DNA of 64,000 bases from Georgenia sp. M64 (GTDB lineage: Bacteria; Actinomycetota; Actinomycetes; Actinomycetales; Actinomycetaceae), in the NCBI RefSeq assembly GCF_038049925.1, contig NZ_CP145809.1, positions 2,886,599-2,950,598 of the forward strand, in the 5' to 3' direction. Both the position numbers and the translations under genes were made by a program. Positions 1-64,000 of the stretch are shown one piece after another (position 1 is the first letter of the stretch; each line of letters opens with the position of its first letter). Below the pieces are notes generated by a model. It was not told where the DNA came from, did not search any database, and saw only the letters and a list, made by a program, of their open reading frames with translations.

Positions 1-888
1 CCACGGGTCACCACCGGCGGCGACAAACAGTCCGATTGCTGCCGGGACGGCCTCGGCGGCCGGCAGGCCCGCCCCGATGACGTCGGCGATCCGCCGCGTC
101 GCGACGTCCAGCGACGACGCGCTCGCCCCGATCTCGGCGGCGAGCTCGATCCGGCGGGCGACGGACGGACCGGCGACCTCGCGGCCTCGCGTGGCACCGA
201 TCGCCGCCCCCCGCTCCGCGGACCACACCGCCGCTCGCACGACGTCGATGATGGTGACACCATCGCACAACGCCACCGACACCGCGCCGGCGACCGCAGC
301 CGCCGCCGAGACGCCGACGCTCGTGAAGTGGCTCGGGCGGCAAGTCGTCGCCGCCTCCTCGACCGCGGCCGCGGGGTCCCCAGGCCAGACGAGGCCAGCG
401 GGTGCCACTCGCATCGACCCGCCGTTGGACGCCCCTTCGGTCGTCTCGACGCCCTGCGCCCCGACTAGTTCAGGGTCCGCACCCCCCTTCAGCGCGGCGA
501 TCGCCCGGCGGGTGCTCGGACCTGCAAAGTGAGGAAAGTACTCCGGCTTGCCCGACCACTCGATCAGCATGTCCGCTACAGCACGTGCGGTGATCGTCCC
601 GCCGCCCGCGACTAAGGCCTCCGCAAGCAAGATCATCTGGCTCGAGTCGTCGGTGAACTGCCCCGCCGCGCGGCCCTTCGCGAACGGCGAGTCCTGGGGC
701 GGGGCGTGGAACCGCTCGACCCGGCCGCCGAACCGGGCGCGGATCTGGTCGATGCTGCGCTGCTCCGTCGGGGCGCCGAGGGCGTCACCGATGACGGCCA
801 TCGCGAGGGAGCCGTGGATGCGGTCCTCGAGCGCCGCACGTCCGGGCGCCGAACCCGGGACGATCAGGGTGTCAGTGGGGCTGGTCAT
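1..888 (-). CDS. ADP-ribosylglycohydrolase-family protein (partial, 3' end off window)
   Basis: The N-terminal 296 residues are present; the gene continues past the left edge. Residues 31-42 carry the family's GDALGAPTE-type segment, and FTDDSS at about 78-83 is the paired-aspartate magnesium site of ADP-ribosylglycohydrolases (DraG/ARH). Members hydrolyse N-glycosidic bonds to ribose, for example in ADP-ribosyl-arginine. The start is ATG at 888, with a GGAGG ribosome site about nine bases upstream. It begins 24 bases after the PfkB kinase stop and is the last gene visible in the urease operon. Pairing with a sugar kinase and a LacI regulator suggests a catabolic N-glycosidase rather than a protein de-ADP-ribosylase, but this is inference. 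The C-terminal metal site cannot be seen. Confidence 0.85.
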   Translation of the reverse strand, partial: MTSPTDTLIVPGSAPGRAALEDRIHGSLAMAVIGDALGAPTEQRSIDQIRARFGGRVERFHAPPQDSPFAKGRAAGQFTDDSSQMILLAEALVAGGGTITARAVADMLIEWSGKPEYFPHFAGPSTRRAIAALKGGADPELVGAQGVETTEGASNGGSMRVAPAGLVWPGDPAAAVEEAATTCRPSHFTSVGVSAAAAVAGAVSVALCDGVTIIDVVRAAVWSAERGAAIGATRGREVAGPSVARRIELAAEIGASASSLDVATRRIADVIGAGLPAAEAVPAAIGLFVAAGGDPW

Positions 889-912
889 GACGTTGTACCT
901 CCAGAGGTAAGG

Positions 913-1917
913 TCAGGCTGTGGTCAAGAGGGCACCCCGCGAGCCCACGACGCCGAGGGTGACGGCGGCGGCCTCCGCCGCCCTCGCCATCGTCGGACCG
1001 ATCGGGTGACCGGCGAGGAGACAGGCCACGAACGTCCCCGCGAACGAGTCGCCCGCGCCCGTGGAATCTACGACGCCTACGGGCCGAGCGGGCTGCCGTA
1101 GCGCGCGCCACGCGCCTGTGCCGTCCCCGTGGACGACGAGCGCCCCGCCGGACCCGAGCGTGAGGACGACCAGGCGAGCCCGTCCGGGGACTCCGACGCG
1201 GAGCATGTCCGCCGCGGCCAGAGCGGGGTCTTCGAATCCGGTGAGCCCGCGCGCGCCGCCGGCGTTGGTCACGACGATGTCGGCGTCCGTCGCCAGCTGC
1301 CGCGCCCGCGCGGTATCGTCCCGGACGAAACTCCCCTCGATGTCGACGCTAGCGAGTGCGCCGTGCAGACGGGCAATGTCGATGAGTTCCGCCGAGAACG
1401 AGATGTCGCCTAGGACGTGTAGCAAACGTGTGCCCTGCAACAGGTCGAGCGAAACGTCGGTGCGCCTGGGCAGCGACGCGGGTGTGCGCGCGCCGAGGAG
1501 CGCCTTTTCCCCCGTGGCGTCGAGCGCGACCGCGCACCACCACGTGACACCCCCCTGCTCGACGTGGACGTGCCGCGTGTCAACGCCGCGCGCTTCGAGG
1601 TCCGCAAGGCACTGACGCCCGAAGGCGTCCGAGCCCACGCGTGAGACGAGGGCGAGCCGGGCGCCGGGAAGGGCGCGGGTGGCCGCGACGGCGAAATTCG
1701 CGCCCATGCCACCGCCGAAGACACCGAGGTGCTCGCCGATCGCCTTCTCATCGCGGCCGGGCAGGGCGTCGACCCGCACCATGAGATCGACGCCGGTGTC
1801 ACCCACGACCACGACGTCATGCTCTCGCGGTGCTGGCAGCGCAGGCAGGAGGTCACTCACGGTGCTGTTCGGGTCGAGGTGGCGACCGGTCGGGACCTGG
1901 ATCTCCGACGTGCTCAT
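913..1917 (-). CDS. PfkB-family carbohydrate kinase (ribokinase-like)
   Basis: A 334-residue member of the ribokinase/PfkB superfamily, which phosphorylates sugars or nucleosides with ATP. The N-terminal sugar-binding GGG-GANFA segment follows the first strand. The signature DSTGAGDSF starts at about residue 284, putting the catalytic base at D290. The ATG at 1917 overlaps the ureD stop (ATGA), so the kinase is translationally coupled to urease maturation genes, which is an unusual neighbour for a urease. The ADP-ribosylglycohydrolase-like gene follows closely. The substrate cannot be read from sequence; ribose or another sugar released by that neighbour is the simplest reading. Confidence 0.9.
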   Translation of the reverse strand: MSTSEIQVPTGRHLDPNSTVSDLLPALPAPREHDVVVVGDTGVDLMVRVDALPGRDEKAIGEHLGVFGGGMGANFAVAATRALPGARLALVSRVGSDAFGRQCLADLEARGVDTRHVHVEQGGVTWWCAVALDATGEKALLGARTPASLPRRTDVSLDLLQGTRLLHVLGDISFSAELIDIARLHGALASVDIEGSFVRDDTARARQLATDADIVVTNAGGARGLTGFEDPALAAADMLRVGVPGRARLVVLTLGSGGALVVHGDGTGAWRALRQPARPVGVVDSTGAGDSFAGTFVACLLAGHPIGPTMARAAEAAAVTLGVVGSRGALLTTA

Positions 1918-2753
1918 GCGGACCTCCCCACCGCAGCGAGGACCGACGTCCCCCGGGTGGCTGTCGCGGCGGCCGGCTTGGGGGGCCGCGCCAGGGCGGC
2001 CCGCATCGCCGCGGCGACGCGCTCGGCCACCTCGCGCAGCTCGCGTCCGCTCGTCGCCGCGATTCGGACGAGGACACCGGCGTCGTTCGGCAGTCGCATC
2101 CCGGCGATGTAGCAATCTCTGCCGCCGAACTCAGGCCCCACGATGGGAAGCCGGCACCCGGGCTCGGCGATCGCGACGACTTGGCCGACCGCGATGAAGC
2201 GGGCGACCCTGCCCGGCATGCGGTCCCAGGGACCGGTCGAGTTCGTGTCGTGGACGACCAGCTCATCCCCCAGATAGACGCGCAGCTCGCTCGTGTACCG
2301 CCGGAACGACCGGCCCGACTCGCCTTGCAGGGCGATCACGGCGTCACCGAGCAGCGCGCGTCCGCCGTCGGACAACCGCACCGTCGTCGTCTGCTCGTAG
2401 ATCGCTCCGGGGAAGAGGATGCGCGGCTCCGGGACATGGTCGAACACTCCGGCGGCACCCACCAGAACGTCGGTAACCTCAGCCGCGGCTGCGTCACCCG
2501 TGGCACGGTGGACGGACGGCGCTCCCTGCGAGCGCAGCATGGCGTGGGCGCCCGCACCGACGACGAACCGCGCCGTCGTCCGGTCACCGCTGTTCAGGGT
2601 GCCCGACGCGCTCTGCAGCGTGACGACGGACGCCTCGGGGAATTCCCGCGAGCGGAGTTCCCGGGCCACGAAGAACGGCCAGGAGAACCGCCGGCGGACA
2701 AGGCTCGTCCCGCCCGGCAGGGCGGCGAACTCGAGCAGCAGCTGGGAGTCCAC
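1914..2753 (-). CDS. ureD: urease accessory protein UreD
   Basis: About 279 residues, matching the UreD/UreH family. UreD binds apo-urease and, with UreF and UreG, forms the complex that delivers nickel and carbonates the active-site lysine. Recognisable family segments include the early SLVRRRFSWPF region, the central GDRTTARF stretch and the C-terminal arginine-rich segment. The start chosen is GTG at 2753, two bases after the ureG stop. Another in-frame GTG at 2780 would overlap ureG, so the exact start is uncertain. The stop overlaps the kinase start. It is last of the maturation genes in the order E-F-AB-C-G-D. Confidence 0.88.
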   Translation of the reverse strand: MDSQLLLEFAALPGGTSLVRRRFSWPFFVARELRSREFPEASVVTLQSASGTLNSGDRTTARFVVGAGAHAMLRSQGAPSVHRATGDAAAAEVTDVLVGAAGVFDHVPEPRILFPGAIYEQTTTVRLSDGGRALLGDAVIALQGESGRSFRRYTSELRVYLGDELVVHDTNSTGPWDRMPGRVARFIAVGQVVAIAEPGCRLPIVGPEFGGRDCYIAGMRLPNDAGVLVRIAATSGRELREVAERVAAAMRAALARPPKPAAATATRGTSVLAAVGRSA

Positions 2754-2755
2754 GG

Positions 2756-3370
2756 CTACTGGAACAACACGTTCTCGCACAGGTGGTCCACGACCTCCTG
2801 AACGCCCGTCGCGGTGCGGCAAGAGGTCACAACGACCGGCTTCCCGCGGCGCACCTCCAGCGCCTCGCGCTCCATCTGCTCGATGTCGACCCCGACGTAC
2901 GGGGCGAGGTCGGACTTGTTTATGACGAGCAGGTCACACCGAACCACACCAGGACCACGTTTGCGTGGGATGTCCCCTCCGCCAGCGGTGTCGATGACAA
3001 AGAGCCAGTAGTCCACGAGGTCGGCCGAGAACGTCGACGCGAGATTGTCGCCCCCGCTCTCCAGCAGCACGATGTCGGTGTCCGGGTGCTGCGCGAGCAT
3101 CCGGTCCATCGCGTCGAGATTCAACGTGGGGTCCTCGCGGATGACAGTGTGCGGGCATGCCCCCGCCTCGACGGCGGCGACCCGCTCGGGGTCGATGACG
3201 CCCGAGGCCCGCACGCGCCGTGCATCCTCGTCGGTCACGAGGTCATTGGTGATCACCGAGACCGACAGGCCGAGCGCCTGCAAGGCCGGGATCAGACTCT
3301 CGACCAAGGCGGTCTTCCCGGACCCCACGGGTCCACCGATGCCCACCCGAGCAGCGGGTAGCACGTTCAT
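2756..3370 (-). CDS. ureG: urease accessory GTPase UreG
   Basis: A 204-residue SIMIBI-class GTPase that supplies nickel to urease using GTP. Visible motifs are the P-loop GGPVGSGKT (residues 12-20), the metal-binding CPH within [11 protein letters not shown] at about residue 72, the [12 protein letters not shown] stretch, and the guanine-specificity motif [10 protein letters not shown]. Length and motifs are typical, so nickel loading looks intact. The ATG at 3370 follows the ureC stop by eight bases, and its AGGAG ribosome site overlaps that stop, indicating coupling. Confidence 0.97.
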
Positions 3371-3378
3371 CTCTTCTC

Positions 3379-5085
3379 CTAACGCAGCAGGTAACGGCGG
3401 GCGAGCGGGACCTCGGTGACGCCGACCACGTCGATCTGTTCGCCGTCGACCCGGACGGTGAAAGTCCGCGGGTCCACCTCGATGGCCGGGAGCGCGCTGT
3501 TGCGAACCATGTCGTGCTTGGTGAGGTGGCGGGTGCTCGTGATGGGGATGACCGGCTTGGCCGTCTCGAGCCGGTCGAGCAGCCCATGCTGCAGCGCCAC
3601 GCGCGAGACGAAGATCGCCCCCAGGCGCGCGGCCGCGTCACCGAACGCCCCGAAGTTCGGACCCTGGATTACGGGCTCGGACATCGGCAGGCTCCCGTTG
3701 GCGTCGCCGAGTGCCGCCCACGCCATGAACCCGCGCTTCAGCACGGCGATCGGCTTGATGCCGAAGGACTCGCGGGGCCAGAGCACGAGGTCGGCAAACT
3801 TACCCTCCTCGACCGAGCCCACGTGGTCCGCGATGCCGGCTGCGATCGCCGGGTTGATCGTCAGCTTGGCGACGTAGCGCTTGATCCGCTCGTTGTCGCC
3901 GGGCCCAGTCTCCTCCGGGAGGCGACCGCGGCGGTCTTTCATGACGCTCGCAAGCTGCCAGCAGTTGGCAACGTTCTCCGCGAGGCGGCCCATGCCTTGC
4001 GTGTCGGTCGCGAAGATCGAAATCGCTCCGATGTCGTGCAGGTGGTCCTCAGCCGCCATCGACTGCGCACGGATCCGCGCTTCCCCGAAGGCGAGGTCCA
4101 CCGCCGAGTCGAACCGCAGGTTGTGGCCGACCATCGCCATGGGCAATCCCTCCTCAAGAGCCGCGGGCGTGTAGGGGTTCGTCGGGTTGGTGGACGACGG
4201 GATCACGTTCGGGTAGGAGCAGACCCGGAGCAGGTCCGGGGCGTGACCCCCGCCTGCTCCCTCGACGTGGTACATGTGGATCGTCCGACCGCTGACGACC
4301 CGCATCGTGTCCTCGGCGAAGCCGAATTCGTTGATCGAGTCAGTGTGCAGGTGCACCGAGAAGTCGTGTGCGTCGGCCGCGCGCAACGAGCCGTCGATGA
4401 CCGAGGGCGCCGCACCGAAGTCCTCGTGCACCTTGACCGACATCGCTCCGCCGGCTACGGAGGCAACTACGGCACGCGGGTCCGAACTTCCCCGGCCGAG
4501 GACGCCGAAGTTGACCGGGGTCCCGCTCGTCGACCGAAGGAACATCTCCATCGCGGGCCGGGTGCCGCCACCCGTGTCCAGCACGTGAGCTGGCGACCCG
4601 GAGCCGATGAGCGTCGTGGTGCCCCCGGCCATCGCCTGTGCGGCTTGCTCCTGCGACTGAATGTGGGCGTGCGCCTCGATTGCCCCTGCCGTCACGATCA
4701 GACCGTCCCCGGCGATGATCGAGGTCGAATTCCCGACGACGAGGCGTGGGTCGACGCCCGGCATGGTCCGGGGGTTGCCCGCGCGCCCCACCGCGACGAT
4801 GCGCCCGTCCCGGATGCCGATGTCGCCTTTGACGATCCCGATCACGGCGTCAAGGACCGTGGCGCTCGTGATGACGACGTCCAGGCAGCCATCCTCGTAG
4901 GTCGCCTCGCCCGCGATGCCCTCACCGTCCCGCAGCGTCTTCCCGCCACCCAGGATGAGCTCGTCACCGCGCGCGGCGTGGTCCTGCTCGATCTCCGCGA
5001 ACAGGGAGGTGTCCCCAAGCCGGACCAGATCCCCCGTGGTCGGCCCGTACATGGATACATACTGCGTCGACTCAATCGAAGTCAC
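3379..5085 (-). CDS. ureC: divergent urease alpha subunit UreC
   Basis: A 568-residue catalytic subunit of a urease-type nickel amidohydrolase. GTG at 5085 is chosen because AGGAAG lies six bases upstream and the usual family N-terminus ([13 protein letters not shown]) follows. The nickel ligands are kept: H139 and H141 in an HAH motif, carbamylated K218, H247, H273 and D361. Three positions differ from ordinary ureases. The flap motif, normally Cys-His-His, is G320-H321-N322. The first histidine pair is HAH rather than HIH. The usual NESGF is NEFGF. H321, the catalytic acid, remains. It may still hydrolyse urea or may accept a different amide. It overlaps ureAB by 14 bases. Confidence 0.93.
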
Positions 5086-5779
5086 TGCGCACTTCCTTTC
5101 CGACGTACCCACGCTCATGAGCGCGGGCCAACGCCTCGCACCGTATGTCCTCGTCGTCCAGCCGGCCCTCCGTCAGGCCGGCGAAGCCCCGCACATCGCG
5201 CGTACCCCGCAGGTCGACCAGACCGACGCGCTTGGCCACACCGGGTTCGAAACGCACCCCTGAGCCGGCAGGGACTGCGAGCCGACGGCCGAAGGCCGTC
5301 TCACGGTCAAACAGAAGCGCGCGGTTCACCTCGAAGAAGTGCGTGTGACTTCGCACCTGAATGTCGCGGTCTCCGACATTCACGACATCGATCTCGACGA
5401 CAGGGGCCCCTTCCAGGACGGTGATCTCCTGCGACGCCGAGACCACTTCTCCCGGCACGACGCCCTCGTCCGAGGTCCGCAGGACGGGGTCGAACAGGAT
5501 GAGCAGTTTGGTGCCCTCGCGCATAGGGAGCTCGATAAGTACCTTCTTCAGCATCGAGCGCACGCCACTCTCCACGTGCTCGTCGGTGAGCAACTGGTAG
5601 GCGCGGTCCCGGATCTCGCCATACGCCAGACCCTGCCGCGCCATGGTCATGGCCTCGTCGGTCAGGTACGCAATCGCCTCCGGATGGCTCAGACGGATGC
5701 CGAGCCGGAGGTTGCGTCGAGCGAACTCGGCCGCCGAGAAGAGAACGAGGCGGTTGAGCTCGGTGGGTGTGAGGTTCAT
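5072..5779 (-). CDS. ureAB: fused urease gamma-beta subunit
   Basis: A 235-residue fusion of the two small structural subunits. Residues 1-100 match UreA (gamma), beginning MNLTPTELNRL. Residues 106-235 match UreB (beta), with the RSHTHFFEVN motif at 143-152 where classical UreB has GSHYHFFEVN. Such fusions are known in some actinobacteria and Helicobacter. An AAGGAGGAG ribosome site overlapping the ureF stop gives ATG at 5779. The product assembles with UreC into the urease-like core. The beta portion is slightly diverged from the classical sequence, consistent with UreC. Confidence 0.94.
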   Translation of the reverse strand: MNLTPTELNRLVLFSAAEFARRNLRLGIRLSHPEAIAYLTDEAMTMARQGLAYGEIRDRAYQLLTDEHVESGVRSMLKKVLIELPMREGTKLLILFDPVLRTSDEGVVPGEVVSASQEITVLEGAPVVEIDVVNVGDRDIQVRSHTHFFEVNRALLFDRETAFGRRLAVPAGSGVRFEPGVAKRVGLVDLRGTRDVRGFAGLTEGRLDDEDIRCEALARAHERGYVGKEVRSDFD

Positions 5780-5788
5780 TGCTCCTCC

Positions 5789-6460
5789 TTAGGAGGCGAA
5801 AAGCCTGGAGTCACGCAGGGCGTGGCGCTCCATGGCCAAGTCATGGATTACGGACCAGGACGTCGGAGCGTTCGGCACTGGGGTCCTGAGCAGGTCCTCG
5901 AGGACGTCTACCGTCCCGACCAGCGCTTTTTGCGCCGCGAGGGCGCCCACCTTGCCAAGCCGCACGGCGGCCGACGCGAGGCTGCTCGCACTCGACCAGC
6001 CGCTCACGGCACACGCCGAGGCCTCGTCCATGCCGCACTCGCGGAAGACCAGGCCCTGCACCACGGCGAGGTGCCCGTCCGCGCGGCCGTCCTGCACGCG
6101 GGCCGCAAAGTCCTCGGTCGCCGGAAACCGCATGCGCGACCACGGACGAAGGAAGGTGCGGCCGGCGCGGGTGCTGGTCTCCCGGACGACGGCACTGACC
6201 GTCGCCGCGGTGCAGTACCGGTCGACGCCCACCCGCTCCTCTTGTGTGGCGGCGACGAAGCTCCGCTGGACGAAGTAGCGGTCGAATCCGGCCCAGCGGC
6301 CCGTCAGGTACCACGCGAGCACGTCCTCCAGCGGGTCGTCCCCGAGGACCTCGTCCTGGTACAGCTGTTCAAGGCCCCACGAGAAGGCGAACGACCCGGA
6401 GGGCAGTGCGCTGTCGGAGTGCAGGAGCGCGGCGAGGAAGCCCTTGTCCACGGGGCTCAT
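5789..6460 (-). CDS. ureF: urease accessory protein UreF
   Basis: A 223-residue all-helical accessory protein. UreF bridges UreD and UreG during nickel insertion. The N-terminal HSDSALPSGSFAFSWGLE segment is the family hallmark (normally DSALPIGSFSHS). ATG at 6460 overlaps the ureE stop as ATGA, so the two are translationally coupled. The upstream reading frame is open but has arginine-rich, noncoding-like composition, so the longer start was rejected. Confidence 0.9.
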   Translation of the reverse strand: MSPVDKGFLAALLHSDSALPSGSFAFSWGLEQLYQDEVLGDDPLEDVLAWYLTGRWAGFDRYFVQRSFVAATQEERVGVDRYCTAATVSAVVRETSTRAGRTFLRPWSRMRFPATEDFAARVQDGRADGHLAVVQGLVFRECGMDEASACAVSGWSSASSLASAAVRLGKVGALAAQKALVGTVDVLEDLLRTPVPNAPTSWSVIHDLAMERHALRDSRLFAS

Positions 6461-6903
6461 AGCTCCGCGACCTCGATCTGCCCGGAGTCCAGGAACGTGG
6501 TGATGCGTGTGAGGTACTCGTCGGCGGGAGCGTCGAGGAGTACGACCAAGCGGTCGCCCTCGGTCCGCACCCGCCAGTGGAGGTGGCCGGCGTGCCACCC
6601 GAGCTGGATGCCACCGGCCACGTCCGTGGCGCGCAGCACGAGAGTCTCGGGCGCGCCGCGGTGCAGGACGACGGCACGGTCCGGCTCCAGGAGGAGCACG
6701 AGCCCGTCGATGTCGTTGGGATCCTGGTCGAGAACAATACCGAACTCGGTGCCCCTGTCACTCGTCGCCCGGAACCGCCGCCGCCCGACCAGGGGCTCGG
6801 GCAGGTAAATCCGCTCGACGCGATTCGCATGCTCAAGGCGGTGGAGCTCGTCAGCGAGAGCCCCGTCGAACTCGCGCCCGACAGAGCCGGTAATCGTCTC
6901 CAT
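6457..6903 (-). CDS. ureE: UreE-like urease nickel chaperone
   Basis: A 148-residue protein with UreE architecture: an N-terminal peptide-binding domain and a C-terminal metal-binding domain. The latter contains WHAGHLHW, with H104, H107 and H109, corresponding to the conserved nickel-histidine region of UreE (HLGNRH). The histidine-rich tail of some UreE proteins is absent. ATG at 6903 is preceded by AAGGAGGA at good spacing. It begins 14 bases after the regulator gene's stop, so regulator and urease genes form one operon. Overall similarity is weaker than for UreG, so the name is less certain. Confidence 0.8.
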   Translation of the reverse strand: METITGSVGREFDGALADELHRLEHANRVERIYLPEPLVGRRRFRATSDRGTEFGIVLDQDPNDIDGLVLLLEPDRAVVLHRGAPETLVLRATDVAGGIQLGWHAGHLHWRVRTEGDRLVVLLDAPADEYLTRITTFLDSGQIEVAEL

Positions 6904-6917
6904 GCATTCCTCCTTCG

Positions 6918-7997
6918 TCACGGTCGACCCGTGGACCGGCGGGAGCTGTCGCGCACGATCAGCTCTACGGGCAGGACACGGTGCGCCTGCGCACGGTCCT
7001 CACCGTGAAGCAGGGCGACCAGATCGGCCACCGCCTCCTGCCCAAGCTTGTGGTAGTCCTGCTGCACGGTCGTGAGGCGCGGCCGCAAGTAGCCCGACTC
7101 CTCGGTGTTGTCGAAGCCGACGACCAGGACGTCGTCGGGCACCGAGACCCCGGTGTCCGCGAGCGCCGAGAGCGCGCCGATCGCCATCCGGTCGTTGGCG
7201 ACGAACAACGCGTCGACGTCCGCGCCGTCGATGAGTTCCCGGGCGGCCCGGTACCCGGACGACACGGACCAGTCCCCGCGCACCGACAGCCCCACCTGTA
7301 GGCCGTGCCGCTGCAGCGCCTCGAGCCATCCTGCGCGACGCTGCTCGGCCGAGGGCCAGTCCTCTGGACCTGCGATGTGGGCGATGCGACGGGCGCCCTG
7401 CTCGATCAGGTGCTCCGTTACGAGTGCTGCACCGCCCTGCTGATCCATGGTGATCGAGGGCAACGCGCCGTGCCCCGCGCCCTCCACCACGATCGTGGGT
7501 ACGCCGATCGCCATGGCCGCCAGCGCCCGCTCGCTTTCGCGCGTGGGAGCGAGGGCGATGAGGCCTTCCGCCTCCCGGAAGGGGTCGAGCCTCGAAAAGG
7601 AGCTCTTCGTCGCGGCCTCGAGCGACGGTATCGTCGCGACCGAGACGTGATAGCCCGCATCCTGCACCGCGCTCTGGAGCACGAACGACAAGGACGCCGG
7701 GCTAAAGATCTCGGCCAGGGTCAGGATGCCGATAGTGTGCGAGCGCCGAGTCGCCAACGCCCGGGCGGCATGGCTGGGCTCGAAACCCAGATCGAAGATC
7801 GCTCGGACGACACGGTCCCGGGTGCGGGCGTGCACGGCGCCGGCGCCCGCGCCGTTCAGCACCCGCGAGACGGTGGCACTCGAGACGCCGGCCTTGGCCG
7901 CGACGTCGCGGATGGTGGCCCGGCCGACCTCGCCGTGCCGGCCGTCGATCACCCTCGACGTCGACGCAGCGACCTGCACCTCAGGCTCGTCCTCCAC
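6918..7997 (-). CDS. LacI/GalR-family transcriptional regulator
   Basis: A 359-residue regulator. The DNA-binding helix-turn-helix and hinge lie at residues 27-50 (ATIRDVAAKAGVSSATVSRVLN). A periplasmic-binding-like effector domain follows, ending with the DVLVVGFDNTEES segment typical of sugar-responsive members. The first 25 residues are unlike the family, so GTG at 7997 could be replaced by a later GTG. It is the first gene of the urease operon and sits 63 bases downstream of a LacI-type palindrome, so autoregulation is likely. A sugar-sensing regulator over urease genes is unusual, since nitrogen or nickel regulators are the rule, and it argues for a sugar-containing inducer. Confidence 0.95.
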   Translation of the reverse strand: MEDEPEVQVAASTSRVIDGRHGEVGRATIRDVAAKAGVSSATVSRVLNGAGAGAVHARTRDRVVRAIFDLGFEPSHAARALATRRSHTIGILTLAEIFSPASLSFVLQSAVQDAGYHVSVATIPSLEAATKSSFSRLDPFREAEGLIALAPTRESERALAAMAIGVPTIVVEGAGHGALPSITMDQQGGAALVTEHLIEQGARRIAHIAGPEDWPSAEQRRAGWLEALQRHGLQVGLSVRGDWSVSSGYRAARELIDGADVDALFVANDRMAIGALSALADTGVSVPDDVLVVGFDNTEESGYLRPRLTTVQQDYHKLGQEAVADLVALLHGEDRAQAHRVLPVELIVRDSSRRSTGRP

Positions 7998-8060
7998 CTC
8001 GGTGCCCCCCCCCTCTCATCACCTCGCTACCAAGACCGACTCTGATTCGCGTGCAGCATA

Positions 8061-8076
8061 CTGTAACCGGTTCCAG
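8061..8076. promoter_or_regulatory. putative LacI-family operator for the urease operon
   Basis: The 16-base sequence CTGTAACCGGTTCCAG is a palindrome with a central CG and only one mismatched pair. That is the form bound by LacI/GalR dimers. It lies 63 bases upstream of the regulator gene, in the only long noncoding stretch before the operon (7998-8266). I see no other gene in that stretch, and no convincing -35 box around the operator. Confidence 0.65.
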
Positions 8077-8266
8077 TTTCGGTACTCGCCCTCCGGCCCG
8101 TTGGTCACGAACACCGGCCGTGGTCTCGGTGAGCCAACCGTTGGCGATACTGATGACAGCAACTGCAGTTTGACGCGGTCCATGACAGCGGCCCGGCCAC
8201 TGGGCGCGGCCTCCGAATCCCCGTGCAAAGCCGACGATGCCGCCGTCGCAGGCGAAAACCGCGAAC

Positions 8267-11200
8267 CTAGAGGCTTCGCCCGTGCGTGCGAGCACCGCGC
8301 GGTCCAGTCCCCGGCGCCCGGGTGAGGGCTCGGGCGCGGTGCAGTGCGTCGGCGGCGTGACGCCGGTCGCGTTCCTGGGCGAGGGTCTGGGTCGAGGGTC
8401 CGAGCGGCGCGGGACCGGTGATGGTGTACCGGTCGCGGTAGGCGGCGACGACGGCCAGCTCGGCGAGCCACCGTTCCCGGCCGCCTCCCGCCGGCCGCTC
8501 ACCGATGCGGCACACCCACGGCGCCCGGTCGCGCACCGCGGCCTCGGCGAGGCCTCGGGCGCGGGTCTCGATGAGCTCGCGGCGTTCGGCCAGGGCGCGG
8601 GCGGCGTCGGCGGGCAGCGGCCCGGTCACGGCCGGGATGAGTCCGGCGATGAGGTCCGGGGTCGTGCCGGGTGCGGGTCGCCGGGTGGCTCGGGCGAGGC
8701 GGGTGGTGAGGACGGCGGCGATGTCGTCGGCGTCGAGCAGGGTGCGCTGGGCGACCAGGCGTGGCAGGAGGGTGTCGAGGTCGTGGTGGTTGGCCTCGGC
8801 GCGGCGCAGCTCCGCGGTGAGGACGGCGAAGGCCTCGGACGAGGTGATCTGGTCGGCTTCGGCCGGCGTAAGTCCCCCCGCGCTGATGAGGGTGTCGGTG
8901 ACGAGCCTGGTCCAGCGGCTCTGTTGGGCGGTGGTGACGATGGTCTCGTACTCGGCCGCGAGCTGGGCGATGCTCGTCCAGCTCTCTTGCTCGGCGGTGA
9001 TGGTCTGGTGGGCGGAGAGCTCGAGCCCGGAGTGGTTGAGCACCCCGAACAGCACGGTCCGCGCGGAGGTGTCCGCCTCGGCGGGGGTGGCATGGAGGGG
9101 GTCGGGCTGGTCGAGGGCGACGTAGGCGGTGTTGGCGAGGCGGCCGCGGGTCATGGACACGTAGAGGTTCTCGCGGGTGGTCAAGGCGGAGACGACCACG
9201 TGCGCGGTGTCGACGGTCAGGCCCTGGGCGCGGTGGGCGGTGACGGCGTAGCCGAGGTCGACGTACCGGCCGACGTACCCGGCAGGGAGCGTCACCCGCG
9301 CGCCCTCTCCGGGCCGGCGGACCTCGAGCGTGCCGTCGTGTCGGACGTGGGTGACGGTCCACCGGTCGCCGTTTCGGACCCACGCGCCCGGGCCGGTGCG
9401 GAGGCGACGGTCGTTGCGGCGGGTGATGACCACATCACCCACGGATGCGCGTGCCTCGTCGCGCAACCGGACCTCGCGGCCGGTGGCGGTCAGGCCCTGC
9501 TGGATGCGTTCGGCGCGGGCGCGCTCGTTGAGCTGCCGTACGGACTCCGCGGCCTCGGTCACCAGGATGGACGACCGGCCGGCGGCCAGGTCGTCCTGCC
9601 ACGCCTGGTAGGCGGCGTCGGTCATGGCCTCGGTGGTCCCCTCGACGATCCGGCCGTGGCCCGCGTATGCGTCGATCGCGGCCGGGTCACCGTCGCGCAG
9701 GGCGAGGGAGGCGTCCTTCTCCCACGCGTGGACGAAGCGCCGCACCTCCACCAGCTGTGCCAGGTCGCCGCCGCGGGCCTGGGCGAGCATGTTGAACGCG
9801 CCGCCGGCGTCGACGGACTGCAGCTGGGCCGGGTCCCCGACGAGGACGACCTTCGCGCCGACCTCGCCGGCGCGGGTCACGATGGTCTCCAGGGTGCGGG
9901 TAGAGGCCAGGGTGGCCTCGTCCAGGATGACGAGCTGGCCCGGGCGGAAGTCCGCCCTACCACGGGCGTGGTCGTGCACCCATTTCGCGGTGTTCTCGCA
10001 CCCGATGCCGATGTCCTCGGCGAGCACCTGCGCGGCGGCGGCCGACGGCGCCATCCCGATCACGGACCCGGGCCCGTGCGCCGTGGTCCAGGCACCGGCC
10101 AGGGCGGCCATCGCGGTGGACTTCCCGGTCCCGGCCGGACCGACCAACAGATCCAGGCGTCGGCCCGAGGTGAGGATCTGCGTGATCGCGGCGGCCTGCT
10201 CCCCGCCGACCACCACACCGTCACCCCGGCCGCCCTGCACGGTCTCGACGATGGGTGGCGGGACGACGAGCGCCGGTTCGTGGTCCTCGGCCAGGGCGAG
10301 CAGCCGGTCCTCCGCGGCGAGCAGACGCTCGCTCGAGTAGTACGTGGAGTGCCGCGGCCGCAGGGTGCTGGTGCCGTCGTCGCGCCGCATCCCCGCCGGG
10401 GTGGACGCGACCTCGGCCGGGGTGAGCGGGACCGACCGCCGGGTGGCGGCGTCGGTGATGAGCGCGATCGCCTGTTCGCGGTCCGCGGCCGACTGGAAGC
10501 GCCAGCCCATGGTGCGCCGCGAGGCCTCGGCCCAAAGGTTCCAGAGCCGCCAGGTCGACCGCCGCTCCGCCACCGCGTCCACGACGTCGGCGGCGGCCTG
10601 GTCGATCAGGAACATCGGCACCGACTCCCCGGTGAGGACCGGCACCGGCTGCATCGTGGTGAGGGTGCGCGCCCACTCGGTCGGGTCACCGCCCACCAGG
10701 TCCCGCGCGCGCGTCCGCCACTCGGCCGTCAGCTCCGACAACGCCCGGACGGTCTTCTCAGGCCGGGTCTCCAGGGTGGCCGCCGCGCGCAGCTGCACGA
10801 TCCGTCGGCCGGACGGGCGGCGGCCGTGCGCGGCCACGTAGGCGGCGATCTTCGCATCGGTGGCGACGTCGATCGCCCGGGCCCGGCTGGAGAACTGCCC
10901 GATCAGAGCTTCACTGACGCCGCGGATCTCCCACTGGCCGGTGCGGTCCACGCCACGGTCGCGCCGCTCCCACGACAGCCCGAACGAGCCCGTGAGCCGG
11001 TCGGCCAGCACCGCGTTGTAGTGCTCGGACAGGCCGACCATCGCGTGGTGGACGGCCCGGGAGTCCAAGGTCCGCCACCGCCCATCGTGGGCGGTCATCA
11101 CCTTGTTCGACACCACGACGTGGGTGTGGAGCTGGGGGTCGTTCGCGCGGGAGTCCCAATGGTCATACGCCGTCGCGGCGACCCCGACGACGGGCACCTG

Positions 11201-11788
11201 CGCGATCCCGGCGTGCCCGGTGCGGGTGGCGGCGACCTCCCGCTCGAAGAGGTCGAGTACCTGCGCCACGGCGGCGTGGTGGGCCTCGACGATCAGCTCC
11301 TGGGTATTCGCGTCAGCCAGGCCCCACAGCACCGACACCGACTTCGGCACCGAGAACGTCAGATCAAACCCCGCGGTCGCGGTCTGCGGCCCCCGGACGG
11401 CCTGCTCGCCCTGGATCCGGGTCACCTCGGCGTCGAACTCCCCCGCCAGCAGGGCCCGGTCCACCCGCGCGGTCAGCGCCGCCGTCCGCTCCGCCACGCT
11501 CGGGTACTCCCGGAACGGCCGGCCCAGGCTGGCCCCCGTGACCGGGTCGCTCCCGCGCCCCAACAGCATCTGCAGCTGCTCCGGTGTCACCGCCATGCCC
11601 GGGCGCAGCTCCCCAGCCCCGAAGAAGACGACCCCCGTGCCCAGCCACACCCCAGGCGGGGTACCCGCCTCGGTGAAGTACCGCGTAAACCCGGCCGCCC
11701 GGACGGCGTCGCCGTCGCCCTGCACCACCGACCGCAGCAGATACCCGTACCCCTTCCCCGCCGAGACCACCCGCATCGAGACCGTCAC
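8267..11788 (-). CDS. MobF-family relaxase/helicase (TrwC/TraI-like)
   Basis: A 1173-residue conjugative relaxase-helicase that would nick oriT and unwind DNA for transfer. GTG at 11788 gives the family N-terminus MTVSMRVVSAGKGYGYLL, with candidate nicking tyrosines Y14 and Y16. The metal histidine triad is H210, H221 and H223 (DPQLHTH). A superfamily-1 helicase follows, with Walker A GPAGTGKS at about 550, Walker B VILDEAT and the late motifs TAHRAQG and VSMTRGR. The reading frame stays open about 200 bases upstream, so a longer N-terminus is possible. No coupling protein or mating-pair genes are visible, so it probably mobilises rather than self-transfers. Confidence 0.93.
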   Translation of the reverse strand: MTVSMRVVSAGKGYGYLLRSVVQGDGDAVRAAGFTRYFTEAGTPPGVWLGTGVVFFGAGELRPGMAVTPEQLQMLLGRGSDPVTGASLGRPFREYPSVAERTAALTARVDRALLAGEFDAEVTRIQGEQAVRGPQTATAGFDLTFSVPKSVSVLWGLADANTQELIVEAHHAAVAQVLDLFEREVAATRTGHAGIAQVPVVGVAATAYDHWDSRANDPQLHTHVVVSNKVMTAHDGRWRTLDSRAVHHAMVGLSEHYNAVLADRLTGSFGLSWERRDRGVDRTGQWEIRGVSEALIGQFSSRARAIDVATDAKIAAYVAAHGRRPSGRRIVQLRAAATLETRPEKTVRALSELTAEWRTRARDLVGGDPTEWARTLTTMQPVPVLTGESVPMFLIDQAAADVVDAVAERRSTWRLWNLWAEASRRTMGWRFQSAADREQAIALITDAATRRSVPLTPAEVASTPAGMRRDDGTSTLRPRHSTYYSSERLLAAEDRLLALAEDHEPALVVPPPIVETVQGGRGDGVVVGGEQAAAITQILTSGRRLDLLVGPAGTGKSTAMAALAGAWTTAHGPGSVIGMAPSAAAAQVLAEDIGIGCENTAKWVHDHARGRADFRPGQLVILDEATLASTRTLETIVTRAGEVGAKVVLVGDPAQLQSVDAGGAFNMLAQARGGDLAQLVEVRRFVHAWEKDASLALRDGDPAAIDAYAGHGRIVEGTTEAMTDAAYQAWQDDLAAGRSSILVTEAAESVRQLNERARAERIQQGLTATGREVRLRDEARASVGDVVITRRNDRRLRTGPGAWVRNGDRWTVTHVRHDGTLEVRRPGEGARVTLPAGYVGRYVDLGYAVTAHRAQGLTVDTAHVVVSALTTRENLYVSMTRGRLANTAYVALDQPDPLHATPAEADTSARTVLFGVLNHSGLELSAHQTITAEQESWTSIAQLAAEYETIVTTAQQSRWTRLVTDTLISAGGLTPAEADQITSSEAFAVLTAELRRAEANHHDLDTLLPRLVAQRTLLDADDIAAVLTTRLARATRRPAPGTTPDLIAGLIPAVTGPLPADAARALAERRELIETRARGLAEAAVRDRAPWVCRIGERPAGGGRERWLAELAVVAAYRDRYTITGPAPLGPSTQTLAQERDRRHAADALHRARALTRAPGTGPRGARTHGRSL

Positions 11789-12110
11789 ACCCACCAGGTG
11801 CGCGACCCAATCCACCTCGGGTGCCAGAGGTGTGAGGACCACCACCGGCGACCCGTCCCGGACCACGCCGACCGGGCGGCCGGCACGCGGACAAGCCGTC
11901 CACGCGAAGGTCGGCTCCGCCACGCCTCTCCGGGTGACACCGGACGGACGGCACGTCGGTGGTACGGGCCTCTGGCGTCGTGGGCACACCTGGTAGTCGA
12001 ACGGGCCTTCTCGGACGTTGTCGCCGGCGTGGGCGCGCTGGTCGACGAGCTACCGCAGGAAGGCGGAGAGGAGTGACCTCAGTCCGGTCGCCAACACGCG
12101 GCGACCTTCT

Positions 12111-12201
12111 CCCCGTACGCACCGTGACCTGGGCGGATATGCGCCGTCATGGTGCGTACGGGGTGCGTACGGGGTGCGTACGGGGTCAGGCACCCCGTAC
12201 G
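12111..12201. repeat. 11-base tandem repeats with flanking inverted copies (oriT/iteron candidate)
   Basis: Three tandem copies of GGTGCGTACGG occupy 12151-12183. A perfect inverted 13-base copy, CCCCGTACGCACC, lies at 12111-12123, and a shorter inverted copy, CACCCCGTACG, at 12191-12201. The array sits 320 bases upstream of the relaxase start in the 650-base noncoding gap (11789-12436). Clustered direct and inverted repeats beside a relaxase gene are typical of oriT or relaxosome sites, but regulator or replication iterons would look the same. Confidence 0.6.
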
Positions 12202-12303
12202 TTCTCGGCAACGCACCCACGCGAGAGTAAGACCCATGGAACCCGCGATCGCACACATGAGCTGGACGCCGGCAACGCGACGCTCGCCGACGACCGCACC
12301 CGT

Positions 12304-12425
12304 GGGGGAAGAGAGCGGTGGTGACGACTCGTCACGACCGCAGACGCGGCCACCATCCCCGGGTAAGTGCGCGGTGGGGCCGGCACCTCGGGGGAAGAGA
12401 GCGGTGGTGAGGACTCCTCACGACC
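12304..12425. repeat. two 36-base direct repeats, each with a 15-base palindrome
   Basis: Copies at 12304-12339 and 12390-12425 are identical except for two positions. Each holds a palindrome: GTGACGACTCGTCAC at 12321-12335 and GTGAGGACTCCTCAC at 12407-12421. The two differences are compensatory, so both palindromes stay perfect. The repeats lie immediately 3' of the integrase gene, with the second ending 12 bases from its stop. They could be recombinase or relaxase binding sites, or paired RNA hairpins ending integrase transcription. Confidence 0.6.
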
Positions 12426-12436
12426 ACGTCGGGCGT

Positions 12437-13633
12437 TCACTTCTCGTCGTTGCTGTCACGAGGAGCGAGTGACTCGAGGATCTCGGCGGTCACCGGGTTC
12501 ACCTTCTCGTCAGGCTCGATGTAGTGCTCCTTAGTGATCTGGGATGAGGTGTGGCCGAGCATCTCGGCCGCGAGGTCCGCACCGCCCGCCCGGTCGATCA
12601 CCGTCGCGACGGTCCGACGGAACGAGTGCGGCGTGACACCGGCGATGCCGGCCTCGTCCAGGATGGCGCGCAGACGCCGGCGCACGTTGTTGGTCGTCAA
12701 TGGGGTGTGGTTGCGGCTGAAGAAGATCAGGTGCTCCGGGTCCTCGGCGACGAGCGCGACGAGCCGCTGGCGCAGCACCTCAGCGGTGAACGACGGCACA
12801 GCGACGGTTCGGGCCGACTTCGCCGTCTTGGGGTGCGGCTGCCGGTGGGTCGGCTTACCTGTCGGCGAGACGATCGTCCCGCTGAGCCGGACGGTGGCGG
12901 GCGAGACGGTGACGTCGACGTCACACTTGCGGATCGCCAGCACCTCGCCGATCCGGGCCGAGGTGCCGAGCATGACCTCGATGATCTGGTCGAGCTGGCC
13001 GTCCGGCGGTGGTCCGGGCATCCCGGGCTCTCGGCGCCATCCCCGCACCGCGGCCCGGATCGCGTCGACCTGGTCCAGGGTCAGGGCCATCGCCCGAGTC
13101 GGCGGCTTCCTGAGCCGGGCCGTGTCCCGGACCGGGTTCTCCCTGAGCGCGTCGTAGCGGACCGCCAGGCCGAGGGCGAGGCTGAGGACGGTGCGCGCCT
13201 GCTTGGCCATGCTGTAGCTCCTGGTCGTGGCCAGCGCTTTGATGAACCTGTCGACCCTGCGGACGCTGATCTCGCGCAGCGTGTAGTGCTCGAAGGCCGG
13301 CATCACCAGCTGCCGCATGTTGCGTTCGTAGAGCGCCCTGGTGCTCGGCGCGAGCTTGCCCTCGAGATCGAGGTCCTCGAGCCAGATGTCGACGAGGTGC
13401 CCGAAGGAGGTGTCGGGGGTCAGCTCGCCGGTCCCGGTGGCGTAGTCGGCCCGGCCGGCGAGCTTCTCCTTCAGGCGATGCTCTGCCGCCTTGCGCGTGG
13501 TGCCGCTGGCCTCGACCCGCCGGAGCCGACCGTCGAGGTCTCTGACGCGCACCCGGGCTCGGACCACCCCGCCCGCCAGTGCGGTGAACTCGATGTCGCC
13601 GAACGTGCCGATCGGGGTGCGGGGCCGTGCCAC
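12437..13633 (-). CDS. tyrosine recombinase (phage-type integrase)
   Basis: A 398-residue site-specific recombinase. The arm-binding and core-binding N-terminal domains are followed by the catalytic domain with R227 (ARIGEVL), lysine near 270, H336 and R339 (HSFRR), H361 (LGHTS) and nucleophile Y371. All catalytic residues are present. GTG at 13633 is followed by a normal N-terminus. It lies six bases after the excisionase gene and about 400 bases from the 3' end of an initiator tRNA gene, the usual layout for an integrase that uses a tRNA as attachment site. Confidence 0.96.
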   Translation of the reverse strand: MARPRTPIGTFGDIEFTALAGGVVRARVRVRDLDGRLRRVEASGTTRKAAEHRLKEKLAGRADYATGTGELTPDTSFGHLVDIWLEDLDLEGKLAPSTRALYERNMRQLVMPAFEHYTLREISVRRVDRFIKALATTRSYSMAKQARTVLSLALGLAVRYDALRENPVRDTARLRKPPTRAMALTLDQVDAIRAAVRGWRREPGMPGPPPDGQLDQIIEVMLGTSARIGEVLAIRKCDVDVTVSPATVRLSGTIVSPTGKPTHRQPHPKTAKSARTVAVPSFTAEVLRQRLVALVAEDPEHLIFFSRNHTPLTTNNVRRRLRAILDEAGIAGVTPHSFRRTVATVIDRAGGADLAAEMLGHTSSQITKEHYIEPDEKVNPVTAEILESLAPRDSNDEK

Positions 13634-13639
13634 CTCAGC

Positions 13640-13867
13640 TCACCTCGTCAGATGATCGCGTGGCGTCGCGGACCGCTGGGCGTCCACCCACGCCGCGACG
13701 TCCGAGACGGCGAACTTCAGGTGCCGGCCGACGCGGAACCCGCGCGGGCCGTGCCCGGTCTGGCGCCAGTCGTAGACCGTCCGGACGGGTACGCCGAGGT
13801 ACTCGGCAAGGTCCTGGACGCCCAGGAGCGGGTCCAGCCCGCTCCACTGTGTCGTTGAGGTTCCCAT
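13640..13867 (-). CDS. excisionase-like helix-turn-helix protein
   Basis: A 75-residue protein of the MerR-like HTH_17 type. The segment LLGVQDLAEYLGVPVRTVYDW followed by GFRVGRHLKFAVSDVAAWVD is the usual excisionase/AlpA form. ATG at 13867 is chosen; the frame is open further upstream, but the extra residues lack family similarity. It precedes the integrase by six bases, so both are probably co-transcribed. It likely bends DNA at the attachment site to direct excision. Confidence 0.88.
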   Translation of the reverse strand: MGTSTTQWSGLDPLLGVQDLAEYLGVPVRTVYDWRQTGHGPRGFRVGRHLKFAVSDVAAWVDAQRSATPRDHLTR

Positions 13868-13959
13868 GCCTGCCAGGTGCGCCGCACGCACCGTGGCAGC
13901 CGTGACACCCCGGCAGCGACCGGCGTCGACCGCACTGACGACCCGATCCGACCTCGACG

Positions 13960-14004
13960 TAGAGATCAAAGTGGAGGGTTTGTGGAGGGTGGATCAAATC
14001 TCTA
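13960..14004. repeat. clustered short repeats near the integration end (possible Xis/Int arm sites)
   Basis: Seven-base inverted repeats TAGAGAT (13960) and ATCTCTA (13998) flank two direct copies of GTGGAGGGT at 13971 and 13982, exactly 11 bases apart. GATCAAA also occurs twice (13964 and 13992). One-helical-turn spacing between the excisionase gene and the tRNA suits cooperative binding by excisionase or integrase. AT content is higher than in the surroundings. Confidence 0.5.
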
Positions 14005-14011
14005 GACACCT

Positions 14012-14043
14012 CAGGCCCGGGAATCCGCAGATTCCCGGGCCTG
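14012..14043 (-). terminator. hairpin downstream of the initiator tRNA
   Basis: A perfect 14-base stem (CAGGCCCGGGAATC) with a CGCA loop begins six bases beyond the tRNA 3' end on its coding strand. No T tract follows, as is common for actinobacterial terminators. It probably ends tRNA transcription and separates it from the excisionase region. Confidence 0.7.
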
Positions 14044-14048
14044 ATTCG

Positions 14049-14122
14049 TAGCGGGGGCAGGATTTGAACCTGCGACCTCCGGGTTATGAGCCCGGCGAGC
14101 TACCGAACTGCTCCACCCCGCG
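14049..14122 (-). tRNA. initiator tRNA-fMet (CAU)
   Basis: The 74-nucleotide cloverleaf lacks an encoded CCA. The anticodon is CAU. Initiator features are present: an unpaired first base (C1 against U72) and three consecutive G-C pairs at the bottom of the anticodon stem (GGG/CCC). The T arm GCAGG-TTCAAAT-CCTGC is regular. The next genomic bases at the 3' end are CGA, so CCA must be added after transcription. Its 3' end faces the excisionase/integrase genes, making it the likely integration target. Confidence 0.97.
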
Positions 14123-14193
14123 TCGGTGACTCCAGGTTACGTCCCCGGCTCCTCGCGGAGCAAATCGTGGGGCCGTGCCCTGGGTCACACGGC

Positions 14194-17100
14194 TCAGCCC
14201 TGGGCGGCCTCCTCGGTGGGCTCCGCCGTCGGCTCGGCGGTGGCCTCGCCGTCGGGCGCGACCTCCCCGGTCGCCTCGGCGATCTCGGCCTCGGCGGCGA
14301 GCGCGTCCTCGATGGCGGACTGGAGGCGCTGCTGCGCCTCGCCGTAGGCCGTCCAGTCGCTCTCCGCGAGAGCGGTGTTGCCGTCGGCGATCGCCTGCTG
14401 GGCCTCGGCCAGGGCGTCGGTGAGGCGCTCCTGGGCGGCGGCGGGGACCTCGGTGGTGCCCTGGGGCTCCTCGCCCGCAGGGGCGTCCTCCGGCGGGGCC
14501 ACCTCGGCGTCGCCGGCCTCGGCACCGGAGTCGCCGCCGAAGACCTCGTCGAGGGCCTCGTCGAGCGTCGACGCGAAGCCGATCTCGTCGCCGAAGGAGA
14601 CGAGCACGCGCTGCAGGAGGGGGTAGGACGTGCCCTGGGCCGACTGGACGTAGACGGGCTGGACGTACAGCAGGCCGCCACCGACGGGCAGGGTGAGGAG
14701 GTTGCCGAGCTGGACGTCGGAGTTGCCCTGCCGCAGCAGGTTCAGCTCCGAGGAGACGCCCGGGTTGGAGTTGAAGTTGTTCTGGACCTGGCCGGGACCG
14801 GGCACGGTGAGGTCCGAGGGCAGCTCGAGCAGACGCATCTGCCCGTAGTCCTCGCGCACCTCGCCGGCGGCGTCCCCTGTCTCGGAGTCCACGGCGAGGA
14901 ACCCGGTGAGGATGTTGCGGTCGGTCTGGCCACCCGGGATGAAGCTCGACGTCAGGGAGAACTGCGCCTCGTCCTGGGCGGGCATCTGCATCGTGAGGTA
15001 GTACGGCGGCTGCGGCACCCCGGCGGCGGCCGTCGGGTCGGTCGGGATGTTCCAGAAGTTCGACCCGGAGTAGAACGAAGCCGCGTCGGTGACGTGGTAC
15101 TGGCTGAGGAGCTGCCGCTGGACCTTGAACAGGTCCTCGGGGTAGCGCAGGTGGCTCATGAGGTCGCCGCTGATGTCCTCGACCGGCTGGACGTGGTCGC
15201 CGAAGATGTTCTGCCAGGTGTCCAGGATCGGGTCGTCCTCGTCCCACTCGTAGAGGGTGACGTCGCCGTCGTAGGCGTTGACGACCGCCTTGACCGAGTT
15301 GCGGATGTAGTTCACCTGGGCCGGCGCCACGCCGACGGCGGCCGGCACCCCGTTGACCGTGGTGAGGGAGTCCGTCGTCGCCTCCTCGAGGGACTCGCGC
15401 GCGGAGTAGGGGTAGTCGTTCGTCGTGGTGTACCCGTCGACGATCCAGACCAGCTCCTTCGGCGTGGCCTCGTCACCGTCCATGTCGACGACCGCCGGGT
15501 AGGCCTTGGCGTCGAGGGTGAGGTACGGGGCGACCTTGGACACGCGCTGGTGCGGGTCGCGGTCGAAGAGGATCTGCGACTCCTCGGTCACCCGGTCGGA
15601 GAAGAGGATCTGCATGTCACCGAACTTCAGCGCGTAGAGGAGCTTCGCGGCGAAGTTGCCGATCGACGGCCCGCCGTCGCCGGTGTAGGTGTTGTTGACC
15701 GCGCCGTTGGGAGCGTCGTCGTCGGGGTAGTCCAGCTCCCACGGGTCGGTGCCCTCGGGCGCCCCCACGATGGAGTAGTCGGGGCTGAACTGGCCGAAGT
15801 AGACCCTCGGCTCGTACTCGCCGAGCTCACCGGTGCTCGGGATGCCCTGCTGGAAGAACGCCGGCCGCCCGTCCGAGCGCGTGGTGTTGCCGTACGCGGC
15901 CACCACGCCGAACCCGTGGGTGTAGACGGTCTTGTCGTTGACCCAGGTCCGCTGCTCCGCCCCGAGGCCGTCCTGGTTGAGCTCGCGGACGGCGATGACG
16001 GTGTCGCGGCTCTCGCCGTCGATCTCGTACCGGTCCACCGCCAGGGTGGTCGGGAACCCGTAGTACTGCCGGTTCTGCTGGAGCTGGTTGAACGTCGGCG
16101 AGACGATCTGCGGGTCCAGCAGGCGGATGGAGGCGGTGGACTGGCTGTCCTCACGGAGCTGGCCGGCCTCGGCCTCGGTGGTGGCCGAGTACGTCTCGAC
16201 CTCGATGTCCTGCAGGTCGTAGGCGGCGAGGGTGCCGTCGATGTTGCGCTGGATGAACTCCCGCTCGAGCTCGATCGCGTTGGGCTCGACCTGGAAGCGC
16301 TGAACGACGGCGGGGTAGGCGGAGCCCACGACGATCGCGGAGACGATCATGACCCCGATGCCCGCGACCGGCAGCCGCCAGGTGCCGCGGAAGGCGGCGA
16401 CGACGAAGAGCACGGCGACGACGACAGCGATGCCGGCGAGGATCGCCTTGGCCGGGATGTTGGCGTTGACGTCGGTGTAGGACGCCCCCGCGAAGCGGGC
16501 GTTCTCCCCCACCAGCACGGAGTACCGGTCGAGCCAGTAGCTGGCCGCGATGAGCAGGACGAACACCGCCGCGAGGATGCCCAGGTGCAGACGGGCGGCC
16601 GGGGAGATGCGCTGGGCGCGCGGCGCCAGGGAGATCCCGCCGTAGAGGTAGTGGGTCACCACGGCCGCGGCGGCGGAGAGGAACACCACGGTCATGAGGA
16701 AGGAGATGAGCATCCGGATCACCGGCAGGGTGAAGACGAAGAAGCCGATGTCCAGCCCGAACTGGGGGTCGTTGATCCCGAACTGCTCACGGTTGAGGAA
16801 CGTCAGCACCTCGCGCCACTGGGCGGACAGCGACGACCCGGCGAACAGGCCCAGGACCAGCGGCGCGCCGATCATGATGAGACGGCGCAGCGGCTCGATC
16901 GACTCGCGGTACTTGTCGAGGTTGCGCTCCTCCGGCGTCGTCGGCGGGTAGACCTGCCGCTGGGAGTAGGCGAGGTGGAGGTTGAGCCACACCGCCCCGC
17001 CCATGAGCAGGAAGCCGACGGCGAACAGCGCCGCGCGGGTGGTCCACTCACGGATGAGGACGTCGGTGAAGCCGAGCTGGTTGAACCACTGGACCTCGGT

Positions 17101-17229
17101 CCACACCTGGGCGAGCCCCATGACGACGGCCGCGAGGACGGCGAGGACGACGATCGTGGGGACGAGCGCCCCCCGCCGCGGCGCGGGTCCGTTCTGGCTC
17201 GGTGGACGGGGGACGGATGGGGACGTCAC
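14194..17229 (-). CDS. UPF0182-family membrane protein
   Basis: A 1011-residue protein of the UPF0182 (COG1615) family, found widely in actinobacteria with unknown function. The first 300 residues contain about seven hydrophobic helices; the rest is a large extracytoplasmic region, including the YYGFPTTLAVDRYEIDG segment. The last 130 residues are glutamate- and alanine-rich and low-complexity. GTG at 17229 (VTSPSVPRPPSQ) is chosen since upstream residues are not hydrophobic or conserved in style. It lies next to the tRNA and starts the conserved block that runs to nudC. Confidence 0.92.
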   Translation of the reverse strand: MTSPSVPRPPSQNGPAPRRGALVPTIVVLAVLAAVVMGLAQVWTEVQWFNQLGFTDVLIREWTTRAALFAVGFLLMGGAVWLNLHLAYSQRQVYPPTTPEERNLDKYRESIEPLRRLIMIGAPLVLGLFAGSSLSAQWREVLTFLNREQFGINDPQFGLDIGFFVFTLPVIRMLISFLMTVVFLSAAAAVVTHYLYGGISLAPRAQRISPAARLHLGILAAVFVLLIAASYWLDRYSVLVGENARFAGASYTDVNANIPAKAILAGIAVVVAVLFVVAAFRGTWRLPVAGIGVMIVSAIVVGSAYPAVVQRFQVEPNAIELEREFIQRNIDGTLAAYDLQDIEVETYSATTEAEAGQLREDSQSTASIRLLDPQIVSPTFNQLQQNRQYYGFPTTLAVDRYEIDGESRDTVIAVRELNQDGLGAEQRTWVNDKTVYTHGFGVVAAYGNTTRSDGRPAFFQQGIPSTGELGEYEPRVYFGQFSPDYSIVGAPEGTDPWELDYPDDDAPNGAVNNTYTGDGGPSIGNFAAKLLYALKFGDMQILFSDRVTEESQILFDRDPHQRVSKVAPYLTLDAKAYPAVVDMDGDEATPKELVWIVDGYTTTNDYPYSARESLEEATTDSLTTVNGVPAAVGVAPAQVNYIRNSVKAVVNAYDGDVTLYEWDEDDPILDTWQNIFGDHVQPVEDISGDLMSHLRYPEDLFKVQRQLLSQYHVTDAASFYSGSNFWNIPTDPTAAAGVPQPPYYLTMQMPAQDEAQFSLTSSFIPGGQTDRNILTGFLAVDSETGDAAGEVREDYGQMRLLELPSDLTVPGPGQVQNNFNSNPGVSSELNLLRQGNSDVQLGNLLTLPVGGGLLYVQPVYVQSAQGTSYPLLQRVLVSFGDEIGFASTLDEALDEVFGGDSGAEAGDAEVAPPEDAPAGEEPQGTTEVPAAAQERLTDALAEAQQAIADGNTALAESDWTAYGEAQQRLQSAIEDALAAEAEIAEATGEVAPDGEATAEPTAEPTEEAAQG

Positions 17230-17384
17230 GGAGCAGCACCTCAGCTGATTGGTCGAGCATGATGGGGACGGGCGCCTCGCGCGCGTGCCCTGCGTGCTCA
17301 ACGTGCCGCCCGGGTCCTAGGTTCCCACACCGGCGACGCTTTCCGGCGCGGCCCGACCGCCGGTGGGTAGGCGATCATGGGGTC

Positions 17385-17942
17385 ATGACCGACGCCCCCC
17401 AGCTGCCCACGCCCCGCCTCCAGGCCCTGCGCACGGCCGTGCGCGACATCGAGCGCCACGTCGCCGGCCTGGGCTGGGACTCCCCCGTCCTCGTCTTCGC
17501 CCTCGTCAACACCGCCGGGGCGCTGGCCGCCAACCCGGCCCTCGAGCGGGACCTGCCCACCGACGCCGTCCTGGCCGCCCAGGAGGACCCCGAGCACCTC
17601 ACCAGCATCGAGCAGGACGGCCTGCCCGAGTCCGCCACCCTCGAGGAGCTCCTCGGCCGGCTCGCGTGGCCTGAGGAGGTCGACGGCGCCGCGATCGTCG
17701 TCGAGCGCATGGTCGTGCCGCCGGAGGCCGAGTCGGGGATGCCCCGCGAGGCCGACGCCGCGGTGGAGTACCTCATGGCCCACCCCGACCGGCAGGACGT
17801 GCGGATCGCCGCGGGCGTGCTGCGCACCGGGGAGTCGTGGTGTGCGCTGCGCACCCGGGCCAACGACTCCGACGAGGAGGTGGGTGGCTCTCCCGACGCC
17901 GTGCCCGGCCTGGTCGAGGCGCTGCGCGACACCTTCCGCTGA
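17385..17942 (+). CDS. conserved PPA1309-type protein
   Basis: A 185-residue soluble protein starting at ATG 17385. It resembles a conserved actinobacterial family of unknown function (PPA1309-like), found between UPF0182 and the PDZ/Lon-type protease genes in related genomes. Acidic residues dominate, and no catalytic motif, signal peptide or membrane segment is evident. It converges on the protease gene 46 bases downstream. No function is assigned. Confidence 0.75.
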   Translation: MTDAPQLPTPRLQALRTAVRDIERHVAGLGWDSPVLVFALVNTAGALAANPALERDLPTDAVLAAQEDPEHLTSIEQDGLPESATLEELLGRLAWPEEVDGAAIVVERMVVPPEAESGMPREADAAVEYLMAHPDRQDVRIAAGVLRTGESWCALRTRANDSDEEVGGSPDAVPGLVEALRDTFR

Positions 17943-17988
17943 CGGGGCGCCGCCGTCCGGGCGCCGCCGTCGGTCGAGGCCGCGGGGC

Positions 17989-19134
17989 CTATCCCGGGCA
18001 GGAGGGCAGGTCCTCGCCGCCGCCCGTCCCGATCTCCTCGACGGCGGCCCGGGCCTCGGCGAGGGTGCCCACCGGCACCACGCGCAGGCCGGCGGGGACG
18101 TGCCCGACGACCTCGGCGCAGTTGCCCGCGGGGGCGAGGAACCACTCGGCGCCGTCGCGGCGGGCACCGACGAGCTTCTGGCGGATGCCGCCGATGGCGC
18201 CGACCTCGCCGGCGAGGTCCACGGTGCCGGTCCCGGCGACGACCTCCCCACCGGTCATCTCGCCCGGCGTGAGGGTGTCGACGATCCCGAGGGCGAACAT
18301 GGTCCCGGCGCTCGGGCCGCCGATGTTGTCGATGTCGAACGAGACGTCGACGGGCAGCTCGACGTCCGGCAGCAGGCCCACCCCCAGGATGCTGCCCCGC
18401 GGCGCCTCGACGTCGGGGGCGGTCACCGGGGCGCTCGTGGTGACCTCGACGACCTCCGCCGTCCCGTCCCGGTCCACGCCGACCCGGACCACCGTGCCCG
18501 GGGGCGTGACGTCCAGGACGCCGACGAGGTCGGCGAAGTCGGCCACGTCGGTGCGCGCCTCGCCGGCGGGCTGGACGGAGGTGATGACGTCGCCGGGGCG
18601 GATGACGCCGTCGGCGCCCGAGCCCTCGGCGACCTCACCCACGGTCATGACCATGGGGACGTCGTAGCCGACCTCGGTCAGCGCCGCGACGGTGGCGTTC
18701 GTCTGCGAGGAGGTCATCTGGGCCGAGGACTGGTCCTCCAGCTGCTCGCGGGAGACGCCCTCGGGGTAGACCGCCTCGCGCGGGAGGACCACCTCGGTGC
18801 CGTCGAGCCACGCCCCGAGGGCCCGCAGAGCGCTCACCGGGCGGAAGCCCGGGCCCCCGAGGTAGGAGACGGTGGTCAGGCGCAGCTCGCCGCTCGTGGG
18901 GTAGGTCTGCGCGCCGTCCACCGTGATGAGCGGCTCGCCGTCGTGCTCGGCGAGGGTGTCGACCGTCGGTCCGGGCTGCTGGACGACGTAGGGCAGCGGG
19001 ACCATGGCCATGACGAGGAGCAGCAGGGCCACCAGGGCGCCGGAGACGACGAGGGTCACCGCGCGCCGGGGCACGAGGGGCTCGCCGTCGCGGGGCCCGA
19101 CCCCTCCTGCGGCGGCGGTCTCCTGCTCGATCAC
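17989..19134 (-). CDS. membrane-anchored PDZ/Lon-type serine protease (YlbL-like)
   Basis: A 381-residue protein with one N-terminal membrane helix (about 24-46), a PDZ domain in the middle (GVIRPGDVITSV region) and a C-terminal Lon-type protease domain. The catalytic dyad is S275 (GGPSAG) and K320 (GIRQK). Homologues cleave or bind exported substrates. GTG at 19134 gives a short cytoplasmic tail before the helix; the frame is open further upstream through a minisatellite, so the start is not certain. It diverges from the DUF2342 gene. Confidence 0.88.
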   Translation of the reverse strand: MIEQETAAAGGVGPRDGEPLVPRRAVTLVVSGALVALLLLVMAMVPLPYVVQQPGPTVDTLAEHDGEPLITVDGAQTYPTSGELRLTTVSYLGGPGFRPVSALRALGAWLDGTEVVLPREAVYPEGVSREQLEDQSSAQMTSSQTNATVAALTEVGYDVPMVMTVGEVAEGSGADGVIRPGDVITSVQPAGEARTDVADFADLVGVLDVTPPGTVVRVGVDRDGTAEVVEVTTSAPVTAPDVEAPRGSILGVGLLPDVELPVDVSFDIDNIGGPSAGTMFALGIVDTLTPGEMTGGEVVAGTGTVDLAGEVGAIGGIRQKLVGARRDGAEWFLAPAGNCAEVVGHVPAGLRVVPVGTLAEARAAVEEIGTGGGEDLPSCPG

Positions 19135-19180
19135 CGGGACATCATGCCCCACCTGTCTGGGAGCAACCCGGGGGCTGCCC

Positions 19181-19280
19181 GGGAGGATGCCGGGAGCCAC
19201 GGACGGCCTCGCCGGGAGGATGCCGGGAGCCACGGACGGCCTCGCCGCGAGGAGGCCGAGATCAACGGACCGGCCTCGCC
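19181..19280. repeat. 33-base minisatellite
   Basis: Two perfect adjacent copies of a 33-base unit (19181-19213 and 19214-19246) are followed by a degenerate third copy (19247-19280). They lie in the 277-base divergent gap between the PDZ protease and the metalloprotease-like gene. I see no palindrome inside the unit. Confidence 0.85.
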
Positions 19281-19411
19281 GCGAGGATCCGGGAGCTCCT
19301 GTCCCGCTCGGCAGGTGCGCCCTGAGCGAACCGGGCCCGCCCGGCGGGTCCCGGCCGGGCCCCGCCGGGACCCCGGCGGTTACCGTGGTGGTCCACGACC
19401 AAGGAGCAGCG

Positions 19412-20935
19412 ATGAGCCAGCACCCCGACCAGCCGGCCGGCGGCGAGCCCGAGAGCTGGGAGCAGCTCCTGCGCTCGATGATGGGACCGGAGGCGGCAGC
19501 CGAGGCGATGCGCGCGATGCGCGCGTCCGGCCTGGACCCGGACGCCATGTCGAAGGCGGCCGGCCTGCCCACCGACCGCAACCAGCTGATGATGATGATC
19601 GGGCAGATGCAGCAGCTGCTCGCCTCCGGCGGGGGCGGCCCGGTCAACTGGGACCTGGCCCAGTCCCTCGCCCGGCAGAGCGCCTTCGCCGGCGGCGACC
19701 CGGCCGTCACCGCCGCCCAGGCCGAGCAGGTGCGCTCGGCCCTGTCGGTGGCCGAGCTGTGGCTCGACGCGGCCACCGAGCTCGGCCCCGCCGGCGGCCG
19801 GCACGAGGCGTGGAGCCGGGCGGACTGGGTCGAGCGCACCCTGCCGGCGTGGAAGGGCCTCTCCGAGCCGGTGGCGACGTCGCTCTCCCAGGCGCTGGTG
19901 GACACCATCGCCGCTCAGGCGGAGCACCTTCCCCCCGAGGTCCGCGCCATGGCCGAGCAGGTGGGCGCGGCGCAGGGCATGCTCCGCCAGCTCGGCGGCG
20001 CCGTCTTCGGGATGCAGCTGGGCCAGGCCGTCGGCGCGCTGGCACGCGAGGCCTTCGGCACCTCCGACACCGGGCTGCCGCTGGTGGAGGAGCCGGTGGT
20101 CGCCCTGGTCCCGGCCAACGTCGCGGAGTTCGCCGAGGGCCTGGACGTCCCGGCCGACGAGGTGCGCCTCTTCCTCGCGGTCCGCGAGGTCGCCCACGCC
20201 CGCCTCTTCACCCACGTGCCGTGGCTGCGCGGGCACCTGCTGGGCATCGTCGCCTCCTACGCCCGTGAGATCACCATCGACACCGGCGCGATGGAGGAGG
20301 CGGTCCGAGGCATCGACCCGACGGACCCCGAGCAGCTCCGCGAGGCCTTCTCCGGTGGCGTCTTCGCCCTCGACCGGTCCCCCGCGCAGGAGGCGGCCCT
20401 GGTCCGTCTTGAGACGGCGCTCGCGCTCGTCGAGGGGTGGGTCGAGGAGGTGACGGCCCAGGCGGTCGCACCGCACCTGCCCGCCGGGGTGCCGCTGCGC
20501 GAGATGCTGCGCCGGCGCCGGGCCAGCGGCGGACCGGCCGAGCAGACCTTCGCCAGCCTCGTCGGGCTCGAGCTGCGGCCCCGGCGGCTGCGCGAGGCCG
20601 CCACGCTGTGGGCGAGCCTGGGCGCCCAGCGGGGCGTGGCCGACCGCGACGCGCTCTGGTCGCACCCCGACCTCATGCCCACGCCGGAGGAGCTGGACGA
20701 CCCGGGCGGGTTCGTCACCTCGCGCCAGGCCGCGCGCGATGCCGAGCACGACGTCGACGAGGCGCTCGCCGCCCTCCTCGACGGCACGCTCGCCGGCGGC
20801 GGCGGGGACCGCGGCCCGGACGATGCCACCGAGCAGGCCGGTGAGGCCACGGAACCGGACGCACCAGGCGACGCGACCGGCGGCGCACCGGGCGACGAGA
20901 CCGGCGACGAGACCGGCGGCCCGCCCCGCGCCTGA
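19412..20935 (+). CDS. DUF2342 zinc-metalloprotease-like protein
   Basis: A 507-residue member of the actinobacterial DUF2342 family, often annotated as zinc-dependent metalloprotease or F420-associated hydrolase. The family's REVAHARLFTHVPWL segment sits near residue 250; the usual HExxH is not intact, so catalysis is doubtful. The N-terminus is rich in methionine and glutamine, and the last 60 residues are low-complexity Gly/Glu/Asp/Thr. ATG at 19412 has AAGGAG five bases upstream, and TACCGT at 19382 is a possible -10. Confidence 0.88.
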   Translation: MSQHPDQPAGGEPESWEQLLRSMMGPEAAAEAMRAMRASGLDPDAMSKAAGLPTDRNQLMMMIGQMQQLLASGGGGPVNWDLAQSLARQSAFAGGDPAVTAAQAEQVRSALSVAELWLDAATELGPAGGRHEAWSRADWVERTLPAWKGLSEPVATSLSQALVDTIAAQAEHLPPEVRAMAEQVGAAQGMLRQLGGAVFGMQLGQAVGALAREAFGTSDTGLPLVEEPVVALVPANVAEFAEGLDVPADEVRLFLAVREVAHARLFTHVPWLRGHLLGIVASYAREITIDTGAMEEAVRGIDPTDPEQLREAFSGGVFALDRSPAQEAALVRLETALALVEGWVEEVTAQAVAPHLPAGVPLREMLRRRRASGGPAEQTFASLVGLELRPRRLREAATLWASLGAQRGVADRDALWSHPDLMPTPEELDDPGGFVTSRQAARDAEHDVDEALAALLDGTLAGGGGDRGPDDATEQAGEATEPDAPGDATGGAPGDETGDETGGPPRA

Positions 20936-21021
20936 GCCTGTGGACGAGCCCGGCGGGCCGGGCCCGTGGCGTGCCACCGTTCCTCCCGTACGCCGGGCCG
21001 CCGGCGGGAGGGAGGGGCACG

Positions 21022-22056
21022 GTGCGACTGCGACCCGGCCTGACGGTCCTGTGGCGCCGCCCCGGCGAGAGCCAGGTCGGCACGGACCCGCGCTGCGCCG
21101 TCGTCCTGGAGGGGCTGACCGAGGGCGAGCAGTGGCTCGTGGAGGCGCTGCGGCGCGCCCCGACAGCAGCGGACCTGCTGCGGCTGGGCCGCACGCGCGG
21201 GGTCCCGCCCGAGCGGGTGCGCGAGCTCACGGACCTGCTCGAGCGCTCCGGCGTCCTCGACCCCTCCGACGCCCCGGGGCGCGACCCGGTCGCGCCCGAG
21301 GAGGCCTACTGGTCGCGACTACGGACGGACGGCGACGGCGCGGCCGTCATGGCGACGCGGGCGGCCGCGCGGGTGGCGGTGCGCGGGGTCGACCGGCTGG
21401 GGATGTCGCTGGCGGTGACGCTGGCCGCCTCGGGTGTCGGCACGCTGCTCCTCGACGACGACGCACCCGTGACCCCCGCGGACCTGGGGGTCTTCCACCC
21501 GCGGGACGTGGGCCGTCCGCGGGGGCGGTGCGGGACCGAGCACCTGCGGTCGGCGTTCCCCACGCTGCGCACCTCGGCCCCGCCGGGCACGCGCCCGGAC
21601 GTCCTGGTGGCGGTCTCCTACGGCGTTCCCGACCCGGTGCGGCTGCGTCCGCTGCTGCGCGAGGACGTCGTCCACCTCCCGGTGGTCGTCGGGGACGTCG
21701 ACGTCGTGGTGGGACCCCTGGTGGTGCCCGGTCAGGGGCCGTGCACCCGCTGCCTCGACCTGCACCGCACCGACGCCGACGATGCGTGGCCGGCGCTCGC
21801 CACCCAGCTGCGGGTCGCGCCGCAGCCGGGCACGGAGGTCACCGTCGCGGCGCTGGGCTCGGCGCTGGCGGCCCACCAGGTCCTGGCCGCGATCGACGGC
21901 CGGGAGGTCGGCGTCGCCGCCGCGAGCCTGGAGGTCAGCGCGCTGGACCCGGTGCCCGTGGTGCGCCGCTGGACCGTGCACCCTCGGTGCGGGTGCGACC
22001 GGGTCGGGGAGGACGCGCGGACGCCGGTGGCCGCCGGGGCGCTCGGCCCCGGCTGA
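21022..22056 (+). CDS. cyclodehydratase/ThiF-like leader-binding protein (orphan)
   Basis: A 344-residue protein resembling the ThiF-like partner of azole-forming cyclodehydratases (TOMM leader-peptide-binding proteins). An N-terminal winged-helix-like domain covers residues 1-85, an E1-like Rossmann region surrounds VRGVDRLGMSLAVTLAASG, and the PCTRCLDLHR motif provides paired cysteines, with HPRCGC near the end. GTG at 21022 has a GGGAGGGAGG ribosome site. No YcaO, dehydrogenase or precursor peptide gene is visible nearby, so its role here is unknown. Its place beside whiB7 appears conserved in actinobacteria. Confidence 0.75.
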   Translation: MRLRPGLTVLWRRPGESQVGTDPRCAVVLEGLTEGEQWLVEALRRAPTAADLLRLGRTRGVPPERVRELTDLLERSGVLDPSDAPGRDPVAPEEAYWSRLRTDGDGAAVMATRAAARVAVRGVDRLGMSLAVTLAASGVGTLLLDDDAPVTPADLGVFHPRDVGRPRGRCGTEHLRSAFPTLRTSAPPGTRPDVLVAVSYGVPDPVRLRPLLREDVVHLPVVVGDVDVVVGPLVVPGQGPCTRCLDLHRTDADDAWPALATQLRVAPQPGTEVTVAALGSALAAHQVLAAIDGREVGVAAASLEVSALDPVPVVRRWTVHPRCGCDRVGEDARTPVAAGALGPG

Positions 22057-22092
22057 CCACCGGCGTCACGCTGCCCTCGCGGGCGGGTCCGC

Positions 22093-22470
22093 TCAGGCGA
22101 CGATGTCCTGCTTGCGTGGCCGGCCGCGGCCGCGCTTGCGGGCGACGACGACGCCGTCGACGAAGACCTCGCCGCCCCACACGCCCCACGGCTCGGCGCG
22201 TTCGACGGCACCGGCGAGGCAGGCCTCGCGCACCGGGCAGGCCCGGCACAGGGCCTTGGCGCGCTCGACGTCGGCGGTGCGCTCGGCGAACCACAGGTCG
22301 GTGTCGTCCGCGACCTGGCAGGGGGTCGCGGCGGCCCCGGGCCGGCCCGGGGTGGACAGGACGCCCCAGCCGGGGTCGCCGGCGAAGTCGGGGGTCAGGT
22401 CCGCCGGGGCGGCCGGCCAGGTGGTGGATGATCCCTGGCTGATCTGGTCGAGAAGGGCGGTGAGCTGCAC
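22093..22470 (-). CDS. whiB7: WhiB7-type redox transcription factor
   Basis: A 125-residue WhiB-family protein. Four cysteines, C51, C75, C78 and C84, hold the iron-sulfur cluster. GVWGGE at 96-101 contacts sigma-A. The C-terminal KRGRGRPRK at 112-120 is the AT-hook that distinguishes WhiB7. WhiB7 activates intrinsic antibiotic-resistance genes during ribosome stress. The start is GTG at 22470. A 240-base leader with an upstream peptide and hairpin, and a promoter with an AT-rich WhiB7-like site, suggest attenuation and autoactivation as in mycobacteria. Confidence 0.93.
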   Translation of the reverse strand: MQLTALLDQISQGSSTTWPAAPADLTPDFAGDPGWGVLSTPGRPGAAATPCQVADDTDLWFAERTADVERAKALCRACPVREACLAGAVERAEPWGVWGGEVFVDGVVVARKRGRGRPRKQDIVA

Positions 22471-22533
22471 GAGCCTGCTCCTGATGCGTGTCGTCTGTTG
22501 TCCGGAGAGGGGCCGGGTGTCGTACGACGACGA

Positions 22534-22562
22534 CGGCCGCGGTCCCAGGGGGAACGCGGCCG
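22534..22562 (-). promoter_or_regulatory. hairpin in the whiB7 leader (attenuator candidate)
   Basis: An 8-base perfect GC-only stem, CGGCCGCG/CGCGGCCG, with a 13-base loop lies between the leader peptide stop and the whiB7 start. No T tract follows. In mycobacteria a terminator at this position is bypassed when translation of the leader peptide is disturbed; the same use here is inferred. Confidence 0.5.
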
Positions 22563-22582
22563 GAGCTCGTGCTGAACGAGGT

Positions 22583-22708
22583 CTAGATCCGGATCGCGGT
22601 CCCGAGGGTGGCGATGCGCAGCGTGCGCGGGCGCGCGCCAGCCACGGAGGTGCCGAGGCTGGGCGCGACGCTGAACCGAGCAATCGCGTACGTGGCGTTG
22701 GTGAGCAT
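22583..22708 (-). CDS. whiB7 leader peptide (uORF)
   Basis: A 41-residue small reading frame beginning ATG at 22708, with GGAGGAGG 12 bases upstream; an immediately preceding in-frame GTG at 22711 has better spacing. The peptide starts MLTNATYAIARF and ends TLRIATLGTAIRI. It ends 112 bases before whiB7. Position and strong ribosome site match the translated upstream frames that control whiB7 in other actinobacteria. I have no comparison to prove the peptide sequence is conserved. Confidence 0.6.
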   Translation of the reverse strand: MLTNATYAIARFSVAPSLGTSVAGARPRTLRIATLGTAIRI

Positions 22709-22784
22709 CACTCTCGAGCACCTCCTCCGGCGTGGGGGATCCTCTGTGCTGGCTAGGCAGGACCCGGTCGAATCGGACATGGGA

Positions 22785-22822
22785 AGCCTAGACCCGCGCC
22801 GGATCGGCGGGCAATCCTTTTT
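22785..22822 (-). promoter_or_regulatory. putative whiB7 promoter with AT-rich WhiB7 site
   Basis: On the minus strand, AAAAAGGA lies directly before the -35 TTGCCC (22809-22814). An 18-base spacer separates this from the -10 TAGGCT (22785-22790). An A/T-rich block touching the -35 is the known site where the WhiB7 AT-hook binds beside sigma-A, so positive autoregulation is likely. Confidence 0.6.
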
Positions 22823-22856
22823 CGCGACGACTTTTCGGCAGGTCCCGCGGGCGCGC

Positions 22857-24890
22857 TCAGCGCGCGAGCCAGGCCTCGACGTCGACGTCCTCGCCCCGCA
22901 CCACGGCGAGCACCTGGGGGCCGTACGCCTCCAGCTTGGTCGCCCCGATCCCCCGCAGGACGCCGAGCTGGCGCAGGTCCTTCGGCTTCGCCGTCGCGAT
23001 CGCCTGAAGGGTCGTGTCGTGCAGGACCGTGTACGCCGGCTTGCTGATCGCCCGGGCGACGTCGCCGCGCCAGCCTCGCAGCCGCTCGAAGAGCTCGGCG
23101 TCGGCGGGGTTGTCCGAGAGGAAGGACTCGGTGCGGGCCCGGGCGGCGCCGCGCCGCGAGAGCCCGGCCCGGCCCGCGCCGGTGCCGTCGGGCCAGATGC
23201 CGTCGAGGAACCGCGAGCGCTTGCGCGAGGCGCGCCCGCCCACGGTGCGCGCCCGGGCGAAGGAGATCTGGAGGTGCTCCCGGGCCCGGGTGACCCCTAC
23301 GTACAGCAGGCGGCGCTCCTCGGCGACGGCGTCGTCGCCCTCGGCCAGCGAGATCGGCAGCAACCCCTCGCTGACCCCGACGAGGAACACGGCGTCCCAC
23401 TCCAGGCCCTTGGCGGCGTGGAAGGACGCCAGCGTGACGCCCGCGACGGTCGGTGCGTGCTGCGCCGCCATCCGGTCGTCGAGCTCGGCGACCAGCCCGG
23501 CCATGTCGGCGCCCCGGGCGGCGTGGAGGTCGTCGGCGAGGCCGACGAGGGAGTTGAGCGACTCCCAGCGCTCCCGCGCCGCGCCCCGCGCGGCCGGCGG
23601 GTCCTGCGCCCAGCCGACCGAGGAGAGCACGTCACGCACCGCCGCGGGCATCGGCTGCTCGGCGCTCGCCCGGACCGCACCGCGCAGCAGGACGATCGCC
23701 TCACGCACCTCGCGACGGGAGAAGAACCGCTCGCCGCCCCGGACGAGGTAGCCGATCCCGGCGTCGGCGAGAGCCTGCTCGAGCGCCTCGGACTGGCCGT
23801 TGGTGCGGTAGAGCACCGCGATCTCGGACAGGGCCACCCCCTCGCGCTCGAGGGCGGTGATGCGCTCGGCCACGCCGCGGGCCTCGGCCAGGTCGTCGTC
23901 GTAGGTCTCGAAGCGCACCGGCACCGAGGACGGGCGCTGGGCGACGAGCTCGACGGCGGCGGCGTTGCGGTGCCGCCCCGCGCGGGCCAGGACCTTGTTG
24001 GCCAGGTCCACCACCTGGGGCGTCGAGCGGTAGTCGCGCACGAGGCGCACCACGGCGGCGCCCTCGTACCGGCGCGGGAAGTCGGTGAGGTAGGCCGGGG
24101 TCGCCCCGGTGAAGGAGTAGATGGTCTGCGAGACGTCGCCGACGACGCAGAGCTCCCGTCGGCCCCCGAGCCACAGGTCGAGCAGGCGCTGCTGGAGCGG
24201 GGAGACGTCCTGGTACTCGTCCACGACGAAGTGGCGGTACTGCCGGCGGACCTCGGCCGCGACGTCGTCGCGCTCGAGGAGGACACCCACGAGGAGCAGG
24301 AGCACGTCCTCGAAGTCGATGACCCCGCGCTCGCCCTTGACGTCCTCGTAGACCGAGAGCAGCCGGGCGACGGTCGCGTGGTCGTGCCCCGCCACGGCCT
24401 CGCGGCCCGCCCGCGCCGCGCGCGCCACGTAGTCCTCGGCGGTGACGAGGGAGACCTTCGCCCACTCGACCTCGCCGGCGAGGTCGCGCACCGCCACCCG
24501 GTCGGCCCCGAGCCCGAGACGCCCCGCGGCCTCGGCGACGAGGGAGGCCTTGTGCTCGGCGATGCGCGGGAGCTGGCCGCCGACCGCCGTCGGCCAGAAG
24601 TAGGACAGCTGGCGCAGCGCGGCGGCGTGGAAGGTCCGCGCCTGAACGCCGCCGACCCCGAGGTCGCGCAGCCGCGAGCGCATCTCCCCCGCCGCCCGCG
24701 CGGTGAACGTCACGGCGAGGACGGTGCGGGGGTCGTAGGTGCCGGTGCGGACCCCGTTGGCGATCCGGTAGGTGATCGCGCGGGTCTTGCCCGTGCCGGC
24801 GCCGGCGAGGACGCACAGCGGGCCGGTGAGGTGGTCCGCGACGGCGCGCTGGTCGTCGTCGAGGGCTGCCAGGAGGTCGTCGGTGCTCAT
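22857..24890 (-). CDS. uvrD2: UvrD/PcrA-type DNA helicase (UvrD2-like)
   Basis: A 677-residue superfamily-1A 3'-5' helicase used in DNA repair. Walker A is GAGTGKT at residues 30-36; other motifs seen are VDEYQDVSPLQ, GDVSQTIYSFTGA, the SFHAAKGLEWDAV segment and YVGVTRARE. The C-terminal 75 residues form an HRDC domain, the mark of actinobacterial UvrD2. ATG at 24890 starts the conserved region. Neighbours whiB7, mycoredoxin and nudC match the order I recall for mycobacteria. Confidence 0.93.
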   Translation of the reverse strand: MSTDDLLAALDDDQRAVADHLTGPLCVLAGAGTGKTRAITYRIANGVRTGTYDPRTVLAVTFTARAAGEMRSRLRDLGVGGVQARTFHAAALRQLSYFWPTAVGGQLPRIAEHKASLVAEAAGRLGLGADRVAVRDLAGEVEWAKVSLVTAEDYVARAARAGREAVAGHDHATVARLLSVYEDVKGERGVIDFEDVLLLLVGVLLERDDVAAEVRRQYRHFVVDEYQDVSPLQQRLLDLWLGGRRELCVVGDVSQTIYSFTGATPAYLTDFPRRYEGAAVVRLVRDYRSTPQVVDLANKVLARAGRHRNAAAVELVAQRPSSVPVRFETYDDDLAEARGVAERITALEREGVALSEIAVLYRTNGQSEALEQALADAGIGYLVRGGERFFSRREVREAIVLLRGAVRASAEQPMPAAVRDVLSSVGWAQDPPAARGAARERWESLNSLVGLADDLHAARGADMAGLVAELDDRMAAQHAPTVAGVTLASFHAAKGLEWDAVFLVGVSEGLLPISLAEGDDAVAEERRLLYVGVTRAREHLQISFARARTVGGRASRKRSRFLDGIWPDGTGAGRAGLSRRGAARARTESFLSDNPADAELFERLRGWRGDVARAISKPAYTVLHDTTLQAIATAKPKDLRQLGVLRGIGATKLEAYGPQVLAVVRGEDVDVEAWLAR

Positions 24891-24998
24891 CACCGCCAGT
24901 GTCGCAGGACCCTCGGACACCGCGCTGCGCGCGTCCCCCGCCCGGCGGGGCCGGGCGCGTCCCCCGGGCGTGGTCGCCCGCATCGCCGCGCCGGCGGC

Positions 24999-25262
24999 TC
25001 AGGCGCTGAGGCGGCCCAGCCGGCGCGAGACCTCGGCGACCGAGGGGTTGGTCAGGGCCGAGCCGTCCGGGAAGACGACGGTGGGGACGGTCTGGTTGCC
25101 GTCGTTGACCGAGGCGACGAACGCCGCGGAGTCGGCGTCGTCCTCGATGTCGACCTCGACGTAGCTGACGCCCTCGGCGTCCATCTGCGACTTCAGGCGG
25201 CGGCAGTAGCCGCACCACGTCGTGGAGTACATCGTCACGGTGCCGGCGGCGGGGGTGGTCAT
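24999..25262 (-). CDS. mrx1: mycoredoxin (glutaredoxin-like)
   Basis: An 87-residue thioredoxin-fold protein. The active site is WCGYC near residues 17-21, and the TVPTVVF cis-proline loop and GSALTNPS segment are typical of Mrx1. It reduces mycothiol mixed disulfides in the actinobacterial cytosol. ATG at 25262 gives the family length; another ATG at 25286 would add eight residues. It lies between uvrD2 and nudC. Confidence 0.9.
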   Translation of the reverse strand: MTTPAAGTVTMYSTTWCGYCRRLKSQMDAEGVSYVEVDIEDDADSAAFVASVNDGNQTVPTVVFPDGSALTNPSVAEVSRRLGRLSA

Positions 25263-25428
25263 GGAGGTCCTCTCGGTCGTTGTCATTTCAACATCCGTTC
25301 CGGTCCGATTCTTCCCGCACGCGGCCCGGCGCGCGAGCGCGGCCGAGCCGGGGACCGAGGTCTGAGACGCGAGGACCGGGACGGGCGGCCCGCGCTGCAC
25401 CGTGGGCCGCGGTGAGGGGAGGCGGGAC

Positions 25429-26376
25429 TCAGTGCCGCAGCGTGTCGCCGTACCAGTCCTCGATGAGGGCCAGGGCGATCGAGGCCCGGGTGGGCAGGAG
25501 GACCTCCCCCGCCTCGACCGCCGCCCGCAGCTCCTCCCGGGTGAACAGTCGCGCCTCCGTGATCTCCTCGGCGTCGACCCGTACCTCGGGGTCGGCCTCG
25601 GCGAGGCGAGCGCGGAAGCCGAGCATGAGGGAGGCCGGGAAGGGCCACGGCTGGGAGGCGACGAACTCGACGTCGGTCACGACGACCCCGGCCTCCTCGA
25701 GGACCTCGCGCCGCACCGCCGCCTCGACCGACTCACCCGGCTCGACGTAGCCCGCGAGCGTCGAGAACCGGCGTTCGGGCCAGTGCGCGGCGTGGCCGAG
25801 GAGGATGCGGTCGCGGCCGTCGGTGACCGCCATGATGACGGCGGGGTCCGTGCGGGGGTAGTGGAGGGAGTGGTCCGCGGGGCAGCGCCGCACCCAGCCC
25901 GCGTCGACGACCTCCGTCAGCTCCCCGCACCGCGGGCACCGCGGGTGGCGGGCGTGCCAGGACGCCACCGCGACGGCCGTGGTGGCCAGCCCGGCGTCCC
26001 GGTCGCCGAGGGCGTCCCCGACGTCGCGCAGGTGCCCGAAGGTCAGGCCCGCGACGAGGTCGACGAGGGCGGCGTCGCCGACGACGGGCACCCCGTCGAG
26101 GTCACGCTCGTCGCCGAGGTCCTCGGGGAGGGTCAGCGCGAGGTACGCGCCGTCGTCGTCGCGGCCGAGGTAGACCACGTGCTCGGGGTCCAGGGCCGGG
26201 AGCGCGGTGGCCGGCCGCAGGTCCAGCGCGGTCCCGCGCAGCGCGAGGTGCCCGTGGCGCAGGAGGAGCACGCGCGTGCCGGCCTCACCGGCGAGGGCGG
26301 TGACGAGCCCGGGCCGGGACCGCGAGACGGCGTCGGGGTCGACGGTGGACCGGGCGAGGGGCAGGTCGGCGCGCAC
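25429..26376 (-). CDS. nudC: NAD(+) diphosphatase NudC
   Basis: A 315-residue Nudix hydrolase. It has a zinc ribbon (CPRC followed later by a third cysteine in RRCPADH) and the Nudix box in GYVEPGES and REVLEEAG. The SQPWPFPASLM motif after the box identifies NudC, which cleaves NADH and can remove NAD caps from RNA. The ATG at 26376 fits. It is closely followed by mycoredoxin 166 bases downstream. Confidence 0.95.
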   Translation of the reverse strand: MRADLPLARSTVDPDAVSRSRPGLVTALAGEAGTRVLLLRHGHLALRGTALDLRPATALPALDPEHVVYLGRDDDGAYLALTLPEDLGDERDLDGVPVVGDAALVDLVAGLTFGHLRDVGDALGDRDAGLATTAVAVASWHARHPRCPRCGELTEVVDAGWVRRCPADHSLHYPRTDPAVIMAVTDGRDRILLGHAAHWPERRFSTLAGYVEPGESVEAAVRREVLEEAGVVVTDVEFVASQPWPFPASLMLGFRARLAEADPEVRVDAEEITEARLFTREELRAAVEAGEVLLPTRASIALALIEDWYGDTLRH

Positions 26377-26403
26377 CTGCTCACCCTAGGGCGGCGGCCG
26401 CGC

Positions 26404-27522
26404 TCACACGGTGCGGGTGCCCGCGCCGAGGCGACCGGCGCGGGCGAGGGTCGCCTGGCCGAGCACCCGCGTGCCGGCGTAGACGACGAGGGACTGGCCC
26501 GGCGCGATCCCGCGCAGCGGCCGGTCGAGGTGGGCGCGGAGCTCGTCCCCCGTGCGGCGCACCCGTGCCGGCACCGGCTCGCCGTGGGCGCGGACCTGGA
26601 CCTCTGCTCCGGTCCACTGCCCCGCGGGCACGTCGTCGGCCAGCCAGACCGTGGCGGTGGCGGTCAGGTCGTCGACGCTGAGCAGCTCGGCGGGCCCCAC
26701 GACCACCTCGTTCGAGGCGGGCCGCACCTCCAGGACGTAGCGGGGGCGCCCGTCGGGGGCCGGGCCGGGCAGACCCAGGCCCTTGCGCTGGCCGACGGTG
26801 AACGCGTACGCCCCCTCGTGCTCGCCCACGACCGCGCCGTCGGGGTCGACGACGGCGCCGGGCCGGGCGCCGAGCCGCGAGCGCAGGAAGCCCTGGGTGT
26901 CGCCGTCGGCGACGAAGCAGATGTCGTAGGAGTCCGGCTTCGCCGAGACGCTCAGGCCGCGGTCGGCGGCCTCGGCCCGGACGTGGTCCTTCGACGGGGC
27001 GTCCCCGAGCGGGAAGATCGAGCGGGCGAGGCGCTCGGGGCCCATGACCGCCAGGACGTACGACTGGTCCTTGAGGGGGTCGGCGGAGCGGTGGAGCTCG
27101 CGCCGGGGGCCGGAGGGGCCGGTGGCCTCGGTGATGCGCGCGTAGTGGCCCGTCACCACGGCGTCGAAACCGAGGGCGAGGCCGCGGTCGAGCAGGGCCG
27201 AGAACTTGATGTGCTCGTTGCAGCGCACGCAGGGGTTGGGGGTGCGCCCGGCGGCGTACTCGTCGAGGAAGTCCGCCACGACGGTCTCCTCGAACTCCTC
27301 GGAGAGGTCCCACACGTAGTAGGGGATGCCCAGGACGTCGGCCGCCCGGCGGGCGTCGCCGGCGTCCTCGATGGAGCAGCAGCCGCGCGAGCCGGTGCGG
27401 TGCTGCGCCCGTGAGCGGGACAGGGCCATGTGGACCCCGACGACGTCGTGCCCGGCGTCGAGCGCACGCGCCGCCGCGACGGCGGAGTCCACCCCGCCGG
27501 ACAGGGCCGCGAGGACGCGCAT
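26404..27522 (-). CDS. mnmA: tRNA 2-thiouridylase MnmA
   Basis: A 372-residue enzyme that makes 2-thiouridine at position 34 of tRNAs for Lys, Glu and Gln. The N-terminal ATP pyrophosphatase motif is ALSGGVDSA; catalytic cysteines are in NPCVRC and [11 protein letters not shown] at 27522 overlaps the cysteine desulfurase stop by one base (TGATG), coupling the sulfur donor to the acceptor. An insertion with [13 protein letters not shown] is typical of the family. Confidence 0.97.
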
Positions 27523-28781
27523 CACCGGGCCGCCCGGTCCGGCCGGGGCGCGGCGGGAGAGCCGGCGGCGACGCGGGCCGCGGCGGCGCCGCGCCGCCGG
27601 GTGCGCACCTCGTGGGCGCGCCGCGCGCCGTCGACGACCGCGGGCAGCGCGGCGAGGACGGCGTCGACGTCGGCGTCGGTGCTCGTGCGGCCGAGCGAGA
27701 GGCGCAGGGCTGACCGGGCCGTGTCCTCGTCACGGCCCATGGCCAGCAGGACGTGGGACGCCTCCTGCACGCCCGCCTGGCAGGCGGAGCCGGAGGACGC
27801 GGCGACGCCCGCCAGGTCCAGCCCGAGGAGCAGGGCGTCGGCGTCGGCGCCGTCGACGGTGAGGTGGACGGTCCCGGGCAGGCGCGGGTCGGGGCCCGGG
27901 CCCGGTGGCGGGCCCGTCAGCCGTGCGCCGGGGACCGCGGCCAGCACCCCGGTGGTCAGCCGGTCCCGCAGCGCGCGCAGCCGGCGGCCCTCGTCGGCGA
28001 CCTCGGCGACGGCGAGCTCGACCGCGAGGGCGAGCGCCCGGGCTCCCGCGACGGCGATCGTCCCCGAGCGCACGCCGCGCTCCTGGCCGCCCCCGTGCTC
28101 CACCGGCACGAGGGCGAGCTCGCGGCGGGCGAGGAGCGCGCCGGTGCCCACCGGTGCGCCGAGCTTGTGGCCCGAGAGGGTCAGGGCGTCCGGGCCGCCC
28201 GGCGCGAAGTCCACGGGGACGTGGCCGACCGCCTGGACGGCGTCGGTGTGGACCGCCGCCCCGTGCCGGCGGGCGAGCTCGACCACCTCGGGCACGGGCT
28301 GGAGGACGCCGGTCTCGTTGTTCGCCCACATCACCGAGACGAGGGCGACGCGCCCGGCGCGCCGGGCGAGGAGGTTCTCGGCGGCGCCGAGGTCGAGGAC
28401 CCCGTCCGCCCCCACGGGCAGCCGGTCCACCTGGGCGCCCTCGTGCGCGGCGAGCCAGGCCGCGGCCTCGAGGACGGCGTGGTGCTCGACGGCGGAGACC
28501 GCAAGGGCGTCACGGTCTTCGCGGCGGGCCCACCAGGCCCCCTTGACGGCGAGGTTGTCCGCCTCCGTCCCGCCGGAGGTGAACACGACCTCCCCGGGGC
28601 GCGCCCCGAGCGCGGCGGCGAGCTGCTCGCGCGCCTCCTCCAGCCGCCGGCGCGCCTCACGACCGGCGGTGTGGAGGGAGGAGGGGTTGCCCAGCCGGGT
28701 CAGCTCCTCGGCGTAGCGCGCGGCGACCTCGGGCCGCACCGCTGTGGTGGCGGCGTGGTCGAGGTAGTGCCGGGCGCCCAA
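27522..28781 (-). CDS. iscS: cysteine desulfurase (IscS/NifS)
   Basis: A 419-residue PLP enzyme that takes sulfur from cysteine for tRNA thiolation and iron-sulfur clusters. The PLP lysine is in [10 protein letters not shown], and the persulfide cysteine is in SSGSACQAG. The start appears to be TTG at 28781, three bases after the etfA stop; no better start exists upstream. The C-terminal 30 residues are arginine- and alanine-rich. The arrangement etfB-etfA-iscS-mnmA is conserved in actinobacteria. Confidence 0.94.
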
Positions 28782-28784
28782 GGC

Positions 28785-29762
28785 TCAGCCCTGGCGCAGG
28801 CGGCGCAGCTCGGCGACGGCCTGGGGCACGACCTCGGTGAGGTCCCCGACCACGCCGAGGTCGGCGATCTCGAAGATCGGCGCCTCGGGGTCGTTGTTGA
28901 CCGCGACGATCGTCTCCGCGGTCTGCATGCCGGCGGTGTGGTGGATCGCACCGGAGACCCCGAGCCCGACGTAGAGGCGCGGGGAGATCGTCACACCCGT
29001 CTGGCCGACCTGGGCGGAGTGGTCGATCCACCCCTCGTCGGTGGCCACCCGGGTGGCGCCGACGGCGCCGCCGATCTCGTCGGCGAGCTGCTCGACGAGG
29101 GAGAAGTCGCCCTCGACGCCGCGGCCCCCCACGACGACGACCTTCGCCTCCCCCAGCGGTGCCCGGCTCCCGCCGGGGTGAGCGGTGCGCGAGACGACCC
29201 GGACGGCGCGCGCGACCGAGGAGAACGCCACCGGGACCGCGGAGACCGTGGCCGGCCCGGGGGCCGGGGCGTCGGCGGCCTCGACCGCGGTCGGCTTGAC
29301 GGCCACCACGGGCAGGCCCCGACGCACGGCGCAGCTGGTCTCCCAGGTGCCCTGGAGGACGGAGCGGGAGGCGACGAGGCGACCGTCCTCGCCCACTGAC
29401 ACCCCCGTGGCGTCGACGACGGCGCCGGAGCCGAGCGCGACCGCCAGGCGGGCGGCGATCTCCTTCCCGGCGAAGCTGGAGACGAGGAGGACGGCCTCGG
29501 GGCGGACCGCGGCGACGACGGCGAGGACGGCCTCGGCGGCCACCGGGGCGACCTCGGGAGGCAGGGAGTCCAGGTCGGGGACGTGCACGGTGGCCACGCC
29601 CAGGCGGGCGAGGGCGGCGGTGTCCGGCTCGGCGAGGGCGACGGCGTCGACGTCGCCGGTGGTGAGGCCGCGGGCGAGGGTGAGCACCTCCGTCGACGGC
29701 GCGGTGAGCGCGCCGTCGGCGTGGTCGACGACGACGAGGACGGTTCCGGTGAGCGTGGTCAT
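28785..29762 (-). CDS. etfA: electron transfer flavoprotein alpha subunit
   Basis: A 325-residue FAD-binding subunit. The C-terminal FAD domain has GVSGAIHHTAGMQ and NNDPEAPIFEIADLG, the family signature. With EtfB it carries electrons from acyl-CoA dehydrogenases to the membrane. ATG at 29762 follows etfB by 14 bases. The frame remains open far upstream antisense to glgX and trpS, which is a GC-rich artefact. Confidence 0.96.
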   Translation of the reverse strand: MTTLTGTVLVVVDHADGALTAPSTEVLTLARGLTTGDVDAVALAEPDTAALARLGVATVHVPDLDSLPPEVAPVAAEAVLAVVAAVRPEAVLLVSSFAGKEIAARLAVALGSGAVVDATGVSVGEDGRLVASRSVLQGTWETSCAVRRGLPVVAVKPTAVEAADAPAPGPATVSAVPVAFSSVARAVRVVSRTAHPGGSRAPLGEAKVVVVGGRGVEGDFSLVEQLADEIGGAVGATRVATDEGWIDHSAQVGQTGVTISPRLYVGLGVSGAIHHTAGMQTAETIVAVNNDPEAPIFEIADLGVVGDLTEVVPQAVAELRRLRQG

Positions 29763-29776
29763 GTCTCTTCCCTGCC

Positions 29777-30586
29777 TCAGACGAGCTTGTTCTCGACGAG
29801 GTACGCCGCGAGCTGCGCACCGGCGTCGCCGGAGTCGGTGATGACGCGGCCGGCCTCGCGCGGCGGGCGCGGTGCGGCGTGGACGACGACGGTCCCCGCC
29901 CCCGCGGTGCCCACCTCGGGGCCGCCGTCGGCCTCCGCGCCGGTGGAGGCCAGCGAGAGGTCGTCGAGGTCCCAGATGGCCACGGGCCGCTTCTTCGCCG
30001 CCATGATCGCCTTGAAGTTGGGGTAGCGCGGCTCGTTGGCCTGGTCGGTCACGGACAGCACCAGCGGCAGCTCGGCCGCGAGGACCTCGTCGGCGTCGCC
30101 GATGGTCCGGGTGACCGTCACGGTCCGGTCGTCGATCGCCACCCGGCCGGCGAGGGTGAGCTGCGGCAGCTCGAGCGAGGCCGCCAGCGCGGAGGGCAGC
30201 ATCGCGGTGAGGCCGTCCATGGACGCCATGCCGGTGACGACGAGGTCGACCGGGGCCTCCTCGCCGAGCTTGCGGACCGCGGCCGCGAGCACCCGGGCGG
30301 TCCCGACGACGTCGGACCCGGCGGCGCGGTCGTCGATGACGTGCACCCCCGAGGTGGCGCCCATCTGGAGCGCGCGGCGCACGGCGTCCACGGCGTCGTC
30401 GGGCCCCATCGTGAGGGCGACCACCTCGCCGCCGGTGGCCTCGGCGAGCTCGAGCGCGGCCTCGACCGCGTTCTCGTCGAGCTCGTTGAGCACGTCGTCG
30501 TCGCCGCGCACCAGGTGCCCGGCGGCGTCGAGCGAGCGCTCGGCCTGCAGGTCGGGGACGTGCTTGACGCACACGACGATCCTCAT
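29777..30586 (-). CDS. etfB: electron transfer flavoprotein beta subunit
   Basis: A 269-residue subunit starting MRIVVCVKHVPD. The AMP-binding region and the signature VTDQANEPRYPNFKAIMAAKKR are clear. ATG at 30586 follows a CAGGCT hexamer by six bases, suggesting leaderless transcription. It is the first gene of the etfB-etfA-iscS-mnmA run and is divergent from glgX. Confidence 0.96.
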   Translation of the reverse strand: MRIVVCVKHVPDLQAERSLDAAGHLVRGDDDVLNELDENAVEAALELAEATGGEVVALTMGPDDAVDAVRRALQMGATSGVHVIDDRAAGSDVVGTARVLAAAVRKLGEEAPVDLVVTGMASMDGLTAMLPSALAASLELPQLTLAGRVAIDDRTVTVTRTIGDADEVLAAELPLVLSVTDQANEPRYPNFKAIMAAKKRPVAIWDLDDLSLASTGAEADGGPEVGTAGAGTVVVHAAPRPPREAGRVITDSGDAGAQLAAYLVENKLV

Positions 30587-30680
30587 GGCCCCAGCCTGCC
30601 ACCTGGTGCGCCGGTGCCGGCAATCGAGCCGCCCCGCACCGCGGCGGTGTGGTCGGCCTCACGCCCGGGGTCCGCTGAGG

Positions 30681-30686
30681 TTGAAT
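30681..30686 (+). promoter_or_regulatory. -10 box for leaderless glgX
   Basis: TTGAAT ends six bases before the GTG start at 30693, so transcription should begin at the start codon. No ribosome site precedes this GTG, which supports a leaderless message. Confidence 0.45.
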
Positions 30687-30692
30687 GGGACC

Positions 30693-32996
<2,304 letters not shown>

Positions 32997-33053
32997 CCGC
33001 GGAGCGCCCACGCCCTGAACGGGCGCCGCCGCCGCGACGGTAGGGTGGCCCGC

Positions 33054-34193
33054 GTGCCCGCACAGCCCCTGACGTCCGAGCCCCGACAGACCGCCGCCGA
33101 CCAGGCCGGCAACGACCTGGCCGAGGCGACCACCGACGCCTCCCTCGAGCGCACCCGCAGGCGAAGCGAGGAGATCGAGGCCCAGATCGCCGCCGACCCG
33201 ACCGGCTTCCGCGTCCTGACCGGGGACCGCCCCACCGGCAACCTCCACCTCGGCCACTACTTCGGCAGCCTCCTCAACCGGGTCCGCCTCCAGGACGCGG
33301 GCGTGGAGACGATGGTCCTCGTCGCCGACTACCAGGTCATCACCGACCGTGACGGCGTCGGGCCGATCCGCGAGCGGGTGCTCTCCCTCGTCGCGGACTA
33401 CCTCGCGGTCGGCATCGACCCCGACCGCTCGACGATCTTCACCCACTCCGCCGTGCCGGCGCTCAACCAGCTCATGCTCCCCTTCCTCAGCGTCGTGACC
33501 GACGCCGAGCTGCGCCGCAACCCCACCGTGAAGTCGGAGATGGAGGCCACCGGCGACCGGCCGATGTCCGGCCTCATGCTCACCTACCCGGTGCACCAGG
33601 CGGCCGACATCCTCTTCTGCAAGGCCAACCTCGTGCCGGTCGGCAAGGACCAGCTCCCCCACCTCGAGCAGGCCCGCGTGGTGGCGCGGCGCTTCGACGA
33701 GCGCTACGGCCGGGTCGGGGACGCCCCGGTCTTCCCGCGCCCCGAGGCGCTCCTCTCCGAGGCGGCCTCGGTGCTCGGCACCGACGGGCAGAAGATGTCC
33801 AAGTCGCGCGGCAACGCCATCGAGCTCGGCATGGACGCCGACACCACCGCCCGCCTGCTCAAGCGGGCGGTCACCGACGCCGACCGGCACATCACCTACG
33901 ACCCCGTCGGTCGCCCGGAGGTCTCCAACCTCGTCCAGCTCACGGCCCTGGCCGGCGGCCGGGACCCCCACGACGTCGCCCGGGAGATCGGCGACGGCGG
34001 CGGCGCGGCACTGAAGCGCGCCGCCACCGAGGCCGTCAACGAGATGCTCGCCCCGGTCCGGGCCCGGCGGGCCGAGCTCGTCGCCGACGAGGGGCACCTG
34101 CTCGCCGTCCTGCGCGCGGGCAACGAGCGGGCGCGCGCCGTCGCGGACGCCACGCTCGACGAGGTCCGCGCGGCCATGCAGATGGTGTACTGA
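33054..34193 (+). CDS. trpS: tryptophanyl-tRNA synthetase
   Basis: A 379-residue class I synthetase. The HIGH-type motif is HLGH within residues 64-68, and KMSKS is at 247-251. About 50 residues of extra N-terminal sequence precede GFRVLTGDRPTGN. GTG at 33054 is preferred over GTG at 33045 because TAGGGT at 33041-33046 is a good -10 whose transcript would start at 33054; the earlier codon overlaps that box. A strong terminator follows. Confidence 0.96.
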   Translation: MPAQPLTSEPRQTAADQAGNDLAEATTDASLERTRRRSEEIEAQIAADPTGFRVLTGDRPTGNLHLGHYFGSLLNRVRLQDAGVETMVLVADYQVITDRDGVGPIRERVLSLVADYLAVGIDPDRSTIFTHSAVPALNQLMLPFLSVVTDAELRRNPTVKSEMEATGDRPMSGLMLTYPVHQAADILFCKANLVPVGKDQLPHLEQARVVARRFDERYGRVGDAPVFPRPEALLSEAASVLGTDGQKMSKSRGNAIELGMDADTTARLLKRAVTDADRHITYDPVGRPEVSNLVQLTALAGGRDPHDVAREIGDGGGAALKRAATEAVNEMLAPVRARRAELVADEGHLLAVLRAGNERARAVADATLDEVRAAMQMVY

Positions 34194-34252
34194 GGCCGCG
34201 GCCCAGCGCCGCCGGCACCACCGCACGACGGCGCCACCACCGCACGACGACC

Positions 34253-34288
34253 GACGGGCCCGTCCTCCGCGAGGAGGACGGGCCCGTC
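34253..34288. terminator. bidirectional terminator between trpS and glgP
   Basis: A perfect 16-base stem with a GCGA loop lies between the convergent trpS and glgP genes. With no T tract on either side it is of the GC-rich actinobacterial type and should serve both strands. Confidence 0.85.
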
Positions 34289-34332
34289 CGCACCCCCGGC
34301 CGCCCCGTCACGGAGCCGGCCGGGCCGGTGCG

Positions 34333-36924
34333 TCAGTGCTCGGCGCTGGTGACCAGGCTCAGCTCCGTGAAGGACGCCAGGTCCGGGTGGCTGGGCACGA
34401 TCCGGGCGGTGTAGCCGAAGGGCCCGGCGAACTCGAGGGTGTAGGAGCCCGTGAAGGCGTGCCGGCCACCCTCCAGGACCTCGGTGTGCTCGAGCGCGAA
34501 GACCCGGAACTCGGTGAGGTTGTCCTCCTCGTCCACGCGGCCGCCGACGACCTGGACCTGGACGTCGGCCGGCTCGAGCTCGCCGAGGTCGGCGTAGACC
34601 GTCACCGCGACGGTGTCGCCGACGTTGACGACGTCGGCGACCCCCGACGCCTCGACGTGGTCGACGCGCACCCCCGGCCACGCGGCCCGGACGCGGGCCT
34701 TCCAGCCGGCGAGCTCGTCGGCCCCGACGTACTGGTGCTCGCCGTCGAGCCGGCGCGAGGACACCGCGACCGGGGTGTAGAGGTGGCGCACGTAGTCCTG
34801 GACCATCCGGGTGGCCTGCACCTTCGGCCCGAGCGTGGCCAGGGTGTGGCGGACCATCTCCATCCAGTGCCGCGGCACGCCGTCGGCGTCCCGCTCGTAG
34901 AAGCGCGGCACCACCGTGTCCTCGAGCAGGGTGTACAGGGCGGCCGCCTCGAGGCGGTCGCGCTCGGCGGGGTCCTCGACGCCGTCCGCGGTGGGGATCG
35001 CCCAGCCGTTGCGGCCGTCGTACCACTCGTCCCACCAGCCGTCGAGGATGGAGAGGTTGAGCGCACCGTTGAGGGCGCACTTCATCCCGGACGTGCCGGA
35101 CGCCTCGAGCGGGCGCAGCGGGTTGTTCAGCCACACGTCGCAGCCGGGCATGAGGGACTGGGCCATGGCGATGTCGTAGTTCGGCAGGAACACGATCCGC
35201 TCGCGCACCCCGACCTGGTCGGCGAACTGGACGAGCTTCTGGATGAGGGTGACCCCGAGCTCGTCGTCGGGGTGGGACTTGCCGGCGACGATGATCTGGA
35301 TCGGGCGCTCGGGGTCGGTGAGCAGGCGGGAGAGCCGCTCGGGGTCCGAGAGCATGAGCGTCAGGCGCTTGTAGGTGGGCACCCGACGGGCGAAGCCGAT
35401 GGTGAGGACGTCGGGGTCGAGGACGTCGCCGGTCCAGCCGAGCTCGGCCGGGGAGGCCCCGCGGTCGATCCATGACTTGCGCACGCGGCGCCGCGCCTCG
35501 GTGACGAGGTTGCTGCGCAGGGTGCGGCGCACCGCCCAGAGCTCGGCGTCGTCGACGCCGCCGGCGTCCGGGCCCAGCAGCCAGCCCTCACCGGTCGCGA
35601 GCTGCTCGGGGGTGAGGTGGCGCTCGGCCATCTCGGCGAACGCCGGGTCGGTCCAGGTCGGGCCGTGGACGCCGTTGGTGACGGAGGTGATGGGCACCTC
35701 GCGGACGTCGAAACCGGGCCAGAGCTGGTGGAACATGCCCCGCGAGACGCGTCCGTGGAGCTTGGCCACGCCGTTGGCCCGCTTGGCCGCGCGCAGGCCC
35801 ATGACGGCCATGTTGTACACGCCCCGGTCGCCGCCCTCGAAGTCCTCCGCGCCGAGCGCGAGAACCTTGTCGAGGGGGATGCCCGGGATCTCCGCGCCGC
35901 CGCCGAAGTACTGCGCGACGAGCTCGGTGCTGTACCGGGAGATGCCGGCGGGCACCGGGGTGTGGGTGGTGAAGACGGTGCCCGCCTTGACGGCCTCCAG
36001 CGCAGCCTCGAAGGTCAGGCCCTCGGCCTCGACGAGCTCGCGCATCCGCTCCACGGAGAGGAACCCGGCGTGGCCCTCGTTGCAGTGGTAGACCTCGGGC
36101 TTCGGCGAGCCCGTGAGGCGGGAGTACAGGCGCACGGCCTTGACGCCGCCCATGCCCAGGAGCAGCTCCTGGCGCAGGCGGTGGTCGGCGGAGCCGCCGT
36201 AGAGACGGTCGGTGACCCGGCGGGCCTGCTCGTCGTTGTCGAGGATGTTGGAGTCGAGCAGGAGCAGGGGCACGCGGCCGACCTGGGCGAGCCAGACCTG
36301 GGCGCTCAGGGTCCGTCCGCCGGGCATGTCCAGCGACACGCGCGCCGGGGTGCCGTCCGGCTCGCGCAGGAGCGTCAGCGGCAGGTTGTCGGGGTCGAGC
36401 AGGGGGTAGGTCTCGTGCTGCCAGCCGTCACGGGTGAGGGACTGCTTGAAGTAGCCGGCGCCGTAGAGCAGGCCCACGCCCACGATCGGGACGCCGAGGT
36501 CGGAGGCGGACTTGAGGTGGTCGCCCGCGAGGATGCCCAGTCCGCCCGAGTACTGCGGCAGCACGGCGGTGATGCCGTACTCGGCGGAGAAGTAGGCCAC
36601 TGCGGACGGCTTGTCGGCGTCGGCGTAGTCCCGCTGGTACCAGCGCGGCTCGCTCAGGTAGCGGGCGAGGTCGGCGTCGAGCTCGCGGATCTGCGCGACC
36701 AGCGCGCGGTCGGCGGCGAGCTTCTCCAGCCGCCTCGGGTCCAGTGCGCCCAGGAGCGCGACGGGGTCGCCGTGGACCTCCTCCCACAGCTGCGGGTCGA
36801 GGGAGGCGAACATCTCCCGGGTCGGCGTGTGCCAGGACCACCGCAGATTCTGCGCGAGGGTGTCCAGCGGCTTCAGTGCCTCGGGCAGGACGGTGCGGAC
36901 GGTGAATCGTCGGATGGCTCTCAC
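34333..36924 (-). CDS. glgP: alpha-glucan phosphorylase
   Basis: An 863-residue GT35 phosphorylase that releases glucose-1-phosphate from glycogen, of the actinobacterial type with an N-terminal DUF3417 region. The PLP site is EASGTSGMK. The NEGHAGFL and TSVTNGVHGPTW segments are conserved. GTG at 36924 follows TAGACT by seven bases, so the message is probably leaderless. It is divergent from glgE with a shared 150-base regulatory region holding a palindrome. Confidence 0.95.
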   Translation of the reverse strand: MRAIRRFTVRTVLPEALKPLDTLAQNLRWSWHTPTREMFASLDPQLWEEVHGDPVALLGALDPRRLEKLAADRALVAQIRELDADLARYLSEPRWYQRDYADADKPSAVAYFSAEYGITAVLPQYSGGLGILAGDHLKSASDLGVPIVGVGLLYGAGYFKQSLTRDGWQHETYPLLDPDNLPLTLLREPDGTPARVSLDMPGGRTLSAQVWLAQVGRVPLLLLDSNILDNDEQARRVTDRLYGGSADHRLRQELLLGMGGVKAVRLYSRLTGSPKPEVYHCNEGHAGFLSVERMRELVEAEGLTFEAALEAVKAGTVFTTHTPVPAGISRYSTELVAQYFGGGAEIPGIPLDKVLALGAEDFEGGDRGVYNMAVMGLRAAKRANGVAKLHGRVSRGMFHQLWPGFDVREVPITSVTNGVHGPTWTDPAFAEMAERHLTPEQLATGEGWLLGPDAGGVDDAELWAVRRTLRSNLVTEARRRVRKSWIDRGASPAELGWTGDVLDPDVLTIGFARRVPTYKRLTLMLSDPERLSRLLTDPERPIQIIVAGKSHPDDELGVTLIQKLVQFADQVGVRERIVFLPNYDIAMAQSLMPGCDVWLNNPLRPLEASGTSGMKCALNGALNLSILDGWWDEWYDGRNGWAIPTADGVEDPAERDRLEAAALYTLLEDTVVPRFYERDADGVPRHWMEMVRHTLATLGPKVQATRMVQDYVRHLYTPVAVSSRRLDGEHQYVGADELAGWKARVRAAWPGVRVDHVEASGVADVVNVGDTVAVTVYADLGELEPADVQVQVVGGRVDEEDNLTEFRVFALEHTEVLEGGRHAFTGSYTLEFAGPFGYTARIVPSHPDLASFTELSLVTSAEH

Positions 36925-36949
36925 GCGCGCAAGTCTAGGGGCAAACCCC

Positions 36950-36962
36950 TGCAACGCTTGCA
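36950..36962. promoter_or_regulatory. palindromic operator candidate between glgP and glgE
   Basis: TGCAACGCTTGCA has perfect TGCAA/TTGCA half-sites around CGC. It lies just upstream of the glgP -10 box (TAGACT, on the minus strand) and about 100 bases before the glgE -10 box (TAGGTT, 37064-37069). TTGCA half-sites resemble operators of LacI-family maltose regulators such as MalR; the regulator itself is not in this window. Confidence 0.5.
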
Positions 36963-37063
36963 CTCCGTTACATCCGGGGGCACGGCGACGACACCTCTGG
37001 GGGCGTCCGCGCCACAGGTGCCGCAGATCCTCCCCTGGACCTGCCATCCGGGCCCGTCCTCGG

Positions 37064-37069
37064 TAGGTT
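37064..37069 (+). promoter_or_regulatory. -10 box for leaderless glgE
   Basis: TAGGTT is followed after six bases by the GTG start at 37076, placing the transcription start at the start codon. No Shine-Dalgarno sequence is present. Confidence 0.5.
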
Positions 37070-37075
37070 CGGTCC

Positions 37076-39307
37076 GTGCACACCTCGAAGCCGCAGCAGC
37101 CCGCCCGACGCCGCTCCGACCGTCCCGCCGGCTCGCAGCCCGCCGTCCCCGAAGCGAGCGCGGGCGCCTCCGAGACGCCGCCCGTCCCCGCCGCCGAGCA
37201 GGCACCTGCCTCTCCTCCCGAGCAGGCACCCGCCGGGGCGCAGCCGCCCGCCGCGCCCGGCCCTCACCCGCTCGCCGCGGCGCCCGCTCCCGTGCCGGCG
37301 CCGTACGCCCCGGTCGGACGCATCCCCGTGGTCGAGGTCTCCCCCGTCCTGGAGGACGGCCGGTGGCCGGCCAAGGCCACCGTGGGCGAGGCGTTCCCGG
37401 TCCGGGCGACCGTCTTCCGGGAGGGGCACGACGCGGTCGCGGCCACCGCGGTCCTCGTCGCGCCCGACGGCAGCGACCACTCCCGGGTCGCGATGCGCGA
37501 CGTCGCCCCCGGCCTCGACCGCTACGAGGCCTGGCTCGTCCCGGACGCGCCCGGTGACTGGGGCTTCCGGGTCGAGGGCTGGTCCGACCCGTACGCCACC
37601 TGGGCCCACGACGCCACGATCAAGGTCGACGCCGGCGTCGACGTCGGCCTCATGATGACCGAGGGGGCGCTGGTGCTCGGCCGGGCGGCCGAGGCCCCGG
37701 GCCTGGACGACGGCGCCCGCGCCGTCCTCACCGACGCCGTCGCCGCCCTGCGCGACGCGCGCCGGCCCCCCCAGGCGCGGATGGCCGCCGCGACGTCCCC
37801 CGACGTCCGCGCGGTGCTGGCCGCGCACCCCCTGCGGGAGATGGTCTCGCCGTCGGCCACGTACCCCGTCGTCGTGCACCGCGAGCGCGCCCTGTACGGG
37901 TCCTGGTACGAGATGTTCCCCCGGTCCGTCGGCGCGCACCTGGACAAGGAGACCGGCACCTGGACGCCGGGGACCCTGCGCACCGCCGCGGAGGACCTGC
38001 CGCGGATCGCCGGGATGGGGTTCGACGTCGTCTACCTCACCCCCGTCCACCCGATCGGCCTGACCAACCGCAAGGGCCGCAACAACACCCTGGGGGCGAC
38101 CGAGCAGGACCCGGGCTCGCCGTACGGGATCGGCTCGTGGGAGGGCGGGCACGACGCCATCCACCCGGACCTGGGCACGTTCGAGGACTTCGACGCCTTC
38201 GTCGGCCGGGCGCGGGAGCTGGGCATGGAGGTGGCCCTGGACATCGCCCTGCAGGCCTCGCCCGACCACCCGTGGGTGAGCGAGCACCCGGAGTGGTTCA
38301 CCACGCGGGCGGACGGCTCGATCGCCTACGCCGAGAACCCCCCGAAGAAGTACCAGGACATCTACCCGCTGAACTTCGACAACGACCCCGAGGGCATCTA
38401 CGTCGCGATCCGCGACATGCTCGACCTGTGGGTCGAGCACGGGGTCACCGCGTTCCGAGTGGACAACCCGCACACCAAGCCGCTGAGCTTCTGGCAGCGC
38501 CTGCTCGCGGAGTACCACGAGCGTCACCCCGAGGTGATCTTCCTCGCCGAGGCCTTCACCCGGCCGGCGATGATGCGCACGCTCGGCGCGATCGGCTTCC
38601 ACCAGTCGTACACGTACTTCACCTGGCGGACCCGCAAGGACGAGATCGGCGACTACCTGCTCGAGCTCGCCCGGGAGACCGACGCCCGCGTCCGGCCGAG
38701 CTTCTGGCCCACCACGCACGACATCCTCACGCCCTACATGCAGCAGGGCGGGGTCACCGCGTTCGCGATCCGGGCCGTCCTGGCGGCCACCGGCTCGCCC
38801 ACGTGGGGCATCTACTCCGGCTACGAGCTGGTCGAGCACGTCGCCCGGCCCGGCGCCGAGGAGCAGATCGACAACGAGAAGTACGAGCTCAAGGAGCGCG
38901 ACTTCGCGCGCGCCGGCGACCACGGCATCGCGACCCTGCTCACCGCCCTCAACCGGCTGCGCCGGGCGCACCCCGCCCTGCAGCGGCTGCGCAACGTCAC
39001 CGTCCACCCCACCAGCGACGACGGGATCCTGTGCTTCTCCAAGCACGTCCCCGCCGACCAGTCGCCCACCGGCACGGCGGACACGGTCGTCGTGGTCGTC
39101 AACCTCGACCCCTTCCTCACCCGCGAGGGCGTCGTCCACCTCGACCTCGCGGCCCTGGGCGTCACACCGGGCGGCGAGCCCGGCGCCCCCGCGATCGCGG
39201 TGAGCGACGAGCTGAGCGGCCAGACGTACTACTGGGGGCCCGACCCGTTCGTCCGGCTGGATCCGCACGCCCAGGTGGCCCACGTCCTGAGCGTGAGGCC
39301 GCTGTGA
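37076..39307 (+). CDS. glgE: alpha-1,4-glucan:maltose-1-phosphate maltosyltransferase GlgE
   Basis: A 743-residue GH13 enzyme that transfers maltosyl units from maltose-1-phosphate onto alpha-glucan. The nucleophile is D463 ([10 protein letters not shown]) and the acid E492 (LAEAFTRP). GlgE-specific segments such as [20 protein letters not shown] and [12 protein letters not shown] are all present. The first 80 residues are a Pro/Ala-rich extension not needed by the family. Its stop overlaps the treS start (GTGA), so both are coupled. Confidence 0.97.
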
Positions 39308-41400
39308 CGGCGCAGACGGCCGCGGGTGCGGCCGTCCCCACCCAGACCGCCGTGCCCGCCCCCGAGGGGGCACTGCCCGCCCCGGTCGAGCCGGTCGCGG
39401 CGCTGCAGGACGGGCACCGGCCCGGCCTCTCCGAGGACCCGGAGTGGTACCGCACGGCGGTGTTCTACGAGGTGCTCCTGCGCGCGTTCGCCGACTCGCG
39501 CGGCTCCGGCACCGGTGACCTGCGCGGCCTCATCGACCGCCTGGACTACATCCAGTGGCTCGGTGTGGACTGCCTGTGGCTCCCGCCGTTCTACCCCTCG
39601 CCGCTGCGCGACGGCGGGTACGACGTCTCCGACTACACCTCCGTGGCGGCCGAGTACGGCACCATCGAGGACTTCGAGGAGCTGATGCGCGAGGCACACG
39701 CCCGCGGCATCCGCGTCATCGTCGACCTCGTCATGAACCACACGAGCGACCAGCACCCGTGGTTCCAGTCCTCGCGGTCCAACCCCGACGGGCCCTACGG
39801 CGACTTCTACGTCTGGTCCGACACCACCGAGCGCTACGAGGACGCCCGGATCATCTTCGTCGACACCGAGACGTCGAACTGGACGTTCGACCCGGTGCGC
39901 CGGCAGTACTTCTGGCACCGGTTCTTCTCCCACCAGCCGGACCTCAACTTCGAGAACCCCAAGGTCCGCGACGCGATGTTCGACGTCGTGCGCTTCTGGT
40001 GCCAGGTGGGGGTGGACGGGTTCCGGCTCGACGCCGTGCCCTACCTCTTCGAGGAGGAGGGGACGAACTGCGAGAACCTGCCCCGCACCCACGAGTTCCT
40101 CGCGGACCTGCGCGCGATGGTCGACGCCGAGTTCCCCGGCGTCGTCATGCTCGCCGAGGCCAACCAGTGGCCCGAGGACGTGGTGGAGTACTACGGGAGC
40201 GAGGAGCGGCCCGAGTGCCACATGTGCTTCCACTTCCCCGTCATGCCCCGCCTCTACTTCTCGCTGCGCGAGCAGCGGGCGAGCGCGATCCGGGACATCC
40301 TCGCCGACACCCCGCCCATCCCCGCGGGGGCGCAGTGGGGGACGTTCCTGCGCAACCACGACGAGCTCACGCTGGAGATGGTCTCCACCGAGGAGCGCGC
40401 CGCCATGTACGGCTGGTACGCCGAGGACCCGCGCATGCGGGCCAACGTCGGCATCCGGCGCCGGCTCGCTCCGCTCCTGGGCAACTCCCGGGCCGAGATC
40501 GAGCTCTCCCACGCGCTCCTGCTGTCCCTGCCCGGCTCGCCGTGCCTGTACTACGGCGACGAGATCGGCATGGGTGACAACATCTGGCTCCCGGACCGTG
40601 ACGCGGTGCGCACCCCGATGCAGTGGACCCCGGACCGCAACGCCGGCTTCTCCACCGCGGACCCGGGCAAGCTCTACCTGCCGGTCGTGCAGTCCCTCGT
40701 CAACCACTACGCGGCGGTCAACGTCGAGGCGCAGATCGCCCAGAAGACGTCGCTGCTGCACTGGGTCCGGGGCATCCTCGACGTGCGGCGCCAGCACCCC
40801 GTGTTCGGCAACGGCGACTTCGTCCCGCTGCGGGTGGACAACGACGCGGTCCTGGCCTTCACCCGCTCGAACGGGCACGAGACCGTGCTCTGCGTGATGA
40901 ACATGGCCAACACCGCCCGCTCGACGACCGTGCGCATGCCCGACCACGCCGGCCACCACCTCACCGACGTCTTCGGCGGGGCGCGGTTCCCGGCGGTGTC
41001 CGCCGACGGCACGGTCACCTTCACCCTGGGCTCGCGCGACTTCTTCTGGCTCGTCGTCACCCGCCCGGAGGAGGCGGTGACCGCGCCCATGGGCGGCCTG
41101 CCCGCGCACGTGCGCCCGGCGCCCGGCGAGGGTGAGGAGCACCACCGCGCGGAGCCGTACCACGTCACCCCGGACGGCACCGGCCCCCGCGCCCCCGTCC
41201 TGCCGCACGACCACCGGCCGCCCACGCCGCCGGCCGGGATGCCCGCGCTCACCGCACCCGCGGCCGGCCACGGGCCCGCCGGCCCGCGACCCACCGACGA
41301 CCCTGCGACCGTCGCGCCGCCCATCGGGGGCGCCGGCCCCGCCGCGGCCGCGCCCCGGCTCTCCGACCCCAGTGCCGCGACCCCGGAGGGGACGGCATGA
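39304..41400 (+). CDS. treS: trehalose synthase TreS
   Basis: A 698-residue GH13 enzyme that interconverts trehalose and maltose. The nucleophile is D243 (FRLDAVPYL) and the acid E285 ([11 protein letters not shown]). The canonical protein ends near residue 590; about 110 further residues are Pro/Ala/Gly-rich and disordered-looking. In many actinobacteria TreS is fused to maltokinase at this point, so the tail may be a relic linker or a docking segment. Its stop overlaps the mak start (ATGA). Confidence 0.96.
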
Positions 41401-42761
41401 GCATCCTCGACGCCGAGCTCCTCGGCGCCCTCGGCCCGTGGCTCGCCGGGCGGCGGTGGTACACCGGCAAGGGCCGCGAGCCCCGCCTGACAGCGGTCTC
41501 CGGCCTGCGCCTGGACGAGGCGTCGGAGACGTGGCTGGTGCGCGACGACGCCGGCCCCGAGCCGGTGCTCTACCAGGTCCCGCTCACGCGCCACCCGGGC
41601 CCGGTCGCCGGGCTCGAGGGCGCGCTCGTGGCCACCGGGCCCGCCGGCTGGGTCTACGACGGCTGCCAGGACCCCGACGGCGCCGCCGCCCTCCTCCGGG
41701 CCATCACCGAGGAACGTCGGCTCGACCCGGTCGACGGCCGCGGGACGGGCACCGGGCACCGCGCGGGAGCGGCCCCCGTGCCCACGGGCTCGCGGGTGCT
41801 CAGCGGCGAGCAGTCCAACACCTCGGTCATCTACGACGTCGCCGACGGCGAGCCCGTCATCCTCAAGGTCTTCCGAGTCCTGCACCCCGGGTACAACCCC
41901 GACGTCGAGGTCCAGCAGGCGCTCGCCTCGGCCGGGTCCACCCGCGTCCCCCGCCCGGTGGGCGACCTCGTCGGTCGCTGGCCGGGCCGCGACGCCGGTC
42001 CGCCCGACGCGGTGACCGGCGCCGGCGAGACCCTGGTCGAGGGCCACCTGGCCCTGGCCCAGGAGTTCCTGCCCGGGGTCGAGGACGCCTGGCGCGTCGC
42101 GCTGCGCGCGGCGACCGCGGGCGAGGACTTCACCGACCGGGCCCGCGCCCTCGGCGAGGCCACCGCCGAGGTCCACGCGGTCCTCGCCCGGGTGCTGCCC
42201 ACCCGCGCGGCCGACGACGCCGCCCGCGCGGCCACGCTGCGCGGCTGGCAGGGTCGCCAGGGCGACGCCGTCGCCCACGTCCCGGCGCTCGCGGACCGGG
42301 CCGACGAGATCGACGCCGTGCTGCGCGCCGGGGCGGGCGCGCCGTGGCCGCGGCTGCAGCGGGTGCACGGCGACTTCCACCTCGGGCAGGTCCTCGACGT
42401 CCCCGGCCGGGGCTGGGTCCTCCTGGACTTCGAGGGCGAGCCCCTGCGTCCCCTCGCCGGGCGCACCGAGCCGGACCTCCCCCAGCGCGACGTCGCCGGG
42501 ATGCTGCGGTCGTTCGACTACGCCGCGGCCTCCGCCGCGGGCGCCCCGGCCGGCTGGGCCACCGCCGCGCGGGAGGCGTTCCTCGACGGCTACGCCGTGG
42601 CGTCGGGCGGTGACCCCCGGGCCGACGCCGAGCTGCTGCGCGCCCTGGAGCTGGACAAGGCGCTGTACGAGGCGGTCTACGAGGCGCGCAACCGGCCCGA
42701 CTGGCTGCCCATCCCGTTGGCGGGGATCGAGCGGATCCTCACCGGCGCCGCCGGCACGTGA
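41397..42761 (+). CDS. mak: maltokinase
   Basis: A 454-residue kinase that phosphorylates maltose to maltose-1-phosphate, the GlgE donor. An N-terminal cap domain ([12 protein letters not shown]) precedes a kinase-like fold with the brace motif [11 protein letters not shown], the catalytic [10 protein letters not shown] and the metal-binding LLDFEGEP. It is translationally coupled to treS, completing trehalose to maltose to maltose-1-phosphate to glucan. Confidence 0.95.
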
Positions 42762-42839
42762 CCCACCACCCCCGCCGACCTCTCGGCCGCCGGGGCCACA
42801 GACCGCGCGAGCGGCACCCTGATGGGAGAGAGTTGACCC

Positions 42840-45032
42840 ATGGATCGTGAAACCAGACCGCCCGCCCGCCCGGTCGACGCCGGCGTCCTGCACGAGGTCG
42901 CCTACGGCAGCTACCACGACCCGCACTCGGTGCTCGGCGCCCACGTCGGGGACGGCGCGGTCACCGTGCGCACCGTGCGTCACCTCGCCGACGCCGTCGC
43001 CGTCGTCACCGCCCACGACGTGTACGAGGCCCACCACGAGCACGACGGCGTGTGGGTGGCCGTGCTGCCCGGGACGACGGTCCCGGACTACCGCGTCCGG
43101 GTCACCTACGGCGCCACCACCACGACCGTGGACGACCCCTACCGCTACCTGCCCACCCTGGGCGAGCTCGACCAGCACCTCATCACCGAGGGCCGGCACG
43201 AGGAGCTGTGGAACGTCCTGGGAGCGCACGTGCGCCGCTACCCCGGCGAGCTCGGCGACGTCACCGGGGTCAGCTTCGCGGTGTGGGCGCCCAACGCCCG
43301 GGCCGTGCGCGTCGTCGGCGACTTCAACTCGTGGAACGGCGCCGGCACGGCGATGCGCTCCCTCGGCGGCTCGGGGATCTGGGAGCTGTTCGTGCCCGGG
43401 ATCGGTGCCGGCGAGCGCTACAAGTTCGAGATCGGCTACCGCGACGGCTCCTGGCACCAGAAGGCCGACCCGATGGCCCGCTACGCCGAGGTGCCGCCCG
43501 CGACCGCGTCCGTGGTGACCGAGTCCTCCTACACCTGGTCCGACGACGCGTGGATGACCCGCCGCGCCACCACGAACCCCCACACCGGGCCGATGAGCGT
43601 CTACGAGGTGCACGCCGCGTCGTGGCGGCCGGGACTGTCCTACCGTGAGCTCGCCGACGAGCTCATCGAGTACGTGACAACCCTCGGCTTCACGCACGTG
43701 GAGTTCATGCCCGTCGCCGAGCACCCGTTCGGCGGGTCGTGGGGCTACCAGGTCACCGGCTACTACGCCCCCACGTCCCGGCTGGGCACGCCGGACGACT
43801 TCCGCCACCTCGTCGACCGCCTCCACCAGGCCGGCATCGGCGTCATCGTGGACTGGGTCCCCGCCCACTTCCCCAAGGACGCGTGGGCCCTCGCCCGGTT
43901 CGACGGGACGGCCCTGTACGAGGACCCGGATCCGTTGCGCGGGGACCACCCCGACTGGGGCACCCACATCTTCAACTTCGGTCGGCGCGAGGTCCGCAAC
44001 TTCCTCGTGGCCAACGCCCTGTACTGGCTCGAGGAGTTCCACGTCGACGGTCTGCGCGTCGACGCCGTCGCCTCGATGCTCTACCTCGACTACTCCCGCA
44101 AGCCCGGGCAGTGGCGGCCCAACGCCCGCGGCGGGCGGGAGAACCTCGAGGCCATCAGCTTCCTCCAGGAGACCACCGCCACGGCGTACAAGAGGGTCCC
44201 CGGCATCGTCATGATCGCCGAGGAGTCCACCGCGTGGCCCGGCGTGACGGCCGAGACCTCCCGCGGCGGGCTCGGGTTCGGCCTCAAGTGGAACATGGGG
44301 TGGATGAACGACACCCTGCGCTACGTCGCGGAGGAGCCGATCAACCGGCGCTACCACCACGGCGAGCTGACGTTCTCCCTCGTCTACGCCTTCTCCGAGC
44401 AGTTCGTCCTGCCGATCAGTCACGACGAGGTCGTCCACGGCAAGGGGTCCCTCCTGTCGAAGATGCCGGGCGACTACTGGCAGCAGCTGGCCAACGTCCG
44501 GGCGCTGCTGTCCTACCAGTGGGCCCACCCCGGCAAGCAGCTGCTCTTCATGGGCCAGGAGTTCGCCCAGGGCGCCGAGTGGGACGAGAGCCGCGGCCTG
44601 GACTGGTGGCACATGGACGTCCCCCAGCACCAGGGGGTCGCCCGGCTCGTGGCGAGTCTCAACGAGGTCTACCGCGCGCACCCGGCGATGTGGTCCGAGG
44701 ACTTCTCGCACCGCGGCTTCGAGTGGATCGAGAGCACGGACGGGGACCACAACCTCATCTCCTTCGTCCGTCGCAGCGCCGACGGCGAGGACCTCGTGGT
44801 CTGCATCGTCAACTTCGCCGGCACCCCGCACGAGGGGTTCCGCACCGGGCTGCCGCACGGTGGCGACTGGGTGGAGGTCCTCAACTCCGACGACGAGGCC
44901 TACGGCGGCTCCGGCGTCCTCAACCCGGGCACCCTGCACGCCGAGGAGGTCAGCTGGAACGGCCGGCAGCACTCGGTCGCGCTGCGTGTGCCGCCGCTCG
45001 GCGCGGTCTGGCTGGTCCCGGCCGGGCGCTGA
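42840..45032 (+). CDS. glgB: 1,4-alpha-glucan branching enzyme GlgB
   Basis: A 730-residue GH13 branching enzyme with two N-terminal beta-sandwich modules and a catalytic barrel. The nucleophile is D408 ([10 protein letters not shown]) and the acid E461 (AEESTAWPG). [14 protein letters not shown] and [12 protein letters not shown] are typical. ATG at 42840 follows mak by 78 bases, with GGGAGAGAG upstream. It branches the linear glucan extended by GlgE. Confidence 0.97.
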
Positions 45033-45040
45033 CGAGCGTA

Positions 45041-45255
45041 GGAGCGTCACAGGGGCCGGTCCTCACGACCGCAGCAGCGGCACAGGGCCGGCCCCCACGC
45101 ACACGATGTGACGCTGTGGCGACGCCCGAGCACCTCGCGGCCGCAACAGCGTCACAGGGCCGGCCCTCGCGCACCCGATGTGACGCTCCTGCGACGCGCG
45201 CCGACCGGACACGGTCGCTGCAACTCCTCAGATCGAGGTGTTGCAGCGACCGTGT
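45041..45255. repeat. intergenic repeat cluster with long hairpin
   Basis: Inverted pairs are GGAGCGTCACA (45041) with TGTGACGCTCC (45179), and TGTGACGCTGT (45107) with ACAGCGTCACA (45146). The intervening sequence contains repeated CACAGGGCCGGCCC blocks, giving about two copies of one element. A separate 16-base perfect stem, ACACGGTCGCTGCAAC, at 45209-45224 and 45240-45255 encloses an inner CCTC/GAGG stem. The region lies between convergent glgB and the thioredoxin-like gene and may terminate both. Confidence 0.75.
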
Positions 45256-45289
45256 GAACCCGCGGTCCCGGGCCCTTCATCAATCCTGA

Positions 45290-46243
45290 TCAGTACAGAG
45301 CGCTCGCCAGGCTGCGACGTGCGGGGGCGACGTCCGGGTGCGCCAGACCGGCGATCTCGAACAGGTCCACGAGGCGCTGCCTCACCCGCTCCCGCTCGTC
45401 CCCGGCTGTGACGCGCACGGTGGCGAGGAGCCGCGCGAATGCCGCACCGAAGTCGCCGACGGCCGCCTCGACGTCCGCCGCGGTCAGTGCCGCGTCGACG
45501 TCGCCGGCACCGCCGGCGTCCGCGACGGCGAGCGCCTGCGCCGCGTCGGCCGCGTCCGCCCGCTGGAGCAGCTGGACCTGCAGCATCGCCGCGTGCGCCT
45601 CCGCGTCACCCGGGTTCTCCTTGAGGGCCCGTCGGTAGGCGTCCTCCGCAGCGGCCAGGTCCCCGCGCTCCAGGGCCTCCATCGCCTCCGCGTGCAGCGG
45701 CGGCAGCGGCGGCTCCTCCGGCTCCGGGAGCGGTTCCTCCTCGGCGGCCAGCACACCGGTCACGCCGTTCTCGGCGGCGAGCCGCAGGACCTCGTCGAGG
45801 ACCTGGCGCAGCTGCTCGGCGGGGTAGAGACCCTGGAACAGCGGGATGGGCTGGCCGGCGACGACGGCCGCCACGGTGGGGACCGACTGGACCTGCAGCG
45901 CGGCCGCGATCTGCGGGGCCGCGTCGACGTCGGCCTTCGCCAGCTGGAAGCGCCCGCCGTACTCGCGGGCGAGGCCCTCGAGGACCTCCGTGAGCTGTGC
46001 ACTCGCGGCGGACCGGGGCGACCACAGCTCGAGCACGACCGGGACCTGCGAGGAGAGCTGGACGAGGGCGCCGAACGTCTGCTCGGTCACGTCGGTGACC
46101 AGTGGCCCGGGAACTGTCGCGCCGGGGGCGCCCGGGGCAGGTGCGCCGGGAGCGGCACCCGGCGCACCACCGGGTGAAGGGGCGCGGAGCGTGGACAGGT
46201 CCACGGCACCGGCGAGGTTCATCCGCGGCATGGGCTGGCTCAT
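45290..46243 (-). CDS. thioredoxin-fold/TPR protein without active-site cysteines (CnoX-like)
   Basis: A 317-residue protein. A thioredoxin-like domain spans about 55-160, but where CxxC should be it has SPRS (ELWSPRSAAS), so it cannot do dithiol chemistry. TPR-type helices follow (AEAMEALERGDLAAAEDAYRRAL). This form matches YbbN/CnoX co-chaperones, which hold substrates for chaperonin or DnaK. The first 45 residues are Pro/Gly/Ala-rich. A thioredoxin-like gene beside glgB is also known in mycobacteria. Confidence 0.85.
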   Translation of the reverse strand: MSQPMPRMNLAGAVDLSTLRAPSPGGAPGAAPGAPAPGAPGATVPGPLVTDVTEQTFGALVQLSSQVPVVLELWSPRSAASAQLTEVLEGLAREYGGRFQLAKADVDAAPQIAAALQVQSVPTVAAVVAGQPIPLFQGLYPAEQLRQVLDEVLRLAAENGVTGVLAAEEEPLPEPEEPPLPPLHAEAMEALERGDLAAAEDAYRRALKENPGDAEAHAAMLQVQLLQRADAADAAQALAVADAGGAGDVDAALTAADVEAAVGDFGAAFARLLATVRVTAGDERERVRQRLVDLFEIAGLAHPDVAPARRSLASALY

Positions 46244-46300
46244 GGGTGGTTCCTTCGTTCGTCCGTCATCGTGCTCGTGCCGCTGTGCGGCGCGGTCGGG

Positions 46301-47338
46301 TCAGCCCTCGGGCTCCTCGGCAGGCGCAGCGGCGTCGTCCCTGGTCACCTCGGACAGGACGGTGTTCGCGCCCAGCGCCCGGATCGTCTGGTCCTCGGCG
46401 TCGGCCGGCGGGACGTAGAACGCCAGCAGCACGAGCGAGGTGCCGGTGACCGTGCCTCGCACCTCGGCGTCCTCCCCCAGCAGCCGGCCGAGGGCGCCAC
46501 CGGCGGTGACGGTCGCCCCGGCCACGGTCTTGCGGATCGTGGTGGCCGTGGTGATCTCGCCCATGACGATCGCACCCCCGTCGGCCGTGGCCAGCGCCAC
46601 CGGGCCGTCGTCGCCGGCCTCGGCGCCGAGGGTCGCCTCACCACCCGCCTCGACGGCGTCGTCCAGCCCGGTGACCCCCTCGCGCACGCTCGTCGCGAAC
46701 GGGTCCTCGGCGAAGAGGTCCGCCGCCTCGCCCTCGGGGTCGGTCAGTGCCTCGGCGTAGCGGTCGACGACCTCCGCCGGCGCGGCCACGAGGCCGGTGG
46801 CGTCGTTGGGCACCTGCGCCGAGCCGGTGTCCGGGTGCACCAGGGCGGGCGTCTCGATCCCGGGGAACAGCTCGACCCAGCCCCACAGCGCGAACTGCTG
46901 CCGGGCGCTGCCCTGGGTCAGCGCCATGAGCAGCGGCAGGTTCGCCCCCTCGGGCACCTGCGTGATGACCATCGCGGTGCGAGGGAACTCCGTGGTCGCG
47001 GCGACCGCCTCCACCTGCGGCTCGGTCGTCAGCGGCCCGGGGGCAGCGTCGCCGTCGGTCTCCTCGGCCAGCCGGTACTCGGCCTGGCGGATGTCCCGGG
47101 CGGGGCCGATGACGCGCGAGGACATCGCCTCGACGTCCTGCGCCTCGTCCCCCGCCGCCAGGGCGTCGGCGACCTCCTGGAGGATGCGCTCGGTGCGCGC
47201 CGCGTCGAGGACCGGGGCGGGCGTCTCGGCCACGGGGTCCGGCTCCGGCTGGGGCAGCTCCGCCGGGGCGCACCCCGCGAGCAGGGCGACGACGACGGCG
47301 CCGCCGGCCACGGCGCGCCGGTGCGTGATGCGCCTCAT
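46301..47338 (-). CDS. putative lipoprotein
   Basis: A 345-residue exported protein. The lipobox LLAGC follows a hydrophobic signal, so it should be lipidated and held outside the membrane. The rest is acidic, with no catalytic motif that I recognise. ATG at 47338 overlaps the stop of the upstream membrane-protein gene (ATGA), so the two are coupled and probably interact. Function unknown. Confidence 0.8.
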   Translation of the reverse strand: MRRITHRRAVAGGAVVVALLAGCAPAELPQPEPDPVAETPAPVLDAARTERILQEVADALAAGDEAQDVEAMSSRVIGPARDIRQAEYRLAEETDGDAAPGPLTTEPQVEAVAATTEFPRTAMVITQVPEGANLPLLMALTQGSARQQFALWGWVELFPGIETPALVHPDTGSAQVPNDATGLVAAPAEVVDRYAEALTDPEGEAADLFAEDPFATSVREGVTGLDDAVEAGGEATLGAEAGDDGPVALATADGGAIVMGEITTATTIRKTVAGATVTAGGALGRLLGEDAEVRGTVTGTSLVLLAFYVPPADAEDQTIRALGANTVLSEVTRDDAAAPAEEPEG

Positions 47339-48639
47339 CGCTGCTCCTCCTCGTCCCGGGCTTCCCTGAATCCCCACATGCTGCGCCAGCTCGGTGCCTC
47401 CTCGTCGGTCGTCCCGGCGGCAGGACCGCCGGGGTGCTCGGTAACGGCGGCAGGACCGCCGGCGTGCTCGGTACCGGCGGCAGGACCGCCGGGGTGCTCG
47501 GCACCGGCGGCAGGACCGCCGGGGTGCTCGGTACCGCTCCCGGGACCACGGGACGCCCCCGCCGGGGCCGCGTCGTCGGCCTGGTCGACGCGAGCGGTGC
47601 GGTACTCGCCGGCGCGCGGCGAGGCGGGCACGATCCCCGCTCCACGGGCGGTGCCGGCGGCCACGCGCTCGCCGTCGCCGGCGTGGACCTCGGGGGGGTG
47701 GTCGGTGTCGTCGACGCCGGTGAGGTCACCGGTGCCGGTACCCGTGCCCGCGGCACCGGGTCCGGACGCGACGGCGGTCCGGGTGGCGCGCAGCTCGGCG
47801 GACCGGGTCGAGCCCGGGACCACCCCGGCCCCGCGGGCGGCCCCGGCGTCGCCCTGGTCGCGGACGTGCTCGGTCCCGGCCACCACCGGGATCTCTCCCG
47901 TGCGGCCGCGGCCCTCCTCGGCGCGCGCTCGCTCGCGCAGCTCCCGCCGCGTCAGGCCTGCCCCGGCCGTGGTGGGCAGCACGGAGGTGGTCGCGGCGGC
48001 CGCGGCGGGCCGGGCCTCGGCGGTGCGACGGCCGGCCTCCCGGCGGGTCAGGATGTCCAGCACCAGCAGCGCGAGGCCGGCCAGGAGCAGGACGGCGCCC
48101 GCGACAAGTCCGGGGACCAGCCACGGCGTGCGCACCTCGACGGGCCAGGTCAGGGCGACCTGCGGCGCCGGGGACGCGCCGTCGGTGGCGGCGAGGAGGC
48201 TCCAGCGTCCCTCGGCGTCCTCCCACGCGATCTCGGCGGTACCCGTCCCGGTCTGCTCGACGGGCCACAGGTCGGACCCTGCCGGGTTCGGCAGGCCCTC
48301 CGCGGACTCGCCCCGGGTCTCGGCCTCGAGCTGCTCCCACGAGCTCAGCCCGGTGATGCGCACGTGCGCGTCCTCACCGACCCAGGCGTCGACGTCCTCG
48401 CTCCGGGCGACCACCAGGACGACCGGCTCGTCGTCGCCGGCCGTCGCCGTGATCGTGACGTCCTCGGCGACCGCGTCCAGGACCCCCGGGTCCGAGACGA
48501 CGACGGGCGCCTCGGGGCGGTCGGGCAGGGTGAGGGTGGCGGTGTCCGTGGGACGCCACACCGTGGCGGAGGCGATCGCCAGCGCGATGGCGACGACGCC
48601 GAGCACGATGAGCGCGACGGAGATGATCCGACGTGTCAC
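47335..48639 (-). CDS. two-helix membrane protein with repeat-rich cytoplasmic tail
   Basis: A 434-residue protein beginning GTG at 48639 (MTRRIISVALIVLG). One membrane helix lies at about 5-27, an extracytoplasmic domain of about 150 residues follows, then a second helix (LVPGLVAGAVLLLAGLALL). The cytoplasmic tail is low-complexity and holds four tandem EHPGGPAAG-type repeats. I recognise no family. It is coupled to the downstream lipoprotein. Confidence 0.75.
   Translation of the reverse strand: MTRRIISVALIVLGVVAIALAIASATVWRPTDTATLTLPDRPEAPVVVSDPGVLDAVAEDVTITATAGDDEPVVLVVARSEDVDAWVGEDAHVRITGLSSWEQLEAETRGESAEGLPNPAGSDLWPVEQTGTGTAEIAWEDAEGRWSLLAATDGASPAPQVALTWPVEVRTPWLVPGLVAGAVLLLAGLALLVLDILTRREAGRRTAEARPAAAAATTSVLPTTAGAGLTRRELRERARAEEGRGRTGEIPVVAGTEHVRDQGDAGAARGAGVVPGSTRSAELRATRTAVASGPGAAGTGTGTGDLTGVDDTDHPPEVHAGDGERVAAGTARGAGIVPASPRAGEYRTARVDQADDAAPAGASRGPGSGTEHPGGPAAGAEHPGGPAAGTEHAGGPAAVTEHPGGPAAGTTDEEAPSWRSMWGFREARDEEEQR
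47415..47534. repeat. 30-base VNTR within a coding region
   Basis: Four adjacent 30-base units, differing by a few bases, encode the ten-residue unit EHPGGPAAGT near the C-terminus of the membrane protein. Being a multiple of three, copy changes would not break the frame. Confidence 0.9.
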
Positions 48640-48891
48640 GAGGGTGGGTGTCCTCCCGTTCAGGATGCCCGGTGCGGCATCGTCAACCAGCCAGAATACG
48701 TCGCGCCGTCCCCTCGCGCGCCCGGGGAGGTCCGGGCGCCCCCGGTGCGGGCGGCCCGGGTCCGCCAGGGGACGGCCGCCGGACCGCCCCGCGGTGGTGC
48801 CGGTCACGCGCCCGGCTACCCTGAGGACGGCCGACGTGGGGCAGGGCGTCCGTGGGCTCCGCCGCCACGACGACGATCGCAGGAGGTTGCC

Positions 48892-50142
48892 ATGAGCGAG
48901 GAGGGCCCGGCGTTCCCGGTGGTGATGCGCGGCTACGACCGTGCTCAGGTCGACCAGCGGATCCACGCCCTGGAGAGTGCCCTCGCGGAGGCTCGGCACG
49001 AGGTCGAGGCGCTCGACGCCCGCACCCTGAAGATCGCCGGTGAGCTCGCCGAGGCCCAGCGGCTGCTGCGGGAGAACGAGCGCCCCACCTACGCCGGGCT
49101 GGGCTCACGCGTGGAGCAGCTGCTCCGGTCCGCGGAGGAGCAGGCTTTCGACGTCGTCAGGCGGGCGAACACCGACGCCCAGCGGATCCTCGACCGCGCC
49201 CGGGCCAACGCCGGCGCCCTCACCGAGCGGGCCGAGCAGGAGGCCGCCGCCCTCCTCGCCGACGCCCGACGCGAGGCCGAGCAGCTCTCGACCCACTCCC
49301 GGGCCCAGGCCGACACGGCGGTGACCAACGCCCGGCACCGCGCCGAGGAGCTCGTCGCCTCGGCCGAGCGGGAGGCCGGCCGGGTCACGGCCGCCGTCAC
49401 GGCCGAGACCTCCGAGCGGCGGGCAAGCCTCGAGCGGGAGCTGGGCCTCCTGCGTGCCCTGACGGAGCGGGAGACGACCGAGCTGCGCACGCGGACCGAG
49501 ACCGAGACCACCGAGCTGCGCGCCCGGACCGAGACCGAGACCGCCGAGCTGCGCGCCCGGACCGAGCAGGCCGCCGCCGACGCCCACGCCGCTGCCCTCG
49601 AGCAGACGCGCACCATGCTCGGGGACGCCCAGGAGCGCGCCGAGCAGGCGGAGCGGCGCCTGGCCGAGGCGCTGGAGCGCACCGAACGCCTCCGGGTGGA
49701 CACCGACGCCGAGGTACGCGCCCGCCTCGACGCCGCCCACGGCGAGGTCGAGCAGCTGCTGGCCGACGCCCGCGCCGACGCGGCGCGGATACGCGCCGAG
49801 GCCGTCGACGAGGCGGAGCAGGTCCGCACGACGGCGCAGCGCCAGGTGGAGGAGCTGAGCAGGCAGCGTGAGTCCATCGCCAGCTACGTCGAGGACCTCC
49901 GAGGCCTGCTCGCCGCCCGGGAGGAGGGGGCGCCCCCGGCACCCGAGGACTCCGGCCGGCCGGCACAGGCCTCGCCCGACCGGCCCGCGGCGGGCACCGA
50001 CCGGGCACCGGCGGGCACCGCCGACCCACCGCCCACCAAGGGGCCTGCCCGACCACCCGCCGGCCCCGGCGCCCGCCCCGGCAAGGGACGCCCGTCCGGC
50101 GGCCGTCCGCCGGCGGGCCCGCCCCCGCCCCCACCCGCCTGA
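48892..50142 (+). CDS. DivIVA-like coiled-coil protein
   Basis: A 416-residue protein. The N-terminus (FPVVMRGYDRAQVDQRI) is the DivIVA/Wag31-like membrane-binding and dimerisation segment. A continuous coiled coil of about 300 residues follows, with three nearly identical 11-residue ETTELRARTET units at about 194-225, then a Pro/Gly-rich tail. Such proteins organise polar growth or division. ATG at 48892 has AGGAGG five bases upstream. Confidence 0.82.
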   Translation: MSEEGPAFPVVMRGYDRAQVDQRIHALESALAEARHEVEALDARTLKIAGELAEAQRLLRENERPTYAGLGSRVEQLLRSAEEQAFDVVRRANTDAQRILDRARANAGALTERAEQEAAALLADARREAEQLSTHSRAQADTAVTNARHRAEELVASAEREAGRVTAAVTAETSERRASLERELGLLRALTERETTELRTRTETETTELRARTETETAELRARTEQAAADAHAAALEQTRTMLGDAQERAEQAERRLAEALERTERLRVDTDAEVRARLDAAHGEVEQLLADARADAARIRAEAVDEAEQVRTTAQRQVEELSRQRESIASYVEDLRGLLAAREEGAPPAPEDSGRPAQASPDRPAAGTDRAPAGTADPPPTKGPARPPAGPGARPGKGRPSGGRPPAGPPPPPPA

Positions 50143-50151
50143 GGAGGGCGG

Positions 50152-50640
50152 TCAGCGCACCATCCGCAGCTCGGGCAGGAGCCCGTGCGCGGCCTGCTCG
50201 CGGCGGGCACCGTCGAGCTCGAACCCCTGGCGCCGGTAGAAGTCCACCGCCCGGTCGTTGCCCTCGACCACCCACAGGAAGCACGGCGCGTCCCCGACGG
50301 CCAGGCCCAGCAGGTGAAGACCCGTGCGGCGGCCCTGCTCGGCGGCGAGCACGTAGAGCAGCGTGAGCTCCAGGGGACGGACCTGGCCCGGTCCCGTCGC
50401 ACGGGCACTCGCGAGACCCACGGCCTCGCCGTCCCGCTCGGCGATCCACGTGTGGGTGTCGCCCGGGTCCGCCAGGCGGGCCGCCCACCGGCCCTCGAGG
50501 GTCTCGTCCCGCTCGGCGTAGACCGCCTCCGGGACCCGGTCGCCGTAGGTCTCTCGCCAGCCCTGCTGGTGCACGCGGGCGAGCGCCGGGGCGTCGAGGA
50601 CCGACGCCGGACGGATCCGGGCGGAGGGCAGGGCGGGCAC
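50152..50640 (-). CDS. GNAT-family N-acetyltransferase
   Basis: A 162-residue GNAT fold. Motif A is in ELTLLYVLAAEQGRRTGLHLL (usually V-x-x-x-x-R/Q-G-x-G/A), and the late LWVVEGNDRAVDFYRRQGF segment is characteristic. The start is GTG at 50640. The substrate is unknown. It converges on the coiled-coil gene. Confidence 0.88.
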   Translation of the reverse strand: MPALPSARIRPASVLDAPALARVHQQGWRETYGDRVPEAVYAERDETLEGRWAARLADPGDTHTWIAERDGEAVGLASARATGPGQVRPLELTLLYVLAAEQGRRTGLHLLGLAVGDAPCFLWVVEGNDRAVDFYRRQGFELDGARREQAAHGLLPELRMVR

Positions 50641-50691
50641 GGTCCCCAGGGTACCGGGGGTGGTCGTCGCGCCGGTCGTACGCTGTCGGCC

Positions 50692-51117
50692 ATGGACACC
50701 GACGAGTGGTCACGCCGGCGCCGGGAGGCGGCCGGTGCCCATGCCGAGGCCCTCGACCGGCGCCGGCGGGCCGACGCCCGGCGCGCGCAGGAGATGCTCG
50801 ACGGCTTCGCCGCCGCGGCAGCCGCCGCGGGCCTGCCCGCCGAGGCCCTGCGGGTCCAGGGCTACGGCGGGCGCGGCTCGGCCCGCACGGACACCACCGG
50901 CTGGTACCTCCGCGCGGACCGCACGGTCGCGGTCGGGACGGACGGCTCCTTCTACGTCCTCACCGCACGCCTCTCCGTCACGGACCGGTTGCGCGGGGTG
51001 ACGCTCCGCCCCGCCGAGCCCCCGCTCGTCATCGGTTCCGGCGGCAAGGACGGCGACTCGATCGACCTCGCGACGGCCCTCGGGCGCCTGCTGCCGGGGT
51101 GGGACGCCCGGGACTGA
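50692..51117 (+). CDS. conserved hypothetical protein
   Basis: A 141-residue protein with a basic helical N-terminus and a beta-rich C-terminal part (GWYLRADRTVAVGTDGSFYVL). No known catalytic motif is visible. ATG at 50692 lies seven bases after TACGCT (50679-50684), suggesting leaderless transcription. It is divergent from the GNAT gene. Confidence 0.75.
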   Translation: MDTDEWSRRRREAAGAHAEALDRRRRADARRAQEMLDGFAAAAAAAGLPAEALRVQGYGGRGSARTDTTGWYLRADRTVAVGTDGSFYVLTARLSVTDRLRGVTLRPAEPPLVIGSGGKDGDSIDLATALGRLLPGWDARD

Positions 51118-51154
51118 CCACCCTTCCCAGTAGCGGACGGTCGTGGGAGGGTGG
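51118..51154 (+). terminator. imperfect hairpin before the dehydrogenase gene
   Basis: CCACCCTTCCCA (51118) pairs with TGGGAGGGTGG (51144), with one bulged T and a 14-base loop. It immediately follows the hypothetical gene's stop, so termination is the likely role. Confidence 0.45.
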
Positions 51155-51233
51155 AGGTCCGGCCGCGGACGACTGTGCCCGGGGCCGGACTCCGAAGTTC
51201 GTACGACGACGTCCGACAAGAAGGAGGCCCCAG

Positions 51234-52448
51234 GTGGGCAACAAGGCAGTCAGCTACGCAGGTCCGGGCAAGGTCGAGGTCATCGACATCGACTACCCGG
51301 TGTTCGAGCTCAAGGACGGACCGGGTGTCAACCCGGCCAACGTGGGCCGGAAGGTCAACCACGGAGCGATCCTCAAGGTGGTGTCCACGAACATCTGCGG
51401 CTCGGACCAGCACATGGTCCGGGGCCGAACGACCGCTCCCGAGGGGCTCGTGCTGGGTCACGAGATCACGGGCGAGGTGGTCGAGGTCGGCTCCGACGTG
51501 GAGTTCATCAAGGTCGGCGACCTGGTGTCCGTGCCGTTCAACATCGCGTGCGGTCGCTGCCGCAACTGCAAGGAGGGCAAGACCGGCATCTGCCTCAACG
51601 TCAACCCCGACCGGCCGGGCTCGGCCTACGGGTACGTGGACATGGGCGGCTGGGTCGGCGGCCAGGCGGAGTACGTCCTCGTGCCGTACGCCGACTGGAA
51701 CCTGCTGACGTTCCCCGACAAGGACCAGGCGATGGAGAAGATCCTCGACCTGACCATGCTCTCCGACATCTTCCCCACCGGCTTCCACGGCGCCTACACC
51801 GCGGGCACCAAGGTCGGCAGCACGGTCTACATCGCCGGCGCCGGGCCCGTGGGTCTCGCGGCGGCCACGTCGGCCCAGCTGCTCGGCGCCGCCGTCGTCA
51901 TCGTCGGCGACCTCAACGAGGAGCGGCTCGCCCAGGCGCGGGCGTTCGGCTGCGAGACGGTCGACGTCTCCAAGGGCGACCCGAAGGACCAGATCGAGCA
52001 GATCCTCGGCGTGCCCGAGGTGGACTGCGCCGTCGACGCCGTCGGGTTCGAGGCCCGCGGGCACGGCGCCGGGTCGGCCAAGGAGGCCCCGGCCACCGTG
52101 CTCAACTCGATCATGGACATCACCGCGGCCGGCGGGGCGCTGGGCATCCCCGGGCTCTACGTCACCGGTGACCCGGGGGCGGTCGACGACGCGGCCAAGC
52201 ACGGCACCCTGTCGATCAGCCTGGGCACGGGCTGGGCGAAGTCGCTGAGCTTCACCACCGGCCAGTGTCCGGTGATGCGCTACCACCGCGGCCTGATGAT
52301 GGCGATCCTCCACGACAAGGTGCAGATCGCGAAGAACGTCCACGCGACGCCGATCCCGCTGGACCAGGCGCCGCAGGGCTACGCCGAGTTCGACTCCGGC
52401 GCGGCCAAGAAGTACGTCCTCGACCCGCACGGGCTCATCAAGGCCTGA
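51234..52448 (+). CDS. fdhA: zinc-dependent dehydrogenase, glutathione-independent formaldehyde dehydrogenase type
   Basis: A 404-residue medium-chain dehydrogenase. The catalytic zinc site is in ICGSDQHM and GHEITGEV, the structural zinc cysteines are in CGRCRNCKEGKTGIC, and the NAD-binding motif is GAGPVGLAAA. The extra length and NPDRPGSAYGYVDMGGW resemble Pseudomonas formaldehyde dismutase/dehydrogenase enzymes, which oxidise formaldehyde or other aldehydes with bound NAD. GTG at 51234 has AAGGAGG upstream. A clear terminator follows. Confidence 0.9.
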   Translation: MGNKAVSYAGPGKVEVIDIDYPVFELKDGPGVNPANVGRKVNHGAILKVVSTNICGSDQHMVRGRTTAPEGLVLGHEITGEVVEVGSDVEFIKVGDLVSVPFNIACGRCRNCKEGKTGICLNVNPDRPGSAYGYVDMGGWVGGQAEYVLVPYADWNLLTFPDKDQAMEKILDLTMLSDIFPTGFHGAYTAGTKVGSTVYIAGAGPVGLAAATSAQLLGAAVVIVGDLNEERLAQARAFGCETVDVSKGDPKDQIEQILGVPEVDCAVDAVGFEARGHGAGSAKEAPATVLNSIMDITAAGGALGIPGLYVTGDPGAVDDAAKHGTLSISLGTGWAKSLSFTTGQCPVMRYHRGLMMAILHDKVQIAKNVHATPIPLDQAPQGYAEFDSGAAKKYVLDPHGLIKA

Positions 52449-52461
52449 CGCGCGCCGCACA

Positions 52462-52496
52462 CGGCCCCGGCCGGCACACCGCCGGCCGGGGCCGTC
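52462..52496. terminator. bidirectional terminator between fdhA and a hydrolase gene
   Basis: A perfect 15-base stem (ACGGCCCCGGCCGGC) with an ACACC loop sits between two convergent genes and can serve both. Confidence 0.85.
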
Positions 52497-52499
52497 CCG

Positions 52500-53306
52500 T
52501 CAGCGCTGCGCCGCCCGCTCGTGCAGCCGGTGCAGGGCGACGGCGACCTCCGCGGGCGCCTCGAGGGCGCTCATGTGGCCGGCCCGCGGGACGACCACGA
52601 CCTCGACGTCGGTGAGGGCGTGGGCCATCTCCTCGGCGGCCGCCTGGGGGCTCATCTCGTCCTCCGCGCCGCGCAGGACCAGTGCCGGGACCTCCAGGTC
52701 GCGCAGGACCGCCAGCCGGCCGGGCCGGTTGGCCATCGCGTGCTGCGCCCACGCGATGCCGCCGGGGGGCGCCGCGGCCAGGGCGGCCCGCAGCCGCTCG
52801 ACGACCTCGGGCCGCTCGGCCAGCGTCGTCGGCCCGACCACCTTCTCCAGCATCGGTGCGACGGCGGACGAGCCCGCGGCCCCCAGGGCGGCCTCGGCCA
52901 CCTTGAGGCGGTTCCGGCGCGCCGCCTCGTCGTCGGCGCCGGCGCGGGTGTCGAGGAGCCCGATGCCGGCGAGCAGGCCCCGGTGTCGCTCGGCGAGGGC
53001 GAGGACGGCGTAGCCCCCCATGGACAGCCCCGCGACGACGCCCCGGCCGATCCCGGCCCGGTCCAGCGCGTCCGCCACGGCGTCCGCGTAGGTGGTCAGG
53101 GCCGGCCGGCGCGGGTGCCCGAGCGCCTGGGAGACAGCGCTGCCCGCGGGCGAGGAGCCGAAGCCGGGAGCGTCGACGGTGACGACGTGGAGGTCGGGGA
53201 GGTGCGACACGACGTCGTCCCACATCGAGGAGTCGAGCGGGAAGCCGTGGAGCAGGACGAGGGGGAGGTCGGAGGCGGGGCCGTGGTGGTGCAGTGCCAG
53301 GCTCAT
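52500..53306 (-). CDS. alpha/beta-fold hydrolase
   Basis: A 268-residue hydrolase. The oxyanion HGFPLDSSMW, nucleophile elbow GLSMGGYA, and late acid and histidine (EDEMSP and RAGHMSALEAP) form the usual triad. ATG at 53306 gives the normal length; the frame continues upstream without protein-like character. The substrate is unknown; esterase or lactonase are possible. Confidence 0.9.
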   Translation of the reverse strand: MSLALHHHGPASDLPLVLLHGFPLDSSMWDDVVSHLPDLHVVTVDAPGFGSSPAGSAVSQALGHPRRPALTTYADAVADALDRAGIGRGVVAGLSMGGYAVLALAERHRGLLAGIGLLDTRAGADDEAARRNRLKVAEAALGAAGSSAVAPMLEKVVGPTTLAERPEVVERLRAALAAAPPGGIAWAQHAMANRPGRLAVLRDLEVPALVLRGAEDEMSPQAAAEEMAHALTDVEVVVVPRAGHMSALEAPAEVAVALHRLHERAAQR

Positions 53307-53404
53307 GTCCCGAGCATGGCACGGCCCGGCACCGTCGGCGCCCCCACTCGTGGGGCCTTCTGTCCGGTTCCGGCGGCGGCCGTCCTCCTCGTGCGCCCGC
53401 GGGC

Positions 53405-53716
53405 TCAGCGGGTCGGCCGGCGCCGCTCCCGCGCCTGCCAGCAGGCCGCGTGCCAGTGCCGGCGCTCGTCCAGGCCGGCCTGGGCGCCGAGGAGGTGCTC
53501 GGTGGGCCAGGCCACGACGTGCGGCGTGCCCGGCGCGACGAGCTGGTCGCACCCGGGGCACCGGTAGCTCTTGTCCGACCCGCGCACCCGGCGCACGGCG
53601 AAGGTCTGGCCCCCGGGACCCGACTCGCTGCGGGTGAGGCCACCGAGGCGGTCGGGGTCGAGCGGGACGTGCCCGTCCCCGTAGGGACGGCGCCGCGAGC
53701 GTCGTGAGGAGGGCAT
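53405..53716 (-). CDS. small zinc-ribbon-like actinobacterial protein
   Basis: A 103-residue basic protein with YRCPGCDQLVAPGTPHVV and later WHAACW, giving three cysteines and several histidines arranged as a zinc ribbon or HNH-like remnant. It belongs to a small family often mislabelled as ATP/GTP-binding. The ATG at 53716 lies one base before the glucosidase stop, so it may be part of the nagA-bgl run. Confidence 0.75.
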   Translation of the reverse strand: MPSSRRSRRRPYGDGHVPLDPDRLGGLTRSESGPGGQTFAVRRVRGSDKSYRCPGCDQLVAPGTPHVVAWPTEHLLGAQAGLDERRHWHAACWQARERRRPTR

Positions 53717-53717
53717 C

Positions 53718-55130
53718 TCAGGCGGGCGGGCGCAGCACGCCGGAGCGCACCAGCTCGGAGTACCAGCGCGCCGAGGCCTTGGGGGTGCGCTCCTGGGTCG
53801 CGTAGTCGACCCGCACGATGCCGAACCGCTTGGCGTAGCCGTACGCCCACTCGAAGTTGTCGAGGAGGGACCACAGGAAGTAGCCGCGCACGTCCGCGCC
53901 GTCGTCGATCGCGCGTCCGACGGCGTCGATGTGCCGGTAGAGGTAGTCCAGCCGCTCGGGGTCCTCGACCGCGCCGTCCGGGCCGACGACGTCGTCGAAG
54001 GCCGCCCCGTTCTCCGTGATCATGAGCGGCAGCCCGTCGTAGGCGATCGTCAGGGCGGTGAGGAGCTCGTGCAGCCCCTCGGGCTCGATGTTCCAGCCCA
54101 TCGCGGTGACCGGACCGCGCGGGGCCAGGAACTCCACCGTGTCGAGCCCGACCCAGGGGCTCGCCGCCGAGTCGCCGTGGCCGCCGGTCCCGGTGGGGCG
54201 CTCGCCGGGGCCGAGCCGACGCACGTAGCTCGTGGAGTAGTAGTTGACCCCGAGCACGTCCAGGCGCTGGCGGATGAGGGCGAGGTCGCCCTCCTGGACG
54301 AACGACCAGTCGGTGACCGAGGACGTGAGCTCGCGCAGCTCGACGGGGTAGGACCCGTCGAGCAGCGGGCCGAGGAAGATGTGGTTGCCGACGAGGTCGA
54401 CCTCGTGCGCGGCCTCGAGGTCGGCGGCGCGCTCGGGGTCGGCCGGCCGGGTGACGTGGAGGTTGAGGGCGATGGAGATGTTGGCGTCGTCGCCGAGCTC
54501 CTCGCGGATGGCCGCCGCGGCGAGGCCGTGCGCGAGGTTGAGGTGGTGTGCGGCGGCGAGGGCGGCCGCCGGGTCGGTGACGCCGGGCGCGTGGACGCCG
54601 GAGGCGTACCCGAGGTAGGCGCTGCACCAGGGCTCGTTCAGCGTCGTCCACACCTCGACGAGGTCGCCGAGCTCGCGGGCCATCGCACGGGCGTAGCCGG
54701 CGAAGGCGTAGGCGGTCTCCCGGCTGGTCCACCCGCCGGCGTCCTGGAGCTCCTGGGGCAGGTCCCAGTGGTAGAGCGTGACGACCGGGTTGATCCCCGC
54801 CGCGGTGAGCTCGCCGGCCAGGGCCCGGTAGAACCCGACACCCTCGGGGTTGATCGGCCCGTGCCCGCCGGGCTGCACCCGCGGCCACGAGATCGAGAAG
54901 CGGTAGGCGTCCAGGCCGAGCTCGGCCATGAGCGCGACGTCCTCGCGCCAGCGGTGGTAGTGGTCGACGGCGACGTCGCCCGTGTCGCCCTCGTGCGTCC
55001 GCCCGGGGGTGTGGGAGAAGGTGTCCCAGATCGATGGCCCGCGGCCCCCCTCGGCCACCGCACCCTCGATCTGGTAGGCCGCCGTGGCCGCCCCCCAGAC
55101 GAAGTCCTCGGGGAACGTGCGCTCGCTCAT
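53718..55130 (-). CDS. GH1 beta-glucosidase
   Basis: A 470-residue family-1 glycosidase. The acid/base is E166 (TLNEP) and the nucleophile E373 (ITENG). No signal peptide is present, so it acts inside the cell on imported beta-glucosides or similar. ATG at 55130 overlaps the nagA stop (ATGA), suggesting joint use of beta-linked, possibly chitin-derived, sugars. Confidence 0.96.
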
Positions 55131-56371
55131 GTCGCTGCCCTCTCGTCTGTCGGTGGTGCCTGGGTCTGCTGAAGCGGCACCTCGACGCCGCCGCGGAGCA
55201 CGCGCACGGGGCGCAGGTGGGTGTCGGTGACGAGGACGTCGGCGCGGCGGCCCGCCTCGAGCGCGCCGACGTCGTCCGCGCCGAGGACCGCTGCCGGACC
55301 AGCCGAGGCCATGTGGACGGCGTCGGCGAGGGGCACCCCGCCCGCGACGGTCGTGCGCACGACGTCCAGCAGGTGCGCGGTCCCCCCGGCGATGGCGCCG
55401 CCGTCGGTCAGGCGCGCGACGCCGCCGGCGACGGTGACGTCCTGCGAGCCCAGCCGGTAGCTGCCGTCGGCCATGCCGGCGGCGGCCATCGCGTCGGTGA
55501 CGAGCACCGCGCCGTCGCGCCCGACGAGCTCGTGGACCTCCCGGACGACCGCCGGGTGCAGGTGGGTGCCGTCGCCGATGAGCTCGACGACGGCGGAGCC
55601 GCGCCGGGCGGCGGCGAGGAGCTCCCCCACCGGGCCGGGCTCGCGGTGGTGCCAGGGGTGCATGCCGTTGAACAGGTGCGTCACGGTCGCGCGCGCCGAA
55701 CGCCCCCCGCCGGCGAGCAGCGCCGCGGACGCCTCGAGCGCGCTGCGCGTCTGCTCGGGTCCGGCGTCGGTGTGGCCCCAGGACGGCAGCGCCCCGCCGG
55801 CCACAAGCCGCGCCGCTACGTCGAGGTTGCCGTCGTGCTCCGGTGCGAGCGTCATGGTGACCAGGTGCCCGCGGGCGAGGGCGAGCAGCTCCTCGGTCAG
55901 CTCCGGGTCCGGGGGGACGATGAGCGCGGGGTCCTGGGCCCCGCAGCGCACCGTGGACAGGAACGGACCCTCGAGGTGGATCCCCGCGATCTCGCCGGCG
56001 TCGGCGAGGTCGGCGAGCATCGCGACCCGCTCCCGCAGGGTGTGCGGAGCCGCCGTGACGAGGGAGGCCACGAGCGTTGTGGTGCCGTGCCGCCGGTGCT
56101 CGGCGACGGCACGGAGCGCCTCGTCGGCATCGGTGGCGTCCGGGAAGGATGCGCCGCCGCCGCCGTGGCAGTGCACGTCCACCAGGCCAGGAAGGACGAG
56201 GCCGCCGTCGGGGTCGGGCAGGGCCGCGCCCGCCAGCGCCGCCTCGGCCGCGGCGCGGCCCGCCGCGTCGGTGAGGTCGGCCACGAGCGCGATGCGGTCG
56301 CCCTCGAGGAGGACCACGCCGTCGTCGAGGACGCCGGTGGGGGTCACCACCCGCCCGCGCAGCACCGTCAT
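55127..56371 (-). CDS. nagA: N-acetylglucosamine-6-phosphate deacetylase
   Basis: A 414-residue amidohydrolase. Metal-binding residues are in [21 protein letters not shown] and HLFNGMHP, and the catalytic aspartate is in VTDAMAAAG. It makes glucosamine-6-phosphate for glycolysis or wall synthesis. ATG at 56371 is chosen over a start five codons upstream. It is coupled to the GH1 gene downstream. Confidence 0.95.
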
Positions 56372-56388
56372 GGCCCTATCCAACACCG

Positions 56389-57084
56389 TCAGAACAGCCG
56401 CGAGCCCACGTCGTCCAGGCCGCGCATGGCGTCGTAGTCCAGGACGAGGCAGCGGATCCCCCGGTCGGTGGCCAGGACCCGGGCCTGGGGCTTGATCTCC
56501 TGGGCGGCGAAGACCCCCCGGACCGGGGCGAGGTGGGGGTCGCGGTTGAGCAGCTCGAGGTAGCGGGTGAGCTGCTCAACGCCGTCGATGTCGCCCCGCC
56601 GCTTGATCTCCACCGCCACGCTGGCGCCGGCGGGGTCCCTGGCCAGGATGTCGACGGGTCCGATGGCCGTCGGGTACTCCCGCCGCACGAGCTGGTGGCC
56701 GGGGCCGAGCAGGGCGATCTGCTCGGCGAGGAGCTTCTGCAGGTGGGCCTCGACGCCGTCCTTGACGAGGCCCGGGTCCACCCCGAGCTCGATGCTGTGG
56801 TCGGCGTGGACCTCGTGGACCCGCACGACCAGGCGGTCGTCGGTCTTGGCGTTCTGCACGGTCCAGACCTCGACGGCCCCCGCCTCGGCGTCCGGCCCGA
56901 CGGCCGTGGCGACGTCGAGGCGGCACGGCGGGCTCATCCAGTTCAGCGGCTTGTAGGAGCCGCCGTCGGAGTGGACGAGCACCGACCCGTCGGCCTTGAC
57001 CATGAGCAGCCGGGTGGCGAGTGGCAGGTGGGCGTCCAGCCGGCCGGAGTAGTCCACGGAGCACTTCGCGATGACGACACGCAC
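56389..57084 (-). CDS. nucS: mismatch-specific endonuclease NucS
   Basis: A 231-residue EndoMS/NucS nuclease, which replaces MutS-MutL in most actinobacteria. The PD-(D/E)xK site is D145, E159 and K161 (VDILARD and VEIKRRG). The N-terminal dimerisation domain is [19 protein letters not shown] at 57084 follows TAGGGT by eight bases, so it is probably leaderless and transcribed separately from the atp operon. Confidence 0.97.
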
Positions 57085-57112
57085 GGGGTGGAACCCTACC
57101 TTCCGGCGCCCC

Positions 57113-57529
57113 TCACGGACGCCCCTCGTTCGGCGGTGCGGCCTCCAGCCAGCTCACCAGGCCGGCCAGGGCCTGGTCGACCATGGCGAGCTCGAGGTCC
57201 TCGCCCCGGTACCGGCACGCGACCTCGACCACCTCGCCGCCGCGCGGGCCCGGTCCCCGGCGCCGGCGTCCGACGATCTCCAGGTCCCGCCGCACGAAGC
57301 TGCGGGCCGGCCGGTGGGCGAGGGAGACGAGCCGGTGCCAGTCCAGGCGGCCCGAGCCGAAGACGGCGATCCCCGAGGTCCAGTCACGCTGCCCGGGCCG
57401 GCGCAGCGCACACTCGAACGAGCCCACGCGCCGGCCGAGGTGGCGCACCCGCCCGGTGAGCGCGACGACCGCCAGGACGACGAGGGCGAGCGCCGTGAGG
57501 ATGCCCCACACGGCGCCCGCCCCTGACAA
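57113..57529 (-). CDS. DUF2550 membrane-anchored protein
   Basis: A 138-residue protein with one N-terminal membrane helix, then a basic cytoplasmic domain with the FECALRRPG segment typical of DUF2550. It is found directly after atpC in many actinobacteria. The start appears to be TTG at 57529. The gene begins seven bases after atpC, so it is the last gene of the operon. Function unknown. Confidence 0.88.
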
Positions 57530-57536
57530 CGTCGTC

Positions 57537-57797
57537 CTAGCTCGCCCGGTCGGCGGCGCTGTTGTCCACCACGACCGTCACGTTGTCCTCGTCCACGGAG
57601 ACGAAACCCTCGTGGACGTCGAGCGTGACGACCTGGCCGGAGGACGGGGTGATGCGCACCTTGCCCGGTCGCAGCACCGCGAGCACCGGCTGCCGGCCGG
57701 TGAGGATGCCCATGTCGCCGCCGGCGGCGGGCACGACGACGCTCGTCGCCTCGCCGCTCCACAGCGAGGCGTCCGTCGAGACGACCTCTACCTTCAT
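57537..57797 (-). CDS. atpC: ATP synthase epsilon subunit
   Basis: An 86-residue epsilon subunit lacking the C-terminal helical pair of longer versions; only the beta-sandwich remains (MKVEVVSTDASLWSGEA, then GDMGILTGRQP). Short forms are usual in this group. ATG at 57797 is used, while GTG at 57800 is equally placed relative to GGAGGG. Confidence 0.94.
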   Translation of the reverse strand: MKVEVVSTDASLWSGEATSVVVPAAGGDMGILTGRQPVLAVLRPGKVRITPSSGQVVTLDVHEGFVSVDEDNVTVVVDNSAADRAS

Positions 57798-57814
57798 CAC
57801 GTCGGTGCCCTCCG

Positions 57815-60210
<2,396 letters not shown>

Positions 60211-60212
60211 GG

Positions 60213-61853
60213 TCAGCCTCGCTTCGTCGAGACGATCTGCTCCTGCGCGCGCTCCGCCTCGACCTCGTCCTCGCCCAGCTCCGGCTCGGCGCCGAGCGGG
60301 CTGCCCGCGGCGTCGACGAAGCCCTTGCGGAAGTCCTCGACCGCGGCGCGCAGGGCGTCCTCGGTGTCGGACTCGAGCTTGCCGGTGGTGGCGATCGTGG
60401 TCAGGACGTCGGAGTGGCGACGCAGGTGGTCGAGCAGCTCGGCCTCGAAACGCGGGATGTCCTTGACCTCGACGTCGTCGAGGTACCCGTTGGTGCCGGT
60501 CCAGATCGAGGCGACCTGGTCCTCCACGTCGTACGGGGTGTACTGGGGCTGCTTGAGCAGCTCCATGAGGCGCTCGCCGCGGATGAGCTGCTGGCGCGTC
60601 GTCGGGTCGAGGTCGGAGGCGAACATCGCGAACGCCGCCATCGACCGGTACTGCGCCAGGGTGATCTTCAGCGTGCCGGAGACCTTCTTCATCGCCTTGA
60701 TCTGGGCGTCACCGCCGACACGGGAGACGGAGATGCCGACGTCGACGGCGGGACGCTGGTTGGCGTTGAACAGGTCGGACTGGAGGAAGATCTGCCCGTC
60801 GGTGATGGAGATGACGTTGGTCGGGATGTACGCCGAGACGTCGTTCGCCTTGGTCTCGATGAGCGGCAGACCGGTCATGGAGCCGCCGCCGAGCTCGTCC
60901 GAGAGCTTCGCGCAGCGCTCGAGCAGGCGGGAGTGCAGGTAGAACACGTCGCCGGGGTAGGCCTCGCGGCCCGGCGGCCGGCGCAGGAGGAGGGAGACGG
61001 CGCGGTAGGCCTCGGCCTGCTTGGACAGGTCGTCGAAGACGATGAGGACGTGCTTGCCCTGGTACATCCAGTGCTGGCCGATAGCCGAGCCGGTGTAGGG
61101 GGCGATGTACTTGAAGCCGGCCGGGTCGGACGCGGGCGCCGCGACGATGGTCGTGTACTCCAGCGCGCCGGCCTTCTCCAGGGTGGCGCGCACCGCGGCG
61201 ATGGTCGAGCCCTTCTGGCCCACGGCGACGTAGATGCAGCGGACCTGCTTCTCCGGGTCGCCGGAGTCCCAGTTCGCCTTCTGGTTGAGGATCGTGTCCA
61301 GGGCGATGGCGCTCTTGCCGGTCTGGCGGTCGCCGATGATGAGCTGGCGCTGGCCGCGGCCGATGGGGATCATCGAGTCGATGGCCTTCAGGCCCGTCTG
61401 CAGCGGCTGGTGCACGCTCTTGCGCATCATGACGCCCGGGGCCTGGAGCTCCAGCGCGCGGCGTCCCTCGACGCCGGTGATCTCGCCGAGGCCGTCCAGC
61501 GGCTGGCCGAGCGGGTCGATGACGCGGCCGAGGTAGCCCTCGCCGACGGGCACCGAGAGCACCTCGCCGGTGCGGCGGACCTCCTGGCCCTCCTCGATGC
61601 CGGTGAAGGTGCCCAGCACGACGACACCGACCTCGCGCACGTCGAGGTTCATGGCCAGGCCCAGCGTGCCGTCCTCGAACCGCAGCAGCTCGTTCGCCAT
61701 GGCACCGGGCAGGCCCTCGACCTGCGCGATGCCGTCACCGGCCAGAGTGACGTGGCCGACCTCTTCGCTCACGGCCTGGGCGGGCTCGTAGGAACTCACG
61801 AAGCTGTCCAGCGCGGCGCGGATCTCCTCCGGCCGGATCGTCAGCTCAGACAT
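60213..61853 (-). CDS. atpA: ATP synthase alpha subunit
   Basis: A 546-residue noncatalytic subunit. The P-loop is GDRQTGKS, and [15 protein letters not shown] and [11 protein letters not shown] are typical. The C-terminal 40 residues form a charged tail longer than in E. coli, common in actinobacteria. ATG at 61853. Confidence 0.98.
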
Positions 61854-61915
61854 CTGCTCTTCCTTCGTCTCTTGGCGACCGCGGTCGCGGTCCGTCAGTC
61901 ATGGGTCGGTGAGGC

Positions 61916-62731
61916 TCAGCCGGCGACGCGGCGTCGGACCTCGGCGAGGCGGCTCGCCAGGGTGGCGTCGATGACGTCGTCGCCGACCTGCACACGCAGG
62001 CCGCCGACCACGGCGGGGTCGATCCCCACGTGCACCTGCACGGCACGGTCGTACCGGCGCCGCAGGATCGCGGCGAGCCGGTCGATCTGCTCGCGGGTGA
62101 GCGGGACGGCCGAGGTGACCGAGGCCACCAGGTGCTCGCGCCGGGCGGCGGCCAGCTCGGCCACGCGCCGCAGGAGGGAGGGCACCGGCTGGCCCCGGGG
62201 GGCCCGGGCCGCGCGGGCGGCGAGCGTCGCCGTCTCCGGCGCCACCTTGCCCGCCAGCACGGTCTCGACGAGCTCGGCCCGGCGGGCCGGGTCGGCGTGC
62301 TTGTCCGACACCGCCAGGCGCAGCTCGCGCTCGTCGGTGAGGATCCGGGCGAGGCGGTAGGACTCGTCCTCGACGACGGCGAGGCGGCCCGCGCTCTCCG
62401 CGGCAGCCAGCACCGTGGTCACGGCGAGGGACTCGACCGCGTCGGCCAGGTCCGCATCGGTGGACCAGCGCTCACGCGCCAGCCCGCCGAGGAGGTCGGC
62501 GACCTCCGCGTCGACCCGCCCGCCGAGGAGGTGCTGGACCAGGCCGGCCTTGTCCTGGCCGGACCGGGTCGGCTCGGTGAGCGCGCGACGCAGCGAGGCG
62601 GAGCCGTCGAGCAGGTCGACGACGGCGAAGAGCTGCTCACCGAGGGCGACGCCCCGGCCGCCCACCTGCCGCAGGACCGGCTCCCACCGCTCCCGTGCCT
62701 GGTCGAGCGCCGCCTGGCTGGACGCGCGCAT
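61916..62731 (-). CDS. atpH: ATP synthase delta subunit
   Basis: A 271-residue delta subunit, the usual actinobacterial length; E. coli's is about 177. The C-terminal part contains TSAVPLTREQIDRL and VQVHVGIDPAVVGGLRVQVGDDVID, the conserved signature. ATG at 62731 overlaps the atpF stop by one base (TGATG). It is separate from atpF, unlike the mycobacterial b-delta fusion. Confidence 0.95.
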   Translation of the reverse strand: MRASSQAALDQARERWEPVLRQVGGRGVALGEQLFAVVDLLDGSASLRRALTEPTRSGQDKAGLVQHLLGGRVDAEVADLLGGLARERWSTDADLADAVESLAVTTVLAAAESAGRLAVVEDESYRLARILTDERELRLAVSDKHADPARRAELVETVLAGKVAPETATLAARAARAPRGQPVPSLLRRVAELAAARREHLVASVTSAVPLTREQIDRLAAILRRRYDRAVQVHVGIDPAVVGGLRVQVGDDVIDATLASRLAEVRRRVAG

Positions 62732-63281
62732 CACGCCTCCCGCACCGGCGCCGGGGCCGTCTCGAGCTCATCCAGGAAGCGGTCGATGACGCGGGACTGC
62801 AGGGCCTGGTCGGTCACCGACTCCCCGACGATCCGGGCGGCGAGGTCGGTGGCGAGCATGCCGACGTCGGTGCGCAGCGAGATCTGCGCGGCCTGGCGGT
62901 CCGCCTCGATCTGGCGGGCGGCACCCTCGGTGACCCGGTCGGCCTCGGCCTGCGCCTTGCTCCGCGCCTCCGCGACGATGGCCTTGCCCTCGTCCTGGGC
63001 GTTGTCACGGACCTCGGCGGCCTCGCGGCGGGCCAGGGTCAGCTCCTCGGCGATGCGGGCCTCGGCCTCGGCCGCGGCCTGCTCCGCACGCTCGGCGTGG
63101 GTCAGGCCCGCCTCGATCTTGGCGGCGCGCTCGTCGAGGACCGCGGTCAGGCGCGGCACCGCGTACTTCACGAGGAAGAACGCGATGATCGCGATCGCGA
63201 CCAGCGACCAGACGATGTCGTAGGTGGCCGGGAGCAGCGGGTTCTGCGTCTCCGCGGCCAGCACCAGGGCCGTGGGGGTCA

Positions 63282-63282
<1 letters not shown>
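62731..63282 (-). CDS. atpF: ATP synthase b subunit
   Basis: A 183-residue peripheral stalk protein. One membrane helix (YDIVWSLVAIAIIAFFLVKY) is followed by a long alanine/glutamate-rich coiled coil. ATG at 63282 overlaps the atpE stop (TGATG). Confidence 0.95.
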
Positions 63283-63584
<302 letters not shown>

Positions 63585-64000
63585 TCAGTGCGACTCGACG
63601 GACAGCTGGATGTACACCGTCGTGAGCACGGTGAAGACGTAGGCCTGGAGGGCGGCCACGAAGATCTCGAACAGCGTGAAGGCGAACCCGGCGGCGAAGG
63701 TCAGCGCGCCCAGCGGCGCCATGGCGCCGGCGGCCTCGAAGAAGAGGAAGTTCGTCGCGCTGAAGGTCAGCACGAGCAGCAGGTGCCCGGAGAGCATGTT
63801 GGCCAGGAGACGGACGGTGAGCGTCGCGGGCCGGATGATGAACGTCGAGAGGAACTCGATCGGCGTCAGGATGAGGTAGATCGGCCACGGCACACCGGGC
63901 GGGAAGAGCTGGGCCTTGAAGAAGTGCCCGCCGCCCATGGCCTTGACGCCCGCGTAGATGAACGTCACGTACGCGATGAGCGCGAAGATCAGCGGCACGC
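63585..64000 (-). CDS. atpB: ATP synthase a subunit (partial, 5' end off window)
   Basis: The C-terminal 137 residues are visible, with several membrane helices. The essential arginine is in TLTVRLLANMLSGH, and the last helix contains EIFVAALQAYVFTVLTTVYI. The gene is cut by the right edge; the operon promoter lies beyond it. Confidence 0.96.
   Translation of the reverse strand, partial: VPLIFALIAYVTFIYAGVKAMGGGHFFKAQLFPPGVPWPIYLILTPIEFLSTFIIRPATLTVRLLANMLSGHLLLVLTFSATNFLFFEAAGAMAPLGALTFAAGFAFTLFEIFVAALQAYVFTVLTTVYIQLSVESH

Follow-up and report, generated by a model that had tools for sequence, protein, structure and literature searches.

This locus raises the question of why a set of urease genes headed by a LacI-family regulator should run on into a sugar kinase and an ADP-ribosylglycohydrolase-family protein (ARG), and whether all of these genes serve one pathway. 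In the window, the 64,000-nucleotide stretch of Georgenia sp. M64 DNA that was analysed, nine genes were tightly packed on the minus strand in the order LacI-ureE-F-AB-C-G-D-PfkB-ARG (Table 1). Overlaps were found between LacI and UreE (4 bases), UreE and UreF (4), UreAB and UreC (14), and UreD and PfkB (4), where the kinase ATG overlaps the ureD stop. The gaps were 9 bases for UreF-UreAB, 8 for UreC-UreG, 2 for UreG-UreD and 24 for PfkB-ARG, all computed with the tabulated starts (UreC from the GTG at 5085). The coordinates, Pfam matches and spacings bear out the tight run from regulator to ARG reported in a preliminary description, and its maximum spacing of 24 bases matches the kinase-glycohydrolase gap. 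All nine products scored above a Pfam gathering threshold, and none of the frames contained an internal stop. UreE scored 142.3 bits against NF009752, under the cut-off of 162. Only 296 of the 361 amino acids of ARG lie within the window, and the full-length protein was obtained once the left flank was added.

Table 1. Features of the urease operon and of the adjoining part of the element (window positions)
Feature	Position	Strand	Evidence
ADP-ribosylglycohydrolase-family protein (ARG)	1..888, on to window position -197 (L004:18402-19487)	-	PF03747 189.5 bits, gathering 26.2
PfkB-family sugar kinase	913..1917	-	PF00294 133.4 bits (longer frame 913-2115 scanned); GAGD motif present
UreD accessory protein	1914..2753	-	PF01774 88.2 bits (longer frame 1914-2822 scanned); NCBIfam: no match
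UreG accessory GTPase	2756..3370	-	TIGR00101 233.4 bits, cut-off 204.2
UreC catalytic urease subunit, distinct clade	3379..5085 (GTG start) or 5118 (ATG start)	-	TIGR01792 690.5 bits, cut-off 680
Fused UreAB (gamma-beta)	5072..5779	-	NF009671 271.7 bits, cut-off 243
UreF accessory protein	5789..6460	-	PF01730 83.9 bits; NCBIfam: no match
UreE accessory protein	6457..6921	-	PF02814 27.6 bits, just above gathering 26.9
LacI-family regulator 1 (LacI1), first gene of the operon	6918..7997	-	PF00356 + PF13377
Operator-like palindrome CTGTAACCGGTTCCAG	8061..8076	.	63 bases upstream of LacI1
TrwC-type relaxase	8267..11989	-	PF08751 288.5 bits; 83% identical relative in sibling's element
Tyrosine recombinase (integrase)	12437..13633	-	PF00589; 97% identical in sibling
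HTH_17 protein, excisionase-like	13640..13969	-	PF12728
tRNA-Met, integration site	14048..14122	-	3' end repeated, 35-36 bases, at L004:8375 (window about -10224)

Two LacI regulators were present in the region, each with different palindromes, LacI1 heading the urease operon and LacI2 a second unit. The pattern CTGNAACCGGTTNCAG of the LacI1 palindrome occurred at one place only in the 4.18-Mb genome. Control by LacI, as had been proposed, gains from this putative upstream operator, and LacI1 is likely an autoregulator. The stretch covered by the preliminary description ends at position 8076, as does the palindrome. The LacI2 palindrome was not found in L117, a locus with a 54%-identical LacI. 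A promoter and terminator scan returned 1 promoter-like site (0.4 expected) and 1 terminator-like site (2.2 expected), and an Rfam scan found the tRNA alone. Judged from the stop/start overlaps, the genome-unique operator-like palindrome and the presence of an ordinary urease elsewhere, the nine genes seem to form a single regulon, and we infer that they are co-transcribed.

The urease/ARG cluster was found to be cargo of a 24,307-base element integrated at tRNA-Met. An integrase, a relaxase and direct repeats of the tRNA end mark it as integrative, and so does a relative with other cargo inserted at this site; the element backbone is shared with a sibling species, whose cargo differs. The element is probably mobilizable.

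The window UreC was placed in a distinct clade (support 100/100 in the UreC tree) together with 55 other loci, and it stood on a long branch. The tree and the invariance counts leave out L036, L056 and L057 (wrong frame, broken or truncated), and the L068 row was read from annotated coordinates. The glycohydrolase, the kinase and UreC all retained the catalytic motifs that were examined. In UreC these were HxH, KxHED, the H in LHTD, the H in YHxEGAGGGH and the D in TDTQ, together with the flap His and Arg, as judged from alignment to PDB ureases and to the other UreC of this genome; we take the aligned residues to be the nickel ligands and catalytic residues. Among 75 ureases, the window UreC deviated at 1 of 136 near-invariant columns, whereas within the clade it deviated at 9 of 211, the second most among 56 rows, so its function may have shifted. 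A decayed copy was ruled out by the single change among the 136 columns and the absence of internal stops in the cluster frames.

The genome contained another, ordinary urease at 3.81 Mb, accompanied by UrtA and UrtB, so the urease of the element is not needed for plain urea. PRK13206 (cut-off 907) separated the two, with 1025.2 bits for the ordinary UreC and 666.5 bits for the window UreC. Among the 8 further genomes from this genus, 5 had UreC matches at E up to 1e-100, with 47-49% identity throughout, and 3 had none. The element's urease as the housekeeping urease of the host was ruled out by this survey and by the UreC at 3.81 Mb with its UrtA/UrtB.

One explanation of the separate clade, which we consider distinctly unlikely, is that its ureases act directly on a substituted urea or an amide through a remodelled pocket, with the glycohydrolase acting before or after. 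It would account for a Glu (E148) that replaces Asp in 56/56 clade rows, Asp being present in 19/19 others, and for the long branch of the window UreC. The residue before the catalytic flap His is Gly in the window UreC and C, A or G across the clade, which fits the same idea, although many clade members keep the Cys found in all three PDB ureases aligned. The flap Cys is not known to be essential for urease activity, so the Gly was not counted as excluding the window UreC from the urease alpha subunits. A loop of 17 residues, compared with 20 in the genome's ordinary urease, also points to a changed pocket, but the shorter loop was seen in some ureases outside the clade, and the metal-binding and catalytic positions are the same as in solved ureases. 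C-N hydrolases (amidases or similar) adjoined the clade urease in 42/55 loci, often with importers, a setting that suits a substituted substrate; the amidases themselves, however, could yield urea or ammonia.

The kinase and the glycohydrolase proved to be a unit known from elsewhere. ARG kept the TDD and DTDT (DxDT) motifs when aligned with ARH3 and MJ1187, presumably at the magnesium-related positions. It scored under the DraG and Tri1 equivalog cut-offs (TIGR02662, 50.4 bits, cut-off 337.05; NF041672, 49.7 bits, cut-off 490). The PfkB kinase scored 110.8 bits against the ribokinase equivalog TIGR02152 (cut-off 299.65) and was below the cut-offs of all 20 NCBIfam models listed. The survey of the pair covered 29 of 37 other genomes with glycohydrolase matches. 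A glycohydrolase next to a PfkB kinase, a recurrent yegUV-like module, was present in 20 of the 29 other loci in the order, and the 9 loci lacking the kinase include some that end at contig ends. The pair was also present in 5/5 plasmid loci inspected, drawn from 33 plasmid records with glycohydrolase matches; a kinase search of plasmids at 1e-20 gave no match.

Neighbours of the pair included a nucleoside permease, cytosine-type permeases, ribose-type ABC genes and other ABC systems. Of the 15 neighbourhoods inspected, 6 had a C-N hydrolase near the pair, a count obtained with search proteins drawn from those same pair loci and from the urease loci. One of the six was in Pantoea, where the pair adjoins a catabolic cluster of nicotinate type whose annotation points to the breakdown of dihydroxypyridine. 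The closest glycohydrolase relative with long flanks (L108, 54%) lay beside a sugar symporter and a GH43-like protein, with no nitrogen enzymes. The proposal that kinase and glycohydrolase form a catabolic unit held up, given the recurrence of the module, E. coli yegUV and the Pantoea cluster.

The linkage of this pair to the urease fared differently. Sixty-two other related urease loci were compared, of which 55 were placed in the clade and 45 were flanked by 8 kb or more on each side. The glycohydrolase, the kinase and an M24-like protein encoded left of ARG were found in 0/62, a result repeated with positive controls. Conversely, 0/15 inspected pair loci contained urease genes, and the combination was seen at this locus alone among the loci compared. 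Among the literature matches listed, no title showed urease together with an ADP-ribosylglycohydrolase and a sugar kinase. A conserved nine-gene pathway, as the preliminary description had proposed, was rejected because none of the 62 urease loci holds the pair, the very outcome that it had named as contrary to the idea. The comparison suggests instead that the operon was put together from separate modules.

It is possible, though on balance doubtful, that the assembly is opportunistic. The urease, the riboside kinase-glycohydrolase pair, and the importer with the M24-like protein would be independent modules on one element, partly in one transcript and with no common pathway, the urease serving free or amide-derived urea and the pair an unrelated riboside. 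The separate occurrence of the modules (62/62 urease loci without the pair and M24-like gene; urease absent from the 15 pair and 8 M24-like loci inspected), the exchangeable cargo in the sibling and the two LacI regulators with different palindromes all favour it. Such an origin sits less well with a kinase start that overlaps the ureD stop, with the pair being under the same operator-like site before LacI1, and with a genome that already has a plain urease with urea-transporter genes.

Leftward of ARG, on the same strand, were LacI2, the divergent M24/creatinase-like protein and a ribose-type (sugar-type) ABC transporter, so the transporter that had been guessed to lie past the left edge is present there. 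The binding-protein gene of this importer was split by an IS110-type element, and the nickel permease was a fragment; both count against the preferred reading given below. A query with the binding protein gave weak matches (24% identity) in 2/62 related urease loci. The M24-like gene and the importer need not share the urease pathway, since they have their own LacI and palindromes and L116 has a similar set without urease.

The M24-like protein of the element was below the Pfam gathering scores (Creatinase_N, 15.5 bits, gathering 22; M24, no match). Among the 9 family members scanned, Creatinase_N was found in 6 and M24 in 5 (E up to 0.1). Creatinase is metal-free and produces urea. In a very improbable alternative, an imported guanidino compound bearing a sugar would be split by the creatinase-fold protein to give urea for the urease, while the pair would recover the sugar. 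The family profile matched prolidases and aminopeptidases P, and on alignment to prolidase, Asp was absent in 9/9 proteins at both bridging places, which we take to be the metal ligands of M24 metallopeptidases; this agrees with a metal-free, creatinase-like enzyme. One relative lay one gene from an arginine-deiminase-family gene, within a run of ABC-transporter genes with a LacI gene, again in keeping with a guanidino substrate. Against this, the M24-like gene belongs to a separately regulated unit, and 0/8 inspected relatives had urease genes within the fetched flanks. Inspection of plasmid records covered 6 of 64 with M24-like matches and 2 of 162 with UreC matches.

Our preferred reading, held tentatively, is that the locus is a cargo operon of a mobile element in which a LacI-run transcript joins a non-housekeeping urease to a yegUV-like pair for the catabolism of a sugar-linked, urea-like compound. 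The best candidate substrate of such an operon, proposed with similar reserve and by comparison with how yeast handles ribosylurea, would be an N-riboside whose aglycone resembles urea. The shared pathway, substrate and order of steps that we infer would be as follows. The LacI repressor would control one transcript of UreEFABCGD with the kinase and glycohydrolase, and the ribose-type ABC importer would take up an N-riboside (e.g., ribosylurea) or else a ureido or guanidino compound that carries a sugar. The glycohydrolase would cleave the N-glycosidic bond, the PfkB kinase would trap the freed sugar as a sugar phosphate, and the urease would convert the freed urea, or a small urea-like aglycone, to ammonia and CO2. 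Larger ureido or guanidino precursors may be cut down beforehand by the creatinase/prolidase-fold protein of the LacI2 unit. An altered urease would be superfluous if the pathway ended in free urea, which counts against this preferred reading. So do the 0/62 and 0/15 counts, the L108 neighbourhood, the 9 of 211 changes within the clade and the tie of E. coli yegTUV to glycogen and ADP-glucose. In its favour are the close packing of the nine genes, the genome-unique palindrome, the recurrence of the pair with its transporters and nearby C-N hydrolases, the C-N hydrolases beside 42/55 clade ureases, the ordinary urease elsewhere, the kept catalytic motifs, the single change among 136 columns and the yeast precedent.

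A more specific version, which we regard as rather unlikely, is a mobile bacterial glycosyl-urea operon in which the YegU-like enzyme hydrolyses ribosylurea (N-glycosyl-urea) and works with a sugar kinase and a dedicated urease of a clade specialised for urea derivatives. If true, this would explain what the widespread yegUV-type pair does. The locus offers a candidate enzyme set for the bacterial breakdown of ribosylurea and poses two testable questions: what the substrate of the recurrent YegU/YegV-type glycohydrolase-kinase pair is, and whether the urease clade, found mostly beside amidases and importers, acts on anything other than free urea.

Comparison with known systems showed both shared and distinct features. 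E. coli yegTUVW consists of a nucleoside-type symporter, the ADP-ribosylglycohydrolase YegU, the PfkB kinase YegV and a GntR regulator. Like it, the present locus has an adjacent glycohydrolase and PfkB kinase on the same strand (here 24 bases apart), a local repressor and a transporter, and its glycohydrolase is 31% identical to YegU over 329 residues. Unlike it, the locus has LacI instead of GntR, the kinase precedes the glycohydrolase, the pair is joined to a full urease cluster, and the operon in the window has no YegT-like symporter, an ABC importer lying beyond the second LacI. PMC10819704 links E. coli yegTUV to glycogen and ADP-glucose rather than to ribosides, and calls the functions of these genes unclear.

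The structural and accessory genes (UreABC + UreDEFG) and the conserved metal and catalytic positions resemble those of nickel urease operons, from which the window urease departs in belonging to a separate clade, in its fused UreAB and changed flap residue, and in an operon that starts with LacI and includes sugar enzymes. The same urease gene order was found in clade relatives from Herbiconiux (L025), a Microbacteriaceae MAG (L007), Rhizobium pRt932 (L067) and Pleomorphomonas pSM30-1 (L068). The Herbiconiux locus also contained LacI, NicO and ribose-type ABC genes, as does the present locus. Between them, the four loci contained amidases, PTE-like, acetamidase/formamidase and annotated allophanate hydrolase genes but, unlike the window, no glycohydrolase, kinase or M24-like protein.

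The URC4-type family of yeast, which we take to be DUF1688, gave no match in this genome or in any of 14 control genomes. In yeast URC uracil catabolism, as outlined in PMC7530994, ribosylurea is converted to urea by URC4 and urea to ammonia by URC3/URC5. The pathway proposed here would follow the same logic, from ribosylurea through urea to ammonia, but with different enzymes, and the glycosyl-urea operon described above would be a bacterial counterpart of URC4 and of the urea-degrading steps.

The genome of Georgenia sp. M64 is a single contig of 4.18 Mb, in which the window lies at 2,886,599-2,950,598. Reading frames and family scans confirmed the minus-strand run of nine genes claimed in the preliminary description, namely LacI (LacI1), UreE, UreF, fused UreAB, UreC, UreG, UreD, a PfkB kinase and an ADP-ribosylglycohydrolase (the glycohydrolase). 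None of the nine frames contained an internal stop, and when the likeliest start codons are taken, neighbouring genes overlapped by 4 to 14 bases or were separated by 2 to 24 bases. In the DNA reaching left past the window edge (L004, negative window positions), the end of the glycohydrolase was followed on the same strand by a second LacI (LacI2), an M24-like gene, a split binding-protein gene, an ABC ATPase, permeases and a NicO fragment. The guess that a transporter lies beyond the left edge was right, because binding-protein, ABC ATPase and permease genes of an ABC system were found there, the first being interrupted in this strain.

Features of the element and of the genes left of the window
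Feature	Position	Strand	Remarks
24.3-kb element	window -10224 to 14083 (L004:8375 to tRNA-Met)		bounded by tRNA-end repeats
Glycohydrolase	crosses left window edge	minus	361 aa in all
LacI2	left of window, next after glycohydrolase	minus	second LacI
M24-like protein, divergent creatinase/prolidase-fold family	L004:15616-17034	minus	472 aa
IS110-type transposase gene	L004:13719-15152		inserted in the cluster's ABC binding-protein gene
ABC ATPase	left of window	minus	two-domain
Two permease genes	left of window	minus	BPD_transp_2 in the one scanned; other 34% identical to it
NicO nickel permease	left of window	minus	fragment

The nine-gene cluster together with the left-hand genes is the cargo of an element, probably mobilizable, that is integrated at tRNA-Met. 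The final 35-36 bases of tRNA-Met (window 14048-14122) recur at L004:8375 and bound 24,307 bases, in which family scans showed an integrase, an excisionase-like protein and a TrwC relaxase. The sibling species G682 had an integrase 97% identical and a relaxase 83% identical, at the same tRNA-Met and with the same 35-base repeat. Its cargo differed, included a heavy-metal P-type ATPase, and showed no urease genes; a backbone (integrase, relaxase) shared with the sibling and a different cargo describe a cargo-swapping element family. UreC matches (E up to 1e-100) were present in 5 of the 8 other genomes of the genus, at 47-49% identity, and absent in 3. Third-position GC was 0.77-0.89 in cargo genes against a median of 0.968 in 28 genes of window 16-64 kb, a contrast somewhat overstated because the script picking the 28 genes favours high values.

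The comparison covered 62 urease loci, 60 from a scan of genome contigs and 2 out of the 3 plasmid records with more than 60% identity. When 75 UreC proteins were placed in a tree, 56, including that of the window, formed one clade (support 100/100); 55 of the 62 loci fell inside it, 4 outside, and 3 were unplaced. Members came from Alphaproteobacteria, Actinomycetota and Binatota-type MAGs (one labelled Campylobacterota), and the exact place of the window UreC is unsure because its branch is long (0.55). The UreC of L021, a record titled Frankia sp. RB7, nested among Bradyrhizobium sequences, for which contamination, misnaming or transfer is possible. The clade was rare in the phylum: among 396 sampled genomes, other matches (E up to 1e-170) were 48-51% identical. 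In 299 genomes of a related family UreC was found at E up to 1e-180 in 2 (70% and 68% identical).

Alignment showed metal-binding and catalytic positions conserved in the window UreC. Of the 136 columns that are near-invariant across all rows it deviated at 1, and of the 211 that are near-invariant inside the clade at 9. Ahead of the first metal histidines, E replaced D in all 56 clade rows, while other ureases had D (19/19). The flap residue was Gly where the genome's ordinary UreC has Cys (clade members have C, A or G), and one loop had 17 residues versus 20 in the ordinary UreC, a shortening also seen in some non-clade ureases. Near clade ureases, amidases occurred at 33 of 55 loci and acetamidase/formamidase at 15; by the queries used, at least one C-N hydrolase was present at 42 of 55 clade loci and 45 of all 62, and an ABC-ATPase cluster at 38 of 62. 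The loci nearest by identity, from Herbiconiux and a Microbacteriaceae MAG, joined urease with PTE-like and glutamine-amidotransferase-like proteins, with LacI, NicO, ribose-type ABC genes and two amidases additionally in Herbiconiux.

By the preliminary description's own test, whether homologous UreC clusters mostly lack the kinase and glycohydrolase, a conserved pathway joining urease, kinase and glycohydrolase is refuted by these loci: glycohydrolase, kinase and M24-like protein were found at 0 of 62 (several queries each, E up to 0.001; control loci matched; flanks of 8 kb or more on each side in 45/62). Urease genes were likewise absent from the stretches of DNA examined at 15 kinase-glycohydrolase pair loci and 8 M24-like loci, so this element is the one case of urease coupled to the pair in the present comparison. 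A glycohydrolase match at E up to 1e-62 was lacking in all 395 further genomes sampled from the phylum, though three genomes of the order sample besides its own had one. A newly assembled pathway is unrefuted by this lack of conservation, and the gene overlaps and putative shared operator favour one.

Of the 29 further glycohydrolase loci found in the order, 20 had a PfkB kinase on the same strand within about 1.5 kb and 9 had none there, and E. coli yegU-yegV has the same arrangement. Fifteen neighbourhoods were read (9 actinobacterial ones selected among the better matches, some of them short, that of E. coli, and 5 on plasmids). All contained the pair, adjoined by nucleoside, cytosine-type, ribose-type and other ABC transporters, and 6 had a C-N hydrolase nearby, with queries drawn from these same loci and the urease loci. 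On a Pantoea dispersa plasmid (L152:150-10705), yegTUV-like genes directly adjoined a cluster with the annotations 2,5-dihydroxypyridine dioxygenase, FAD monooxygenase, Asp/Glu racemase and isochorismatase-family protein. We take this cluster to be one for nicotinate catabolism, and its position hints at the pair's substrate class. An isochorismatase-family hydrolase adjoined the pair in L118 (7198-11271), L113 and L115, and the first two of these loci also carried a cytosine-type permease; these groups are possibly nucleoside or pyridine riboside catabolic units. The neighbourhoods of the pair, that of Pantoea dispersa included, point to N-ribosides as its candidate substrates, the aglycone being degraded by neighbouring enzymes. 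Against N-ribosides count the functional paper PMC10819704, which connects yegTUV with glycogen and describes the roles of the genes as unclear, and the context of L108. Among loci with long flanks, L108 holds the pair most closely related to that of the window, and the genes alongside encode a sugar symporter and a GH43-like protein.

The M24-like protein had no Pfam match at 0.001. A profile of nine relatives reached prolidases and Xaa-Pro aminopeptidases; neither bridging aspartate was found in the nine aligned sequences. The protein was rare: of 297 genomes in the order, 3 had it, that of Georgenia sp. M64 among them. It accompanied ribose-type ABC genes and LacI in L116, and LacI and other transport genes in L117, with no urease genes found in either; members of this family, which lacks both aspartate metal ligands, occurred in several runs of sugar-uptake genes that include LacI or ROK regulators.

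The palindrome CTGTAACCGGTTCCAG, whose form is that of LacI-family operators, sits 63 bases upstream of LacI1, and the pattern CTGNAACCGGTTNCAG occurs once in the whole genome. Palindromes of any sequence were present in 4 of 20 control stretches of 270 bases from the window, so presence alone is weak evidence. A distinct palindrome, TGTTGCGCAACA, precedes LacI2, with a one-mismatch copy before the M24-like gene; this pattern, picked after viewing the sequence, gave 2 matches in 19.8 kb against 0.01 expected, and was absent from L117, which has a 54%-identical LacI. The cargo thus probably forms two regulons, one made up of LacI1, urease, kinase and glycohydrolase, the other of LacI2, the M24-like gene and the importer.

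The most economical reading is that an N-glycosyl urea-like compound would be imported and cleaved by the glycohydrolase, after which the sugar would be phosphorylated and the urease would release ammonia. In yeast uracil catabolism (PMC7530994), ribosylurea is described as an intermediate turned into urea by URC4, whereas in the window cluster the conversion of ribosylurea to urea would fall to a different kind of enzyme.
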